From contig JAFWVY010000032.1 in assembly GCA_017523725.1 (NCBI GenBank), positions 1 to 64,000 on the forward strand: a stretch of DNA of 64,000 bases, given 5' to 3'. Origin of the DNA: Bacteroidales bacterium. Lineage in GTDB: Bacteria; Bacteroidota; Bacteroidia; Bacteroidales; UBA4181. The notes below the pieces were generated by a model, which saw only the letters and a list, made by a program, of their open reading frames with translations, made no database searches and was not told the DNA's origin. Position numbers and translations under genes: made by a program. Positions 1-64,000 of this stretch are shown one piece after another. Within the stretch, counting starts at the first letter, position 1, and each line of letters begins with the position of its first letter.

Positions 1-2
1 CG

Positions 3-848
3 TTCATTCCTCTGTGGGAGGAAGGGAAAATTCCCAACAGTACAAGTGTAAAGGTTGAAACGCAGATCATCAACGAGCGCCTCCGCGAAGTGGGCATGCC
101 CGGCGTGTACGAGTTCATGCCGAATCCGGAAATGTTTACCGGGTCGGCCATCGTGGTCTGTCCTGGCGGCGGCTATACGCAGGAGTCCATCTACAAGGAA
201 GGTTTTGATATTGCCAAATATTTCAACTCCAAAGGTATAGCGGCGTATGTGCTGTATTATCGCCTGCCGCAGAGCAAAAGCGTGGAAGTGTCGTACAAGG
301 CGCCGGTGCAGGATGCGCTCCGGGCTATCCGCAAAGTGCGCCAGCTGTCACAGACCTGGCGCCGCAACACGGGCAAGGTGGGTATCATCGGTTTCTCGGC
401 CGGTGGTCACCTGGCTGCTTGTGCCGGTACCATGTTCAAGGAGGACTGGGCCAACGTGGGGGATGCCCTCGATACCCTTTCCTGCCGTCCGGATTTCATG
501 GCGCTGATCTATCCGATCATCTCGATGGGTGAAATCACCCACATGGGATCGCGTATCAGCCTGCTGGGGCGTGATGCGACGCCGGAATTGATCGACAAGT
601 TCTCGAACGAGAAGAACGTGACACGCGAGACGCCTCCGACCATTCTGGTCCATGCGGTCAACGACGGTGCCGTACCGGTGAACAACAGCATTTTCTTCCT
701 TCAGGCCCTCCGGGAGAACCGGGTGACGGCTGCCATGCACCTGTTCACCACGGGTGGACACGGATTCGGCATCACGCTGAGCGGCGAAACGGCCGCGTGG
801 CCCGGTCTGGTCTATGATTTTCTGGTATATAACAACATGCTGCAGTAG
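3..848 (+). CDS. alpha/beta hydrolase (esterase/lipase-like), 5' partial
   Basis: The reading frame is open to the left edge of the window, so the N-terminus is missing; the first visible residues (FIPLWEEGKIPNS) are typical of the start of the mature part of this family. The fold markers are an oxyanion-hole motif PGGGY, a nucleophile elbow GFSAGGH near position 390-410, a likely acid Asp in HAVNDGAVP and a catalytic His in GGHGFGI near the end. These match the carbohydrate-esterase-like alpha/beta hydrolases often found beside glycosidases in Bacteroidota, so removal of acetyl or feruloyl groups from plant polysaccharides is a reasonable but unproven role. It lies 51 bases upstream of a secreted beta-galactosidase-like gene on the same strand. 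A GTG at position 90 could be taken for a start, but the conserved sequence continues upstream of it. Confidence 0.85.
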   Translation, partial: FIPLWEEGKIPNSTSVKVETQIINERLREVGMPGVYEFMPNPEMFTGSAIVVCPGGGYTQESIYKEGFDIAKYFNSKGIAAYVLYYRLPQSKSVEVSYKAPVQDALRAIRKVRQLSQTWRRNTGKVGIIGFSAGGHLAACAGTMFKEDWANVGDALDTLSCRPDFMALIYPIISMGEITHMGSRISLLGRDATPELIDKFSNEKNVTRETPPTILVHAVNDGAVPVNNSIFFLQALRENRVTAAMHLFTTGGHGFGITLSGETAAWPGLVYDFLVYNNMLQ

Positions 849-899
849 TGACTTCCTTTTAAGAAGGAATGCACAGTGCATATTCTAATTCATATAATC

Positions 900-3410
900 A
901 TGACAAGAAAAATTTTTACCGCAGGATTGTTCTTGCTTCTGGCTCTGCCCCTTGCGGCGCAGTACCAGTTCGCCCGGCCTCAGGCCACTGTCCCTAAAAA
1001 TCAGGATCTCGCCACGTTCGCTTCGCAGCAGCGGGTGCTTTTCAATTTTGACTGGAAGTTTGCCCTTGGCGAAAACGAGAATGCTGCGAAACCCGGGTTT
1101 GACGATTCCGGGTGGCGGCCGGTGGATCTTCCGCACGATTTCCAATTCGAACAGCCCTGGGATATGCGGGCAGGCGGTGCACGCGGCTTCAAGCCGGTGT
1201 GCGAAGGCTGGTACCGCAAGTCGTTCCGCGCCGATACCGTGTGGCGGGGCAAGCAGGTGAGCCTCGATTTCGGCGGTATCATGTACTATGGTGACGTCTA
1301 TCTGAACGGTCAGAAGGTCGGTTCTTCGGAATACGGCTATATCGGTTTCGAGGCCGACATCACCCGTGCGTTGCGCTATGACACGCTCAACGTGGTGGCG
1401 GTGTATGCCAACACCGGTCCGTCGGGTGACTCCCGATGGTATACCGGCGGCGGCCTGTTCCGCGACGTTTATCTGCAGGTCCGCAATGTCACCCATATCG
1501 CCCGCCACGGCATCTTCATCACGACGCCGGAGGTTTCTGCGTCCAAGGCCACCGTGCAGGTGCAGGCCGAGATAGACCAGTGGCAGAAGCACGATACGGG
1601 CGTGCGGGCGGTCATCCGCGACCCGGAAGGCAACATCGTGGCGACCACGGAGGGCGCCATGCCTGAGCATACGCACCAGACCTGCAGCGAGATCCCGCTC
1701 GATCCGGTGACGATCGCCTCGCCGAAGCTCTGGCATCCCGACCATCCGTATCTTTATACGGCTGATGTCATCGTGACGGCCGACGGCGTAGTGGCCGACT
1801 CTGTCCGGGAGACATTCGGTATCCGTTCGCTTGAGTTCTCACCTGAATTCGGCCTGAAAATCAACGGGGAGAAAATCTTCGTCATGGGTATGGCCAACCA
1901 TCATGACCTCGGACCGCTCGGTGCAGCTTCCTTCGACCGCGCCATCGAACGGCTGATGCTGAAGGCCAAATCTTTTGGATTCAATGCGGTGCGTTGCGCA
2001 CATAACCCTTACAGCGAATCGTTCACGCGCATTGCGGACCGTGTCGGCATGCTGGTGGTGGACGAACTGATCGACAAATGGACCGATGGTGGTCTCTGGG
2101 GAGGCCGCAAACCGTTCACCCAGATTTGCTGGGATCTGATTGCGGAGTGGGTCCGCCGCGACCGGAACTGCCCGTCGGTCATCATGTGGAGCCTGGGCAA
2201 CGAATTGCAGAGCCAGGCGGCCTGGAGCGGTTTCCAGACCAACGACTGGGGTGTGACCACGTATCGTCTTTTCGATATTATGGTCAAGCGTTACGATCCG
2301 ACCCGCGGCACGACGGTGGCCATGTTCCCGTCGCGTGCCGGTGCCATCCGCAACGAAGCCGATTTCATGACGTACCTGGTGCCGCCGGAGATTGCGCAGG
2401 TGAGCGACATCGCTTCGCTCAACTACCAGAGCAACGTGTACGGGGCTTACCTGGAACACTCTCCGCACATGATTCTCTTCCAGAGCGAGTGCCAGACTTC
2501 CATGATGCTGTGGGGGTTCTATAACATGGACCGCGACCGGACGGTCGGTCTGGCCTACTGGGGCGCCGTGGATTACTGGGGTGAATCGACCATGTGGCCC
2601 AAGAAGGGTTGGAACTTCTCGTTCTTCGACCATGCGCTCAATCCTTATCCGACGGCCTACCTGGTGCAGACCGCCTTCAAGGAGGATGAGCCGCAGGTTC
2701 ATATCGGTGTCAGTGTCGGCGCCGGGGAACGCATCAACTGGAACGATGTGCAGGTCGGCAACCTCGATCTGGCCGAAAAGTGGAACTTCGAGGCCGGTTC
2801 CATGCAGCATGTCTATACATTCACCAATGCCGAAGAGGTGGAACTCCTGGTCAACGGGAAATCGCTGGGTCGTCAGAAAAATGACGCTTATCTGGCCGGT
2901 CAGGACAAACTGTCCGAGACTTCGCGGACGCCGGGCGGCACTGTGGACAACAGCCAGCGCAATATTGTCCGTTGGAACGATGTGCCTTATGAGGCCGGCA
3001 AACTGACGGCCGTGGCTTACAACGGCGGCAAGGAAGTGGCACGCCACACCATCGAGACGACGGGCAAGGCCGTGGCACTCAAGGTCGAGGTCGAAACCCC
3101 GAACGACTGGAAGGCCGACGGCATGGACCTGCAGTATATCAAGGCCTGGGCTGTTGACAGCAAGGGACGCCGCGTATGGGATGCCACCGATGAGGTGACG
3201 TTCGACGTGTCCGGTGCCGCCACCTTGTACACGGTGGACAACGGTGATCACAGCACGGACTATCTGTTTACGTCTGACATTCACACCAAGACGATGCACC
3301 GCGGCTTCATCCAGTGCGTCGCACGGTCCAAACGCGAGGCCGGCAATGTGGTGGTCAAGGTCAGCTGCCCCGGTCTGAAGGGTGCTACGCTGAAGCTGAA
3401 AACCCTGTAG
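900..3410 (+). CDS. secreted glycoside hydrolase family 2 protein (beta-galactosidase-like)
   Basis: An 836-residue protein with an N-terminal signal peptide (MTRKIF, hydrophobic core, cleavage near LAAQ). It shows the GH2 order: sugar-binding jelly roll, Ig-like domain, TIM barrel, then C-terminal beta domains resembling DUF4982 and the GH2 C-terminal domain 5. The acid/base is predicted as Glu435 in SLGNELQ and the nucleophile as Glu530 in FQSECQT. GH2 enzymes of this build usually act as beta-galactosidases, though beta-glucuronidases and others share the architecture, so the substrate is not settled. I chose the ATG at 900 rather than the in-frame GTG at 876 because it begins directly at the signal peptide. 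The upstream esterase suggests a shared glycan-degradation role in the periplasm or at the surface. Confidence 0.9.
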   Translation: MTRKIFTAGLFLLLALPLAAQYQFARPQATVPKNQDLATFASQQRVLFNFDWKFALGENENAAKPGFDDSGWRPVDLPHDFQFEQPWDMRAGGARGFKPVCEGWYRKSFRADTVWRGKQVSLDFGGIMYYGDVYLNGQKVGSSEYGYIGFEADITRALRYDTLNVVAVYANTGPSGDSRWYTGGGLFRDVYLQVRNVTHIARHGIFITTPEVSASKATVQVQAEIDQWQKHDTGVRAVIRDPEGNIVATTEGAMPEHTHQTCSEIPLDPVTIASPKLWHPDHPYLYTADVIVTADGVVADSVRETFGIRSLEFSPEFGLKINGEKIFVMGMANHHDLGPLGAASFDRAIERLMLKAKSFGFNAVRCAHNPYSESFTRIADRVGMLVVDELIDKWTDGGLWGGRKPFTQICWDLIAEWVRRDRNCPSVIMWSLGNELQSQAAWSGFQTNDWGVTTYRLFDIMVKRYDPTRGTTVAMFPSRAGAIRNEADFMTYLVPPEIAQVSDIASLNYQSNVYGAYLEHSPHMILFQSECQTSMMLWGFYNMDRDRTVGLAYWGAVDYWGESTMWPKKGWNFSFFDHALNPYPTAYLVQTAFKEDEPQVHIGVSVGAGERINWNDVQVGNLDLAEKWNFEAGSMQHVYTFTNAEEVELLVNGKSLGRQKNDAYLAGQDKLSETSRTPGGTVDNSQRNIVRWNDVPYEAGKLTAVAYNGGKEVARHTIETTGKAVALKVEVETPNDWKADGMDLQYIKAWAVDSKGRRVWDATDEVTFDVSGAATLYTVDNGDHSTDYLFTSDIHTKTMHRGFIQCVARSKREAGNVVVKVSCPGLKGATLKLKTL

Positions 3411-3429
3411 CGGGTACACGGCATAAAAG

Positions 3430-3463
3430 GAGAGGGTGATCACGTGGGTCACCCTCTCTTTTT
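3430..3463 (+). terminator. intrinsic terminator after the GH2 gene
   Basis: A 10-bp perfect stem (GAGAGGGTGA with TCACCCTCTC) is followed by five T. It sits 20 bases after the GH2 stop. The reverse strand also has a short T-rich tail, so it may also end transcription arriving from the M48 protease gene. Confidence 0.85.
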
Positions 3464-3484
3464 GTACAGTCTCGCATTTTCTCT

Positions 3485-4738
3485 CTACTGTGATTCCCGG
3501 GCCTTGGCGTTTTGCAGAGCCTGGACACGTTGCAGCAAGGTCGGATGCGAATAATTGACGAATACGTACAGTGGATGCGGCGTCAGGTTGGTGAGCGACT
3601 GGGCCGACAGGCGGCAAAGGGCATCCTTCAGGTCGTCGCTGTTGCCGCAGGCTTCGGCGGCGAAGGCGTCAGCCTGGAATTCGGCACGCCGTGACTGAAT
3701 GTTCGAGAACAAACCGGTGATGGTGGACACAGGGCTGTAGAGCAGGCCGAAACTCAGCAATCCAATATGGAAATTGGGCTCGTTCACCTGCAGGGCCTGG
3801 CTGAAGGCCGGCGATTTGAGGCACAGCGACAGCAGGAAGAGCATGAGGGCGTTGCTGCAGCAGGCTATGATGAAGCTCTTGCGGATGTGCTTCATGCGGT
3901 AGTGCCCGATTTCATGGCCGAGCACGGCGATGATATGCGGAATGTCCAGATCGTTTATAAGCGTGTCATACAGGACGATGCTTTTCCTTTTTCCAAGGCC
4001 GCTGAAGAAGGCGTTGCCCTTGCTGGAGCGTTTCGATCCGTCAATGACCCGTAACGAATGGAAATCGAAACCGGTCCGGCGGGCAAAATCCGAGATTGCG
4101 TCCTTGACAGGGCCGTCCGCCAGCGGTTCCAGTCTGTTGAACAGGGGCACTATGAGTGTCGTGTAGAAAACCGTAATGAACAGCGAGAACAGCGTGATAC
4201 CCGCCAGTGCATAAATCCAGAAGAAACGGTTGGTCAGACCGTAGAACCAGGTCATCAGACCCAGCAGCAGGCCACCGAACAGCCATTCGAGCAGCATGTT
4301 CTTGATTTTGTCTGAGACAAACGTGCGCGGTGAAGTGCGGTTGAACCCGAATCCGGCTTCGATGACAAAGGTGTTGTAGATTTCGAAGGGCAGGCTGATG
4401 ACATTGAACAGCAGATCCAGCATGCCGAAGAACAGCAGGCAGCGGACAATTTCATTGCCTGACCATCGGCAGACCAGGTCGTTCAGCCAGGCGAATCCGT
4501 TGAAGCAGAGCATGCAGACCATCAGTACGAAGACCAGCACGCTTTCCGTCTGCGAGAAGCGGGTGCGTATGCGGGTATATTCCTGGCTCCGTGCGTATTC
4601 CTCAGCATTGTACACATGCCGGAGTTCCGGCGGGATTCCAGTGGACAGGGCGCGTAGATTCAGCATACCGAGCCACTGGTCTCCGATAAAGTCGCATACG
4701 ATGATGAGCAGGATGATATAGAACAGCACGGTGTGCAT
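3485..4738 (-). CDS. M48 family membrane metallopeptidase (Ste24/CAAX protease 1-like)
   Basis: A 417-residue integral membrane zinc protease. It has several hydrophobic segments, a Peptidase_M48_N-type N-terminal region (GIPPELRHVYNAEEY), the zinc-binding HEIGH motif around residue 276 and a third ligand Glu in EFQADAFAAE near residue 352. Ste24 relatives in eukaryotes trim CAAX proteins; in bacteria the substrates are mostly unknown and a membrane protein quality-control role is usual speculation. The gene starts 12 bases after fabG ends on the same strand, so both are probably on one transcript from the fabG promoter. All catalytic residues appear intact. Confidence 0.9.
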   Translation of the reverse strand: MHTVLFYIILLIIVCDFIGDQWLGMLNLRALSTGIPPELRHVYNAEEYARSQEYTRIRTRFSQTESVLVFVLMVCMLCFNGFAWLNDLVCRWSGNEIVRCLLFFGMLDLLFNVISLPFEIYNTFVIEAGFGFNRTSPRTFVSDKIKNMLLEWLFGGLLLGLMTWFYGLTNRFFWIYALAGITLFSLFITVFYTTLIVPLFNRLEPLADGPVKDAISDFARRTGFDFHSLRVIDGSKRSSKGNAFFSGLGKRKSIVLYDTLINDLDIPHIIAVLGHEIGHYRMKHIRKSFIIACCSNALMLFLLSLCLKSPAFSQALQVNEPNFHIGLLSFGLLYSPVSTITGLFSNIQSRRAEFQADAFAAEACGNSDDLKDALCRLSAQSLTNLTPHPLYVFVNYSHPTLLQRVQALQNAKARESQ

Positions 4739-4750
4739 GTCTTGGCCGTT

Positions 4751-5494
4751 TTAGCAGGTCATGCCGCCGCAGACATGCAGTACCTGGCCGGAGATGTAGG
4801 CCGACAGGTCGGAGGCGAGGAACAAGGCAGCCTTGGCTACGTCTTCGGGTGTGCCGCCACGCCGCAGCGGGATCTGGTCGGTCCACTGTTTGAGTTTCTC
4901 TTCGGGCAGGGATGCGGTCATTCCGGTCAGGATAAATCCGGGTGCGATGGCGTTGCAGCGGATGTTGCGCGAACCGATTTCCTTGGCCACCGATTTGGTG
5001 AAACCGATGATACCGGCCTTGGAAGCTGCATAGTTGGCCTGACCCGCGTTGCCGGAGACACCGACCACCGAACTGATGTTGATGATGCTCCCGCCGCGCT
5101 GGCGCAGCATGAGTGGCTGTACGGCCTTGGTCATGCAGAACACGGACTTCAGATTGACATTGATGACCATGTCCCATTGCGCCTCGGTCATGCGCATCAA
5201 CAGACCGTCGCGTGTGATGCCGGCGTTGTTGACCAGAATGTCAATATGGCCGAAGTCTTCCGCCACTTGCTGTACAATGGCCTGTGCATTCTCGAAATCC
5301 GCCGCATTGGAAGCATAAGCCTTGGCTTTGATGCCGGTTGCCAGCAGTTCTTTTTCAGTTTCCTGCGCTACTTCGTCGTACGCAAGATCGGTTATGGCGA
5401 TGTCTGCGCCTTCTGCCGCAAAGCATTGGGCGATGGCTTTGCCGATTCCTCTGGCCGCTCCGGTGATGAGGGCCGTTTTTCCTGATAATAACAT
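4751..5494 (-). CDS. fabG: 3-oxoacyl-[acyl-carrier-protein] reductase FabG
   Basis: A 247-residue short-chain dehydrogenase/reductase. It carries the NADP-binding TGAARGIG motif at the N-terminus, the structural NNAG motif, and the catalytic Ser-Tyr-Lys set (ISSVVG and YAASK). Length and motifs match FabG, which reduces 3-oxoacyl-ACP in the fatty-acid elongation cycle in the cytoplasm. No other fab gene is nearby; it heads a two-gene unit with the downstream M48 protease. The family contains many look-alike reductases, so the substrate assignment rests on overall similarity. Confidence 0.88.
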   Translation of the reverse strand: MLLSGKTALITGAARGIGKAIAQCFAAEGADIAITDLAYDEVAQETEKELLATGIKAKAYASNAADFENAQAIVQQVAEDFGHIDILVNNAGITRDGLLMRMTEAQWDMVINVNLKSVFCMTKAVQPLMLRQRGGSIINISSVVGVSGNAGQANYAASKAGIIGFTKSVAKEIGSRNIRCNAIAPGFILTGMTASLPEEKLKQWTDQIPLRRGGTPEDVAKAALFLASDLSAYISGQVLHVCGGMTC

Positions 5495-5513
5495 TTTGCT
5501 TTGATTTAGTGTG

Positions 5514-5521
5514 CAAAAGTA
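5514..5521 (-). promoter_or_regulatory. predicted -7 box for fabG
   Basis: TACTTTTG on the minus strand, matching the Bacteroidota -7 consensus TAnnTTTG, about 20 bases upstream of the fabG start. No clear TTTG -33 element was found. Confidence 0.5.
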
Positions 5522-5572
5522 ATGTTTTTATGTCGGAGAGGAGCCTTGGTCGAAGTAATTTTTATAATTTGC

Positions 5573-5603
5573 TTTGAAAAGCCTTTTTTTATAACTATTT
5601 TCG
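5573..5603 (+). promoter_or_regulatory. predicted promoter for the coiled-coil gene and zapA
   Basis: TTTG at 5573-5576, a 19-base spacer, then TATTTTCG at 5596-5603 (one mismatch to TAnnTTTG). This is the Bacteroidota sigma-ABfr layout, 22 bases before the start of the next gene. Confidence 0.5.
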
Positions 5604-5624
5604 CGACATATTTCCTATAGTGGT

Positions 5625-5915
5625 ATGACGGCGCAGCATGAGATAGTGGATGCATTGCAGGAGAAAGTGGCGCGGGTGATCGAAGTGGCCCGACGCTCAT
5701 CCGAAGAAAATGCGGCCCTGCAGCGTCAGGTTCAGATGCTATCCGAAACCGTTAAGGAAAAAGATCTGGAGATCGCTGCATTGCAGGAACGCTTCCAGCG
5801 TCTCAAACTGGCCAGGGCACTGGCCGGCACGGACGAAAGCGCCAGGGATGCACGTCAACAGATCGGGAAAATCGTGCGGGAGATTGACAAGTGTATTTCG
5901 CTTTTGAACCGATAA
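5625..5915 (+). CDS. small coiled-coil protein encoded directly upstream of zapA
   Basis: A 96-residue protein that is almost entirely predicted amphipathic helix, with heptad-like spacing of hydrophobic residues from about residue 8 to 62 and a conserved-looking tail (IGKIVREIDKCISLLN). There is no signal peptide or membrane segment, so it is likely cytoplasmic. I do not recognise a characterised family. It ends 7 bases before zapA and shares its promoter. A short coiled-coil protein made together with ZapA could be a functional counterpart of ZapB in the division ring, but that is inferred from position and shape only. Confidence 0.7.
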   Translation: MTAQHEIVDALQEKVARVIEVARRSSEENAALQRQVQMLSETVKEKDLEIAALQERFQRLKLARALAGTDESARDARQQIGKIVREIDKCISLLNR

Positions 5916-5922
5916 TAGAATT

Positions 5923-6213
5923 ATGTCATTGGTTATCAATGTAAATATTGCCGATAAATCCTATCCGCTGAAGATAGACAAGGAGGAGGACGAGGAGCGG
6001 ATTCGCAAAGCGGCGAAGTTGATCAACGACAGAGTCTGGCAATACAGGCAGCGGTTTGCCGACAAGGACACGCAGGATGTGCTGGCGATGGCCTCCCTGC
6101 AGTTCGTCGTCAAGTTGCTGAGTTTGGAAACGAAATTGCACGCGTCCGACACCACGGAGAAACTCCAGGCCATTGACAGGATGCTGGAGGACTACTTGGT
6201 GCAGGAGGCCTGA
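5923..6213 (+). CDS. zapA: cell division protein ZapA
   Basis: A 96-residue protein with the ZapA layout: a short N-terminal beta region (INVNIADKSYPLKI), then a helical part with the family-typical EERIRKAAKLINDRV and a long C-terminal coiled coil. ZapA binds FtsZ and cross-links filaments in the division ring. Placement just upstream of a 6S RNA candidate matches the zapA-ssrS linkage seen in many bacteria. The small coiled-coil gene upstream is probably co-transcribed. Confidence 0.85.
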   Translation: MSLVINVNIADKSYPLKIDKEEDEERIRKAAKLINDRVWQYRQRFADKDTQDVLAMASLQFVVKLLSLETKLHASDTTEKLQAIDRMLEDYLVQEA

Positions 6214-6261
6214 CAATCATAAAAACACGTTCTTTGTATTTGTAGGAAGCATATTAAAAAT

Positions 6262-6462
6262 TCCCGCATAGCTTCTTCATACCTTGTGAAACTCAACAAA
6301 TAAACACTTAAGAGTTGGTCTCAGGCTGCTTAGGACAGGCCCAGTACCGGTTCGCCGGGATTCCGGATTTTGTCCGGGACGTTGGAAGCCCGAGGCAACC
6401 GGCCGCTCTTGCCCATGTCAATAGGGGTTTCTTATAAGTTAGAAGAAAGCTATGCGTTTTTT
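6262..6462 (+). ncRNA. ssrS: 6S RNA candidate
   Basis: About 200 bases that fold into one long, interrupted hairpin typical of 6S RNA. The closing stem is CGCATAGCT (6265-6273) with AGCTATGCG (6448-6456). Next come CTTGTGAAAC (6283-6292) with GTTTC and ATAAG (6427-6438), a large open central region, AAGAG (6310-6314) with CTCTT (6406-6410), and an upper stem of CCGGTTCGCCGGG (6347-6359) with CCCGAGGCAACCGG (6389-6402). Six T follow the closing stem at 6457-6462. 6S RNA binds the housekeeping RNA polymerase by imitating an open promoter. The position just after zapA is the classical one. I found no convincing promoter directly upstream, so it may be processed from the zapA transcript. Confidence 0.78.
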
Positions 6463-6478
6463 ATATAAATTTTTCAGT

Positions 6479-8014
6479 ATGGTACCAATTATTGTTTGTT
6501 CGGCAGTGGCCCTGATTGTGGGGTTCATTGTCGGATACGTCCTCTTCCAGAAAGTGATAACCGGGAAGAAGGACCGGATGATGAAAGAAGCGCTTGCGGA
6601 TATCGAAGCGCAGAAAAAGAATAAGATGCTCGAGGCGAAGGAACATTTCATGCATTTGCGCTCGGAGCATGAAGCTGCGGTGAACGAACGCAACGCCCGC
6701 GTCCAGCAGGCGGAGAACCGCATCAAACAGAAGGAAGCATCGCTGTCGCAGCGGTTTGAAGACGTGCAGCGGCAGAAGAAGGAAGTGGAGACGCTCAGGG
6801 ACAATCTGAACGCACAGAAAGAAGCCCTGGAGACACGTACGGAGGAACTGGCCCGTCAGCACAGGCTGCAGGTGGAACGCCTGGAGGCCCTCTCCGGACT
6901 TTCTGCTGAAGAGGCCAAGGCCCAGTTGGTCGAATCGTTGAAGGCGGAGGCCAAAACGGAGGCCATGTCGTATGTGAACGAGGTGATGGACGAGGCCAAG
7001 ATGACGGCATCGAAGGAAGCCAAAAGTATTGTAATCAAGACGATACAACGTGTGGCTACGGAGACGGCCATAGAGAATGCCGTTACGGTGTTCCCGATTG
7101 AGAACGATGAGATGAAAGGCCGGATCATCGGCCGTGAAGGCCGGAATATCCGTGCGCTCGAAGCGGCGACTGGCGTGGAAATCATCGTGGACGATACGCC
7201 CGAGGCCATCGTGCTCTCGGCTTTTGATCCGGTGCGCCGCGAGATTGTGCGGTTGGCGCTGCATCAGCTGGTGACGGACGGCCGTATCCATCCGGCCCGC
7301 ATCGAAGAGGTGGTGGCGAAAATCACCAAACAGGTCGAGGAAGAGGTTATCGAAACGGGTAAACGCACGACCATCGACTTGGGTATCCATGGATTGCATC
7401 CGGAATTGATTCGGCTCATCGGCAAGATGAAATATCGTTCGTCGTACGGACAGAACCTGCTGCAGCATTCGCGGGAGGTGGCCAACCTGTGCGCTATCAT
7501 GGCATCCGAACTTGGTCTGAACGCTAAACTGGCCAAGCGGGCCGGTCTGTTGCACGACATCGGCAAGGTGCCTGATGACGAGCCGGAACTTCCGCATGCC
7601 ATCCTGGGTATGAAACTGGCGGAACGCTACAAGGAGAAACCCGAAATCTGCAATGCGGTCGGCGCGCACCACGATGAGATGGAGATGAACTGTCTCATTG
7701 CTCCGATCGTACAGGTTTGCGATGCTATTTCCGGTGCCCGTCCCGGTGCCCGGCGCGAAGTGGTCGAGGCGTATATCAAACGCCTCAAGGAGCTGGAGGC
7801 ACTGGCGCTTTCGTATCCCGGCGTCACCAAGACGTTCGCCATTCAGGCCGGCCGCGAGCTGCGCGTGATTGTAGGCAGCGAGAAGGTGACCGACAAGGAG
7901 GCGGAGAATCTGTCTTACGACATTGCCAAGAAGATCCAGGACGAGATGACGTATCCCGGACAGGTGAAGATTACTGTTATCAGAGAAACAAGAGCCATCA
8001 GTTATGCGAAATAG
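6479..8014 (+). CDS. rny: ribonuclease Y
   Basis: A 511-residue endoribonuclease that initiates mRNA decay at the membrane. Visible parts in order: an N-terminal transmembrane helix (residues ~3-23), a long coiled coil (~30-190), a KH RNA-binding domain with [15 protein letters not shown], an HD hydrolase domain containing LLHDIGK, and the conserved C-terminal region. I chose the ATG at 6479. The in-frame ATG at 6452 lies inside the closing stem of the 6S RNA candidate and would add residues encoded by its U-tract, whereas starting at 6479 puts the membrane helix at the N-terminus as in the family. Its 3' end overlaps the next gene by 11 bases. Confidence 0.92.
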
Positions 8015-9152
8015 ATTGTTCATCCTCGGATGCGCTTTGGCCGCGTTTTCCGCACCGGTCTCGGCGCAGATGTATCCGCCCGTCCCTCCGCAGGAGATAC
8101 AGGTCAGGGAACCTGGTTTCAAGGTATTCCAGTTCCCTGCCGATCAGATTCCGCGCATCGACGGTCGTTTTGACGACTGGGATATCGTGCCCGACAGCTA
8201 TGCTGTGACCATCGATTCCATGTGGGATGACAGCGGCCGGCATCAAGGGGTGGACAAAGCGACGCTGGATGTCAAGGTCAAGGTCGGCTGGGTGGAGGGC
8301 GAGAACCGCCTGTATTTCTATTACGAGGCGACCGATGATTACTGGCATTTCAGCGAAATGGGCCTGAGCAACGATATTTTCGAGGTGGTGGTCGATGGCG
8401 ACCTGTCGGGTGGTCCGCATACGGATGAATTCCGCATCAACCAGGATGTGACGACACGTATGGCGGCCTTTTTCGAGATGCAGAACGTCCATGCCCAGAA
8501 TTATCACATCTTTACGCCGCCTACAGCGGGGAAGGATTGGACGATGGTCTGGGGTACGCAGCAGTGGTTGAAGTCGCTGCCTTATGCCAACCATGCCTAC
8601 AGCTACGATTTCAAGCCGGGCGAGCCGGGGACGCTGAAGTTTGAGTTCTTCATCACGCCGTTCGACTATGCTTCTCCGGACGGGCCGGCGCTTTCGGTCG
8701 AGAGCAGCCTGTACGAAGGCAAGAAAATAGGCCTGTGCTGGGCGGTGATTGATTACGACCAGCCCGGGGGGCGGAACAATGGTTTCTGGAATCTTTCGAA
8801 GCATCACCAGATGTTCGGCATTGCCAACATGGAACGGCTGTTCACGCTGATGCCGCTGGAACCGCAGTTCCGCAGACCCGTCGAAGCCCACTGGACGCAT
8901 ACGGTCATCAAGGATACACGGACAGTCGTGTTCGAAGACCGGAGTTACGGCAACATCACCTCGTGGCATTGGGATTTCGGCGACCGGACTACTTCGGACG
9001 AACAGAATCCTGTGCATATCTATGCCCAGGACAATGCCCACTATATCGTAACTCTGACGGTCCGGGGACCCGAAGGCGAAGACCGTCTGTGCAAGGTCTG
9101 GGATGTGACGGTCCGCGACCGGCGGCATCCCTCGAACAATTCCTACGATTAA
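8004..9152 (+). CDS. secreted protein with CBM9-like N-terminal region and PKD domain
   Basis: A 382-residue protein with a signal peptide (cleavage near VSAQ). Residues ~45-240 resemble the carbohydrate-binding/CBM9-like beta sandwich: [15 protein letters not shown] is the usual opening of that domain. The C-terminus from about 305 is a PKD domain with the signature [20 protein letters not shown]. No catalytic motif is visible, so binding or structural work outside the cell is more likely than enzymatic activity. The start overlaps the rny stop by 11 bases, so translation is probably coupled to rny, an unexpected pairing with an RNA-decay enzyme. Function unknown. Confidence 0.8.
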
Positions 9153-9163
9153 CCGGTAGTCTC

Positions 9164-9763
9164 TTATTCCAGTTCGGGATGCAGCTGCATCTCGATGTAC
9201 TGGATGAGACCGTGGATGATTTTGATGTGTATTTCCTGTACGCGGTCCGACCAGGTGCTGCGCGGGGCGCGTAATTCCACGTCACAGACTTCGGCCAGCC
9301 GGCCGCCGGTTTTGCCGGTCAGGGCCACGACCTGCATGCCTTTTTCGTGTGCGGATTGTACAGCCTTCAGTACGTTGGCCGAATTGCCGCTGGTGCTGAT
9401 GGCCAGCAGGACATCACCGGTTTTCCCGAAGGCGTCGATATAACGCGAAAAGATATACTCGTAGCCGTAATCGTTGGCCGTACAGGTGATATGCGACGGA
9501 TCACTGATGGCTATGGCCGGCAGAGCTGCCCGGTCGCGCCGGAACCGTCCGGTAAGTTCTTCGGCGAAATGCATGGCATCGCACATCGACCCTCCATTGC
9601 CGCACGAAAAAATCCGCCCGCCACCACGGATGGCTGCGACCATCAGGTCGCCTGCTTTTTCGAAGGCCGCAAAGTTGTTGTCGTCGTCGATGAACTGCTG
9701 GAGAAGCCGTGCTGCTTCTTCGAACTGTGTTTTGATGGTTGCCGTCTGTGAATTCATGCGCAT
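9164..9763 (-). CDS. gmhA: phosphoheptose isomerase (sedoheptulose-7-phosphate isomerase)
   Basis: A 199-residue single SIS-domain protein. Motifs CGNGGSMCDAMHFAEELTGRF, AISTSGNSANV and the C-terminal RVQEIHIKIIHGLIQ match GmhA closely. The enzyme converts sedoheptulose 7-phosphate to D-glycero-D-manno-heptose 7-phosphate, the first step towards the heptose of lipopolysaccharide inner core. The active-site Glu (EELTGRF) and His (IHIKIIH) are present. A second ATG two codons downstream is an alternative start. A tRNA-Arg gene ends only 9 bases upstream, so gmhA is probably expressed from the same transcript as galE, manC and that tRNA. Confidence 0.92.
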   Translation of the reverse strand: MRMNSQTATIKTQFEEAARLLQQFIDDDNNFAAFEKAGDLMVAAIRGGGRIFSCGNGGSMCDAMHFAEELTGRFRRDRAALPAIAISDPSHITCTANDYGYEYIFSRYIDAFGKTGDVLLAISTSGNSANVLKAVQSAHEKGMQVVALTGKTGGRLAEVCDVELRAPRSTWSDRVQEIHIKIIHGLIQYIEMQLHPELE

Positions 9764-9772
9764 TTTTCTTAG

Positions 9773-9844
9773 TAGCCCCGCCGAGACTCGAACTCGAATC
9801 TAAAGTTTAGGAAACTTTCGTTCTATCCCTTGAACTACGGGGCC
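9773..9844 (-). tRNA. tRNA-Arg (anticodon CCU)
   Basis: A complete 72-nt cloverleaf on the minus strand: acceptor GGCCCCG/CGGGGCT (one G-U pair at the end) with discriminator A, D arm GTTC/GAAC, anticodon stem AAAGT/ACTTT with loop TTCCTAA giving anticodon CCT, a 4-nt variable loop, and T arm TCGAG-TTCGAGT-CTCGG. The CCA end is not encoded. It reads AGG codons. It lies 6 bases after manC and 9 bases before gmhA. Confidence 0.95.
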
Positions 9845-9850
9845 GTCCTT

Positions 9851-10945
9851 TTAGATAAATCTATCTCCGTTCTTCAGTTTGATTTCGTTGACAAAGTCTT
9901 TGATACGCTGTTCCTCCTGCTTGCGGCAGATGAGCAGCACGTCGTCGGAAAGCACGACGATGGCATCTTCGAGGCCCTGTATGACCGCCATTTGGTGGTC
10001 GGATACGTGAACCAGACAGTTGGAAGTGTCATAGAGAAAAGCATGGTGTCCCACGACGGCGTTGCCGTGTTCATCCTGTGGCAGGTTGGCATACAGCGAC
10101 CCCCAGGTGCCGATGTCAGACCATCCGAAGTCGGCCGGCAGGACATAGACGTTGTCTGCTTTCTCCATGATGGCGTAATCGATGGAGATGCTCTTGCTCC
10201 GTTCGTAGATGGCCAGCACCGTGGCGGCTTCGTCCGGTGTGCCGAAGCGGTCGGCGTTCTCCTGGAACTGCGCGTAAACATCGGGCATGTAAAAACGGAA
10301 AGCCATTTGAATGGCGGACAGAGACCAGAAGAACATGCCGGAGTTCCATAGGAAATCGCCCGAGCGCAGGAACGTTTCCGCCATCTTCAGGTCGGGTTTT
10401 TCCGTGAAGGTCTTCACGGCCTTGATGTCCGGAAACTGCGCGGCGGTCTTGCGCCGGTTGAACTGGATGTAGCCGTAGCCGGTATCTGGCCGGCTGGGTG
10501 TGATGCCGATGGTGAGCAACGCCTCTTCCTGGGCCGTGAAGGCCAGTCCGCGGCGGATGGTGTCGAGAAAAACCTTTTCATCGCGGACCAGATGGTCGGC
10601 GGGTGTGACAACGATGTTGGCAGAAGGGTTTTCCTTGCTAATGCGCTGGCAGGCGTAAGCGATGCAGAGCGCTGTGTTGCGGCGCAGGGGCTCCAGCAGT
10701 ACATGGTCCGGTTTGATACCCAGGCAGGCCAGCGTGATGTTTTTGTAATCGGCGTTGGTGATGACGTAAATGTTTTTTTTCGGCACCACTTTGGCGAATC
10801 GCGAGAAAGTCTGCTGGAGCAGTGAGGTGCCGACGCCCAGGATGTCCAGGAACTGTTTGGGATGCGCGGTACGGCTCAGCGGCCAGAATCGGCTGCCGAT
10901 GCCGCCGGCCATGATGACACAATAGTTGTTCTTGTTCAATGCCAT
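9851..10945 (-). CDS. manC: mannose-1-phosphate guanylyltransferase
   Basis: A 364-residue nucleotidyltransferase with the pyrophosphorylase signature VIMAGGIGSRFWPLSRT at the N-terminus, the sugar-binding region VVTPADHLVRDE, and FTEKPD and NSGMFFW motifs. It makes GDP-mannose from GTP and mannose 1-phosphate, a precursor for GDP-fucose and for surface polysaccharides. It lacks the C-terminal isomerase domain of bifunctional ManC/AlgA proteins, so it is the short single-function form. galE ends 9 bases upstream and tRNA-Arg begins 6 bases downstream on the same strand. Confidence 0.9.
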   Translation of the reverse strand: MALNKNNYCVIMAGGIGSRFWPLSRTAHPKQFLDILGVGTSLLQQTFSRFAKVVPKKNIYVITNADYKNITLACLGIKPDHVLLEPLRRNTALCIAYACQRISKENPSANIVVTPADHLVRDEKVFLDTIRRGLAFTAQEEALLTIGITPSRPDTGYGYIQFNRRKTAAQFPDIKAVKTFTEKPDLKMAETFLRSGDFLWNSGMFFWSLSAIQMAFRFYMPDVYAQFQENADRFGTPDEAATVLAIYERSKSISIDYAIMEKADNVYVLPADFGWSDIGTWGSLYANLPQDEHGNAVVGHHAFLYDTSNCLVHVSDHQMAVIQGLEDAIVVLSDDVLLICRKQEEQRIKDFVNEIKLKNGDRFI

Positions 10946-10954
10946 GACGGTCGG

Positions 10955-11995
10955 TTATTTGCGTTCGGGATGCAGTTGCTGGTAATGCTGTTCCCATTTC
11001 CAGGCAGACAGCATGGTCTCGTCCAGGGAACTTTCGGCGGTCCAGCCCAATTCCTGGTTGGCGTAGGTCGGGTCTGCCCAGACCTGCTCGGTATCTCCCG
11101 GCCGTCTTCCGGTAATTTTATAGTTGAGTTTGCGTCCCGATACACGCTCGAACGACTGGATCATTTCCAGAACCGACACGCCGCGTCCCGTCCCCAGATT
11201 GAAGATCTCGAAGTTTGCCTTGCTCTTGTGCCGGAGCATGCGCTCAATGGCAATGACGTGCGCCTTGGCCAGGTCCACCACGTTGATGTAGTCGCGGATG
11301 TTGGTGCCGTCGGGCGTGTTGTAGTCGTTGCCGAAGACATTCAGGCACGGCCGGAGTCCGATGCCGGTCTGGGTAATGAACGGCACGAGGTTGTTCGGGA
11401 CGCCGATGGGCAGTTCGCCGATGCAGGCCGACGGATGGGCGCCGATCGGGTTGAAATAGCGCAGGGCGATGGCCGCCAGACCTTCGTTCGCCTTGACGGT
11501 GTCGCGCAGGATGGCCTCGCAGATCTGCTTGGTATTGCCATAGGGCGACGTGGCCGGCTTGATAGGGGCCTGCTCGGTGACCGGCAGCACATCGGGCTGA
11601 CCATAGACCGTGCAGGACGACGAGAAGACGATGTACGGGATATGGTACTGCAGCATGCCGTCCAGCAGGTTCATCAGCGAATTGAGATTGTTGCGGTAAT
11701 ACATCAGCGGTTTCTGGGTCGATTCGCCTACGGCCTTGCATGCCGCAAAGTGAATGACGGCGCGGATGTCCGTGTACTGCTCAAAGAACGCCTGCAGCCG
11801 CGCTCTGTCGCAGATGTCGAACTGCGCAAACGCCGGCCGTACGCCGGTGATGGCCTCGATGCCGTCCAGCGTGTCGATGTATGAATTCGAAAGGTTGTCT
11901 ATGATGACGACCTCAAACCCCTTCTGAATGAGTTCTACTGCGGTGTGTGAGCCGATGTAGCCCGTTCCGCCCGTTACCAGAATTCTGTCTGCCAT
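10955..11995 (-). CDS. galE: UDP-glucose 4-epimerase
   Basis: A 346-residue extended short-chain dehydrogenase. It has the NAD-binding motif VTGGTGYIGSHT at the N-terminus, the SSSCTVYG segment and the catalytic Tyr-Lys pair in SPYGNTK. GalE interconverts UDP-glucose and UDP-galactose and feeds both galactose use and envelope polysaccharides. The frame is open nine codons further upstream, but the ATG at 11995 starts directly before the Rossmann fold, and a -7 box overlaps the longer version's first codons, so the shorter form is preferred. It leads the galE-manC-tRNA-gmhA stretch. Confidence 0.92.
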   Translation of the reverse strand: MADRILVTGGTGYIGSHTAVELIQKGFEVVIIDNLSNSYIDTLDGIEAITGVRPAFAQFDICDRARLQAFFEQYTDIRAVIHFAACKAVGESTQKPLMYYRNNLNSLMNLLDGMLQYHIPYIVFSSSCTVYGQPDVLPVTEQAPIKPATSPYGNTKQICEAILRDTVKANEGLAAIALRYFNPIGAHPSACIGELPIGVPNNLVPFITQTGIGLRPCLNVFGNDYNTPDGTNIRDYINVVDLAKAHVIAIERMLRHKSKANFEIFNLGTGRGVSVLEMIQSFERVSGRKLNYKITGRRPGDTEQVWADPTYANQELGWTAESSLDETMLSAWKWEQHYQQLHPERK

Positions 11996-12019
11996 AAGAT
12001 ATCCAAATTGCCTCAGCCG

Positions 12020-12027
12020 CAAAAATA
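12020..12027 (-). promoter_or_regulatory. predicted -7 box for galE
   Basis: TATTTTTG on the minus strand, 24 bases upstream of the galE start at 11995. A weak -33 candidate (TTGG) lies 18 bases further up. The rest of the 123-base gap between galE and the M16 gene shows nothing clear. Confidence 0.5.
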
Positions 12028-12118
12028 CGAATTATATTGACTTGACCAACGAAGTATTCCAGACTGCCTTGCGATAGTTCTGTCACCGGGTGGCGTGATC
12101 TCCGGCGATGGTGTCGGT

Positions 12119-13339
12119 TTACCGGTAGACGAGCATGGTCAGACGTTCGGGAGCCCAGATTTCATTGGCAGTTTCCAAAAGTTCAGATGCCGTGATCCGG
12201 CCGATGTGCAGGCAGGTTTCGGCCAACGGGGTTACTTTGTTGTAAACCATGTAATTCTTGCCTATGGTCAGCATCAGGTTCTCGTAGCTGTCGGCCGAAA
12301 TGGCCATTTGTCCGATGAGTTGACGCCTTGCCCGGTGGAGCTGCATCGTTCCCAGGCGGACCGTGCATATTCTTTCCAGTTCCTTGCGAACGATGTCCAT
12401 GCACTGGTCGAGGTTGTTTTTTTCGGCACTGAAATAGATGGAGGTGACTCCGGTGTCGGTATAGGGTGTATATGCGGCTTCGGCTGTGTAGGACAAGCCT
12501 TGGTGCTCGCGCAGTGCCAGATTGAGCCGTGTATTCATGCCGGGTCCGCCGAACAGGTTGCAGAGCAGGGCGAGGACAAGCCGTCTGGGGTGGTAGCAGT
12601 CATAGCCGGGCGCTCCGATACAACAGTGGGCCTGATGGATGCGTTTCCGGACTTCCTGATGTTCCGGCATATAGGTGACCGGCGGTCGCAGCAAACTGTC
12701 TGTCAGATGTCCGGGGATGTGCCCGAAGTACTTTTCGCACCATTTCACCAGCCTTTCGAAGGAGACGCCTCCTACGGACGCAATGACCATCCGGTCGGTA
12801 AAATAGTGTCCGGATACGAACTGTTCCATCTGTTCCGCCGTGAGGCGGCGGATGTCTGCCGCCCGTCCGAGGATGGGATGGGCCAACGGGTGTGTCCCGA
12901 ACAACTGCGCGTCGAAATCGTCAAAGATGTTTTCAGAAGGTACGTCGCGGTAGGAATTGATTTCATCGATGACGACCTCCTTTTCTTTTTCCACGTCCTG
13001 TGCCCGGAAGTCCCGGTTGAATACCAGGTCGGCAATCAGTTCGAGCGCCCGCTCGTAATGCATCAGCATGAACGAGGCATGGAGGCATGTCTCCTCCTTG
13101 GTCGTGTACGCGTTGAGATCGCCGCCCACATCTTCCATGCGGCTGATGATCTGATAGGTGTTGCGTTTGTGTGTATGCTTGAAGAAGATATGCTCGGCAA
13201 AATGAGCCATGCCGGCCTCCCGGTCTGTCTCGTCGCGCGAACCGGTCTGGATGAAGAATCCGATATGCGCCACAGGGGCCGTGATCTGGGCATGGACAAT
13301 CCGGATGCCGTTACGCAGCGTACGGGTGAAGCATTCCAT
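12119..13339 (-). CDS. M16 family zinc metallopeptidase
   Basis: A 406-residue single-unit insulinase-family protein. The inverted zinc motif HFAEH is at about residue 46-50 in MAHFAEHIFFKHT, followed by the conserved DVGGDLNAYTTKEET stretch and the downstream Glu ligand. The C-terminal inactive M16 domain carries the usual GGPGMNTRL segment. Members of this size resemble processing peptidases and bacterial PqqF-like proteins; the substrate here is unknown. No signal peptide is visible, suggesting a cytoplasmic location. It begins 1 base after the stop of the DEDDh exonuclease gene, so it is co-transcribed with dnaN and that gene. Confidence 0.88.
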   Translation of the reverse strand: MECFTRTLRNGIRIVHAQITAPVAHIGFFIQTGSRDETDREAGMAHFAEHIFFKHTHKRNTYQIISRMEDVGGDLNAYTTKEETCLHASFMLMHYERALELIADLVFNRDFRAQDVEKEKEVVIDEINSYRDVPSENIFDDFDAQLFGTHPLAHPILGRAADIRRLTAEQMEQFVSGHYFTDRMVIASVGGVSFERLVKWCEKYFGHIPGHLTDSLLRPPVTYMPEHQEVRKRIHQAHCCIGAPGYDCYHPRRLVLALLCNLFGGPGMNTRLNLALREHQGLSYTAEAAYTPYTDTGVTSIYFSAEKNNLDQCMDIVRKELERICTVRLGTMQLHRARRQLIGQMAISADSYENLMLTIGKNYMVYNKVTPLAETCLHIGRITASELLETANEIWAPERLTMLVYR

Positions 13340-13340
13340 G

Positions 13341-14111
13341 CTATTCGTGAGCCATGCGCAATTTAATGGCTGTCAATACTTTCTTGGTATATAACGGGAA
13401 GTCGCAGTTCATCATCCATGCATAGTACGACGGATCCTTGCGCAGGACCTCTGTGACGAGTTGTCCTTTGTATTTGCCGAAGTTGAACACTTCCTGATGG
13501 GCGCCGTTGTAGATAATCCGGCCGACTAGGTCTACGTTGTTGGTCTGGGCGGAAAATGCGGACAGACTGTCGATGTCGTTCTGGAGTACCTGGCTGTATC
13601 TGTCGAGTTGCGCCTTGAGTACCTCGTAGGTGGCACGGGTGTCGGCTTCCGAAGAATGGGCATTCTCAAGATCGCGGTCGCAGTAGAACTTGTAGGCCGC
13701 GCTCAGCGTGCGCTGTTCCATCTTGTGGAAGATGACCTGCACGTCGACAAACTTGCGTTTGCGCAGATCGAAATCCACATCCGCCCGAAGAAACTCCTCG
13801 GCCAGCAGCGGCAGGTCGAACTTGTTGGAGTTGTATCCGCCAATGTCGGCACCTTCGAAGATGTGTACGATATCGGCCGCCACCTGCTTGAAGGTCGGCG
13901 CATCGCGTACGTCGTCGTCGCTGATGCCGTGGATGCGTGTGGCCTCCGGCGGAATGGGAATGGTCGGGTTGATGCGGAGTGTCTTCGTGTCCTCATGTCC
14001 GTCGGGATATACTTTAATGTAGGATATCTCGACGATGCGGTCGGTGGAGATGTTGATCCCGGTCGTTTCGAGGTCGAAAAAGACGATGGGATTCTTCAGG
14101 TTCAGATTCAT
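13341..14111 (-). CDS. 3'-5' exonuclease, DnaQ-like (DEDDh), with ExoX-like C-terminal domain
   Basis: A 256-residue protein. ExoI motif FFDLETTG at residues 11-18, ExoII in GYNSNKFDLPLL, and ExoIII with His and Asp in AHSSEADTRA give the complete DEDDh set of metal-binding residues. The C-terminal ~60 residues (FGKYKGQLVTEVLRKDPSYYAWMM) match the small domain found at the end of ExoX-like proteins. It could serve as a proofreading subunit or as a repair exonuclease. The gene starts 9 bases after dnaN, so it is made together with the sliding clamp, which fits a replication or mismatch-repair role. Confidence 0.88.
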   Translation of the reverse strand: MNLNLKNPIVFFDLETTGINISTDRIVEISYIKVYPDGHEDTKTLRINPTIPIPPEATRIHGISDDDVRDAPTFKQVAADIVHIFEGADIGGYNSNKFDLPLLAEEFLRADVDFDLRKRKFVDVQVIFHKMEQRTLSAAYKFYCDRDLENAHSSEADTRATYEVLKAQLDRYSQVLQNDIDSLSAFSAQTNNVDLVGRIIYNGAHQEVFNFGKYKGQLVTEVLRKDPSYYAWMMNCDFPLYTKKVLTAIKLRMAHE

Positions 14112-14120
14112 GGCGGGAAA

Positions 14121-15263
14121 TTAAACTTTCATGGGCATCAGCAGCATCAGCACATCCTCGGCCTGGTCTTCGGCCGTGCCGACCGGTACGATCAGACCCG
14201 GACGGGACGGGTCTGACAGCTGCATCTGTACTTCCGTCGAGGTCAGGCTGGAAAGGATGCCGATGAGATATTCCGACTTGAATCCGATCTCCATGTCCTG
14301 CCCCTCGTACTGGCATTTGAGATTTTCCTTGCTGCGTGTGGCCATGTCGGTGTCCTGGGACCCCAGGGTAATCTGGTTGCCGCTGAGAGAGAGCGTGACC
14401 AGCAGGGTGCTCTGTGCCGCGAAAACCTGGGCGCGGGACAGCGAGGTCAGGAACGCCTGGCGGTTGACGGTGACCACGTTGGGATTGTACTGCGGAATGA
14501 CCGAATTGTAATTGGGGAACCGGCCGGCGATGAGACGGCAGATCAACGTGTATTCGTCGAAGCGGAACATGGCGTTCTTGTCGTCGAACGATACCTGTAC
14601 CTTCGATGATGTCCGCGTCAGCATGTTCTTGAGCAGTCCCGCCGGTCTTTTGTGGATGATGAACGAGCCGGACCCCGGTACGCTTTCGTTTTCGGGCAGA
14701 TGGTAGCGGTAACGGACCAGTTTGTGCGCGTCGGACGACACGAAGGTGATGGTCTGTCCGTCGAATTCCATCAGAATGCCGCTCATGACCGGACGGTACT
14801 CGTCCTCGCCGGTGGCGAAGAGGGTGGAGGCAAAGGCACTGATGAAAATGCCGGCGTCCATTTCGAAGGATACCAGAAGGTCTTCCCGCAATTCGGGATC
14901 GGTCGGGAAGATCTGTCCGTCCTGGCCGGTGAAGGTGTACTGTCCGTTTTCGGAATAGACGGTGATGTTGCGGGACTCCTCGTCGACGTCGAAGGTGAGC
15001 GGCTGCTCGGATCCGGAGAACGTGGAGAGCATGTCCAGAATGAACTTGGCAGGCACTGCGACCGACCCTTCCTGCGATGCGGAGGAGAGATCCAGCACGG
15101 CCGATGCGCTCGTATCCGGCCCTGTGGCGCGCATGGTCAGCCGGTTGCCTTGCAAGGTGAGCAGGATATGGCTCTGGATGGGGTTCTGCGGTTTGCTGAC
15201 AATGACCTTGCTGATGGCCTGCATGTGGACCAACAGGTCTGAGTTGGATACGACGAATTTCAT
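14121..15263 (-). CDS. dnaN: DNA polymerase III beta subunit (sliding clamp)
   Basis: A 380-residue protein with the three-domain clamp layout and the usual length. It starts MKFVVSNSDLLVHMQAISKV and ends with LLMPMKV, close to the classical clamp ending. The clamp encircles DNA and holds polymerases and repair proteins on it. No dnaA is nearby, so this is not an obvious replication origin. It opens a tight three-gene unit with the exonuclease and the M16 peptidase and has its own -7 box; a possible ychF terminator separates it from the upstream gene. Confidence 0.93.
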   Translation of the reverse strand: MKFVVSNSDLLVHMQAISKVIVSKPQNPIQSHILLTLQGNRLTMRATGPDTSASAVLDLSSASQEGSVAVPAKFILDMLSTFSGSEQPLTFDVDEESRNITVYSENGQYTFTGQDGQIFPTDPELREDLLVSFEMDAGIFISAFASTLFATGEDEYRPVMSGILMEFDGQTITFVSSDAHKLVRYRYHLPENESVPGSGSFIIHKRPAGLLKNMLTRTSSKVQVSFDDKNAMFRFDEYTLICRLIAGRFPNYNSVIPQYNPNVVTVNRQAFLTSLSRAQVFAAQSTLLVTLSLSGNQITLGSQDTDMATRSKENLKCQYEGQDMEIGFKSEYLIGILSSLTSTEVQMQLSDPSRPGLIVPVGTAEDQAEDVLMLLMPMKV

Positions 15264-15309
15264 GTTATCAGTATGTTAAGTAAAATGGACTGAAAAAGAA
15301 TATACAAAC

Positions 15310-15317
15310 CAAAAGTA
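15310..15317 (-). promoter_or_regulatory. predicted -7 box for dnaN
   Basis: TACTTTTG on the minus strand, 46 bases upstream of dnaN. It lies just downstream of a hairpin that may terminate ychF transcription, consistent with an independent promoter. Confidence 0.45.
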
Positions 15318-15321
15318 ACGG

Positions 15322-15373
15322 AAAAAACATCAGGTCCGTAAGGATTTTATGAATAGTTATTAACAACCTGATG
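15322..15373 (-). terminator. possible terminator of ychF
   Basis: On the minus strand CATCAGGT and ACCTGATG form an 8-bp perfect stem followed by six T. The loop is about 30 bases, unusually long for an intrinsic terminator, so this is tentative. Confidence 0.4.
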
Positions 15374-15389
15374 CCGGCGTCCGGCTGGC

Positions 15390-16490
15390 TCAGACATTGA
15401 ACCTGAAGTGCATGATATCCCCGTCCTGCACGACATAGTCCTTGCCTTCGGTGGCGATTTTTCCGGCGTCCCGGCAGGCAGCCTCGGAACGCAGCTGGAC
15501 ATAGTCCGCATATTTGATGACTTCAGCCCGGATGAACCCTTTCTCGAAATCGGAGTGGATGATGCCGGCCGCCTGGGGCGCCCGGGTGCCTTTGACGTAG
15601 GTCCACGCCCGGGTTTCATCGGGTCCGGTGGTGAAGTAGGTTTCCAGCCCCAGCAGCCGGTAGGCGGCGTGGATGAGCCGGTTGACGCCGGAATCCTCCA
15701 GCCCCAGTTCTTCCAGGAACATCTGGCGTTCCTCGAACGTATCCAGTTCAGCGATTTCGGCCTCGGACTGCGCCGAGATGACAAGCACTTCCGCCTGCTC
15801 GTCCCGGACGGCTTCCCGGACGGCCTCGGAATAGGCGTTGCCGGTTGCCGCGCTTTTTTCGTCCACGTTGCAGACATAGAGTACGGGTTTGGCGGTCAGG
15901 AGAAACAGGTCCCGGCAGAGTTTCTGGTCTTCCTTGCTTTCGAATTCAACCGTGCGGGCGGGCCGGCCCTGTTCCAGGACCTCTTTGTATCGCTGCATGA
16001 TTTCGCACAGTCTCCTGGCGTTCTTGTCGCCGGTCTGGGCCTGCTTCTGCATCTTGGCCAGCCGTGTCCCGATGGTCTCCAGATCCTTGATCTGCAGTTC
16101 GGCATCAATGATTTCCTTGTCCCGTACAGGGTCGACGGTGTTGTAAACGTGCGTCACATTGCCGTCGTCGAAACAGCGCAGCACATGGATGATGGCATCT
16201 GTTTCGCGGATGTTGGCCAGGAACTTGTTGCCCAGCCCTTCGCCGTGGCTCGCTCCCTGGACCAGGCCGGCGATGTCGACAATCTCAACCGTGGTGGGAA
16301 TCACCCGTGCGGGATGGTCGATGGCCGCCAGTTCCGTCAGCCGTTCGTCCGGCACGGTGATGACACCGACGTTGGGCTCGATGGTGCAGAACGGGAAGTT
16401 GGCGGCTTGCGCCTTAGCATTCGAGAGACAGTTGAAGAGTGTGGACTTGCCGATGTTGGGCAGTCCTACGATACCGCATTGGAGAGACAT
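15390..16490 (-). CDS. ychF: ribosome-associated ATPase/GTPase YchF (OLA1 family)
   Basis: A 366-residue Obg-family P-loop protein. The G1 motif GLPNIGKST is at residues 8-16. The coiled-coil insertion lies in the middle (~130-200) and the C-terminal TGS-type domain ends in VQDGDIMHFRFNV. YchF proteins bind ribosomes and prefer ATP over GTP because of a changed G4 motif (here NVDE). It follows ftsK with a 73-base gap on the same strand. No separate promoter is evident, so it may be read from the cysS-ispG-tyrS-ftsK transcript. Confidence 0.93.
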   Translation of the reverse strand: MSLQCGIVGLPNIGKSTLFNCLSNAKAQAANFPFCTIEPNVGVITVPDERLTELAAIDHPARVIPTTVEIVDIAGLVQGASHGEGLGNKFLANIRETDAIIHVLRCFDDGNVTHVYNTVDPVRDKEIIDAELQIKDLETIGTRLAKMQKQAQTGDKNARRLCEIMQRYKEVLEQGRPARTVEFESKEDQKLCRDLFLLTAKPVLYVCNVDEKSAATGNAYSEAVREAVRDEQAEVLVISAQSEAEIAELDTFEERQMFLEELGLEDSGVNRLIHAAYRLLGLETYFTTGPDETRAWTYVKGTRAPQAAGIIHSDFEKGFIRAEVIKYADYVQLRSEAACRDAGKIATEGKDYVVQDGDIMHFRFNV

Positions 16491-16563
16491 GGCTGTAAAT
16501 TAATGAGGTTTTCGTTGCAACCGGCATCGGCCGGGCGGATGATTCCGGGATGTTCCATCTTCG

Positions 16564-19080
<2,517 letters not shown>

Positions 19081-19081
19081 T

Positions 19082-20380
19082 CTACTGGTTTTTGAAGGTG
19101 ATGACGGAATAATTCTTCTTCCCTTTCTGGATCAGCAGATATTTACCGCGGATGAGGTCGTCTTTCCGGACGACGGCTGCGATGTCCGCAATGCGTTCTT
19201 TGTTGATGTATAAGCCGCCGCCTTCGATGGTCCTGCGGCTCTCACCCTTCGATGGAGAGATGGCGGTATGCACCGAGAGCAGGTCGATGACCGGCAGCCC
19301 GTCCTCTGCCAGTGAGGCGGGAACCTCGTAATGCGGAACGCCTTCGAAAACACTGAGGAATGTCTCTTCGTCCATGCCGGCCAGTTGTTCGGCCGTGCCG
19401 GCTCCGAAAAGCATCTGCGCAGCTGCAACAGCCGACTCGTAAGCTTCGGGAGAATGCACCATGCAGGTGATTTCGCGCGCCAAGGCCTTCTGCAGCGGCC
19501 GGAGGCCCGGATTTTCCCGCTGTTGCTGCGTGAGTTCCTCGATTTCCTCCCGGGTGAGGAAGGTGAAGATCTTGATGTATTTCTCTGCGTCTGCATCGCT
19601 GACATTCAGCCAGAACTGGTAGAATTTATAGGGAGAGGTGCGGGCCGGGTCGAGCCAGACATTGCCCGATTCGGTCTTGCCGAATTTGCCGCCGTCGGCT
19701 TTGGTGATGAGCGGGCAGGTCAGCGCGAACGCTTCGCCGCCGGCCTTGCGCCGGATGAGTTCCGTCCCGGTGGTGATGTTGCCCCACTGGTCGGAGCCGC
19801 CCATCTGCAGCCGGCAGTTCCGGGTGACATACAGGGTGTAGAAGTCGAATCCCTGGACCAGCTGGTAGGTGAATTCGGTGAACGACATGCCGTCGCGCGC
19901 TTCGCCCGAGAGCCGTTTCTTGACCGAATCCTTGGCCATCATGTAGTTGACGGTGATATGTTTGCCTACGTCACGGATGAAATCCAGAAACGACATGTCT
20001 TTCATCCAGGTGTAGTTGTTGACGAGTTCCGCGGCGTTCGGCGCGTCGGAATCGAAGTCCAGGAACTTGGCCAGTTGTTTCTTTATGCATTCCTGATTGT
20101 GGTGCAGTTCTTCCTCCGAAAGCAGGTTGCGCTCCTGCGATTTCATGGAAGGGTCGCCGATCATGCCGGTGGCACCGCCGATCAGCGCGATGGGTTTATG
20201 CCCGCAGCGTTGCAGATGCCGCAGCATCATGATGCCCACCAGATGCCCGATGTGCAGCGAATCAGCAGTCGGGTCGATGCCCACGTAAGCCGTGGCCATG
20301 CCCTGTTTCAGCATTTCGTCCGTGCCCGGCATGATGTCGTGGATCATGCCGCGCCATGTGAGTTCTTGTATGAAATCCAT
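19082..20380 (-). CDS. tyrS: tyrosine--tRNA ligase
   Basis: A 432-residue class I aminoacyl-tRNA synthetase. HIGH motif in SLHIGHL (~residue 41-46), a tRNA-Tyr-specific GGSDQWGN segment, a KMSKS-equivalent KFGKTESGN, and a C-terminal S4-type RNA-binding domain ([17 protein letters not shown]). It charges tRNA-Tyr in the cytoplasm. It starts 6 bases after ispG and ends 1 base before ftsK. Confidence 0.95.
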
Positions 20381-20386
20381 GAATGT

Positions 20387-21943
20387 TTATGTTGTTTTGT
20401 CTTGTTCTTGTCGGTTTTCTTTCCAATCGCCGTTTTCCCGGATGAGCGCCACAAGCGCATCGACCGCTTCTGCAGCGGGGATGTGGCGGCGTACCACTTC
20501 CTGCCGCCGGTACAGCGTGACCAGCCCGTGGTTCTCGCCGACGTAGCCGTAATCCGCATCGGCCATTTCGCCCACCCCGTTGACGATACATCCCATGATG
20601 CCGATTTTCAGGCCTGTGAGATGACTGGTCCGCTGCCGGATGCGTTCGGCTGTCGTGGCGATGTCGAATTTGGTGCGGCCGCAGGACGGACACGAAATGA
20701 ATTCCGCCGCGCTGATGCGCCGCCGGCAGGCCTGCAGGATGGAGAGCGACCATCGCCGGATATCTGCGTCGGTCACGGATGGATCGTCCGTCTCAATCCA
20801 GAGGCCGTCGCCCCTGTCGCGGGACAGGACGGGCCCGAAATCACACGCTGCATGCAAATATAGATTTTTTGCGGGTGCGGGGTAGAATTTGTGGAAGATA
20901 ATTTCGGTGTCAGGGCCATAGGCACTGCGGTCCGCCTGCGATTCCAGAAACGCGGTGGCCGCCGGTGTACCGGCGCAGGACAGCCTGACCAGCCGTTCCG
21001 GCGTCCGCCGGTCTGGTGCGATGCGGAAATAGCGCCGGTCGTCTTCGGCAGGCAGGTAGGGGATAACCGCCGTATGTACCGGCTGTCGGTCCTCTTGCTG
21101 AAGGTAGTCTGTCAGGGCTTTTGCCACGGGGATTTCGTTCACGGGATCTTCGGTAAGCGACACACGGATGGTGTCGCCGATGCCTTCGGCCAGCAGGTCG
21201 GCGATGCCCACGGCCGATTTGATGCGTCCTTCTTCGCCTGCACCGGCTTCAGTGACGCCGAGGTGGATGGGATACACGGTGCCGCGCTGCTGCATTTCTT
21301 TCACCAGCAGCCGTGTGGCGGCGGCCATGACCCGCGGGTTGCTCGACTTCATGGAGAGGACGATGCGGTCGAACGACTCGGCCTCGCAGATCCGGACAAA
21401 TTCCATGGCCGAGGCCACCATGCCCTGTGGGGTGTCGCCGTAGCGGTCGAGGATGCGGTCGCTGAGAGAACCGTGATTGGTCCCGATGCGCAGGGCGGTG
21501 CCGTACTGCCTGCAGATGGCGAGCAGCGGCCGGAGTCTTGCGTGGATGCGTCCGGTTTCGGCGGCGTATTCTTCATCGGAGAATCCGGTTCTGTCCCGGT
21601 GGTGCCGGTCGGTGTAGTTGCCGGGATTGATACGCACCTTCTCGACGGTGCGGGCGGCCGCTTCGGCGATGTCGGGGTTGAAGTGGACATCGGCGATGAG
21701 CGGGGTCCGGAATCCGGCCTGCCGGACCTGCTGTTTGATTTTGCGCAGGGCTTCCACGTCCTCCATGGTCGGGACGGTCAGCCGGACATATTCGGCGCCC
21801 GCCTCGGCGAGGCGGATGACCTGTGCCACGGAGGCTTTGATGTCACCCGTGGGTGTGGAGGTCATCGACTGGATCCGGACCGGCCGGCCCCCGCCCAGGG
21901 GGAGGTCTCCGATGTAGACCGTGTGCGTGGGAAACCTGTTCAT
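20387..21943 (-). CDS. ispG: 4-hydroxy-3-methylbut-2-en-1-yl diphosphate synthase
   Basis: A 518-residue IspG/GcpE of the large type with an inserted domain between the TIM barrel and the iron-sulfur domain, as found in Bacteroidota, Chlamydia and plants. The TIM barrel starts with VRIQSMT. The three 4Fe-4S ligands are in SCPSCGRTKFD and MGCIVNGVGE near the C-terminus. It carries out the penultimate step of the MEP isoprenoid pathway, converting MEcPP to HMBPP; ispH, the last step, lies at 51.6-52.5 kb. The inserted domain looks roughly 100 residues shorter than I recall for Bacteroides enzymes (about 600 residues in total). Co-transcribed with cysS and tyrS. Confidence 0.92.
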   Translation of the reverse strand: MNRFPTHTVYIGDLPLGGGRPVRIQSMTSTPTGDIKASVAQVIRLAEAGAEYVRLTVPTMEDVEALRKIKQQVRQAGFRTPLIADVHFNPDIAEAAARTVEKVRINPGNYTDRHHRDRTGFSDEEYAAETGRIHARLRPLLAICRQYGTALRIGTNHGSLSDRILDRYGDTPQGMVASAMEFVRICEAESFDRIVLSMKSSNPRVMAAATRLLVKEMQQRGTVYPIHLGVTEAGAGEEGRIKSAVGIADLLAEGIGDTIRVSLTEDPVNEIPVAKALTDYLQQEDRQPVHTAVIPYLPAEDDRRYFRIAPDRRTPERLVRLSCAGTPAATAFLESQADRSAYGPDTEIIFHKFYPAPAKNLYLHAACDFGPVLSRDRGDGLWIETDDPSVTDADIRRWSLSILQACRRRISAAEFISCPSCGRTKFDIATTAERIRQRTSHLTGLKIGIMGCIVNGVGEMADADYGYVGENHGLVTLYRRQEVVRRHIPAAEAVDALVALIRENGDWKENRQEQDKTT

Positions 21944-21950
21944 GCGCTTG

Positions 21951-23426
21951 TCAGACTTTCAGGTTCCAGTCCGTGCCGTCTTTCCGGTCTTTGAGTTCCA
22001 CGCCCAGCGTCTGAAGTCTGTCGCGGATCTGGTCGGAGGTGGCATAGTCTTTCTGCTGCTTGGCATTTTGTCTGATTTCCAAAATGTAGGATATCAGATC
22101 GTTGATCAGCGTCTGATGGCTGGAGCCGGTTTCCTCGTCCTTGAGGCCCAGGATGTCGAAGGCGAACGTATGATAAGTCTGCCGCAGTTGCGCCAGGTCG
22201 TCGCCGGACAGGGTCGCCTTTCCGTCGTGTACCAGATTGATGATGCGCAGGCCGTCGAACAGATGTGCGATGACCATCGGACTGTTCAGGTCGTCGTTCA
22301 TGGCTTCGTAGCATCTGGCCTGCAATTGGCTTACATCGGCCGTCGAAGTGGCAGACGGCTGGAGCCGGTCGAGCATGCGGATGCCCGCCAGCAGCCGCTG
22401 GAGTCCCTTCTCGGAAGCTTGGAGAGCCTCATTGGTGAAATCGACGGTGCTGCGGTAGTGTGCCTGCAGAATGAAGAACCGGATGGTCATCGGGCTGTAG
22501 GCCCGCTGCAGCTTGGGATGTTCTCCGCTGAAAAACTCGTTCAGCGTGATGAAGTTGCCGAGCGATTTCCCCATCTTCTGTCCGTCGATGGTAATCATGT
22601 TGTTGTGCATCCAGTAGCGGACAGACTCGTGGCCGAGCGCCGCCGTGGACTGTGCAATCTCGCATTCGTGGTGCGGGAACATGAGGTCCATGCCGCCGCC
22701 GTGGATGTCGAATGCCTCACCCAGGTAGCGGGTGCTCATGACTGAGCATTCGAGGTGCCATCCGGGGAATCCTTCGCTCCAGCGCGACGGCCAGTGCATG
22801 ATGTGTTCCGGGGCGGCCTTTTTCCACAGGGCGAAATCGAGCGGGAAGCGCTTCTCGTCCTGTCCGTCGAGGGCACGGGTGTTGTTGAGCTGTTCCTCGA
22901 TGACATGCCCCGACAGTTTCCCGTAATCGAAATCCCGGGCGTATTTCCGGAGGTCGAAATAGACGGAGCCGTTGCTTTCGTAGGCATAGCCGGCCTGCAG
23001 GATCCGTTCGATGAATGCCTGCTGCTCCATGATATGTCCGGAGGCGTGCGGTTCGATGCTGGGCGGCAGTACGTTGAGCTGCTCCATGTTGTGATGGTAT
23101 CTCGTGGTGTAGTATTGCACGATTTCCATGGGCTCGACGGATTCCAGCCGGGCTTTCTTCGCTATTTTGTCCTCGCCTTCATCTGCATCGTGTTCGAGAT
23201 GTCCGACGTCGGTGATGTTGCGGACGTAGCGGACCTTGTATCCGAGGTGCGTGAGATAGCGGAATAGCAGGTCGAAGGTGATGGCCGGCCGGGCGTGCCC
23301 GAGATGTGCGTCTCCGTAAACCGTCGGTCCGCAGACATACATGCCCACATGGGGGGCGTGCATCGGTTCAAATACTTCTTTCTTTTTGAGGAGACTGTTG
23401 TATATCAGCAATTTGTTTGATTCCAT
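21951..23426 (-). CDS. cysS: cysteine--tRNA ligase
   Basis: A 491-residue class I synthetase. It has the zinc-binding Cys in VCGPTVYG, the HIGH-equivalent HLGHAR, further zinc ligands in HLECSVM and HHECE, and the KMSKS-equivalent KMGKSLGN. It charges tRNA-Cys. The frame is open further upstream, but those codons overlap the predicted -7 box at 23450-23457. Two starts remain (23432 and 23426) and I chose 23426 because [12 protein letters not shown] aligns with the usual start of Bacteroidales CysS. First gene of cysS-ispG-tyrS-ftsK. Confidence 0.92.
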
Positions 23427-23449
23427 GGACATCTTGTCTTTAAAGATGG

Positions 23450-23457
23450 CAAAGGTA
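23450..23457 (-). promoter_or_regulatory. predicted -7 box for cysS
   Basis: TACCTTTG on the minus strand, matching TAnnTTTG, 23 bases upstream of the chosen cysS start. It implies a very short untranslated leader. Confidence 0.5.
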
Positions 23458-23516
23458 GGCCTTATTGCGTTAATCCGCAACCTTCGTTTTCTGTTTTTTG
23501 CAGACGGAAAAATGCT

Positions 23517-23524
23517 TAATTTTG
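23517..23524 (+). promoter_or_regulatory. predicted -7 box for asnS
   Basis: TAATTTTG, 55 bases upstream of asnS, with a TTTG at 23497-23500 that is closer (16 bases) than the usual 19-21. It faces away from the cysS promoter in the same gap. Confidence 0.4.
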
Positions 23525-23579
23525 CCCGTCAAGATGGTGGCGGCGTGTTTCCCGGCGCCTGAAACCGAAAGAAAAAGGT

Positions 23580-24971
23580 ATGAAACAGAAGAGAACAACG
23601 ATAAAGGATATCTTGCAGACGGCAGTCGTCGGGCAGACGTATCTGGTCAAGGGTTGGGTGCGGACCAAACGGGGCAACAAGAACATCGCCTTTGCGGCGC
23701 TCAACGACGGCTCGACTATCTTCAATCTGCAGGTTGTCATAGATATCGCAAAATTTGAGGAAGATACACTCAAACAGATCACGACGGGTGCCTGCATCGC
23801 AGTGACGGGTGTCCTGGCCGCCTCGCAGGGGCAGGGCCAGGCGGTCGAACTGCAGGCCGGCAGCATCGAGATATACGGCACGGCCGACCAGACTTATCCG
23901 CTGCAGAAGAAGGGACATTCCCTCGAATTCCTGCGGGAGATAGCCCATCTGCGTCCGCGTACCAATACGTTCGGCGCGGTGTTGCGCATCCGTCATGCCA
24001 TGGCTTTTGCCATCCACAATTATTTCAACGACAAAGGGTTCTATTACCTGCATACCCCGCTGATCACGGCTTCCGACTGTGAGGGAGCAGGCGCCATGTT
24101 CCAGGTGACGACACTTGATCTGCAGCAGGTGCCGATGACGGCCGACGGCAAGGTGGATTACAGCCGGGATTTTTTCGGACAGCCGACCGCCCTGACGGTT
24201 TCCGGACAGCTGGAAGGTGAACTGGGTGCCATGGCGCTGGGCAACATTTACACGTTCGGCCCGACGTTCCGTGCGGAGAATTCGAATACGCCGCGCCATC
24301 TTTCCGAGTTCTGGATGATTGAACCCGAAATGGCGTTCTACGACATCGACGACAACATGGATCTGGCGGAAGATTTCCTGAAATACCTGATCAGGTATGC
24401 ACTCGACCATTGCCACGATGATCTGGAATTCCTGTGCCGGATGTTCGACAACGAACTGATGGAACGACTGGAATTCGTGCTGCACAACGACTTCGTGCGT
24501 CTGACCTACACCGAAGGCATCGAAATCCTGCTGGCGTCGGGACAGAAGTTTGAATATCCGGTATCGTGGGGAATCGACCTGCAGTCGGAACACGAACGCT
24601 ACCTGGTGGAGCAGCATTTCAAGAAACCGGTGATCCTGACGGATTATCCCAAGGATATCAAGGCGTTTTACATGAAATTGAACGATGATGGCAAGACGGT
24701 GCGGGCCATGGACGTACTGTTCCCGAAAATCGGCGAGATCATCGGCGGCTCGCAGCGTGAAGAGGATTACGACAAACTCCGGACCCGCATCGATGAGATG
24801 CATATTCCGATGAAGGATATGTGGTGGTATCTGGACACGCGCCGTTTCGGATCGGCTCCCCACAGCGGCTTCGGGCTCGGTTTCGAGCGGTTGCTGCTGT
24901 TCGTGACGGGCATGGCCAACATCCGCGACGTGATTCCGTTCCCCAGGACACCGAACAACGCTTCATTCTAA
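23580..24971 (+). CDS. asnS: asparagine--tRNA ligase
   Basis: A 463-residue class IIb synthetase with an N-terminal OB-fold anticodon-binding domain (residues ~15-110), motif 2 in [19 protein letters not shown] and motif 3 in [15 protein letters not shown] near the C-terminus. The ending RTPNNASF distinguishes it from aspartyl enzymes, which end differently. It charges tRNA-Asn directly. rpoN follows 23 bases downstream on the same strand and may be co-transcribed. Confidence 0.94.
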
Positions 24972-24994
24972 CTTAAATCAGCAGACACCGCCTT

Positions 24995-26446
24995 ATGTTA
25001 GACCAACGGCTGCAGCAAAAGCTCATCCAGAAACTGTCCCCGCAACAGATTCAGCTCATCAAGCTGCTGGAGATTCCGACGACTCAGCTGGAACAGCGCA
25101 TCAAGGAGGAGTTGGAGAACAATCCGGCGTTGGAGGAAGGGACGGAATCGTCTCCGGAAGAGGAGGAGAGCGCCGAACAGGAGAAAACGGCCCAGGAACA
25201 GTCTGAAAAGGATTTTTCCATCGAGGATTACCTCTCGTCCGATTCGACGCCGTCTTACCGCTTGAGCGCCAGAAACTATTCGGCTGATGAACAGCGCGGG
25301 GAAATCCCGTTCTCGATCGGCGAGTCGTTCCATGAGAACCTGATTTCGCAGTTGGGTATGCGGGTGGAAGATGAACGGCAGCGGCAGCTGGGGGTGTATC
25401 TTATCGGTGATATTGACGATGACGGCTATCTTCGCCGTGATCTGACCTCGATTGCCGACGACTGGGCTTTTGCGACCGGGCAGGAGGTCGATGTGCCGGT
25501 CTGGGAGTCGTTGCTGGCGCTTATCCAGACGTTCGACCCGGTGGGCGTGGGCGCACGCAACCTGCGGGAATGCCTGCTGATACAGCTCCGAAACAAGGAA
25601 CGCACACCGGCGGTCGTGCGGGCGGAACAGGTGCTGACGCAGTATTTCGATGATTTTTCCAAGCGTCATTACGAAAAGATCATGACGCGCCTTTCAATCT
25701 CCGAAGAGGAGATGAAGCAGGTTATCGACGAGGTGCTGAAATTGAATCCCAAGCCGGGCGGTGCTTCGGGCAACCACAATACGAAAACGGCCGATCACAT
25801 CATTCCGGATTTCATTCTGGAGAACAACGATGGGACGCTTTCGCTCAGCCTGAATGCGCGCAATGTGCCAGAATTGAAAGTCAGCCGGATGTATTCGGAA
25901 ATGTTGCAAGGCTATCTGGCCAACAAGAACGCCACCCGTCAGGAGAAAGACGCCGTGACGTTCGTCCGGCAGAAACTGGATGCGGCCAAATGGTTCATCG
26001 AGGCCATCAAGCAGCGCCAGCAGACCCTGATGGCCACGATGCAGGCAATCATCGACTATCAGAAGGATTATTTCCTGAACAGTGGTGACGAGGCACTTTT
26101 GGTACCGATGATCCTGAAGGACATCGCCGACAAGACGAATCTTGACATTTCGACCATCTCCCGGGTGGCCAACAGCAAATATATCCAGACATATTTCGGG
26201 GTTTACCCCTTGAAGTTTTTCTTCTCCGAAGGGATGCAGACAGAATCCGGCGAGGAGGTTTCCACGCGGGAAATCAAGAAGATTTTGCAGGAATGTGTGG
26301 ACGGAGAGTCGAAACGCAAGCCGCTGACAGATGATCAGTTGGCTGAAATTCTGAAAAAAAGGGGATATCCGATAGCCCGTAGGACCGTGGCAAAATACCG
26401 GGAACAGACCGGTATCCCGGTGGCCCGGCTCAGGAAAAAACTTTAA
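24995..26446 (+). CDS. rpoN: RNA polymerase sigma-54 factor
   Basis: A 483-residue sigma-54. The N-terminal region I is Gln/Leu-rich (QQKLIQKLSPQQIQLIKLLEI) and contacts the activator ATPase; an acidic linker follows at ~50-85, then the core-binding domain, the helix-turn-helix and the C-terminal RpoN box ARRTVAKYRE at about residue 460. It directs polymerase to -24/-12 promoters and needs an enhancer-binding protein, none of which is encoded in this window. Located 23 bases downstream of asnS. Confidence 0.95.
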   Translation: MLDQRLQQKLIQKLSPQQIQLIKLLEIPTTQLEQRIKEELENNPALEEGTESSPEEEESAEQEKTAQEQSEKDFSIEDYLSSDSTPSYRLSARNYSADEQRGEIPFSIGESFHENLISQLGMRVEDERQRQLGVYLIGDIDDDGYLRRDLTSIADDWAFATGQEVDVPVWESLLALIQTFDPVGVGARNLRECLLIQLRNKERTPAVVRAEQVLTQYFDDFSKRHYEKIMTRLSISEEEMKQVIDEVLKLNPKPGGASGNHNTKTADHIIPDFILENNDGTLSLSLNARNVPELKVSRMYSEMLQGYLANKNATRQEKDAVTFVRQKLDAAKWFIEAIKQRQQTLMATMQAIIDYQKDYFLNSGDEALLVPMILKDIADKTNLDISTISRVANSKYIQTYFGVYPLKFFFSEGMQTESGEEVSTREIKKILQECVDGESKRKPLTDDQLAEILKKRGYPIARRTVAKYREQTGIPVARLRKKL

Positions 26447-26475
26447 AAGGCATATCGCCGGCCGGGACAGCGCAT

Positions 26476-29400
26476 CTATGCATTGTGTTTTCCGAACGGC
26501 ATGAAGACGGGCAGATAAATGACCAGAGCGACAACCGAAAGCAGGATGCCGCCGGTGACGCCTATGGCCAGTGCGTACCAGAAAGTGCTGCTTTTGTGTA
26601 TCCAGAACGGCAGTAAGCCGACCAGTGTCGAGAGCACTGTGAGCAACGTGGGGACGATTTTTCTGTGGAATGCCTTGAGGTAACACCGGACGGGAGCCAG
26701 CCGCCGTTTCTCCCTGATGAGTTGGTATTCGTGTACCAGATAGATGCCTGCATTGACAACCAGTCCGCTCAGGGTGACCATCGCGGCCAGCCCGCCTTGG
26801 TCGAAAGGTGTGCGGGTGAGGCCGAAGGCGGCGAACAGACCGGCGAGTCCGACCGGCAGCAGCGACAGGATGACCATCGGTAGCCGCAGCGATTCGAACA
26901 GTACGGCACAGGTCATGAAGATAATCAATGTCACGATGCCGATGAGGAGTCCCTGCCGGGTGCTTTTCGGACGGGCGGTACGCGCCCGGAGCGTTTCCGC
27001 CCGGTAACCCATCGGCAGCACCTCTTCGTTCAAGTGGCGGATGCATTCCTTCGAAAGCCGGGCTGCCTGGTCGTCAGGTCCGATGAAATGGTATCCCACA
27101 AACAACTCATATGCCTGGTCATTGCGTACGATGTCATGTCCGGTAGCTTTTTTTTCCAGCGATCCGAGCATCTGGAACGGTATGGAGAGACCGCCGATTT
27201 CAGCCATTTCGTGTTCCAGCCGCCAAAGATCTGTCCCGTCCCGGAAAGCGGCGGCGACCGTCACCCGGACGGACTGTCCGTCGTGGTGCAGCGTGCCGAG
27301 CGAACGTGTAAAATTCCGGTTGCTGAGAAAACTGCGTACATCCCTGGCTGAGAGATTCTGCTGTGCCAGCCACGGACCATGGTACGATACGGCCAGTTCC
27401 TGTCCGGCGGCATCGTCCGGACCGTTCATGACCGCTGCATCGGTGACGCGGAGCTGGGAATTCAGGGAATCCGCAAGTTGCTGCCCATAGCGGAAGAGCA
27501 GATCGTAATGGTATCCGTAAAGGTAGATGCCGTAGGGGACGCGTTCCATCCGGACGTTGTTCGTCAGCACCTGGCTGTCGCCGCCCGAAACCGTCCAGAC
27601 GGCACCGCCGTAACGGACAGCCTGTGTCCATATACGCTGCTTGAGCTCGCGTGGAACCGCCTCGTCTGTACCGGTCTTGAAATTGACAAGAATCTCACCG
27701 TATGTGGCGGACGGAATGGTGGTGCAATAGGTTTCGATGCTCTCTTCCCGGCTGAGAAAACCTTCCATTTCCCGCAGGATGTCGTTCATGTGCAGAATGC
27801 TGTAGCCTTCCGGAAGGTATGCTGACACGACCAGCGCCGGCGTTTCTGTATCGGTGGGACGGAAAGGGTCGACAGGACTCCGGGTGATGAAAAAGTGCCT
27901 GGCGCCGCCCAGTGCATCCTCGAAAAGACGCCGGTGTATCTGGTACCAGCTGCCGCCGATGGTCCGGTTGTACACTCTGCAACCGGCTGCCTGCAACCGT
28001 TGCGGCAAGTTCTCCGGCCGGGCTGGCGGGCGTATCTCGTCCGGGAGCCGGTGCAGCGGAAGACCGAATCCGATGACGAGAATGAGACACAGCCAAACAC
28101 GGTGGCGCCTGAGGCGGCCGATGGTCCTCCGATATCGTTCCGAGAAGCGGACCAGGCGTTTTTTATGTCGGAATGACGTGCGGATCATACCTTTCTGCCG
28201 TGTGGCGGGCATTTTTTCGAGCAGAGCCGGGACAACCGTGAGGGATACGGCCAGGGCGATGCAGAGATTGACGGTCATGACGCCGATGAAACTGCCGAGT
28301 TGCCCGCGTCGTGCTTCGGCAGAGAAGGACAATACGAGCAGTGCCAGCACGGTGGTCAGCAGGGCGCCGGTGACGGCCCCGGCGATCCGCAGATCCCGGT
28401 GGTAGGTGCGATGGTCTGCGACGACGATGGTGGTGTCGATGGCCATGCCCAGCGAGATGGAGATGGCGGACAGTGCTCTCAGGTCGAGCGTGAGGTGCGC
28501 CGGGTGATAACAGAGAACAGAAATCAGCAGCGTGGCGACGAGTGAAACGAAGATGACGGACAGGTAGCGGAAACTGCGGCTGATCAGCAGGACGAATCCC
28601 AGCAGGCAGAGCAATGAGAGAACAGACCGCCGGACGATCTGCCGGATTTCCCTGCGCAGGGCTTCGGTACTGTCATGTGTAATGCGCAACGCCATGCCGG
28701 TTGGCAGGTTCCGCCGGATATCATCGAGACATTGCCGGGCTTTTCTCCCGACCCGCAATGTGTTGACTTGCCCGGATACGCAGAGTTCGATGCTGATGGC
28801 CGGCAGCCCGTTGATCCGCATGTAACTGGTTTGTGTTGCAGGTTGCCGTGTCACTTCCGCAACCTCTCCGATGCGGCAGATATGCCCATTTATATTGCTG
28901 ACAATCAGATCCTTTAAATCGATGCTCCCGGATGATGCCTTGAGCCGGACCATCACGAGGGTGTCGTTTCGTATCAGGCTCCCCGCCATGTCGTCACGGA
29001 AAGCCTGGCTGACAGCCCGGCAGAGGTCTTCGGGCGACAAGCCTGTACGGGCAAGCCGGTCCGGATGGAAGGATATGGTCCAGGCAGCGTCCTCTGCCTC
29101 CGGTATCCGAATGTTACCGATGCCTTCGATGCGGGCCAACGGCGGGATGAAATGGCGTCGCGCATAGCGGACGAGTTCGTTCTCTGAACTGTCGGCGTAT
29201 AATGCGCAGGATAGGATGCTTGTCTCCCGCCGGCCGGTGAAGGTGCTGTTGAAGACCGGGTAGGAAACCCCGCCAGGCAGGCGTCCATAGATGTCTCTGA
29301 TCCTTGTGGCCGCCTCGAAACGGGCCATGTCCATCCGGGTGCCCTGCTTAAACCGTACAGTGATTTCGCCGCTGCCTTCACGGGATACGGAGCGGATGCC

Positions 29401-29631
29401 AGTGACGCCGCGCAGGGTGTTCAGTGACCCTTCGATGACAGAAGTGACCTCTGTTTCGACCGTATGTGCCGATGCGTCAGCATAGCGGAAAGAGACCTGC
29501 AGTGAGGCAGCCTCGCGCTCCTGTCCGGGTCGGATATGCAGCAGAGGCAGCGTAACGGCTCCGAGCAGCGAAAGCACGGCGGCGGTCAGAAGAATGGAAA
29601 ACGGAGAAAGATGACGTCCGGCCGGATTCAT
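26476..29631 (-). CDS. RND-type efflux permease, second of a tandem pair
   Basis: A 1051-residue inner-membrane RND transporter with the two-fold repeat of the family: a first membrane helix (residues ~10-30), a large periplasmic loop, helices 2-6, a second loop and helices 8-12. Transmembrane segment 4 keeps the single proton-relay Asp (GMAIDTTIV) and segment 10 has Asn in place of the AcrB Lys (GLVVNAGIY). Its start overlaps the stop of the first permease by four bases (ATGA), so the two are translationally coupled and may form a heteromeric pump similar in principle to MdtBC. Substrate unknown. Converges with rpoN; no clear terminator between them. Confidence 0.85.
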   Translation of the reverse strand: MNPAGRHLSPFSILLTAAVLSLLGAVTLPLLHIRPGQEREAASLQVSFRYADASAHTVETEVTSVIEGSLNTLRGVTGIRSVSREGSGEITVRFKQGTRMDMARFEAATRIRDIYGRLPGGVSYPVFNSTFTGRRETSILSCALYADSSENELVRYARRHFIPPLARIEGIGNIRIPEAEDAAWTISFHPDRLARTGLSPEDLCRAVSQAFRDDMAGSLIRNDTLVMVRLKASSGSIDLKDLIVSNINGHICRIGEVAEVTRQPATQTSYMRINGLPAISIELCVSGQVNTLRVGRKARQCLDDIRRNLPTGMALRITHDSTEALRREIRQIVRRSVLSLLCLLGFVLLISRSFRYLSVIFVSLVATLLISVLCYHPAHLTLDLRALSAISISLGMAIDTTIVVADHRTYHRDLRIAGAVTGALLTTVLALLVLSFSAEARRGQLGSFIGVMTVNLCIALAVSLTVVPALLEKMPATRQKGMIRTSFRHKKRLVRFSERYRRTIGRLRRHRVWLCLILVIGFGLPLHRLPDEIRPPARPENLPQRLQAAGCRVYNRTIGGSWYQIHRRLFEDALGGARHFFITRSPVDPFRPTDTETPALVVSAYLPEGYSILHMNDILREMEGFLSREESIETYCTTIPSATYGEILVNFKTGTDEAVPRELKQRIWTQAVRYGGAVWTVSGGDSQVLTNNVRMERVPYGIYLYGYHYDLLFRYGQQLADSLNSQLRVTDAAVMNGPDDAAGQELAVSYHGPWLAQQNLSARDVRSFLSNRNFTRSLGTLHHDGQSVRVTVAAAFRDGTDLWRLEHEMAEIGGLSIPFQMLGSLEKKATGHDIVRNDQAYELFVGYHFIGPDDQAARLSKECIRHLNEEVLPMGYRAETLRARTARPKSTRQGLLIGIVTLIIFMTCAVLFESLRLPMVILSLLPVGLAGLFAAFGLTRTPFDQGGLAAMVTLSGLVVNAGIYLVHEYQLIREKRRLAPVRCYLKAFHRKIVPTLLTVLSTLVGLLPFWIHKSSTFWYALAIGVTGGILLSVVALVIYLPVFMPFGKHNA

Positions 29632-32600
29632 GTCTGCTTGTTCTGATAGATGGCGTAATAGATTGTCGGAACATAGAACAGGCTGACCAGTGTGCCGACC
29701 GCCATGCCGCCGGTCAGCGCAAGCGAGAACGGAAACTGCAGTTCACTTCCCATGCCGCTGCGGAACAGGAAAGGAATCATGGCGAGTCCGGTGGTGAGCG
29801 AGGTCATCAGGATGGCATCGAGCCGCCGTTCGCCGGCTGTGAACACGGCCCGTTTCAATTCCATGCCGGTCTGCCGCAGCCGGTTGATGGTGTCAATCTT
29901 GAGAATGGAATCGTTGATGACGATGCCGCACATGACGATCAGTCCGGTCATGGACATGACATTCAGCGTTTGTCCGCACAGATGGAGCAGGCCTGCGGTG
30001 AAAAAGAGATCGACGGCCAGCTCGGAAAGGATGATCAAGGGCTGGACAAGTGATTCTTCCTGGGCTGCCAGGATGAAATACAGCAGCAGTATGGAGATGC
30101 AGAGAATCATCCCCAGTTCACGGACGGTTCTTCGGTCAGAAAACCAGGTGCCGCCGAAATCTGCGCTGAAACGTCCGTTATCCGTCACGGTGTGACGGAT
30201 GCTTTCCATCGTTTCCGGAATATCCTTCCGGTCGGGACTCATGGGAAGACTCCAGTATGGACCGTCCGCGTCGGCGGTGATGCGCCGCGGAACTGCACGG
30301 CGTGTTTCCCGGACCAGTGCTGCAAGCGGCACGTCGGCTTGTCCGGTGGCGATGTGCTGCTGGCGGAGCATGGCCAGACTTCCGGGACGATCCGTGCCGA
30401 GCACGACGGGCACGGATTGGTTGCCCTGTGTCAGCCGGGTCACTTCTCCGGTCTGCATCTGCCGTTGCAGAAATGCCAGCAGCGAACTGTGGGAAATCCC
30501 GTAAAGCGACATCCTGTCCCGGCGCGGCAGCAATTCGATGTATTCTTCCCATGCCGGGGGCTTGACAGACAGATTGGGCAATGCCCGTGTTATCTCCCCG
30601 AGAATCTGATCCAGATCCTGAGGCCGTACGGGTTGTGCGTCTGTATTGCGGAGCCGGGTGACCAAAGCAGCTTCCCGGTCGGCAAACAGCAGGTCGAAGA
30701 CGTTGCCGGCAGGTCTGACAGTACAATCGGCTTGCCGATAGTGTTCAGAAATCCATTCTGTTGCCTTTCTTGCCACGCCGGATGTCTCAGATGCGTCAGA
30801 TGCCTGGATATAGACCGTGGCTTCACTCTCTGCCTGTGCCCGGGTGTGCGACAGCAGGAACTGCTGCACTCCGGCCAGGATGGTGCTTTGGCGTACACTC
30901 CCGGACAGGGCGCGGACCGATGCCTCGCAGCGGCGGCTGTTTTCCCCGGCGGTGATACGTTCGTTCCATGCGATGTCCAGCAACAGGTCGTCGTGGTGCA
31001 TGGCAGGCATCTTCTGCCGGTCCATATTCAGAAACAGCAGGATGCCGCCGATGACGGAGCACGCCAGTAGTCCCCATATCGCCATCCGGCGCCTGAAACA
31101 CCATTTCAACACAGCGTGATAGCAGCCGTACAGGCATCCTCCATATCCGTGGATCCCATGCGTTTGATGCCGGATGTGCCGGGGCGTTTTCCCCCGGTAG
31201 ATGAGATGGTACAAGACCGGAAGTACGATGATGGAAACCGCCAGCGATACACAAAGGATGACGGTGACGGCCATGGCCTGGTCATAGAACAGGGCGCCGG
31301 CCAGATTACTCAGGAAAACCGGCGGTATGAAGATGGCACAGGTGGTCAGGACGGCGCTGAGCATGGGATTGAAAACTTCGCGTGCGCTGTCGATGCCTGC
31401 CTGTCCGGCTGTGGCACCAGACAGCGAACAGCGTGTCATATTGTCTACGATGACAATGGCGCTGTCGACCAGCATGCCGATGCCCAGAATCAGGCCAGAG
31501 ATGGATACGATGTTGATACCGATGTGCATGGCGTAAAAGGCCGGGAACGAAAGCACGAGCGATACCGGGATGGTCAGCGAGACCAGCAGAGGGCGCCAGA
31601 CATCCCGCATGAAGACGAAGATGACGGCACAGGCCAGCAGCGTTCCCCATATCAGGTTCCGTATCATGTCGTGCAGCGAGGCTTCCAGCAGGGCAGTCTG
31701 GTCGCGCGTAACGGTGAATACCAGTTCTGGATAATCCTTTGAGAGGGCATTCAACAGGTTTTCTGTCTGCCGCTTCAAAGCCGCCATCCGCGCTTCGTGC
31801 CGCTTGATGACAGCCAGTGTGACGGCGCGTGTCCCGTCTGAGACCACCATGCCTGCCGTGCGCTGTGGCTGTTCCCTCACTTCGGCCAGGTCTCCCAGCC
31901 GATAGATACGTCCGCCATGGTTGATGCAGAGTTCTTCGATATCTCGGCGGCCGAGCAGCGATGTCTGGAAACGCATGCTGTATTGCAGTTCGCCTTCCAG
32001 GATGTGAAATGTCCCCGGCTCTGAGACAGCCTCCGTGACGGCGTCCGCCAGAAGCGACCACGGCATCCGGAGTGCTTCCATCTTTTCCCGGAACGGAGCA
32101 ATGCAGAGCTCTGGCATGGTCAGTCCGCTGCAGTCCACCATGGCGACCTCTGGCAACTGCTCGATACGCCGGCAGACGACCTGATGTACAAAGTCGCTCA
32201 TTTCCATGAACTCAGTATCAGATGGCTTGGAGTAGTCAGTTCCCAGTCTTTTTTTTCGCTGTGTTACATTGATATAAAAGGCAGGAATGTCGGTGACGTC
32301 GGCCTTTACGACCCGGGGACGTTCCGTGCCTGGTGGCAGATTATGCATGGCCCGGTCGACGTTCTCGTTGATTTCGATGAACAACAGGTCGGCGTCGGTG
32401 CCGTATCCGGCAGTGAGCCTGAGGCGGCCGCTGCCGTCCCTGACATCCGCCTGGATGTCTTCGATGGCTCCGACCTGAATCAATTGCAGCCGGAGTGGTT
32501 CGACCAACGTCTCGTATAGCTGTTGCGCGGGCATGTCCGGGACGGTGACCTGCACTGTGATCTGCGGCAGGCCGATGTCCGGCAACAGGGACACCGGCAG

Positions 32601-32687
32601 GTGCCGGATGGCCGCGATGCCGAGCGACAGACAGGCCAGCAGGACGGTCAGTACGCCGATGGGCCTGTGAATGAGCGATGCAAGCAT
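29628..32687 (-). CDS. RND-type efflux permease, first of a tandem pair
   Basis: A 1019-residue RND transporter with the usual AcrB-like organisation. Visible marks are the N-terminal helix with FIHRPIG-type opening (SLIHRPIGVLT), the TM4 segment GMLVDSAIVIVDN carrying the proton-relay Asp, and the TM10 segment GIVINDSIL where Asn replaces the AcrB Lys, a feature of a common HAE-like subgroup. It follows the lipoprotein adaptor by 3 bases and overlaps the second permease by 4 bases, giving an adaptor-permease-permease unit. No outer-membrane factor is encoded nearby, so a TolC-like partner must come from elsewhere. Substrate unknown. Confidence 0.88.
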   Translation of the reverse strand: MLASLIHRPIGVLTVLLACLSLGIAAIRHLPVSLLPDIGLPQITVQVTVPDMPAQQLYETLVEPLRLQLIQVGAIEDIQADVRDGSGRLRLTAGYGTDADLLFIEINENVDRAMHNLPPGTERPRVVKADVTDIPAFYINVTQRKKRLGTDYSKPSDTEFMEMSDFVHQVVCRRIEQLPEVAMVDCSGLTMPELCIAPFREKMEALRMPWSLLADAVTEAVSEPGTFHILEGELQYSMRFQTSLLGRRDIEELCINHGGRIYRLGDLAEVREQPQRTAGMVVSDGTRAVTLAVIKRHEARMAALKRQTENLLNALSKDYPELVFTVTRDQTALLEASLHDMIRNLIWGTLLACAVIFVFMRDVWRPLLVSLTIPVSLVLSFPAFYAMHIGINIVSISGLILGIGMLVDSAIVIVDNMTRCSLSGATAGQAGIDSAREVFNPMLSAVLTTCAIFIPPVFLSNLAGALFYDQAMAVTVILCVSLAVSIIVLPVLYHLIYRGKTPRHIRHQTHGIHGYGGCLYGCYHAVLKWCFRRRMAIWGLLACSVIGGILLFLNMDRQKMPAMHHDDLLLDIAWNERITAGENSRRCEASVRALSGSVRQSTILAGVQQFLLSHTRAQAESEATVYIQASDASETSGVARKATEWISEHYRQADCTVRPAGNVFDLLFADREAALVTRLRNTDAQPVRPQDLDQILGEITRALPNLSVKPPAWEEYIELLPRRDRMSLYGISHSSLLAFLQRQMQTGEVTRLTQGNQSVPVVLGTDRPGSLAMLRQQHIATGQADVPLAALVRETRRAVPRRITADADGPYWSLPMSPDRKDIPETMESIRHTVTDNGRFSADFGGTWFSDRRTVRELGMILCISILLLYFILAAQEESLVQPLIILSELAVDLFFTAGLLHLCGQTLNVMSMTGLIVMCGIVINDSILKIDTINRLRQTGMELKRAVFTAGERRLDAILMTSLTTGLAMIPFLFRSGMGSELQFPFSLALTGGMAVGTLVSLFYVPTIYYAIYQNKQT

Positions 32688-32690
32688 AGT

Positions 32691-33776
32691 CTATGGCTGT
32701 AGGGGAAGAGGACGCAAGGGAACGTCATCTCCCATGTTTGACTGACCTGAGACAACGACCGTATCTCCCTCCTGCAGCCATGAAGCCCTGCCGGCTGCCG
32801 GTGCGATGACGTGTTCTGTACTGTTGCTCATCAGAATATCGACATAGGTCCAGACACTCCGTTTCCCGACGCATTTGAAAATGACATCCAGACCGTCCCG
32901 TACCGTCACGGCACTGCGAGGTACGACCAGTTGGTTATCAATCTGTTGTGACAGAATAATGCGGACATTCATGCCGTCCAGGAGTTTCCCGTTGTTGCGG
33001 ACCCGCGCCGTGACAGTAATCTGGCCGTTGCTGTCGATGACCGGATTGACAGAGATGATGTGTCCTTCCATTTTCGCGGCAGGTTCGTTGAAGGGGGCAA
33101 CGGTGACCTTCCCGTTCAATGTCGCGAATGCAAGTTCCGTTTCCGTCAGATTGAAGACGACGTCGATATGGCTGTCATCGATGAGGGTGCAACACGGCCC
33201 CTGGACCGCTTCGTAAGGCGTGCATGCCAGATCGGCAATCCTGCCGTTGAAAGGGGCGCGGAGAGTGCACCGCTGCAGATTCAGTGCGGCTTGCTGCAGA
33301 TTCAGTTCTGCTTCGGAAAAACCGGTGCTGATATACAGGACTTTCAAGGTTTCCCGTGGTACCCGGAGGGTGTCTTCCAACCGGTATCCGTAATCGAGGA
33401 GCCGGTTGGTCAGTTGGATTTCCGCCCGCCGGAAGCCGAGCAATGCCGAACGGTAGGTGGTTGCGGCATCAGTCTGAACCAGTGTCGCGATGACTTCATC
33501 CTGTCCGACGCGGCTGCCGTTTCGGACAAATACGTTTTCAACGATGCCGGAGGTCCTGAATGTCAGGATGCTTTTCCGATAGGCTGCGGCCCGGCCATTG
33601 CATATCAGTTCACTGTTGAACGTGCGTCGCTGCAGTGTCTGTACGGCGACCGGCACCCGGTCGTCGGGACGGACGGCTTGACGGGGCGTGTCTTCTGCCG
33701 GACCGGGTACTGACGGAGGGTGGCATGCCGTTATACAGAAAAGGACACAGCACGCCCATAGGCACTTTGGTGACAT
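32691..33776 (-). CDS. RND efflux periplasmic adaptor lipoprotein (membrane fusion protein)
   Basis: A 361-residue adaptor. The N-terminus is a lipoprotein signal (hydrophobic stretch ending LFCITAC, with Cys as the lipid site), followed by the barrel-sandwich/lipoyl halves (GIVENVFVRNGSRVGQDEVIATL and CTLRAPFNGRIAD), a short helical hairpin, a beta-barrel and a membrane-proximal domain. It links the inner-membrane permeases to an outer-membrane channel. I chose the ATG at 33776: the longer in-frame start at 33812 lies in the loop of the recA terminator hairpin and would spoil the signal peptide. It leads the two RND permease genes. Confidence 0.87.
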   Translation of the reverse strand: MSPKCLWACCVLFCITACHPPSVPGPAEDTPRQAVRPDDRVPVAVQTLQRRTFNSELICNGRAAAYRKSILTFRTSGIVENVFVRNGSRVGQDEVIATLVQTDAATTYRSALLGFRRAEIQLTNRLLDYGYRLEDTLRVPRETLKVLYISTGFSEAELNLQQAALNLQRCTLRAPFNGRIADLACTPYEAVQGPCCTLIDDSHIDVVFNLTETELAFATLNGKVTVAPFNEPAAKMEGHIISVNPVIDSNGQITVTARVRNNGKLLDGMNVRIILSQQIDNQLVVPRSAVTVRDGLDVIFKCVGKRSVWTYVDILMSNSTEHVIAPAAGRASWLQEGDTVVVSGQSNMGDDVPLRPLPLQP

Positions 33777-33795
33777 GGTGCATTTCAGTTGGTAG

Positions 33796-33822
33796 GAAAA
33801 GAGCCGCCGCATCAGCGGCGGC
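33796..33822 (-). terminator. intrinsic terminator of recA
   Basis: On the minus strand an 8-bp GC stem (GCCGCCGC, loop TGAT, GCGGCGGC) is followed by TCTTTT. It begins 12 bases after the recA stop and separates recA from the RND operon. Confidence 0.85.
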
Positions 33823-33833
33823 GTACGGGTCTC

Positions 33834-34892
33834 TTATTCCGGACTGTTGATGACGGCCTCGCGGATCTTGTCTTCGATTTCCTGGGATAATTCCGGATTG
33901 TCGGCCAGCAGTTGTTTCACACTGTCTCTGCCTTGGCCGAGTTTCGTGTCGCCATAGCTGAACCACGAGCCGCTCTTTTTGATGATGTCGTATTCCGTGG
34001 CCAGATCGATGATTTCACCGGTCTTGGAAATGCCCTCTCCGTAGATGATGTCGAATTCCGCACGTCTGAACGGTGGCGCCAGCTTGTTTTTCACAATCTT
34101 GACTTTGACGCGGTTGCCGCTGACCTCCTCGCCGTCTTTGATCGCCGTGGTTTTGCGGATGTCGATGCGCACCGAAGCGTAGAATTTGAGCGCGTTGCCG
34201 CCGGTGGTGGTTTCCGGGTTGCCGAACATGATACCGATCTTCTCTCGCAGCTGGTTGATGAAGATGCAGCAAGTGTTTGTCTTGCTGATGTTGGCCGTCA
34301 GCTTGCGCAGTGCCTGGGACATGAGACGGGCCTGCAGTCCCATTTTCGAGTCGCCCATGTCGCCTTCGATTTCCGCTTTCGGCGTCAGGGCTGCCACAGA
34401 GTCGATGACGATGATGTCAATCGCTCCGGAGCGGACCAGCGAATCTACGATTTCGAGCGCCTGTTCACCGTTGTCCGGCTGTGATACGTACAGTTGGTCC
34501 ATGTCCACGCCCAGTTTCTCGGCATAGGTGCGGTCGAAGGCGTGTTCCGCGTCAATGAAGGCCGCGATGCCGCCGCTTTTCTGTGCTTCGGCAATGGCGT
34601 GGATGGCCAGGGTGGTTTTTCCGGAGGATTCAGGACCGTATATTTCGACGATGCGTCCTTTGGGCAGGCCGCCGATACCCAGCGCCAGATCGAGACCGAT
34701 CGATCCGGTGGGGATGACCGCCACGTCACGGTCGACGTTCTTGTCGCTCATTTTCATGATGGCACCTTTGCCGAAATCCTTGTCGATCTTGGCAAGTGTC
34801 AGTTGCAGTGCCTTGAGTTTCTCTGCATTGACTTCTTTCCGCGCGGGATTCTGTGTCGCGGTGTTTTGCGGGGACATGTTTTCTTCGCTCAT
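33834..34892 (-). CDS. recA: recombinase RecA
   Basis: A 352-residue protein with all RecA hallmarks: Walker [11 protein letters not shown], the Walker B region [12 protein letters not shown], the L2 loop region [22 protein letters not shown] and the [13 protein letters not shown] segment. It forms filaments on single-stranded DNA and drives homologous recombination. The C-terminus is shorter and less acidic than in E. coli. The first ATG is used, though a second Met at codon 6 is possible. It has its own promoter and terminator; recF lies upstream on the same strand, 127 bases away. Confidence 0.97.
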
Positions 34893-34941
34893 GTTGAATC
34901 AGAATTTAAGGTTAGTTGACAGATAATTAATTTTAGAGCTA

Positions 34942-34975
34942 CAAATGTAGTACTAAATCTGGAATTATACGCAAA
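34942..34975 (-). promoter_or_regulatory. predicted recA promoter with overlapping palindrome
   Basis: On the minus strand TTTG (34972-34975), a 22-base spacer and TACATTTG (34942-34949). The -7 box is embedded in the inverted repeat CTACA-nn-TGTAG (34940-34951), a possible operator site. The spacer is slightly longer than the usual 19-21 bases. Confidence 0.5.
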
Positions 34976-35019
34976 CTAACTTGCATAAAAGTACAAATTT
35001 TTGTGGCGGATACCGTTTC

Positions 35020-36117
35020 TTATGCGGATTTTTTTTCGAGCCGGATGACTTTGGAAGGGCATGCCATGTCCTGCAGGATAGGCTGGAGCCGCTTTTCATC
35101 AGTGTCAGTGATGAACACCTGTCCGAAATGGTCCTGCGATACGATACGCATGATGCGTCCCACACGCTGCGCATCGAATTTGTCAAAGATGTCGTCCAGC
35201 AGCAGGATGGGCCGGATGGTGCCGTGCGAGCGGATAAAGTCGTAATCAGCCAGCCTGAGTGCGGTGAGATAGGTTTTCTGCTGTCCCTGCGAACCAGCCC
35301 GCCGGATGGGGTATTCATCCATTTCGAGCAGCAGGTCGTCGCGGTGGATGCCGGTTGACGTGTGTTCCAGGATGCGGTCTTTTTCGATACTCTGTTTCAG
35401 CAGGTCATACAGGGAGGCCTGTTGCAGCTGGCTCCGGTAGGTGAGGGTCACGGATTCGTGGTTGTCCGAAATGGTCTGGTAATAATGCTGGAAAACCGGA
35501 ATCAGCGCCTCACAGAAGGCTTGCCTTGCCGCAAAGATTTCCTGTCCGTGCCGGGACAGTTGCATGTCCAGCGCATCGAGCACGCCCGGATCGGCGGGCA
35601 TTCTGCTTTCCGCAGCCTGTTTCAGCAGGGAATTGCGCTGCATCAGTGTCCGGTTGTACTGCAGGAGATGTGCCAGATAGGCGGTGTCGTACTGGGAGAT
35701 CACTTCGTTCATGAAACGGCGGCGCTCCTCACCGCCGTCGGTGATGAGCCCGTTGTCCATGGGAGAAACCATGACCACGGGGAAAAGCCCGATGTGGTCG
35801 GCCAGCCGCTCATATTCTTTTTTGTTCCGCTTGAATATTTTTTTCTGCCGCATCTTGACGCCGCATGACAGTGTTTCGGGTTTCCCGTCCCGGAGATACT
35901 CCCCTTGGATGACGAAACCATCGCTTTCGTAGCGGATGTTCTGGGTATCAATGGTGTTGATGCAGCTCTTGCAAAGCGATAAGTAATGTATCGCATCGAG
36001 AACATTGGTCTTGCCGACACCGTTGTCACCGATGAGACAATTGATGCCGGGACAGAATTCGAATTCCGCCTCGACATAGTTCTTGAAATTGAAGAGGGTC
36101 AGTTTCTGCAGGAACAT
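35020..36117 (-). CDS. recF: DNA replication and repair protein RecF
   Basis: A 365-residue SMC-like ATPase with the family opening LQKLTLFNFKNYVEAEFEF, Walker A GDNGVGKTN (residues ~33-41), the signature region GSQGQQKT and Walker B PILLLDDIFDKFD. RecF helps load RecA at single-strand gaps together with RecO and RecR. The frame extends further up to 36198, but that part runs into the ilvC terminator, and a -7 box sits at 36138-36145, so the ATG at 36117 is the proper start. The gene keeps the usual RecF length. Confidence 0.93.
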   Translation of the reverse strand: MFLQKLTLFNFKNYVEAEFEFCPGINCLIGDNGVGKTNVLDAIHYLSLCKSCINTIDTQNIRYESDGFVIQGEYLRDGKPETLSCGVKMRQKKIFKRNKKEYERLADHIGLFPVVMVSPMDNGLITDGGEERRRFMNEVISQYDTAYLAHLLQYNRTLMQRNSLLKQAAESRMPADPGVLDALDMQLSRHGQEIFAARQAFCEALIPVFQHYYQTISDNHESVTLTYRSQLQQASLYDLLKQSIEKDRILEHTSTGIHRDDLLLEMDEYPIRRAGSQGQQKTYLTALRLADYDFIRSHGTIRPILLLDDIFDKFDAQRVGRIMRIVSQDHFGQVFITDTDEKRLQPILQDMACPSKVIRLEKKSA

Positions 36118-36137
36118 GCGCGCTGTTATGGAACAGT

Positions 36138-36145
36138 CAAAAGTA
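36138..36145 (-). promoter_or_regulatory. predicted -7 box for recF
   Basis: TACTTTTG on the minus strand, 20 bases upstream of the chosen recF start and downstream of the ilvC terminator. Confidence 0.45.
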
Positions 36146-36181
36146 ATAAAAAGGCCGGATTCGGCAACCTCGGCACCGGGC

Positions 36182-36210
36182 AAAAAAAAAGCCCGCACGC
36201 GGCGGGCTTT
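36182..36210 (-). terminator. intrinsic terminator of ilvC
   Basis: On the minus strand AAAGCCCGC and GCGGGCTTT form a 9-bp stem around CGCGT, followed by a run of T (36182-36190). It is a strong terminator 30 bases after the ilvC stop. Confidence 0.92.
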
Positions 36211-36240
36211 CAGGACAGCGCACCTGCGTGCGCCGGGATA

Positions 36241-37287
36241 TTATTTCTGCGCTTCGGGACGCAGCTGGCGCACAACTGCGCCGGCGCGCCACATCTCGCT
36301 GTCGCGCATTTCCTTCAACTCCGCTTCCAGTTTTGCACGGTAGTCCGGCTTGCTGTTCGAATCGATGGAGATCTGCGCTTCATTGCCCTTGGCAACTTCG
36401 TCATAGAGTTTCTCGAACACCGGCTTGGTGGCGTCGCGGAATCTCTTCCACCAGTCCAGCGCACCGCGCTGGGCGGTCGTGGAGCAGTTGGCGTACATCC
36501 AGTCCATGCCGTTCTCGGCCACCAGCGGCATCAGCGACTGCGTCAGTTCCTCGATGGTTTCGTTGAAGGCTTCAGACGGCGTGTGGCCGTGTTCGCGCAA
36601 CGTGTCGTACTGAGCGGCGAAAATGCCCTGGATGGCTCCCATCAGCGTACCGCGTTCACCCGTCAGGTCGGAATAGACCTCACGCTTGAAATCGGTCTGG
36701 AACAGATAACCGGAGCCGACGCCGATACCGAGGGCGATGACGCGGTCCATGGCCCGTCCGGTCGCATCCTGGAAAACAGCATAGCTGGAGTTCAGGCCGC
36801 GGCCCTGCAGGAACATTCTGCGCAGGGAGGTACCCGAACCCTTGGGGGCGATCATGATGACATCCACATCGGCCGGCGGGATGATGCCGGTCCGCTCCTT
36901 GTAGGTGATGCCGAAACCATGGGAGAAATACAATGCCTTGCCGGGCGTGAGGTGTTTCTTGATGGTCGGCCACACCGCAATCTGGCCCGCATCGGACAGC
37001 AGATACTGGATGATGGTGCCTTTCTCTGCGGCTTCTTCAATCTCGAACAGATCTTTGCCGGGAATCCAGCCGTCAGCGACTGCCTTGTCCCAAGTCTTGC
37101 CTTTGCGCTGACCTACAATCACATTGAAGCCATTGTCTCTCAGATTGAGGGACTGTCCGGGGCCTTGTACGCCGTATCCGATGATGGCGATGGTCTCGTC
37201 TTTCAATACTTCACGGGCTTTGCTGAGCGGAAATTCCTCGCGGGTAACCACGTCTTCGACAACTCCGCCAAAATTGATCTTTGCCAT
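36241..37287 (-). CDS. ilvC: ketol-acid reductoisomerase
   Basis: A 348-residue enzyme with a Rossmann domain (IAIIGYGVQGPGQSLNLRDNG), the family segment YFSHGFGITY and a knotted C-terminal domain carrying metal-binding acidic residues (DLTGERGTLMGAIQGIF and ETIEELTQ). It catalyses the isomerisation and NADPH reduction of acetolactate or acetohydroxybutyrate in valine, isoleucine and leucine synthesis. It lies 119 bases downstream of ilvN and has its own possible -7 box, so it can be transcribed separately from ilvDBN, and it ends at a strong terminator. Confidence 0.94.
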   Translation of the reverse strand: MAKINFGGVVEDVVTREEFPLSKAREVLKDETIAIIGYGVQGPGQSLNLRDNGFNVIVGQRKGKTWDKAVADGWIPGKDLFEIEEAAEKGTIIQYLLSDAGQIAVWPTIKKHLTPGKALYFSHGFGITYKERTGIIPPADVDVIMIAPKGSGTSLRRMFLQGRGLNSSYAVFQDATGRAMDRVIALGIGVGSGYLFQTDFKREVYSDLTGERGTLMGAIQGIFAAQYDTLREHGHTPSEAFNETIEELTQSLMPLVAENGMDWMYANCSTTAQRGALDWWKRFRDATKPVFEKLYDEVAKGNEAQISIDSNSKPDYRAKLEAELKEMRDSEMWRAGAVVRQLRPEAQK

Positions 37288-37362
37288 TTCTTTGAGTTTT
37301 TAATGGATTATGTAATAAGATTTTCTGTCTGTTGAAATCTCCTTCCGAAGGTAATTTGCCTG

Positions 37363-37370
37363 CAAAGGTA
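37363..37370 (-). promoter_or_regulatory. predicted -7 box for ilvC
   Basis: TACCTTTG on the minus strand, 75 bases upstream of ilvC in the ilvN-ilvC gap. No clear -33 element was seen, and the gap contains no leader peptide or hairpin like that upstream of ilvD. Confidence 0.4.
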
Positions 37371-37406
37371 CAGTTTTTTCATGCACCGGCGCCGTACACC
37401 GTAATT

Positions 37407-37955
37407 TTATGTCAGATGGCGCCGGCGGCTGATTCTGTCCACGTGCGACAGATGTTCCTGCAGCGCTTCCGTCTTTTCGCGGTGAATCGAGATGCGCCCA
37501 GACCTGGTGAATTGAATGACGCCGAATGCGTCCAGTGCCTTGAACAGTTCGGCCGTTTCGTCCTGGTGTCCCGTCTTCTCGATGACAGCGAAGTCATGGG
37601 TCACTTCGAGGATACGTGCACCGAAACGCCGGATGATATGTTCCACCTCCGAGCTGTCGAGCAGCGCCTGGGTCGGTACTTTGTACAATGCGATTTCTTG
37701 ATAGACAAGTTCTTCGTTTACATGATAGTATGCCTTCAGGACCTCAACCAGTTTTTCAATCTGCAACGTCACTTTTTCGATCTGTTCGCGCGTGGTGTTG
37801 ACCACGATGGTGAACTTGTGGATGCCGCGGATGGCGGAGGCCGAAACCGTCAGGCTCTCGATGTTGAGCCGACGCCGCGTGAAGATGATGGTGATGCGGT
37901 TGAGCAGTCCGATGCTGTTTTCGGAAAAGGCCGTAATCGTAAATTCTTGATTCAT
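37407..37955 (-). CDS. ilvN: acetolactate synthase regulatory (small) subunit
   Basis: A 182-residue protein with an N-terminal ACT domain (EFTITAFSENSIGLLNRITIIF) and a second ACT-like C-terminal half. The regulatory subunit binds valine and confers feedback inhibition on the catalytic subunit. The NSIGLLNRI type of opening is the Bacteroidota version. It starts 12 bases after ilvB on the same strand, which supports the pairing. Confidence 0.92.
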   Translation of the reverse strand: MNQEFTITAFSENSIGLLNRITIIFTRRRLNIESLTVSASAIRGIHKFTIVVNTTREQIEKVTLQIEKLVEVLKAYYHVNEELVYQEIALYKVPTQALLDSSEVEHIIRRFGARILEVTHDFAVIEKTGHQDETAELFKALDAFGVIQFTRSGRISIHREKTEALQEHLSHVDRISRRRHLT

Positions 37956-37967
37956 GGCTGATACGGT

Positions 37968-39692
37968 TTATTCGTAAAGAATCTGGTCGATGGATGCGCC
38001 GGCCGGGATCATGGGGAAGACCATGCCTTCTTTCTCCACGTCCACTTCCAGGAAAAAAGCTTCTTGGCTGTTGCACAGCTCCTGCATGGCTCCGGGCAGG
38101 TCTTCCCTTTCCGTCACGCGCCGGCATGCGATGCCGTAGGCCTGCGCAATCCGGATGAAATCCGGGTTTTCGAGTTCGGTGCAGGAATAGCGCTTGCCGT
38201 AGAACAGCTCCTGCCACTGGCGCACCATGCCAAGAAACGAGTTGTTGAGCAGGATGATCTTGACCGGGATGCGGTTCTGGAGAATGGTGCCGAACTCCTG
38301 GATGGTCATCTGGATGCCGCCGTCCCCCACGAACAGCACGACTTCACGGTCGGGGCATCCGACTTTCGCACCGATGGCCGCCGGCAGCCCGAATCCCATC
38401 GTGCCCAGGCCACCCGACGTGATGAACGACCGCGGATGGTTCATCCGGGCGTAGCGTGCCGCTATCATCTGATGCTGTCCGACATCGGTCACCACGATGG
38501 CCTCGCCGCGATCGACGTCGCCGAAGGCTTTCACCACCTCACCCATGGTGATGCGGGAACCCGCCTCAGGCTGCATTTGTTTCCGGACCACTTTGTCGTA
38601 TTCGAAATCCTGCCATGTCTTGAAACTTTCAATCCATTCCCGATGACTGCGTGCTTCCAGTTTCTCCGTCAGCATGGGCAGTGTGCGTTTCATGTTGCCG
38701 AGCACGGGGATGTCGGCCGCAATGCTGCGGTTGATTTCCGATGGGTCCACCTCGAGGTGGATGACTTTCGCCTGGGGGGCGTAGGCCGCCGCCGCGCCGA
38801 TGATGCGCGAGGAGAAACGCATACCGACGGCGATGAGCACATCACATTCGTTGGTTTTCTTGTTGAGTGCCATCTGCCCGTGCATGCCGAGCATGCCCAT
38901 GTACAGCGGATGTCCGGTCGGCAGGGACGACAGACCCATCAGCGTGCATCCGGCCGGCAGGTTGCCTTTCTCGATGAATTCCCGGAGTTCCGGTTCCGCA
39001 TGGGAAAGCTGGACACCCTGGCCGACCAGGACCAGGGGTTTTTCCGCATGGTTGATCAGGTCGGCTGCCTCCGCGATGCTGGCCTTGCTGATATGCGGCG
39101 TCGGGATGTAGCTGCGGATGAAATTGCATTTTTTGTACAGGTAGCTGCACATCTCCTTCTGGGCGTTTGCGGTAAAGTCGATGAGCACGGGACCCGGCCG
39201 GCCGGTATGGGCGATATACAGGGCCTTGGAAATGGCTGGTGCGATATCTTTAGCTTTGGTCACCTGGAAGTTCCATTTGGTAACCGGCATGGAAATACCG
39301 ATGATGTCCGTTTCCTGGAAACCATCCGATCCCAGCACCTGTTCGGCCACCTGTCCGGTGATGCAGACGATGGGCGTGGAATCCAGCAGGGCATCGGCCA
39401 GTCCGGTTACCAGGTTGGTGGCGCCGGGGCCGGATGTAGCCAGGACGATGCCGGTTTTTCCGGTTGCCCGCGCATAACCCTGTGCTGCGTGGACGGCGCC
39501 CTGCTCGTGCCGGGTCAGGATGTGGTGCAGCCTGTCGGTGTAATGGTAAAGGGCGTCGTATATGGAAATGACGTTGCCGCCGGGATAACCGAATATGGTG
39601 TCGATGCCTTCGTCCAGCAGCACTCTGATGAACGCTTCGGCGCCGGAGATGGTTTCCGGGGCCGGTATGGACGGTTCTGTGGTGTGTGTCAT
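37968..39692 (-). CDS. ilvB: acetolactate synthase catalytic (large) subunit
   Basis: A 574-residue thiamine-diphosphate enzyme. It has the N-terminal catalytic Glu region (RHEQGAVHAAQGYAR), the central FAD/Rossmann-like domain, and the C-terminal TPP-binding motif beginning VGDGGIQMT and ending near IILLNN. It condenses two pyruvates to acetolactate, or pyruvate with 2-ketobutyrate. It sits between ilvD (13 bases upstream) and ilvN in the attenuator-controlled operon. Confidence 0.94.
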   Translation of the reverse strand: MTHTTEPSIPAPETISGAEAFIRVLLDEGIDTIFGYPGGNVISIYDALYHYTDRLHHILTRHEQGAVHAAQGYARATGKTGIVLATSGPGATNLVTGLADALLDSTPIVCITGQVAEQVLGSDGFQETDIIGISMPVTKWNFQVTKAKDIAPAISKALYIAHTGRPGPVLIDFTANAQKEMCSYLYKKCNFIRSYIPTPHISKASIAEAADLINHAEKPLVLVGQGVQLSHAEPELREFIEKGNLPAGCTLMGLSSLPTGHPLYMGMLGMHGQMALNKKTNECDVLIAVGMRFSSRIIGAAAAYAPQAKVIHLEVDPSEINRSIAADIPVLGNMKRTLPMLTEKLEARSHREWIESFKTWQDFEYDKVVRKQMQPEAGSRITMGEVVKAFGDVDRGEAIVVTDVGQHQMIAARYARMNHPRSFITSGGLGTMGFGLPAAIGAKVGCPDREVVLFVGDGGIQMTIQEFGTILQNRIPVKIILLNNSFLGMVRQWQELFYGKRYSCTELENPDFIRIAQAYGIACRRVTEREDLPGAMQELCNSQEAFFLEVDVEKEGMVFPMIPAGASIDQILYE

Positions 39693-39705
39693 GGTAGAAA
39701 ACAGT

Positions 39706-41532
39706 TTAAATAAGGCGGATGCCGCCTTTGTCGGCGGATGCCACCATGGATGCGTATGCCCGGAGCGATTTCGGCACGTAGCGGTTCCGGTTCCGGGGTG
39801 TATAGGCTGCTTGGCCGCGTGCCTCTTCTTCCGCGCGTCTTGCCTTCAGTTCTTCATCGCTGATGCAGAGTCGGATACTGCGGTTGGGGATGTCGATCTC
39901 TATGCGGTCGCCGTCGCGGACCAGGGCGATGGCTCCGCCGGATGCCGCCTCGGGTGAAACGTGGCCGATGGACAGTCCGGAGGTGCCGCCGGAGAACCGC
40001 CCGTCGGTGACCAGTGCGCAGACTTTACCGAGATGACGGGATTTGATGTATGATGTCGGATACAGCATTTCCTGCATGCCGGGGCCGCCCTTGGGACCTT
40101 CGTAATTGATGAAGACGACGTCACCGGCTTTGACCTTGCCGTTCAGAATGCCTTCACAGGCTTCGTCCTGCGATTCGAACACGCAGGCCGGGCCGCTGAA
40201 TCTGAAGATGCTTTCGTCCACGCCGGCCGTCTTGACAATGCAGCCATCCTCGGCGATGTTGCCGAAGAGCACGGCCAGACCGCCTTCGGTCGTATAGGCA
40301 TGCTGCAGATCCCGGATGCATCCGGCCGTCCGGTCGGTGTCCAGCGTGTCATAGCGGGCGTCCTGGTCGCCCAGCCGGACCGTCCGACGGCCGCCGGGGG
40401 CGCAACGGGCGTGCGCAAAGGCGTCTTCGACCGCAGAGGGACGCGTGATGTCGTACCGGTCGATGGCTTCCTGCAGGGTCAGGCCGTCCACCCGCCGCAC
40501 GGAGGTGTCGAGCAGGCCGCCTTTTTCCAGTTCGCCCAGAATGGACATGATGCCGCCGGCGCGACAGACGTCCTCGACATGGTAGGCCGAGGAGGGCGCT
40601 ACTTTGCAGAGCACCGGGATGCGGCGCGACAGCCGGTCGATGTCCTGCATGGTAAAGTCCACGCCGGCTTCCTGGGCGACGGCCAGCAGGTGCAGTACCG
40701 TGTTGGTGCTGCCGCCCATGGCGATGTCGAGGGTCATGGCATTCATGAAAGCCGCCTTCGATGCAATGGACCGCGGCAGTACGCTTTCGTCCCCACGGTC
40801 GTAATAGGCGTAGGCCATTTCGACAATCCGGCGGGCGGCCTGCTTGAACAGGTCGCGCCGCATGGCGTGGGTGGCGAGGATTGTGCCGTTGCCCACCAGG
40901 GCCATGCCGATGGCTTCGGTCAGACAGTTCATGGAGTTCGCTGTGAACATGCCGGAACAGCATCCGCAGGTGGGACAGGCTTTCTGTTCCACTTCTTCCA
41001 GCAGGGAATCCGGGACGGTCTGGTCGGCCCCCATCACCATGACATCGATCAGGTCGTATTTTTTCCGGTCGATGACGCCGGCTTCCATCGGACCGCCCGA
41101 TACGAAAATGGCGGGGATGTTCAGCCGCATGGCTGCCATCAGCATGCCGGGCGTGATTTTGTCGCAGTTGCTGATGCAGACGATGGCGTCCACGGTGTGT
41201 GCGTTGCACATGTATTCCACACTGTCGGCGATGATGTCACGCGACGGCAGTGAATACAGCATGCCGTCGTGTCCCATTGCGATACCGTCGTCAATGGCGA
41301 TGGTGTCGAATTCGGCGGCAAAGCAGCCCTGCGCGGCGATTTCCTCCTTGAGAAGCCGACCGGCCTCTGCCAGATGGACGTGTCCCGGTACGAACTCGGT
41401 GAATGAATTGACAATGCCGATAATCGGCTTGCCAAACTGGTTTTCCTGCATGCCGTTGGCTCTCCAGAGCGCGCGTGCGCCGGCCATCCGGCGTCCCTGT
41501 GTACTGATGGTACTGCGAAACTGATGTTGCAT
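39706..41532 (-). CDS. ilvD: dihydroxy-acid dehydratase
   Basis: A 608-residue iron-sulfur dehydratase. Cluster ligands are visible in [10 protein letters not shown] and [19 protein letters not shown], and the C-terminus has the conserved [21 protein letters not shown] segment. It makes the 2-keto acids of valine and isoleucine from the dihydroxy acids. It is the first structural gene of the ilvDBN operon and is preceded by a valine-codon leader peptide and an attenuator hairpin that ends 22 bases before its start. Confidence 0.95.
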
Positions 41533-41553
41533 CGTGTTACGGTTCTATTCAAC

Positions 41554-41589
41554 AAAAAAAGCCTTTCTCCCCCGGAGCAAGGCTTTTTT
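41554..41589 (-). terminator. attenuator terminator upstream of ilvD
   Basis: On the minus strand GCCTT-G-CTCC, loop GGG, GGAG-A-AAGGC forms a long hairpin flanked by A-rich sequence and followed by seven T. Its left arm (CTCCGG, plus-strand 41572-41577) is also complementary to CCGGAG just upstream (41605-41610), giving an alternative, mutually exclusive pairing typical of attenuators. Confidence 0.88.
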
Positions 41590-41616
41590 ATAGCTACATA
41601 CTTTCTCCGGCCGGCA

Positions 41617-41670
41617 TCAGCTGTTGACGACAGAGACGACTACGACGACGTTGAGCGTATGATAATTCAT
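41617..41670 (-). CDS. ilv leader peptide (valine-rich, 17 residues)
   Basis: A short frame on the minus strand encoding MNYHTLNVVVVVSVVNS and then TGA. Seven of the 17 codons are Val and one is Leu. It starts about 14 bases downstream of the predicted transcription start and ends 28 bases before the attenuator hairpin. The arrangement is that of the leader peptides of enteric ilv operons: a ribosome stalled on valine codons would alter the downstream RNA folding. The peptide itself is expected to have no other function. Confidence 0.82.
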   Translation of the reverse strand: MNYHTLNVVVVVSVVNS

Positions 41671-41689
41671 TCTTTTCGGAATTTGCGCG

Positions 41690-41721
41690 CAAAGATACAC
41701 AGAGTTTTCTGTCTTTGCAAA
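41690..41721 (-). promoter_or_regulatory. promoter of the ilvDBN operon
   Basis: On the minus strand a perfect match to the Bacteroidota consensus: TTTG (41718-41721), 20-base spacer, TATCTTTG (41690-41697). The spacer contains the inverted repeat ACAGA-AAAC-TCTGT, which could be an operator. It sits only a few bases after the end of araA. Confidence 0.8.
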
Positions 41722-41733
41722 TGTTTTTCAGGT

Positions 41734-43272
41734 CTATTGCAGCGCCTTGTTCAACATATAGTACACTTCGTTCATGCGCAGTTCCTTCTTGAACCCGCTG
41801 AGGGTGGTGTCCTTGTTGATGTGCAGGAATTCGATGCCGGCAATCTCGGCATAGTCCTCCCAGTACTCGGCCGTCAGGTCGTACGAGAAGCACGAGTGGT
41901 GCGTTCCGCCCGCCATGATCCATGCGCCCGCTCCGGTTTCGAAGTCCGGCATCGGAATCCAGAGCGCCGAAGCCACATGCAGTTTCGGCAGCGGTTTGCT
42001 TTCGATGCATTCCACATCGTTGGCGATGAGACGGAAGCGGTTGCCAAGGTCGATGATGGTGGCGGTGCAGCCCGGCCCCTTCTTCGAGGTGAAGACGAGA
42101 CGTGCGGTGTCGCTCTTGCGGATGCCGATGCCCAGGAAGTTGATCTCCAGTTTCGGCTTGGCGTCGGCGATGAGCGGACAGATTTCCAGCATGTGGGCCT
42201 GCAGGATGGCGCTTCTCTTACCGTCGAAATTCAGCGTATAGTCTTCCAGGAACGAGCATCCGCCGTTCATGCCTTTATTCATCACCCACACGGTGCGGAA
42301 CAGGGCGGCCGATTTCCAGTCTCCTTCTGCACCGAAACCGTATCCTTCCTGCATGAGCCGTTGCGAAGCCAGGCCCGGGATTTGGTCGAAACCGCGGCCG
42401 GTCTGCTCCACGTTGACGTCGCCCAAGTCGTCGAAATTCGTTGTGAAACCCTTGGCTCCTTTGGCTTTGAGAACGGCGCGGAGGGTGAGTTCCGCCTTGG
42501 CGCTGTTCCATATTTTCCGGTAGCCGGATGTGCTGCGGTCTTCCAGCGCCGCATCATGGTCATAGAGACGGAAATATTCCGCGACCAGCGCATCCACGTC
42601 CTTGTCTGCCACGGCGTCGAAGTAAGGCATGACATCGCTGAACGGCATGTAGTCCACATGGTAGCCCAGCCGTTGCTCAGCCTCGACCTTGTCTCCGTCG
42701 GTGACGGCCACGTTGTTCATCTGGTCGCCGAAACGCAGAATCAGCATGTCCTGCGCATCGGCCCAGGCCACGCAGACCCGCATCCAGACGGCGATTTTGT
42801 CCTGGGTGGCGGGATCCTGCCAGTACCCGACCACGACTTTGCGGCGGACGCGCATCCGGGCACAGATGTGGCCGAACTCACGGTCGCCGTGCGCGCTCTG
42901 GTTCAGGTTCATGAAGTCCATGTCCATCGTATCCCACGGAATTTCCCGGTTGAACTGGGTGTGGAGGTGCAGCAGTGGTTTCTGGAAATCTTTCAGTCCG
43001 TGAATCCACATCTTGGCGGGAGAGAACGTGTGCATCCACGTGATGACGCCCACGCACTTCGGATCGGCATTCGCTTTGCGGAATGCGTCCGACACTTCGG
43101 CGGCCGAGTTGACGGTGCCTTTATACACCACTTTGACCGGCAGACGGCCGGATTCGTTCAGGCCTTGCACCATCTTGTTGGAATGGCCGTCCACGGCCAC
43201 CACGGCATCCCCGCCGTACAGCAGTTGGGCTCCTGTCAGGAACCATACTTCGAAGTCGTTGTAATCTATCAT
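41734..43272 (-). CDS. araA: L-arabinose isomerase
   Basis: A 512-residue protein that starts FEVWFLTGAQLLYGGDAV and contains the sugar-isomerase segments WMHTFSPAKMWIHGL, PLLHLHTQFNREIPW and GGTHHSCFSYDL, which carry the manganese-binding His and Glu residues. It converts L-arabinose to L-ribulose, the first step of the isomerase route. No ribulokinase, epimerase, transporter or regulator gene is next to it, so the rest of the pathway must be elsewhere. It has its own TATCTTTG box and no obvious terminator before the ilv promoter. Confidence 0.95.
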   Translation of the reverse strand: MIDYNDFEVWFLTGAQLLYGGDAVVAVDGHSNKMVQGLNESGRLPVKVVYKGTVNSAAEVSDAFRKANADPKCVGVITWMHTFSPAKMWIHGLKDFQKPLLHLHTQFNREIPWDTMDMDFMNLNQSAHGDREFGHICARMRVRRKVVVGYWQDPATQDKIAVWMRVCVAWADAQDMLILRFGDQMNNVAVTDGDKVEAEQRLGYHVDYMPFSDVMPYFDAVADKDVDALVAEYFRLYDHDAALEDRSTSGYRKIWNSAKAELTLRAVLKAKGAKGFTTNFDDLGDVNVEQTGRGFDQIPGLASQRLMQEGYGFGAEGDWKSAALFRTVWVMNKGMNGGCSFLEDYTLNFDGKRSAILQAHMLEICPLIADAKPKLEINFLGIGIRKSDTARLVFTSKKGPGCTATIIDLGNRFRLIANDVECIESKPLPKLHVASALWIPMPDFETGAGAWIMAGGTHHSCFSYDLTAEYWEDYAEIAGIEFLHINKDTTLSGFKKELRMNEVYYMLNKALQ

Positions 43273-43302
43273 GGTATTGTAAATGGAAAAATGTACGTCC
43301 TA

Positions 43303-43310
43303 CAAAGATA
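43303..43310 (-). promoter_or_regulatory. predicted -7 box for araA
   Basis: TATCTTTG on the minus strand, 30 bases upstream of araA; a perfect match to TAnnTTTG. No clear TTTG at the right distance. Confidence 0.5.
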
Positions 43311-43400
43311 GAGAAAAACATGGACAATGTATGCATCTTATTGAAAATCCTGTCGGTTGTTTTTTTCTTTGCCGGCGGAAGCAGAACGGCGGGATTTTTG

Positions 43401-43408
43401 TATCTTTG
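43401..43408 (+). promoter_or_regulatory. predicted -7 box for the ferredoxin gene
   Basis: TATCTTTG, 29 bases upstream of the ferredoxin start and divergent from the araA promoter. Confidence 0.55.
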
Positions 43409-43437
43409 CCAAGTTTTCAACTTTAAAACTGGTAATT

Positions 43438-43608
43438 ATGGCGTATAAAATTAGTGACGATTGTGCCGCTTGCGGGACATGTATGAGCGAATGCCCGGTC
43501 GGGGCCATCTCTGAAGGCGATATCTTCAAGATTGATCCCGATATGTGTACGGAATGCGGAACCTGTGCGGATGCGTGTCCGATGGAAGCCATTCATCTTG
43601 ACGAATAG
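43438..43608 (+). CDS. 2[4Fe-4S] ferredoxin
   Basis: A 56-residue clostridial-type ferredoxin with two complete cluster motifs: CAACGTCMSECP (residues ~9-20) and CTECGTCADACP (~38-49). Each provides three Cys plus the distal Cys-Pro for the other cluster. It carries low-potential electrons in anaerobic metabolism, for example for pyruvate:ferredoxin oxidoreductase. The frame extends upstream, but that part covers the promoter, so the ATG at 43438 is the true start. It is a single-gene unit with its own promoter and terminator. Confidence 0.95.
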   Translation: MAYKISDDCAACGTCMSECPVGAISEGDIFKIDPDMCTECGTCADACPMEAIHLDE

Positions 43609-43629
43609 CATAGGACCACAGTATAAAAG

Positions 43630-43667
43630 GAGAGGACGGCCCCTGTCAGGAGCCGTCCTCTCTTTTT
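43630..43667 (+). terminator. intrinsic terminator of the ferredoxin gene (possibly bidirectional)
   Basis: An 11-bp perfect stem (GAGAGGACGGC and GCCGTCCTCTC) followed by five T, 22 bases after the ferredoxin stop. It also lies 11 bases beyond the tadA stop on the other strand and may serve both. Confidence 0.9.
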
Positions 43668-43677
43668 GTCCGGGGAG

Positions 43678-44121
43678 TCAGTCGCGTTTCTGCCGGAAAA
43701 ACGCCTTCATCAGGCCGGCCGCTTCGTCCGCGAGTACGCCGGAAGCCACTTCTGTGGCCGGATGCAGCAGCCCTTCGAATTGCGAATAGCCCCGTTTGGG
43801 GTCGCCGGTGCCGTAAACCAGCCGGTGCAGATGCGCCCAGTACATGGCGGAAGCGCACATGGGACAGGGCTCCACGGTCACATACAGGGTGCATTCGTCC
43901 AGATATTTGCCACCCAGATAGCCGGCGGCCGCCGTGATAGCCTGCATCTCGGCATGGGCGGTGACGTCGTTCAACCTTTCAGTGAGGTTGTGAGCACGGG
44001 CGATGATGCGTCCCTGGCAGACCACGACGCATCCCACAGGCACCTCGCCGGCTTCCCCGGCGGCCTGCGCTTCCTGCAGGGCCTGGCGCATCAGGACTTC
44101 ATCGCTGTCGTGCGCCGCCAT
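43678..44121 (-). CDS. tadA: tRNA-adenosine deaminase-like nucleoside deaminase
   Basis: A 147-residue cytidine/adenosine deaminase-fold protein. Zinc ligands and catalytic Glu are in HAEMQAI and PCPMCASAMYWA, and the C-terminus matches TadA (GVLADEAAGLMKAFFRQKR). TadA converts the wobble A34 of tRNA-Arg(ACG) to inosine. Similar-sized guanine deaminases exist, so the name is likely but not certain. The start overlaps the gpsA stop by one base (TAATG), which suggests coupled translation. Confidence 0.85.
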   Translation of the reverse strand: MAAHDSDEVLMRQALQEAQAAGEAGEVPVGCVVVCQGRIIARAHNLTERLNDVTAHAEMQAITAAAGYLGGKYLDECTLYVTVEPCPMCASAMYWAHLHRLVYGTGDPKRGYSQFEGLLHPATEVASGVLADEAAGLMKAFFRQKRD

Positions 44122-45125
44122 TACGAAAGCTTGTCGATAAGCAGCCGGATTTCGATGGCCGGTGCCACGTGTTCGTACAAGATATTGTAGATGGCCTCGG
44201 CAATCGGCATGTCCACACCGTGTTGTTTGTTCATCTCATGGATGCAGGAGGCCGCATAATAGCCTTCGGCGATCATGTTCATTTCGAGTTTGGCCGACAG
44301 GACCGTGTAACCCTTGCCGATCATGAGGCCGAATGTGCGGTTGCGGCTGAACTGGGAATAGCCGGTCACGAGCAGGTCGCCCAGATAGACCGACTGGTTC
44401 AGGTCGCGCTGTTTCGGATACACAGCCGTGAGAAAACGCTCCATTTCGCTGAAGGCGTTGGCGATGAGTACGGCCTGGAAGTTGTCACCGTTGTCGCCGA
44501 GCCCCTGCGATATGCCGGCCGCGATGGCGTAGATGTTTTTCAGGACACCGCCGAGCTCGATGCCCTGGATGTCGTCCGAAAAGATGGTCTTGAGGTAACG
44601 GCATTCGAAGATGCCGGAAATCTGTTCGGCGTCTTCACGCCGCTGCGTGGCGATGGTCAGGAAGGACATGCAGCCGCGGGCGATTTCCTCGGCGTGGCAG
44701 GGACCGGAGATGACTCCCAGCTGCCGGTACGGCACCCCGAACGCCTGATGGAAAAGGTCGGTCACGGTGACAAGGTCCTCCGGGACGATGCCTTTGACGG
44801 CGGAGAGGATGAATTTGCCGGAGAACTCCTCGGGCGTCATGCCGTCCAGCGCCGCCTTGACGAAGGCCGACGGGATGGCTATGACCAGAAGGTCGGAAGC
44901 AGCCACGGCCTCGTGGATGTCGCTGTAAAAGGAGATTTTCTCCGTCTGCAGCGATACGGACTTCAGGTAGTGCATGTTGGTGCCGTTCTCCTTGATATAG
45001 GCGATGACGTCGCGATTGCGCACGAACCAGTTGAAGTGGGCCTGCGTGTTCTGCAGCAGCTTTACGATGGCGGTGGCCCAGCTGCCGCTGCCGATGACAC
45101 CGATCCGGGTCTGCGGCGTGATCAT
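44121..45125 (-). CDS. gpsA: NAD(P)-dependent glycerol-3-phosphate dehydrogenase
   Basis: A 334-residue protein with the N-terminal nucleotide-binding motif IGVIGSGSWATAI, the conserved VLSAVKGI-type segment (ILSAVKGIVPED), the catalytic-Lys region GGVLKNIYAIAAGI, and the C-terminal helical domain. It reduces dihydroxyacetone phosphate to sn-glycerol 3-phosphate for phospholipid synthesis. I chose the ATG at 45125, which overlaps the lysS stop as ATGA; an in-frame start six codons upstream exists but gives a 22-base overlap and extra residues not typical of the family. Confidence 0.92.
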   Translation of the reverse strand: MITPQTRIGVIGSGSWATAIVKLLQNTQAHFNWFVRNRDVIAYIKENGTNMHYLKSVSLQTEKISFYSDIHEAVAASDLLVIAIPSAFVKAALDGMTPEEFSGKFILSAVKGIVPEDLVTVTDLFHQAFGVPYRQLGVISGPCHAEEIARGCMSFLTIATQRREDAEQISGIFECRYLKTIFSDDIQGIELGGVLKNIYAIAAGISQGLGDNGDNFQAVLIANAFSEMERFLTAVYPKQRDLNQSVYLGDLLVTGYSQFSRNRTFGLMIGKGYTVLSAKLEMNMIAEGYYAASCIHEMNKQHGVDMPIAEAIYNILYEHVAPAIEIRLLIDKLS

Positions 45126-46846
45126 GCTTCTGTATTCGTCCATTGTCTGATATCGTCTGGCGTGGGATTCTGCAGCCCCAGCCGGTTTTTCTTATTGTAT
45201 CCGCAAAGGTCGTTGAAGAGTTTGCCGACGCTGGCCGCCTTGAGGCTTTCCGGCGTGAGGCCCATCTTCAGCATGACCTGTGCCCAGGCTTCGGGCACGC
45301 CGAGGACCGTAAAGGCTTCGGCCGTGAGTTTCGGGGCCTGCTGCTCCGGTTTCATCTGCGGGAAAAGCAACACATCCTGGATGGAGGGCTGTCCGGTGAC
45401 AAACATGACCAGCCGGTCGATGCCGATGCCCATGCCGGAGGTCGGCGGCATGCCGTATTCCAGTGCCCGGATGAAGTCGTAGTCGATGAACATGGCTTCG
45501 TCGTCGCCTTTCTCGCTGAGGGCAAGCTGTTGCTTGAACCGCTCCAGCTGGTCGATGGGGTCGTTCAGTTCGGAGTAGGCATTGCAGAGTTCCTTGCCGT
45601 TGACGAACAGTTCGAATCGTTCGGTCAGGGCCGGGTTGTCACGGTGTTTCTTGGTCAGCGGAGACATTTCGATGGGGTAGTCGGTGACGAAGGTCGGCTG
45701 AATCAGCTTGCCTTCGCATTTTTCTCCGAAGATGGCGTCAATCAGTTTGCCTTTGCCCATGGTCGGATCCTGTGCGATGTCCAGTTGCCGGCAGACTGCC
45801 CGCAAGGCATCCTCGTCCATGCCGGAGATGTCGATGCCGGTTTCCTCCCGGATGGCGTCCAGCATGCGCACCCGGCGGAAGGGCCGCTTGAAATCGACGG
45901 TCCGGTCGCCGATGCGGATGGCGGTGGTGCCGTGCACTGTCCGGACGATATGTTCCAGCATTTCCTCCGTGAAGTCCATCATCCACAGATAATCCTTGTA
46001 GGCCACGTAGATTTCCATGCACGTGAATTCCGGATTGTGCGTGCGGTCCATGCCTTCGTTGCGGAAATTCCGCGAGAATTCGTACACGCCCTCGAATCCG
46101 CCCACGATGAGACGTTTCAGGTACAGTTCATCGGCGATGCGCAGGTACAGGGGAATGTCGAGCACGTTGTGGTGCGTGATGAACGGCCGGGCGGCGGCAC
46201 CTCCCGGAATCGGCTGGAGCACGGGCGTCTCGACTTCGCAATAGCCTCTTTCGTTGAAGAAGTTGCGCATGGTGTTGATGATGAGGGTGCGCTGCCGGAA
46301 GGTCTCACGGACCTGCGGGTTGACGATCAGGTCGACGTAACGTTGGCGGTAACGCATCTCGGGATCGGTGAACGCGTCGAACACCTTGCCGTCTTTTTCC
46401 TTGACGATGGGAAGCACCCGCAGCGATTTGCTCAGAACGGTCAGTTTCCGGACGTGGACGGACGTTTCGCCCATCTGTGTCACGAAGACGAATCCTTCGA
46501 CACCGATGATGTCGCCGATGTCCAGCAGTTTCTTGAACACCACGTTGTACATGGTCTTGTCTTCGCCCGGGCAGAGGTCGTCCCGCCGGAAATAGAGCTG
46601 GATACGGCCTTTCTCATCCTGCAGTTCTGCGAAGGAAGCGCTGCCCATGATGCGCCGGGACATCAGGCGGCCGGCGATGACCACTTGCTGATAATTGTTC
46701 TTTTCGGGGCTGTATTGGGAGAGAATCTCCGCCGTGGATGCGTTGACCGGGAATTCGGCGGCGGGGTAAGGTTCGATGCCTGCCTGCCGCAGTGCTTCCA
46801 TGGATTGACGGCGGATGATTTCTTGTTCGCTGAGTTCGTGTGACAT
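45122..46846 (-). CDS. lysS: lysine--tRNA ligase (class II)
   Basis: A 574-residue class IIb synthetase with an N-terminal OB-fold, motif 2 (FRNEGMDRTHNPEFT) and motif 3 (GMGIGIDRLVMFVTG), followed by an extra C-terminal tail of about 70 residues that is common in Bacteroidota. The longer open frame upstream passes through the promoter at 46866-46873, and the ATG at 46846 (MSHELSEQEIIRR) matches the family start; the ATG at 46858 is an alternative. It heads the coupled lysS-gpsA-tadA run. Confidence 0.94.
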   Translation of the reverse strand: MSHELSEQEIIRRQSMEALRQAGIEPYPAAEFPVNASTAEILSQYSPEKNNYQQVVIAGRLMSRRIMGSASFAELQDEKGRIQLYFRRDDLCPGEDKTMYNVVFKKLLDIGDIIGVEGFVFVTQMGETSVHVRKLTVLSKSLRVLPIVKEKDGKVFDAFTDPEMRYRQRYVDLIVNPQVRETFRQRTLIINTMRNFFNERGYCEVETPVLQPIPGGAAARPFITHHNVLDIPLYLRIADELYLKRLIVGGFEGVYEFSRNFRNEGMDRTHNPEFTCMEIYVAYKDYLWMMDFTEEMLEHIVRTVHGTTAIRIGDRTVDFKRPFRRVRMLDAIREETGIDISGMDEDALRAVCRQLDIAQDPTMGKGKLIDAIFGEKCEGKLIQPTFVTDYPIEMSPLTKKHRDNPALTERFELFVNGKELCNAYSELNDPIDQLERFKQQLALSEKGDDEAMFIDYDFIRALEYGMPPTSGMGIGIDRLVMFVTGQPSIQDVLLFPQMKPEQQAPKLTAEAFTVLGVPEAWAQVMLKMGLTPESLKAASVGKLFNDLCGYNKKNRLGLQNPTPDDIRQWTNTEA

Positions 46847-46865
46847 GATACTTTCCATTTTGCCG

Positions 46866-46873
46866 CAAAAATA
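46866..46873 (-). promoter_or_regulatory. predicted -7 box for lysS
   Basis: TATTTTTG on the minus strand, 19 bases upstream of the lysS start. Confidence 0.5.
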
Positions 46874-46905
46874 CGCCTTTCTCCCCAATCGGCGGCATTT
46901 TTTCC

Positions 46906-46913
46906 TATTTTTG
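46906..46913 (+). promoter_or_regulatory. predicted -7 box for the thioredoxin-like lipoprotein gene
   Basis: TATTTTTG, 51 bases upstream of the start at 46965, divergent from the lysS promoter. Confidence 0.45.
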
Positions 46914-46964
46914 TTGCCTGAAGAAAAGACAGATATCGCATTCAAACTTAAAACCAGTCTTCCG

Positions 46965-48419
46965 ATGAAAAAAATCCGGACCGCATTTCTGGCCATCGTG
47001 CTGCTGGCCGCTGCAGCATGCAATTCCGGGCGGCCGTCGGCCGAAGCCGAGGCTGTCCGCAGTGTCATCTCGGTATCATTCCGGCAAATGGACGACACAA
47101 CGTTTTTTTTCGTCCGCCTTTATATGCGGTCACCTTTCGACGATATGCGGGAAGTGTTTCCGGTGATGTCCGGCCAGTCAGACTTCACGACCTCCTGCAT
47201 GTTGTATTTCGACCAGCAGGTCTTGTTGTCCGTGGATGACGGGCAGACATTTTCCGTCGTGCTGCATCCGGGCGATTCGGTCCGGATGACGCTGGATGCC
47301 GCGGCATTGCGCAGGGGAGAGACCGACAGGGCCGCGACGTTTTCCGGCGACCGGGCGGAAGAAAACGCGCAGATCAATGCCTGGACGAGCTACGTTTATC
47401 CGCAGATCTATCAGACCTGGAACTATAACTTGTCATACAAGGATTTTATGGCGGCATTCGGCCAGAAACTCGATGGGCTGCGTGACGAACTGGACCGCTA
47501 TGCCCGTGAGAACGGCATGTCGCCGCAGGTCAGGGCATGGGCCGCGCGCGACCTGGCGTTCTGCCTGTCCAACACGCTGGCAGGCACACCGCGTGGTTCG
47601 AACGATGTCCTGCAGGCGGACAAACTGTTCCAAATGACGGACGATGCCAATTTCTCTTCCCTGATGTTCACGTCGCATCTGGACAGCTATATTGCGGCCA
47701 CCATGGCCGAGGCCCGGAAGGAACTCGGCATTTCTGCACCACCCGATTTGATAGTGCAGGCCATGGTGAAGAAGTTTGCAGCACTGCCGGCCGGCTGGGT
47801 GCGCGATGCCGTCTTCTATCTGTTCATATCGGGCATCATCGACGGCGGCAACCGCGATGCGCTGTACGAAACCGTGCCGGACATCGAACGGCATATCAGC
47901 CATGCAACGGTCCGGAATCTCCTGCCGGAAGTCTATCGGCGCTTTTTGTACCGGACTTCATCCGATGTGGAGATGGCCAGGGTCGTCCGCCAGACGTCGG
48001 AAGGCCCTGTGGAGATAACTCCTGACACGTTGTTTTTCAGTTACCTGAGCCGTCAGCATCCAGGCCGGGTGATTTATCTGGATGTATGGACGGCCTGGTG
48101 CGAGGCCTGTGGCTTTGAGCGGGAAAGTGCCGGCGTGTTGCGTGAGGCCCTGGGCGCCGATACGGCCCGGGTGGCATTCGTCGATTGCTGCGTTGCTTCG
48201 TCATACGACGAATGGCTGGCGGCACTGGATACCCCGACGGCCGGCCGGACCCAGTATTATCTGGATCAGGAGGCGGCCAATGCATTGCTTGCAAAATACC
48301 CGGTCGAGACGTATCCCGTTTATTTCCTGATAGACGGGCAGGGCTGTCTGGTGTCGGACCAGGCTCCGATACCGTCGCATCTGGACGATGCTCTCGAGGC
48401 CATCCGCGACCTCTTCTGA
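46965..48419 (+). CDS. lipoprotein with C-terminal thioredoxin-like (TlpA-type) domain
   Basis: A 484-residue protein with a lipoprotein signal (AIVLLAAAAC, lipid-site Cys about residue 20). The N-terminal half is a beta-rich domain like those in Bacteroidales TlpA-family proteins, the middle is helical, and the last ~130 residues form a thioredoxin fold with WCEAC as the redox centre in YLDVWTAWCEACGFE. A cis-Pro loop (VETYPVYFLID) is present. It probably acts on disulfides in the periplasm or at the outer membrane. The longer open frame upstream overlaps the promoter. Single gene, convergent with DUF4956. Confidence 0.85.
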   Translation: MKKIRTAFLAIVLLAAAACNSGRPSAEAEAVRSVISVSFRQMDDTTFFFVRLYMRSPFDDMREVFPVMSGQSDFTTSCMLYFDQQVLLSVDDGQTFSVVLHPGDSVRMTLDAAALRRGETDRAATFSGDRAEENAQINAWTSYVYPQIYQTWNYNLSYKDFMAAFGQKLDGLRDELDRYARENGMSPQVRAWAARDLAFCLSNTLAGTPRGSNDVLQADKLFQMTDDANFSSLMFTSHLDSYIAATMAEARKELGISAPPDLIVQAMVKKFAALPAGWVRDAVFYLFISGIIDGGNRDALYETVPDIERHISHATVRNLLPEVYRRFLYRTSSDVEMARVVRQTSEGPVEITPDTLFFSYLSRQHPGRVIYLDVWTAWCEACGFERESAGVLREALGADTARVAFVDCCVASSYDEWLAALDTPTAGRTQYYLDQEAANALLAKYPVETYPVYFLIDGQGCLVSDQAPIPSHLDDALEAIRDLF

Positions 48420-48429
48420 GACGCGTCTG

Positions 48430-49269
48430 TTATTCCCTGAAATCCTTTTCCCGCTGCAAGGAGTCGATGGAATTCAGTTCCTTGTCCTGCAGTTTGTAGG
48501 TAACCTTGATCCAAGCGATGTCCTTGAGGAAGTCGATGCGTCCGATTTCGATGGATACGATGTCCAGACCGGTACGCTTTGCGAGGTCGGCCAGCAATTC
48601 CTCCCGTTTCTCGGGCACAATCAGTTCGATGCGGTCGTAGATGACAAGTTTGGCCGAGGTGCGCGGCAGAACCCGTTCAAACTCGAGGACGGCGATGACG
48701 GCCAGGATGGCCAGGTTGGCGGCTGCAATCTGGACCATCGGCATTTCCGCACCGATGCCGTTGATGATGGACAGTGCGATGATGATGAACAGATAGGTCA
48801 TTTCCCGGATGGGTACAGATTCTGTCCGGTACCGGATCATGCCGAAGATGGCAAACAGGCCGAGCGTGAATCCTATCTGCAGGCTCAGGTTGTTCATGAC
48901 GAACAAGAGCAGGAACATGGCCGAGGAGAAGAGGATGAACGTAAAGTAATAGTCTCTGTGCCGGCTCTTCCGGTAGTAGAAGAAGTGGACGATAATCCAG
49001 CATACCAGAAGGTTGAACAGGAATCTGCGGAGCAGGTCCATGGCTGATGACAGGGCCATGCCCGCGCTGCTGCGGACTTTGTATCCGCCTTCGCCGTCCT
49101 GCTGTACGACGTAGCCGTTGGCGGCTGCAATGTCCGGGTCGAAGGCCGGGAACGCATCGCTTGTCATCTGTTCCTGCGGGTCGGACATGATGACCTGATA
49201 GTCTTGAGCCCGCAGGGCGCTGCAGCTTAACAGCATGAAAAACAAAAGGAATGGCATGATATGTTTCAT
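48430..49269 (-). CDS. DUF4956 family membrane protein
   Basis: A 279-residue protein with an N-terminal signal peptide or helix, about 60 residues of non-membrane sequence, then four predicted membrane helices (residues ~85-185; FFYYRK, LFVMNNLSLQIGFTLGLFAIFGMIRYRT, EMTYLFIIIALSIINGIG) and a cytoplasmic C-terminal ferredoxin-like region. This matches DUF4956, a family without known activity that is often next to VTC-domain polyphosphate polymerase-like proteins. Here the start overlaps the VTC gene stop (ATGA), so the two are almost certainly partners. The N-terminal signal and extra region look unusual for the family. Confidence 0.85.
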   Translation of the reverse strand: MKHIMPFLLFFMLLSCSALRAQDYQVIMSDPQEQMTSDAFPAFDPDIAAANGYVVQQDGEGGYKVRSSAGMALSSAMDLLRRFLFNLLVCWIIVHFFYYRKSRHRDYYFTFILFSSAMFLLLFVMNNLSLQIGFTLGLFAIFGMIRYRTESVPIREMTYLFIIIALSIINGIGAEMPMVQIAAANLAILAVIAVLEFERVLPRTSAKLVIYDRIELIVPEKREELLADLAKRTGLDIVSIEIGRIDFLKDIAWIKVTYKLQDKELNSIDSLQREKDFRE

Positions 49270-50057
49270 GGCTTCACGGGATTTGGAAGTGTAAGTTTAT
49301 CGATGTAACGTATTTTTTCTTTGAACCGGCCCTGTCGGACCTGGGGATCGGTGAGGATGGTTCCAATGCAGTATTTGCTGATTCTGAAGGCTTTGATGCG
49401 GTGATTCAGCAAAATCCCTTTCATTTCCGAAGCGATGCGGCCGTCCTGCTTGAGTTCAATGACGACCAGCCCGGGTTTGGCGGCGGTACGCCCGGTCCTG
49501 CGGTTGGAGAACGCCAGGTCGAAATCAATGGTCAGCCGTTCGGTCTTGGCTGCGTTGACCAGTGTGATGCGCTGGAATTCGGTGGTGCATGCCGGTGTGA
49601 TGTCTTCGATGGCATAGGCGGAGTGCTTTGCGATGTAAGGCCCTGCCTCCGGACACCGGCGGATATCCTCGAAGCAGTCCTGCGGAATTTCCATGCGTTT
49701 CTTGCTGGTGCGTCCCTTGTTGTTCTTCCGCTTGATCTCCAGAAAAGTGAGTCCCGAAACCAGGTAAGTCCGGACTCTGATTTTCTGCCGCACCTTGTGT
49801 CCGTTCCGGTGCAGGGTGTACATTTCGAGCCGTGGCGTGTCGTAGTACAGTGACCGGTAGCCGAGAATCCGCTGCCCGTCGATTTCGCACACGCGATACC
49901 CGCGGCCGGCGGCATCCCGCAGTACGTCCGTCAGCCGTCCGGCCGTGGTGATGAACTTGGTATCGATGCGGTTCATGAGACGGATGGCGTTCATCTCTTC
50001 GAGCTGGATGGACGCCATCGGCCGCAGCGCGTCCAGGATGGCACCGGCGGATCCCAT
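49266..50057 (-). CDS. VTC-domain protein (polyphosphate polymerase-like)
   Basis: A 263-residue protein with the tunnel-fold VTC domain. It shows charged strands facing the tunnel: NRIDTKF near the N-terminus, VRQKIRVRTY, TFLEIKRKNNKGRTSKKRM, RLTIDFD and VVIELKQDG. In yeast Vtc4 this domain makes polyphosphate from ATP; most bacterial relatives are untested. It begins directly after the stop of the secreted-repeat gene (no gap) and overlaps DUF4956 by four bases. A second Met at codon 14 is an alternative start. No signal peptide, so it is probably cytoplasmic and attached to the membrane through DUF4956. Confidence 0.85.
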   Translation of the reverse strand: MGSAGAILDALRPMASIQLEEMNAIRLMNRIDTKFITTAGRLTDVLRDAAGRGYRVCEIDGQRILGYRSLYYDTPRLEMYTLHRNGHKVRQKIRVRTYLVSGLTFLEIKRKNNKGRTSKKRMEIPQDCFEDIRRCPEAGPYIAKHSAYAIEDITPACTTEFQRITLVNAAKTERLTIDFDLAFSNRRTGRTAAKPGLVVIELKQDGRIASEMKGILLNHRIKAFRISKYCIGTILTDPQVRQGRFKEKIRYIDKLTLPNPVKP

Positions 50058-50477
50058 CTAGTCGGAATAACTGTATTCGAAAGTCTTGACTGTCTGCAAT
50101 GTGCCGTTTGGCAGATAGTTGTATTGCCGCTTCTTGGTCAAGTCTTCGTTGTATTCGTACTTGCGGACGAGGCTCACCTTGTTTTTGTCGTCGTACCGGG
50201 TATTGACGGAAATCTTGCCGTTAGCGTCGTATTCGTAGGTTTCGCGCCAGACCTGGCCGTACTGGTTGTACTCGATCTCTTCGATCTTTTCGCCTTTGTC
50301 GTTGTAGGTCGTCACGTGGTCCAGCCACCGGACGTTGCTTTTGGCATCGGTGTTCCACTCTCTGATGACGAGATTCTTCCGGGCCTGCCGTTTGGCCATG
50401 GTGGCGGCGTCGAGCTGGGCTGCGGCAGGAATGCAGCAGAGCATGGCTGCGATGCAGATGGATAGGATTCGCTTCAT
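50058..50477 (-). CDS. small secreted protein with YD-like repeats
   Basis: A 139-residue protein with a signal peptide (cleavage near PAAAQ). The mature part consists of about four short beta-hairpin repeats with the pattern Y-x-D/N-x-x-G-K/Q (TTYNDKGEKIEEIEYNQYG, YEYDANGKISVNTRYDDKNK), similar to antitoxin/YD-type repeats and DUF3836-like proteins. I do not know a function. It is directly followed by the VTC and DUF4956 genes and is probably on the same transcript, which suggests an envelope link for that pair. Confidence 0.75.
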   Translation of the reverse strand: MKRILSICIAAMLCCIPAAAQLDAATMAKRQARKNLVIREWNTDAKSNVRWLDHVTTYNDKGEKIEEIEYNQYGQVWRETYEYDANGKISVNTRYDDKNKVSLVRKYEYNEDLTKKRQYNYLPNGTLQTVKTFEYSYSD

Positions 50478-50606
50478 GGTTATATTAGTGTATGCCGATA
50501 TGACTCAGCCAGCCGGGAAAAGTTTATCCATGCCTGCGGAATCAGACGGCAAAAGTGTACCTTCGCCGGCACCGCATGCCTTGCGGGGGCGCGCTGCCAT
50601 GCATCC

Positions 50607-51584
50607 CTAGATGGAAAGGATGTTCAGCACGTCGATCAGTTCCTTGTCGATGGGCTTGTCAATCTTGATGGCCTTTGAGAAAGGCACATAGACAATCTGG
50701 TCGTTGCGCACGCCGATCATGACGTTCCGCTGTCCCTCCTTGAGCGCCTCGATGGCTGCCACACCCAGCCGGCTGGCAAGGATGCGGTCGAAGGCTGTCG
50801 GCATGCCGCCGCGCTGCAGGTGCCCCAGAATGGTGACACGCACGTCGAATTCCGGATATTCCTTCCGGACGCGTTCGGCGTAGTGCATGGCGCCGCCGTC
50901 CTTTTCGGACACGATGACGATGCTGCTGTTCTTGCTCTTGCGGATGCCGCGGCCGATGAACTGTGCCAGCTGGTCGATGTCGGTCGTGTCTTCCGGGATG
51001 ATGGCGGCTTCGGCTCCGGCGGCGATGGCGCTGTTCTGGGCCAGGAAACCGGCGTCGCGTCCCATGACTTCGATGAAGAAGATGCGGTTGTGGGAAGTGG
51101 CTGTGTCGCGGATTTTATCCACGCAGTCCATGATGGTGTTCAACGCCGTGTCGTAGCCGATGGTGTTGTCGGTTCCGTACAGGTCATTGTCGATGGTGCC
51201 CGGAAGTCCGATGCACGGTACGTCGTATTCGGCGGCGAACTCCTGCGCCCCGGCCAGCGAACCGTTGCCGCCGATGATTACCAGTGCATCGATCTGGTGC
51301 ATCTGCATGGTGTCGTAGGCTTTCCTGCGGCCTTCAGGCGTCATGAATTCTTTGCTGCGCGCGGTCTTGAGAATGGTGCCGCCGCGCTGGATGGTGTTGC
51401 TGACGCTTTCGGTCGTGAAATCCTTGATATCGTTGTTGATCAGACCTTCGTATCCTTTGTAGATGGCCTTGACTTTCCAGTTGTTGAAAATGGCTGCGCG
51501 GGTGACGGCCCGGATGGCGGCATTCATGCCCGGCGCGTCTCCTCCGGAGGTCATTACGCCGATGGTTTGTATTCGTTTCATCAT
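50607..51584 (-). CDS. pfkA: ATP-dependent 6-phosphofructokinase
   Basis: A 325-residue protein with the ATP-site [14 protein letters not shown], the catalytic [12 protein letters not shown] and the conserved [11 protein letters not shown] and GGMPTAFDR segments. It phosphorylates fructose 6-phosphate in glycolysis; Gly in GGNGSLAG supports the ATP-dependent form rather than the PPi-dependent one. It overlaps the ispH stop by four bases and is the last gene of the cmk-ispH-pfkA run. Confidence 0.94.
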
Positions 51585-52501
51585 AATATGCTGTCTTTTG
51601 GTTGTTCGGATGACGGACGCTTTTCCGTTGCGAAAGCGCGGATGCGGTCGGCAATGTCGTTCATGAGCCAGTGCGGCGTGGATGTGGCACCGCAGACACC
51701 GACGCGGTCGGCATGCAGGAACCAGTCCGGCTGCAGATCCTCCGTCCGGGATGCAAAATGGGCGGACGGATTGTTCTGCCGGCAGACATCGAACAGGATT
51801 TTGCCGTTGGAACTTTTCTCGCCGCCGACGAACACGACCGTGTCGTGCGATGCAGCAAACGCTGCAATCTGGGTGACCCGGTTGGCTACCTGCCGGCAGG
51901 TGGTGTCGTGCACCAGGAACGGAATATCCGGCGGAACGCCGGCTTTTTCACGGGCCTCCTGGATGGCCTGCCGGATGCGGTGCAGGCCGGCCGTGGACTG
52001 GGTGGTCTGTGCAAAGAGCTGGATGGGACGGCTGACATCAATCTTGCCGATGTCTTCCGGCTTTTCAACGACGACGGCGGTGTCACCGGTCTGTCCGACA
52101 AGCCCGTTCACTTCGGCGTGGCCGGGTTTGCCGTAGATGACAATCTGCCCGTTTATGGGGCAGTAGTCCAGATAGGCCTGGCGCACCTTACGCTGCAGGT
52201 GCAGCACGACCGGGCATGTGGCATCGAGCAGCGTGTTGCGGTTGCGCTCTGCGCATCGGTAGGTTTCAGGAGGTTCTCCATGTGCCCGGATGAGTATGGT
52301 GCTGTCGCACAGCGACTGGAAAGTCTGCCGGTCGATGACACGCAACCCGTTTCGGCTCAGTCGGCTGACCTCCTCTCCATTGTGCACGATGTCACCCAGG
52401 CTGTACAATGTACCATAGCGGCGCAGCGCCTCTTCCGCCATGCCGATGGCGCGGACCACTCCGTAACAGAATCCGGAACCGCTGTCGATATCGACGGTCA
52501 T
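51581..52501 (-). CDS. ispH: 4-hydroxy-3-methylbut-2-enyl diphosphate reductase
   Basis: A 306-residue iron-sulfur enzyme. The three cluster Cys are in [12 protein letters not shown] (Cys12), DATCPVV and [11 protein letters not shown]. Conserved His/Glu residues (NGEEV, HGEPPE) are also present. It makes IPP and DMAPP in the last step of the MEP pathway; the preceding enzyme IspG is at 20.4-21.9 kb. It overlaps both neighbours (cmk and pfkA) by four bases, which implies translational coupling of three unrelated metabolic genes. Confidence 0.93.
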
Positions 52502-53184
52502 GCTTGCAGTTTCTGTAGAATACCCTCGAACCAGACCATTTGGTCTTCGGGTGTCATGTGACTGTTGTCCAGGACGATGGCATCTTCTGCCTGTCTCAGG
52601 GGACTGTTTTTGCGCGTTTTGTCCAGCCGGTCGCGTTTGAGAATATTGGCTTTGACTTCTTCGAAAGTCGTTTCGATGTGCTTCTGCTGCAGCTCTTTCA
52701 GCCTACGCATGGCGCGGACGTCGTTGTCTGCCGTCATGAAGATCTTGATGTCTGCGTCCGGGAAAATAACGGTGCCGATATCGCGCCCGTCCATGACGAC
52801 GCCGCGGTCCGCACCCATCCTGCGTTGCAGGTCGGTCATGCGGGTCCTGACAGGCTTCAGCGCGCTGACCTCGCTGACGAGATCAGCCACCTTGCCGCTG
52901 CGGATGCGGTCTTCCACGGCCTTGCCGTTCAGCCTGATTTCGGGTTGTCCGCCCTCTCCGTCGTGTGCGAAGTCAATCTGCAGGTCCGGCAGCGCGGCGT
53001 AGAGCCGCCGTCTGTTCAGCGTCCCGTTGCCGTACATGCCTTGCTCCAGGGCAAAGAGTGTCACGGCGCGGTACATGGCGCCCGTGTCGATGTAAACATA
53101 GCCCATGCGGCGGGCTATGGCCTTTGCGAATGTGCTTTTTCCGCACGAGGAATAACCGTCGACGGCAATGATGAGCCTGTGCAT
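52498..53184 (-). CDS. cmk: cytidylate kinase
   Basis: A 228-residue nucleoside monophosphate kinase with the P-loop GYSSCGKST at the N-terminus, DTGAMYRAVT and GRDIGTVIFPDA, all typical of CMP kinase. It phosphorylates CMP and dCMP. The open frame continues 22 codons upstream through the -7 box at 53208-53215, so the ATG at 53184 (MHRLIIAVDG) is the true start. Confidence 0.92.
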   Translation of the reverse strand: MHRLIIAVDGYSSCGKSTFAKAIARRMGYVYIDTGAMYRAVTLFALEQGMYGNGTLNRRRLYAALPDLQIDFAHDGEGGQPEIRLNGKAVEDRIRSGKVADLVSEVSALKPVRTRMTDLQRRMGADRGVVMDGRDIGTVIFPDADIKIFMTADNDVRAMRRLKELQQKHIETTFEEVKANILKRDRLDKTRKNSPLRQAEDAIVLDNSHMTPEDQMVWFEGILQKLQA

Positions 53185-53207
53185 GAAAATGCTTTTTAGA
53201 AACCCTG

Positions 53208-53215
53208 CAAATGTA
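53208..53215 (-). promoter_or_regulatory. predicted -7 box for cmk-ispH-pfkA
   Basis: TACATTTG on the minus strand, 23 bases upstream of cmk. Confidence 0.5.
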
Positions 53216-53238
53216 ACCTTTTTTTCTCTGAAAAGCGG

Positions 53239-53246
53239 TAAGTTTG
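53239..53246 (+). promoter_or_regulatory. predicted -7 box for priA
   Basis: TAAGTTTG, 22 bases upstream of priA and divergent from the cmk promoter. Confidence 0.5.
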
Positions 53247-53268
53247 CCATTCAGAAAAGGATTCCCCG

Positions 53269-55302
53269 ATGTTGTTCGCAGACATCATATTACCGGTCTA
53301 TCTCGTGCGCAATCTGACTTACAGCGTGCCGGAGGAGATGGAGGACACCGTGTCCGAGGGCATGCTGGTCTCCGTGCCGCTCGGCCCGCGGAAAGTCTAT
53401 ACGGGTGTCGTAAAATGTCTGCACCATGAGAAGCCGGAGCATTCTCCCAGGGCACTGCTCGGCCCGGCCGACAGTGGCCAGAAGATAGACCGCCGGCAGT
53501 TGGCGTTCTGGGAGTGGATGTCTTCGTATTATCTGTGCACGGAGGGGGAAATCTTCAAGGCGGCCATGCCGGCACTGCTCAAACCGGCCCGGATGGAACC
53601 CGGAGGTGAACCAGCGGAGCCTGTCAAAAAAAAACGTCGGCGTAAAACCATCCCGGAACCGACGGAACTTCTGCCGCTGGACCGGGTGGTGCTGCCGGCG
53701 CTCTCGGCGGCGCAGCAACAGGCCGAATCGGAAATCCGGACCGGCTGGGCTTCGAAACAGGTTGTCCTGCTGCACGGGGTGACATCGTCCGGCAAGACAG
53801 AAATATATTTCCGGTTCATCCGGGAAACACTGGAACAGGGGAGGCAGGTGCTCTATCTGTTGCCGGAAATCGCCCTCACGGCCCAGATGATCGACCGTCT
53901 GAAGAAGGTGTTCGGCAACCGGGTCGCCGTGTATCATTCCCGCCATACCGACCGGCAGCGGGCGGATGTCTGGCGGAGTCTGTCCGATGCGTCGGAGAAC
54001 GGTCCTGACATCATCCTCGGGGTCCGGTCGTCCGTTTTTCTGCCTTTCAAGCGCCTGGGCCTCGTCATCGTGGACGAGGAGCACGAGAATTCTTATAAGC
54101 AGACCGATCCGCCGCCGCGCTATCATGCCCGTGATGCGGCCATCGTGCTGGCGTCGCTGCATGACGCCCGGGTGCTGCTCGGGTCTGCAACCCCTTCTTT
54201 CGAATCGTATTACAACGCCCGGAAGGGCAAATATGCCCTGGTGCGCCTGACCGAGCGTTACGGCGGGGCGCAACTCCCGGTCTGTACGGTGGCCGATATG
54301 CGCGGATGTCGTGGTCTGTTCCATCCGGTGCTTGCCGCAAAGATGCGCGATGCGCTCTCGCGCGGGCGGCAGGTCATGCTTTTCCAGAACCTCCGGGGCT
54401 TTGCGCCGTACATGCAGTGCGACGTGTGCGGCGGCATCGTGCGTTGCGGCAACTGCGATGTCAGCCTCACCTACCATCGGGCTCTGCATGCGCTGGTCTG
54501 TCATTATTGCGGTGCGGTGGTGCCTGAGACGCAGATATGTCCTGCTTGCCGTGCGCCGGCGCTGCGTTCGGTGGGATACGGCACCGAACGCATCGAGGCC
54601 GAGGTGCTTCGTTTGTTTCCTGAGGCGCATACGGCCCGTCTGGATCTGGATGCCACACGCCGCAAAGGTGATTATGAACGGGTCCTTTCGGATTTTTCAT
54701 CCCGGGAGACCGATGTGCTGATAGGTACGCAAATGATAGCTAAAGGATTGGATTCTAGTCATGTACATCTTATTGGCGTATTGCAGGCCGACCGTTTGCT
54801 GAACATCCCGGATTTCAGAGCCTATGAACGTGGATTCCAGCTGATGGAGCAGGTGAGCGGCCGGGCTGGCCGGCGTGACGAGGCAGGGGAAGTCGTCATC
54901 CAGACATCCGACGTGTACCATCCGCTGCTTCAGTTTGTGTCATCCCACGATTACGAAGGGGTGTTCCGGATGCAGATGCAGGAACGTTACCAGTTCGTTT
55001 ATCCGCCGTTCTGCCGGATGATCCGTTTTACGCTGAGACACCGTAACGAGACATTGACGGCGCAGGCCGCTGCGGTTTTCGCGGAGCAGTTGCGCAGTAT
55101 GGCATCATGTCCGGTGCTCGGGCCGCAGGCTGCCGCCGTACCGCGGGTCCGTCAGAACTGTCTGCAGCAACTGGTGCTGAAAATACCCAGAGATATGCCG
55201 TTGCCGGATGTAAAACGCGGCATCGTCGAGCGGATGCGTGCGTTGAACGCGATGCCGGCATACCGTCAGGTCGTGATTCTGGCGGATGTCGATCCGCAGT
55301 AG
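53269..55302 (+). CDS. priA: primosomal protein N' (replication restart helicase PriA), short form
   Basis: A 677-residue PriA. Parts in order: the 3'-DNA-binding domain (residues ~1-105), a short basic linker (KKKRRRK around 120-126), helicase lobe 1 with Walker A GVTSSGKTE near 171 and DEEH, a zinc-binding region with paired Cys (CDVCGG, CGNCD, CHYCG, CPAC), helicase lobe 2 and the C-terminal domain. PriA reloads the replisome at broken forks. Bacteroides relatives, as I recall them, are about 820 residues; the missing ~140 lie between the DNA-binding and helicase parts, where the winged-helix region normally is. The frame is otherwise intact with all helicase motifs. Confidence 0.92.
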   Translation: MLFADIILPVYLVRNLTYSVPEEMEDTVSEGMLVSVPLGPRKVYTGVVKCLHHEKPEHSPRALLGPADSGQKIDRRQLAFWEWMSSYYLCTEGEIFKAAMPALLKPARMEPGGEPAEPVKKKRRRKTIPEPTELLPLDRVVLPALSAAQQQAESEIRTGWASKQVVLLHGVTSSGKTEIYFRFIRETLEQGRQVLYLLPEIALTAQMIDRLKKVFGNRVAVYHSRHTDRQRADVWRSLSDASENGPDIILGVRSSVFLPFKRLGLVIVDEEHENSYKQTDPPPRYHARDAAIVLASLHDARVLLGSATPSFESYYNARKGKYALVRLTERYGGAQLPVCTVADMRGCRGLFHPVLAAKMRDALSRGRQVMLFQNLRGFAPYMQCDVCGGIVRCGNCDVSLTYHRALHALVCHYCGAVVPETQICPACRAPALRSVGYGTERIEAEVLRLFPEAHTARLDLDATRRKGDYERVLSDFSSRETDVLIGTQMIAKGLDSSHVHLIGVLQADRLLNIPDFRAYERGFQLMEQVSGRAGRRDEAGEVVIQTSDVYHPLLQFVSSHDYEGVFRMQMQERYQFVYPPFCRMIRFTLRHRNETLTAQAAAVFAEQLRSMASCPVLGPQAAAVPRVRQNCLQQLVLKIPRDMPLPDVKRGIVERMRALNAMPAYRQVVILADVDPQ

Positions 55303-55392
55303 CCGGACATGTCTTTTTCTTTTTTTCTGAAAAAAAACTGAATGATGTGGGAAAACGTGTCTGCAGGGATTCTGTCGGCCGCAAAAAAAATA

Positions 55393-55400
55393 TAACTTTG
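55393..55400 (+). promoter_or_regulatory. predicted -7 box for the methylmalonyl-CoA mutase genes
   Basis: TAACTTTG, 43 bases upstream of the small-subunit gene. The 141-base gap after priA shows no cobalamin riboswitch. Confidence 0.5.
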
Positions 55401-55443
55401 CTCCCCCAAGAGGAAAGTCTTGAAATAAAAAAATCAACTCATT

Positions 55444-56676
55444 ATGTCGGAAAAGAAACTTTTTGCCGAATTTCCTCCAGTCTCTACGGCGCAGTGGGAA
55501 GAAGTCATCACGCGCGACTTGAAAGGGGCTGACTATGAAAAACGGCTTGTATGGCGTACCAGCGAGGGATTCAATGTCCGTCCGTACTACCGCAGCGCGG
55601 ATCTGGAAAATCTGCAGTACTTGCATGTGATGCCCGGCGACTTCCCCTTTGTCCGCGGTGGCAAGGTGCAGCGCAATGCGTGGGAGATCTGCCAGGAATT
55701 CGATGTGGAATGCGAGAGCGAAACCAATGCCAAGGCGGTGGAAGCCGTCGAAGGCGGTGTGACGGCGCTGGCATTCAATTTCAGCAAGAAAGGCCAAAAG
55801 CGCGAGATCAAGATGCAAGGCCTGCTCAAGGACATCGATCTCGCTCAGGTCGCCGTCACGTTGGACGGAGGCGTCAACGATCCGGACATGTTGCGGTCGC
55901 TTCTGGCCGTAGCGGACGAAAAGAAAGTCCGGGAAGTCCGGGCGGCGGTCCGTTTCGACCCGCTGGGCAGCCTGGCCTGCCGTGGTCATTATTACGGACA
56001 GTCTGAGTTCCCGCTTGACACGCTTAAGCAGTTGCTGTCAGATTCCGCCGATTGTCCCCGGGTCCGGGTTATCGGCGTGGATGCCGCCCAGTTCCAGGAT
56101 GCAGGAGCCACGCTGGTGCAGGAAATGGGTATTGCTCTTTCGATGGGGGCCGAATATCTGACCCGCCTGACCGATGCCGGATGCGATGCAGCCCGGACGG
56201 CCGGCAAGATGGTATTCCGCTTTGCCGTCGGTCCCGTCTATTTTATGGAAATCGCCAAAATCCGTGCTGCACGCATGCTTTGGGCCCATCTCGTCCGGGC
56301 GTATGCGCCGGATGCGGACGTGTGCATGTACATACATGCCCGGACCGCTTCGCTGAACGCAACAGTGTACGATCCGTACGTCAACCTGCTGCGTTCGGCC
56401 ACGGAATCGATGTCGGCCGTCATCGGCGGTGCCGACATGCTGTCGGTCCTGCCGTTCGACCAGGCCTACAAGCAGCCCGATGATTTCTCCCTGCGTCTGG
56501 CCCGCAACCAGCAGGTCATCCTGAAAGAGGAATCGAATTTCGACAAGGTGGTGGATCCTTCGGCGGGTTCGTATTATATTGAGTCGTTGACTGCTTCGAT
56601 GGCCGATGAGGCCTGGAAGATCTTCCTTCAGATTCAGGACGCCGGCGGATTTGTCGCTGCCATGCAGGGGGCATGA
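55444..56676 (+). CDS. mutA: methylmalonyl-CoA mutase small subunit, N-terminal part (frame-split gene)
   Basis: A 410-residue TIM-barrel part of the small (beta) subunit. It begins MSEKKLFAEFPPVSTAQWEE and contains WRTSEGFNVRPYY and [18 protein letters not shown] near the end. The small subunit supports the catalytic large subunit in interconverting succinyl-CoA and methylmalonyl-CoA for propionate formation. The normal protein is one chain of about 615 residues. Here the frame stops after GGFVAAMQGA because of a -1 change at five G (56667-56671). One extra G would read through as GGFVAAMQGGMIQN into the next frame. Either a real split, a programmed slip or a sequence error. Confidence 0.85.
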   Translation: MSEKKLFAEFPPVSTAQWEEVITRDLKGADYEKRLVWRTSEGFNVRPYYRSADLENLQYLHVMPGDFPFVRGGKVQRNAWEICQEFDVECESETNAKAVEAVEGGVTALAFNFSKKGQKREIKMQGLLKDIDLAQVAVTLDGGVNDPDMLRSLLAVADEKKVREVRAAVRFDPLGSLACRGHYYGQSEFPLDTLKQLLSDSADCPRVRVIGVDAAQFQDAGATLVQEMGIALSMGAEYLTRLTDAGCDAARTAGKMVFRFAVGPVYFMEIAKIRAARMLWAHLVRAYAPDADVCMYIHARTASLNATVYDPYVNLLRSATESMSAVIGGADMLSVLPFDQAYKQPDDFSLRLARNQQVILKEESNFDKVVDPSAGSYYIESLTASMADEAWKIFLQIQDAGGFVAAMQGA

Positions 56677-57293
56677 TCCAGAACATGGTGGCCGAGTCGG
56701 CGAAGAAGCGCCTGGCGGCGATGGCTTCCCGCAAGGAAGTGTTGCTGGGTACCAACCAATATGCCAATCCCATCGAATTTGCCAAGGACAAGTTCGCCGC
56801 CATGCCGGAGCATACCTGCTGCGGCTGTGCCGAACCCATCGTCACGCCCGTCCGTCCCATCCGTCTGGCGGCTGCCTACGAGGCGCTCCGCCGGCAGACC
56901 GAGGAAAGTGCGCATGCCCGTCCGAAGGTGTTCATGCTTACCATCGGCGACCTGAAGATGCGGAAGGCGCGTGCCGGTTTCGCGACCAATTTCTTTGCCG
57001 TGGCCGGTTACGAAGTCATAGACAACAACGGATTCGAATCGATTGCCGCCGGTATGGAGGCCGCGGAGAAGGCGAAAGCCGACATCGTGGTCCTCTGCAG
57101 CAGCGATGATGAATACCCGCTTTATGCTGCCGAGGCGGTGGCTGCTGCGAAAGGCCGTTTCCTCCTGGTGCTGGCCGGTTATCCCAAAGCTTTGCTGGAG
57201 CAGTTGCAGCAAGCCGGAATAGACCACTTCATCTATGCAGGCCAGAATGTGCTTGAAGCGTTACAGAGTTATCAAAAAGAATTAGGTATCTGA
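56673..57293 (+). CDS. mutA: methylmalonyl-CoA mutase small subunit, C-terminal part (frame-split gene)
   Basis: A 206-residue continuation of the small subunit: the linker (KRLAAMASRKEVLLGTNQYANP) and a C-terminal domain with the B12-binding fold. The domain lacks the DxHxxG cobalamin ligand motif, as expected for the small subunit. Its first ATG overlaps the stop of the preceding frame as ATGA, so reinitiation could make it as a separate chain. It ends 3 bases before mutB. Together with the preceding part the length (616 residues) equals a normal full small subunit. Confidence 0.82.
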   Translation: MIQNMVAESAKKRLAAMASRKEVLLGTNQYANPIEFAKDKFAAMPEHTCCGCAEPIVTPVRPIRLAAAYEALRRQTEESAHARPKVFMLTIGDLKMRKARAGFATNFFAVAGYEVIDNNGFESIAAGMEAAEKAKADIVVLCSSDDEYPLYAAEAVAAAKGRFLLVLAGYPKALLEQLQQAGIDHFIYAGQNVLEALQSYQKELGI

Positions 57294-57296
57294 GCC

Positions 57297-59444
57297 ATGA
57301 ACCCGAATTTTAAAGCCATCAATTATAAAGGAAACGCCGCAGTCAAGGACGCAGCGGCGTGGAACAGCCAGCACGATATCCGGAAAGACTGGATTACGGC
57401 CGAGCAGATCGGCGTGAAACCGGTTTATACCTCCGCCGACCTGGAAGGTATGGAGCACCTGCAGTATGCCGCCGGTGTGGCCCCTTTCCTGCGCGGACCG
57501 TATTCCACCATGTATGTGATGCGTCCGTGGACCATCCGCCAGTATGCGGGATTCTCCACCGCTGAAGAATCGAATGCCTTCTACCGCAGGAACCTCGCGG
57601 CCGGCCAGAAGGGCCTCTCGGTGGCCTTCGACCTGGCTACGCACCGCGGCTACGATGCCGATCATGTGCGGGTGGTGGGTGACGTCGGCAAGGCCGGCGT
57701 GTCCATCTGCTCGGTGGAGGACATGAAGATCCTGTTCGACCAGATCCCGCTCAGCCAGATGTCGGTTTCCATGACGATGAACGGCGCCGTACTGCCGATC
57801 ATGGCCTTCTACATTACGGCGGCCCTTGAACAGGGTGCGCGTCTTGAAGAACTGGCCGGCACGATCCAGAACGACATCCTGAAGGAGTTCATGGTGCGCA
57901 ATACCTATATCTATCCGCCGGAAATGAGCATGCGGATCATCGGCGACATTTTCGCGTTCACTTCGCGGAACATGCCCAAGTTCAATTCCATCTCCATTTC
58001 GGGTTATCACATGCAGGAAGCCGGTGCGACGGCCGACATCGAGATGGCCTATACGCTGGCCGACGGTCTGGAATATCTGCGCACGGGCATCAAGGCGGGG
58101 CTGACCATCGACCAGTTCGCGCCGCGGCTCTCGTTCTTCTGGGCCATCGGCATGAACCATTTCATGGAAATCGCCAAGATGCGTGCCGCCCGGATGCTGT
58201 GGGCCAAGATTGTCAAGCAGTTCGACCCGCAACTCGAAAAATCCATGGCACTCCGTACCCACTGCCAGACCTCCGGCTGGAGCCTGACGGCGCAGGATCC
58301 GTACAACAACGTGACCCGTACGGCCATCGAGGCCATGGCTGCTGCGCTGGGACATACGCAGTCGCTGCACACCAACGCCCTCGACGAGGCCATTGCGCTG
58401 CCGACGGATTTCTCGGCGCGTATCGCGCGTAATACGCAGATTTACATACAGGAAGAGACGAAGGTCTGCAAGACGGTCGATCCGTGGGCCGGTTCCTACT
58501 ACATCGAATCGCTGACCAACGATCTGGCGCACCGGGCTTGGGAACACATCCAGGAGGTCGAGTCGCTGGGCGGCATGGCCAAGGCCATAGAGAGCGGCGT
58601 GCCCAAGATGCGTATCGAGGAGGCGGCAGCCCGGAAACAGGGCCGCATCGACTCCGGCCGGGATGTCATCGTCGGTATCAACAAATACACGTTGGCCAAG
58701 GAGGATCCCATCGACATCCTCGAGGTTGACAACACGGCGGTACGTAACCAGCAAATTGAACGCTTGCGTAAACTGAAAGCTTCGCGCAGCGAGGATGCGG
58801 TGAAGGAAGCGCTCGCCCGGATTACCGAAGCTGCGCGGACCGGCAACGGCAACCTGCTTGAGCTTTCCGTCAAGGCGGCCCAGTGCCGTGCCACGCTCGG
58901 TGAGATTTCCTACGCCATCGAAGAGGTTTCTGGAAGATACAAAGCTATGATACGTACGATTTCAGGCGTTTACGCCGCTGAGAGCCAGGAAGACGAAGAC
59001 TTTGTCGTCGGTCGGAAACTGGCTGCGGAATTTGCCGCCAAGACGGGTCGGCAGCCCCGCATCATGATTGCCAAGATGGGGCAGGACGGGCACGACCGCG
59101 GCGCCAAAGTCGTGGCCACCGGCTATGCCGACGAAGGATTCGACGTCGATATGGGACCGTTGTTCCAGACGCCGGAGGAGGCTGCCAAGCAGGCCGTCGA
59201 AAACGACGTGCACATCTTGGGTGTCTCGTCGCTGGCGGCGGGTCACAAGACACTGATCCCGCAGGTCATCGCCGAGTTGAAGAAACTCGGTCGCGAGGAT
59301 ATCATGGTGGTGGCCGGCGGTGTCATTCCGGTACAGGACTACCAGTTCCTCTATGATGCCGGTGTCGTAGCCATTTTCGGCCCCGGTTCGTCGGTGGCCA
59401 AGTCCGGTCGCCGGATGCTGGAGATTCTGCTGCAGACGCTCTGA
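57297..59444 (+). CDS. mutB: methylmalonyl-CoA mutase large (catalytic) subunit
   Basis: A 715-residue protein with the substrate-binding TIM barrel ([20 protein letters not shown], the conserved [11 protein letters not shown] and [11 protein letters not shown]) and a C-terminal cobalamin-binding domain with [12 protein letters not shown], whose His is the lower axial ligand of B12. It performs the radical carbon-skeleton rearrangement between succinyl-CoA and (R)-methylmalonyl-CoA. The gene follows the small subunit with 3 bases between and is intact. Confidence 0.96.
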
Positions 59445-59501
59445 CAGCGTCTGCCTGCGTCAGGGCCGGTTCCCCGCCGGGAAAGAAGGCCCCGTTTATG
59501 A

Positions 59502-59536
59502 CAAGAACCCCGGAAGTAAATCTTCCGGGGTTCTTG
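59502..59536 (+). terminator. long inverted repeat between mutB and the beta-barrel gene
   Basis: A 15-bp perfect stem (CAAGAACCCCGGAAG and CTTCCGGGGTTCTTG) around a 5-base loop, placed between two convergent genes. No clear T run follows on either side, so it could be a bidirectional terminator of a weaker type or an mRNA-end-stabilising hairpin. Confidence 0.65.
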
Positions 59537-59563
59537 CATTTCGGAGCGATGCTTCGTCCTTGG

Positions 59564-60778
59564 TTACTGGTACAGGAATTTGTAGAACCAGGTTTCTTTC
59601 AGCGTCAGGCCCAGGGTAATCTTGTGGAACCGCTCCTGCATCTGCTTGTAGCCGGTTCTGCCGAAAATGCCGTAGGAATAGACGATATCCACGATGGAAC
59701 TGCTGATGGGCAGCCCCGCACCAATGCTGAGCACGGCCTGCATGGCGTTTTTGTTGTTGAAACTGAGGTAGGCGTTCCCAATCGACAGACCCGCCTGATA
59801 TTCGATTCTGTCAAAATAGCTTTTGGGATTCTGTGCGCCAGGGATGAGGCTGACACCCATGTTGATGCGGTGTGTATCCTCGAAACGGGCACCACCGAAG
59901 GCTTTCAGGTCGGACCATTTCCGGAACGTGTAGTCAAACGACAGTTGAAGGTTGTTCCGCCGGGCATAGGATGCGCCGACACCGATGAATGAGGGCAGGT
60001 ACAGGGTTTGGTTGCGCAGCTGTTCCTCGAACAGGTCGGAGGAATACGATGAAATCTCCACATTCCGGTTCATGGTCATCTTGCCGCGGTAGCCGTACAC
60101 CAGTCCTGCGACACCGATGGCCCGGCGGTTGAACATCCGGGTGTACTGAAGTCCGAAATCCCAGTAGAACTTGTGCGTCTGCAGGCTTTTCTCGATGGTC
60201 CAGGTCCGCTGCTGCTCCGCGTTGGTGATGGTTCCGAATATGAAGGAGGTGTTGACACCGACCGACAGCTCCGGGGTCAGTTTGAACGCGTTGCCCCACA
60301 GGATGCGCGTCAGGCCGCCGCTGCCGGAATATTGCACCAGATTCGTCGAGGTCAGTCCTTCGATGTCCTGTTCCGCCTGCAGGTTGTATCCTACACTGCT
60401 GAACGGCATGATACCCAGGCTGGCCGCCCAGCGGGATGTCACCCGGAAACCGAACGCCATTTTGAAAATGTTGGCGCTCCGCATTCTTTCTGACTCGTCG
60501 CCGGCTTTGAAGAGGGAGGATTTTCCGGCCACGCTGACATCCATGACGAAGGAGAGCGTGTCGAACGCAGTGTATGAGGCCGGATTGGCGTGGTTGAGCA
60601 GTCCGGGAGAACGCATGCCGATGGCCGATCCGCCCTTGCCGGCCAGCCGGCCGGATGTCAGATCGTTGATTTCCCCCAGTCCGTACATGGAATACGGCGA
60701 TGACGTGCCGAGCTGTGCCGACAGGTCGGCTGCCAGGCACCACACGCAGACAAACAAGGCGAACAGATGTTTATTCAT
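59564..60778 (-). CDS. predicted outer-membrane beta-barrel protein
   Basis: A 404-residue protein with a signal peptide (cleavage near LSAQ) and a composition of alternating polar/hydrophobic strands ending in an aromatic-rich C-terminus (ETWFYKFLYQ), as expected for an outer-membrane barrel. The opening (SPYSMYGLGEINDLTSGRLAGKGGSAIGMR) resembles FadL/PorV-like proteins of Bacteroidota. Transport function is not shown. The gene overlaps the end of the DUF4270 gene by eight bases (an alternative start three codons upstream overlaps more), so the two are coupled. Confidence 0.75.
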   Translation of the reverse strand: MNKHLFALFVCVWCLAADLSAQLGTSSPYSMYGLGEINDLTSGRLAGKGGSAIGMRSPGLLNHANPASYTAFDTLSFVMDVSVAGKSSLFKAGDESERMRSANIFKMAFGFRVTSRWAASLGIMPFSSVGYNLQAEQDIEGLTSTNLVQYSGSGGLTRILWGNAFKLTPELSVGVNTSFIFGTITNAEQQRTWTIEKSLQTHKFYWDFGLQYTRMFNRRAIGVAGLVYGYRGKMTMNRNVEISSYSSDLFEEQLRNQTLYLPSFIGVGASYARRNNLQLSFDYTFRKWSDLKAFGGARFEDTHRINMGVSLIPGAQNPKSYFDRIEYQAGLSIGNAYLSFNNKNAMQAVLSIGAGLPISSSIVDIVYSYGIFGRTGYKQMQERFHKITLGLTLKETWFYKFLYQ

Positions 60779-62105
60779 GCGGGTCATACACCATGTATTG
60801 AATGTTCAACTGGGCCTGATTCTGCACGTCCGGATATTTGTGGTCTCCAAGTACGATGCGGTAGAGGGAGGTGTCCGGAAGCACCAGCTGCAGGTGCCGT
60901 TTATAGACGCCGATGGCTCCCAGTTCCTCCGCGATGAAGGAACTGATGCCGATGGCATAGTGGGTGTTGCGTTCGTACTGGTCTTTGACCAGGGTGCCGG
61001 TGACCGTCTCGCCTTCGGCAATGACGGGGTTCTCTTCGTCGGAAATATACAGCGTGATTCTGGACGGCAGCGGCGTTTCATCGCTGGCAGCCTCGCGGGC
61101 GGGATAGAGCCGCAGCTCTGCGTTGACGATGGCACTGAGCTTTCCGGTTTTCTCGATATCGTTCAGATAGGGGAATTCGATTTTTGAATACATGCCCGAC
61201 AATCCTTGGACAAAGGCCTTGTGTCCCGTGGTGTATGAAAACAGGTCGGTTTCGCTGTCCACCAGGCCCTCCGTCGGCGTGCCGGTCCGGTCGAACTGAT
61301 ACTGGTTGAACTGGTAGCCCGGATGGATGGGGAAGGTGATGGTGTAGTCGGTCCGGTACTCCATGATTGTGTGGTAGTACAGCTGCATGAAGAACATGGT
61401 ATCCACGGCATGGTATCCCAGGACGGCGTGGTCGTTTTCGTCGGGTACCAGGGCGAATCCCTTGAAATAACGCCTGAATTTCTCCGTCGTGGTCATCTCG
61501 TCCGCGCTGTTGCGGATTTTTTCGAGCAGGTCTTCGCCCATGGCGTCCGGCAGCCTGATTTCAACCGGCTTTGTCCGGCGCGGATGAGGGCGGAAGGTAT
61601 AGGAAACGACAGGCGTCTCTTCGTAAGGGATGGACGAGGTGTTGTAACAGTATCCGTAGATATCCTCGTTGTCCTCGATGAGTTCCTTCAGCTGATGGAT
61701 GTGGATGGTCATGTCCTGCAGCGTGTCGCCGTAGAATCTTCTGGCCGGCTGCAGGGACAGGATCAGGGAGTCGAAGATGACCGGATAGGTGACACCGGTG
61801 CTGATCGGGCTTGACGAGGCAAAGGTGGTCAGGTTGAAACAAGTGTATCCGACGGCCGATGTCGTGCCGAGATAAGGATCGTCGTACGTGCCGCAGTAGA
61901 CAATGCCGGTATTGGTCGTGACCAGCGAATCCACGATCTGGGTTGTCAGGTGGACGGTGCAGGTGTCAGTATAGACCATTTTGCCGGACGGCGACACCAT
62001 GAAGTTGCCGACGGTCATGTCGGACGAGCAGGCCCCCAAGGCGAACACCCATCCAAGCAACAGCAGGATCCATGCCGGTCGGGAAGTGTATGTTTGTCTG
62101 TGCAT
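60771..62105 (-). CDS. DUF4270 family lipoprotein
   Basis: A 444-residue lipoprotein: signal with FALGACSS (lipid-site Cys about residue 26). The body matches DUF4270: an opening with IVDSLVTTNTG and YCGTYDDPYLGTTSA, then VIFDSLILSLQP and further beta strands. This Bacteroidota-only family sits in the envelope, and its function is unknown. It leads a minus-strand pair with the beta-barrel gene and is transcribed away from the kelch gene. Confidence 0.85.
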   Translation of the reverse strand: MHRQTYTSRPAWILLLLGWVFALGACSSDMTVGNFMVSPSGKMVYTDTCTVHLTTQIVDSLVTTNTGIVYCGTYDDPYLGTTSAVGYTCFNLTTFASSSPISTGVTYPVIFDSLILSLQPARRFYGDTLQDMTIHIHQLKELIEDNEDIYGYCYNTSSIPYEETPVVSYTFRPHPRRTKPVEIRLPDAMGEDLLEKIRNSADEMTTTEKFRRYFKGFALVPDENDHAVLGYHAVDTMFFMQLYYHTIMEYRTDYTITFPIHPGYQFNQYQFDRTGTPTEGLVDSETDLFSYTTGHKAFVQGLSGMYSKIEFPYLNDIEKTGKLSAIVNAELRLYPAREAASDETPLPSRITLYISDEENPVIAEGETVTGTLVKDQYERNTHYAIGISSFIAEELGAIGVYKRHLQLVLPDTSLYRIVLGDHKYPDVQNQAQLNIQYMVYDPHE

Positions 62106-62128
62106 GCGGGCTCTTTGAAGATTAACCG

Positions 62129-62136
62129 CAAAAATA
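62129..62136 (-). promoter_or_regulatory. predicted -7 box for DUF4270 and the beta-barrel gene
   Basis: TATTTTTG on the minus strand, 23 bases upstream of the DUF4270 start. Confidence 0.5.
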
Positions 62137-62260
62137 CGGTTTTTTTGCGAAACGGCCGTACCGTGCCGCAGAAAAGCCCCTCTTTAAGTTTATTTAATGT
62201 TTTTTGCGAAAAAAACAGAGGGATGCGCCGCCGTCTGTCAGCGGGATTGAAAAAAACTCG

Positions 62261-62268
62261 TATCTTTG
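62261..62268 (+). promoter_or_regulatory. predicted -7 box for the kelch and DUF4907 genes
   Basis: TATCTTTG, 25 bases upstream of the kelch gene. No convincing -33 TTTG. The rest of the 188-base divergent gap is AT-rich without other recognisable signals. Confidence 0.55.
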
Positions 62269-62293
62269 TCCGATATTACGTAAAATATAAGCA

Positions 62294-63316
62294 ATGAAAG
62301 GGATGAAAGCGCGTAAATATTTGAAGGTCCTGCCGGTGGCGATGCTGGTACTGGCACTCGGAGCCTGCGACAACGACAATGACGATCTGGTCGGCAACTG
62401 GAAGAGCCGTTCCGATTTCGACGGGTACGCCCGGAATTCGGCTGCTTCGTTTGTGCTGGACGGAAAAGGCTATGTCTGCGGAGGTTACAAATCCACCAAA
62501 CCCTATCGGCTCGGCGACCTGTGGGAATATAACCCGACCACCAACAGCTGGGAACAGCGGGCCGACTGCCCGGGTGTGTTGCGCAACTCGGCCGTGGGCT
62601 TTGCCGCAGGCGGCAAAGGCTATTACGGCACGGGTTACAATGAGAACGACGAATACCTTAAGGACTTCTGGGAATATGACCCGGCAACCAATACCTGGAA
62701 GCAGCTGGAGGCTGAATTTCCGGGTTCCGCGCGTCATTCCGCCCTGGCCTTCAGCCTGAAAGGCAAGGGTTACGTGGGTACGGGATATGACGACAACTAT
62801 CTGAAGGACTTTTATTGCTACGATCCGGCGACAGCCTCCTGGTCGCAGGTGACGGGCTACGGCGGAAGCAAACGCTATGGCGGCTGCGTGTTCACCATCG
62901 GCAATACGGCCTACATTGTCTGCGGCAGCAACAGCCAGGGTTACACGCGTGACCTCTGGGCCTTCGATGCAGACAAGAACACCTGGACCGAGAAACGCAA
63001 AATCGCCGATGTCAGCGATGAGAACTATGACAACGACTACAATATCGTGCGCAGTTTCGGCGTCGCTTTCACTGTGGGAGACCATGGCTATGTGACGACC
63101 GGGACGAGCGGAACGCTCCGGACGGATACGTGGGAATACGACCCTGTGACGGATCTTTGGGAGGAGAAGACCAGTTTCGAAGGACTGGCCCGTGAGCAGG
63201 CTGTTTCGTTCTCCATCAACGGCCGAGGTTTTGTCACGACCGGCAAGAGTTCCTCCAACCGCTTTGACGATCTGTGGGAGTTCCTGCCGAACGACGAGTA
63301 CGACGAATATGATTAG
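62294..63316 (+). CDS. kelch-repeat lipoprotein
   Basis: A 340-residue lipoprotein (signal ending LALGAC, lipid-site Cys about residue 26). The rest consists of about six kelch-type blades, each with a Gly-rich strand (GKGYVCGGY, GKGYYGTGY, GKGYVGTGY) followed by DLWEYNPTTNSW-like segments, forming a beta propeller. Kelch propellers usually bind proteins or sugars. The gene is divergent from DUF4270 and overlaps the DUF4907 gene by eight bases. The N-terminal Met at codon 4 is an alternative start. Confidence 0.85.
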   Translation: MKGMKARKYLKVLPVAMLVLALGACDNDNDDLVGNWKSRSDFDGYARNSAASFVLDGKGYVCGGYKSTKPYRLGDLWEYNPTTNSWEQRADCPGVLRNSAVGFAAGGKGYYGTGYNENDEYLKDFWEYDPATNTWKQLEAEFPGSARHSALAFSLKGKGYVGTGYDDNYLKDFYCYDPATASWSQVTGYGGSKRYGGCVFTIGNTAYIVCGSNSQGYTRDLWAFDADKNTWTEKRKIADVSDENYDNDYNIVRSFGVAFTVGDHGYVTTGTSGTLRTDTWEYDPVTDLWEEKTSFEGLAREQAVSFSINGRGFVTTGKSSSNRFDDLWEFLPNDEYDEYD

Positions 63317-63662
63317 CAGCAGGACCATCCGTTGGGTCGGCGCGGCCGTATTGCTCATCGGACTTACGGTGTCGGGCTTCATGTACGCGGACATCTGGTC
63401 GTCGCGTTCATACGTCAAGCCTTTTGCCACGGGTGACGGGTGGGGGTACTGTGTCTATTACCATAACGAATTGCTCATCCGCCAGTCTGTGGTGCCGGCT
63501 GTACAGGGCGTGATGGAATTTCCATCCAGGAAGAAGGCGCGCCGGACGGGACTTTTGGTGCTGCAGCGCTTCCAGAAGGGGCTGGACCCCACGGTCACGC
63601 AAGAGGACCTGTTGCGCCTGCGGGTGATAAAACCTGAACATACGGGCATAAAAAAAGGATGA
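63309..63662 (+). CDS. DUF4907 domain protein
   Basis: A 117-residue protein with one N-terminal membrane helix or signal anchor (WVGAAVLLIGLTVSGF) and a small domain with GWGYCVYYHNELLIRQSVVPAVQG and DPTVTQEDLLRL, the hallmarks of DUF4907. Its function is unknown. It starts within the last codons of the kelch gene (eight-base overlap), which fits repeated pairing of DUF4907 and kelch genes next to DUF4270 in Bacteroidota. Its stop codon lies inside the terminator stem that follows. The frame continues further upstream, but only as a shadow of the kelch gene. Confidence 0.8.
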   Translation: MISSRTIRWVGAAVLLIGLTVSGFMYADIWSSRSYVKPFATGDGWGYCVYYHNELLIRQSVVPAVQGVMEFPSRKKARRTGLLVLQRFQKGLDPTVTQEDLLRLRVIKPEHTGIKKG

Positions 63663-63681
63663 CTCAGCGTCATCCTTTTTT
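63651..63681 (+). terminator. bidirectional intrinsic terminator
   Basis: A 13-bp stem (AAAAAAGGATGAC and GTCATCCTTTTTT) with a 5-base loop. The A/T-rich ends provide a T run on both strands, so it can end both the kelch-DUF4907 transcript and ddh on the opposite strand. Confidence 0.9.
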
Positions 63682-63697
63682 TATTGTTTCAACCGTA

Positions 63698-64000
63698 TCA
63701 GATTAACGTCTTAATCAGCGTTTCCCTGTTCCCGGGGATCAGGTCCATGACTGGAATCTCAGGCAGCGCGTAGGCTCCCGGCCGCTGGCGCAGGGTCGCG
63801 CGGGCGCACGACACCAGGATCTGGGCCGTCAATGCGGGGTTGTTGATTTTCATGCGGAATTCCACCAGCTGGTTGTGCGTCCGTCCCGAAACGCCCTTCC
63901 GTTCCATCAGGACGCCGTGTCCCATGTCAATGAGCGCATCGACATCGTCCACCTGCGTCACGACGGTATCGTCATGCACGAAATAGGCATCCGTCTTGAT
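63698..64000 (-). CDS. ddh: meso-diaminopimelate D-dehydrogenase, C-terminal part (cut by window edge)
   Basis: The frame runs off the right edge; about 100 C-terminal residues are visible. The sequence IKTDAYFVHDDTVVTQVDDVD, then GHGVLMERKGVSGRTHNQ and NPALTAQILVSCARATLRQRPGAYALPEIPV, matches the C-terminal domain of Ddh, which makes meso-diaminopimelate from tetrahydrodipicolinate in one NADPH-dependent step for lysine and peptidoglycan. The start lies outside the window. Confidence 0.85.
   Translation of the reverse strand: MKTDAYFVHDDTVVTQVDDVDALIDMGHGVLMERKGVSGRTHNQLVEFRMKINNPALTAQILVSCARATLRQRPGAYALPEIPVMDLIPGNRETLIKTLI

Follow-up and report, generated by a model that had tools for sequence, protein, structure and literature searches.

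The minus-strand interval between araA and ilvD in the window (the whole 64 kb stretch of DNA that was analyzed) very probably encodes a classical ribosome-mediated transcription attenuator of the ilvD-ilvB-ilvN operon, a reading drawn from sequence and strongly supported by the comparison with relatives. The entire feature is carried on the minus strand, with araA ending at position 41734 and ilvD starting at 41532. It consists of a predicted promoter, a short valine-rich leader frame, and two alternative RNA helices, one of which belongs to an intrinsic terminator. All of these parts are present in the window, and relatives retain the leader as well as the two helices. Both helices covary, and the leader codons match the pathway encoded downstream.

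Functional assignments for the operon were made using curated family models. The upstream gene was identified as araA, which lies on the same strand as ilvD (ATG at 41532). It is followed in order by ilvD, the presumed controlled gene encoding dihydroxy-acid dehydratase (39706..41532; TIGR00110 and NF009103), ilvB, encoding the acetolactate synthase large subunit (37968..39692; TIGR00118), ilvN, encoding the acetolactate synthase small subunit (37407..37955; TIGR00119), and ilvC, encoding ketol-acid reductoisomerase (36241..37287; TIGR00465). All four are located on the minus strand and score above the cut-offs of the respective models.

Anatomy of the ilvD leader region

The predicted promoter is of the Bacteroidota type (41690..41721, minus strand) and was assigned by motif match: TTTG at 41721-41718 is separated by a 20-bp spacer from TATCTTTG at 41697-41690, exactly where the first-pass annotation had placed it. 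The pattern TTTG-N19..21-TAnnTTTG has this single match in the 64 kb window, vs 0.12 expected. RNA polymerase would start a few bases past the -7 box, near 41684. Downstream, the leader peptide frame MNYHTLNVVVVVSVVNS (41617..41670, minus strand) runs from an ATG at 41670 to a TGA at 41619-41617 and has Val/Ile/Leu-rich counterparts in relatives. Its 17 sense codons include seven Val, five of them consecutive, one Leu, and no Ile, in full agreement with the earlier description of the frame. The window holds 878 frames of 9-40 codons that start with ATG; of these, the leader alone contains at least six Val per 10 codons, and it is again the only frame with at least eight Val, Ile, or Leu per 10 codons.

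The terminator hairpin (41561..41583, minus strand), identified by folding and covariation, is formed by GCCTTGCTCC (41583-41574), a GGG loop, and GGAGAAAGGC (41570-41561), the last of these representing segment 4. It contains one internal G.A mismatch and appears in folds of the full leader, as well as of the leader up to the T-run. The adjoining T7 (41554..41560) constitutes the U-tract of the intrinsic terminator, and the hairpin together with T7 (41583-41554) ends 21 bases upstream of ilvD, so that the terminator reported in front of this gene is indeed present. A simple terminator scan of the window did not return this hairpin among its results, presumably because of the internal mismatch.

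Segment 3 (CTTGCTCCGG, 41572..41581, minus strand), delineated by pairing and folding, is common to the terminator and the antiterminator. Its alternative partner, segment 2 (CCGGAGAAAG, 41601..41610, minus strand), forms the 5′ arm of the antiterminator, begins 6 nt past the leader stop codon in the window, and has a GAGAAAGG core that is conserved and covarying in relatives. The 2:3 pairing involves 9 of 10 positions (41610-41601 with 41581-41572; −13.6 kcal/mol); the alternative pairing previously noted over six bases, 41605-41610 with 41572-41577, is thus real and longer than had been claimed. For the window's GC-rich leader taken by itself, the 2:3 pairing falls within the range of dinucleotide shuffles (p 0.12); support for it comes from relatives. 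A candidate segment 1, CATAC, located at approximately 41659..41663 on the minus strand, may form a protector helix (1:2), of the kind that would cause termination when the leader is not translated, with GTATG, which adjoins the antiterminator core on its 3′ side. This helix is seen in the minimum-energy fold of the window's full leader and reaches p≤0.05 in just 32 of 109 relatives.

Taken as an attenuator, these parts suggest the following mechanism. A ribosome would translate the 17-codon leader behind the polymerase and, with ample charged Val-tRNA, would arrive at the stop codon and cover segment 2, allowing the 3:4 terminator to form and transcription to stop before ilvD. If Val-tRNA is short, the ribosome would stall within the Val run, leaving segment 2 free to capture segment 3 before segment 4 has been made, with read-through into ilvD-ilvB-ilvN and possibly ilvC. 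This scheme was modeled by folding the transcript to the end of segment 3 with an assumed ribosome footprint masked. Before segment 4 exists, the 2:3 helix forms with a modeled probability of 0.98-1.00 when the ribosome occupies any one of codons 1-17, and of 0.01 when its assumed footprint lies on the leader stop codon. In the complete leader at equilibrium, the terminator wins at every ribosome position (p34 1.00); therefore, switching must be co-transcriptional. Such co-transcriptional trapping is an assumption of the model, though one that is usual for devices of this kind; how large and how specific the response would be is likewise presumed.

Regarding specificity, the first-pass annotation had proposed a single-amino-acid sensor based on the Val bias of the peptide. 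Near-exclusive sensing of valine is plausible for the window leader, since it is the most Val-biased of 107 ilvD leaders and one of two without Ile. However, this is not the norm for ilvD leaders, which as a group mix Val, Ile, and Leu.

It had also been suggested that ilvC, which has a promoter box of its own, seems to escape this control. A -7-like box (TACCTTTG) is indeed located upstream of ilvC at 37370-37363, and boxes of this type number 27 in the window. However, TTTG is absent at the -33 distance from this box, and a search for a terminator between ilvN and ilvC found none; thus, the escape of ilvC from attenuation is unproven.

Conservation and covariation among relatives

Upstream regions of ilvD were compared across loci from the same family, the same order, and a set of named genomes, yielding 187 nonredundant regions. 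In this comparison, which the first-pass annotation had proposed, the short frame, the terminator, and the alternative pairing all proved to be conserved across Bacteroidales, and covariation was evident. A short frame with at least seven Val, Ile, or Leu codons per 10 is present in 125 of the 187 regions, vs about 15 expected from dinucleotide shuffles, and one with at least eight is present in 101 of the 187, vs 2.6 expected by shuffling. Six other residue groups analyzed in the same 187 regions gave just 0 to 3 regions each. Named carriers include Bacteroides, Phocaeicola, Tannerella, Dysgonomonadaceae, Prolixibacteraceae, Alistipes, and Marinifilum; for instance, NLAVLHIIRVVVV is a leader of the same type in front of ilvD in a Bacteroides. 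About a third of the sampled ilvD genes lack such a leader, including several from same-family genomes as well as Prevotella and non-Bacteroidota loci, in which the leader is mostly absent. In 91 of 107 ilvD leaders, a TAnnTTTG box precedes the ATG by no more than 70 nt. No other ilvD locus in the L002-L120 set contains araA, so the element goes with ilvD rather than with araA.

Of the 109 loci that have both a leader and a terminator, 86 show an antiterminator pairing that outperforms shuffles at p≤0.05. In relatives, segment 2 mostly starts 0-11 nt before the end of the leader stop codon, typically overlapping the stop. Covariation was assessed in an alignment of 62 leaders by counting the cells changed on both sides of a pair and comparing these counts with shuffles. 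In the 2:3 helix, 90.2% of cells are paired and 25 cells are changed on both sides, vs 8.2 in shuffles; in the 3:4 helix, the corresponding values are 95.9% and 55, vs 13.5. When the partner is shifted by 1-3 columns, both the paired percentage and the covariation score drop for both helices. At one column triple, A-U-A is replaced by U-A-U in 8 species, such that both helices are still possible. A codon-position test found that third positions differ most (151 vs 104 and 72), suggesting that the leader is translated; as only 33 pairs were available, this support is mild.

Leader codons at other sites and alternative explanations

A covariance model of the element was built and run on 60 relatives, where it also identified the element before leuA, one ilvA, gltB, and, in a same-family genome, ilvB. 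Here and below, leuA, ilvA, gltB, and aminotransferase genes were named by eye from sequence, without family models. The leuA leaders are rich in Leu and Ile and mostly free of Val, with a Val share of Val+Ile+Leu of 0.08, vs 0.40 in ilvD leaders (Mann-Whitney p 1.8e-14). Loci with Leu/Ile leaders before leuA include L240, L241, L242, L244, L247, L249, L250, L258, and others. Ile is nearly as frequent as Leu in these leaders, and the leu operon might also serve isoleucine synthesis. The Ile-rich ilvA leader, MSIQIYITISIISLITS, was the one convincing case for this gene, indicating that ilvA is not commonly attenuated. At L257, from a genome of the same family (G001), ilvD has no leader, and an attenuator with the V-rich leader MFHALSLAVGLLVVVNVGKN precedes ilvB instead. 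The element at L243 and L256 lies before gltB-like glutamate synthase genes, where the leaders MKSHSNTVNRHMTIGIIWSG and MRLMSYIIKELTGLTEYLDKEYQIC show no obvious control codon. Outside the order, the model identified V/I-rich leaders before a distant ilvD subfamily. V/I-rich leaders with terminators were also observed outside the order at L342 and L343, before branched-chain-aminotransferase-like genes. Four further matches in relatives, L248, L251, L253, and L254 (E around 1e-3), were rejected, as they look like ordinary terminators after genes.

In the genome from which the window derives (G000), model matches besides the ilvD leader and its opposite strand have E values of 0.37 or worse. 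A histidine counterpart was identified in the same genome before hisG, with a leader, an antiterminator, and a terminator. The hisG leader MRQFNAYLHSCLHHHHMM is located on the plus strand of contig C11 at 4860-4916 (about 1208-1264 of locus L349); its antiterminator pairs GGTATGCAAAT with TTTGCATATC over 11 pairs, and its 12-pair terminator (−15.8 kcal/mol) is followed by a U-tract. Attenuators were also looked for before the genome's own leuA, as well as trpB/trpE, thrA, and pheA, and none was seen. On contig C36 (L354), the trp genes occur in an unusual order, a TrpA-like gene followed by TrpB and TrpE (assigned by eye except for TrpE), and no Trp leader was seen before them. In sum, leader codons match the downstream pathway, with Val/Ile/Leu before ilvD, Leu/Ile before leuA, Ile before one ilvA, and His before hisG.

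Several other mechanisms could account for parts of these observations. One possibility is that the hairpin is a plain intrinsic terminator of araA, which lies on the same strand with its end at 41734, next to a chance Val-rich frame and with no regulation of ilvD; the araA-ilvD interval yielded no second terminator. This reading is highly improbable, given that loci lacking araA (L002-L120) retain the leader and the two helices with covariation, that a predicted promoter is located between araA and the hairpin, and that leader codons track the downstream pathway. The same leader-plus-terminator anatomy would also be expected of a nascent arrest peptide similar to TnaC, which would respond, in the exit tunnel, to a free amino acid or other small molecule rather than to tRNA charging. 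However, the peptide sequence is not conserved beyond its V/I/L richness, positions differ, and the choice of residue follows the pathway, from Val at ilvD to Leu/Ile at leuA, Ile at one ilvA, and His at hisG. A varying peptide with pathway-switched residues fits codon-by-codon tRNA sensing, and an arrest peptide is thus considered very unlikely.

A different role for short upstream frames is that of a translation-reinitiation "antenna" that boosts translation of the following gene (Korolev et al. 2016, PMC4833913), here ilvD. According to that study, frames of this kind are over-represented in Bacteroidetes, lying 11-14 bp from the gene (PMC4833913). In the window, 84 bases and the terminator separate the leader stop codon from the start of ilvD, a distance that fits the attenuator minimum of about 40 bp given in the same study, and there is accordingly very little to recommend an antenna function. 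A riboswitch or T-box, in which a ligand or tRNA would bind the RNA directly, would likewise be a cis-regulatory RNA located before biosynthetic genes. Searches of the window and 20 related loci against Rfam, at gathering and permissive thresholds, identified no family at gathering score; the best score was 20.5 bits for Thr_leader (RF00506), vs a gathering score of 55, and Bacteroid-trp (RF01692) was likewise unmatched. Moreover, the conserved core comprises the terminator/antiterminator pair only, which makes direct ligand or tRNA binding exceedingly improbable.

Significance and relation to known systems

With ribosome-mediated attenuation as the preferred reading, the ilvD leader represents a type of device that restricts extra synthesis of an amino acid to times when the cell is short of it. 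Based on the covariation and the pathway-matched codons, leader-peptide attenuation is a likely mode of control of valine and leucine synthesis, and here also histidine synthesis, across much of the Bacteroidota, a dominant gut phylum. A broader interpretation, which we consider evenly balanced, is that branched-chain operons, together with some others of nitrogen metabolism, are controlled in Bacteroidota at large by one ancestral and uncatalogued RNA module (GTGAGAAAGGTATGTA ... CCTTTCTCAC ... GTGAGAAAGG-U-tract). This module would have been retargeted by leader-codon swaps (Val/Ile/Leu before ilvD or ilvB, Leu/Ile before leuA, and Ile before ilvA, with the meaning of the gltB leaders unassigned) and narrowed to a nearly pure valine sensor in the window genome. 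The alignable model of the element can be added to RNA-family catalogues, and the element itself allows a direct test of how transcription and translation are coupled in bacteria that are not known to rely on Shine-Dalgarno signals.

Among characterized systems, the ilvGMEDA, ilvBN, and leu operons of the enteric bacteria Escherichia coli and Salmonella are controlled by leader-peptide attenuators. The window element resembles these in having a short leader with control codons that stops close to the antiterminator, terminator and antiterminator helices that exclude each other, and target genes of the same pathway. In contrast to the enteric attenuators, it has a Bacteroidota promoter, the gene order ilvD-B-N, an almost Val-only leader, and segments 2 and 4 that are near copies of each other (GAGAAAGG); the likeness is one of mechanism rather than of evident sequence relation. 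The nearest published precedent found in the phylum is the Bacteroid-trp RNA motif, which we take to be an attenuator; it concerns another operon, and its RF01692 model has no match at the ilvD leader. In the main text of the original report, this motif is a table entry, named for trp genes, among candidate cis-regulatory RNAs in Bacteroidetes (RF01692, PMC2864571).

Attenuation has already been proposed in Bacteroidota, while no Rfam family was found for the ilv/leu element itself. A transcriptome study of Flavobacterium psychrophilum, also from Bacteroidota, presented strong hints that leader-peptide attenuation operates upstream of amino-acid operons (PMC9723704), with no ilv gene named in its main text and no comparative model, and short frames "reminiscent of leader peptides" were described in B. 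thetaiotaomicron (PMC7366714). A 2010 survey of premature terminators extended leader-peptide systems to Firmicutes; by its account, Proteobacteria and Actinobacteria had been the only known sources until then (PMC2965389). No family or paper covering the ilv/leu element was found in Rfam and the open literature; another 2010 survey, which compared attenuation across genomes (Lopatovskaya et al., cited in PMC4833913), may already include Bacteroidetes cases. A search of open papers for experimental tests of such attenuation in Bacteroidota likewise found none.

Outside the phylum, the ilvBNC attenuator of Corynebacterium glutamicum was tested by mutation (PMC11857589, PMC10272879). It shares with the window element an ilv operon, a short leader frame, and alternative hairpins, but it belongs to another phylum and controls another operon, a likeness of layout rather than of evident homology. 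In Staphylococcus aureus, a leucine-rich attenuator peptide precedes ilvD (PMC5794164). This case, too, places an attenuator peptide ahead of an ilvD-led operon; unlike the Val-biased leader of the window, however, the S. aureus peptide is Leu-rich, is combined with CodY, and occurs in a different phylum.
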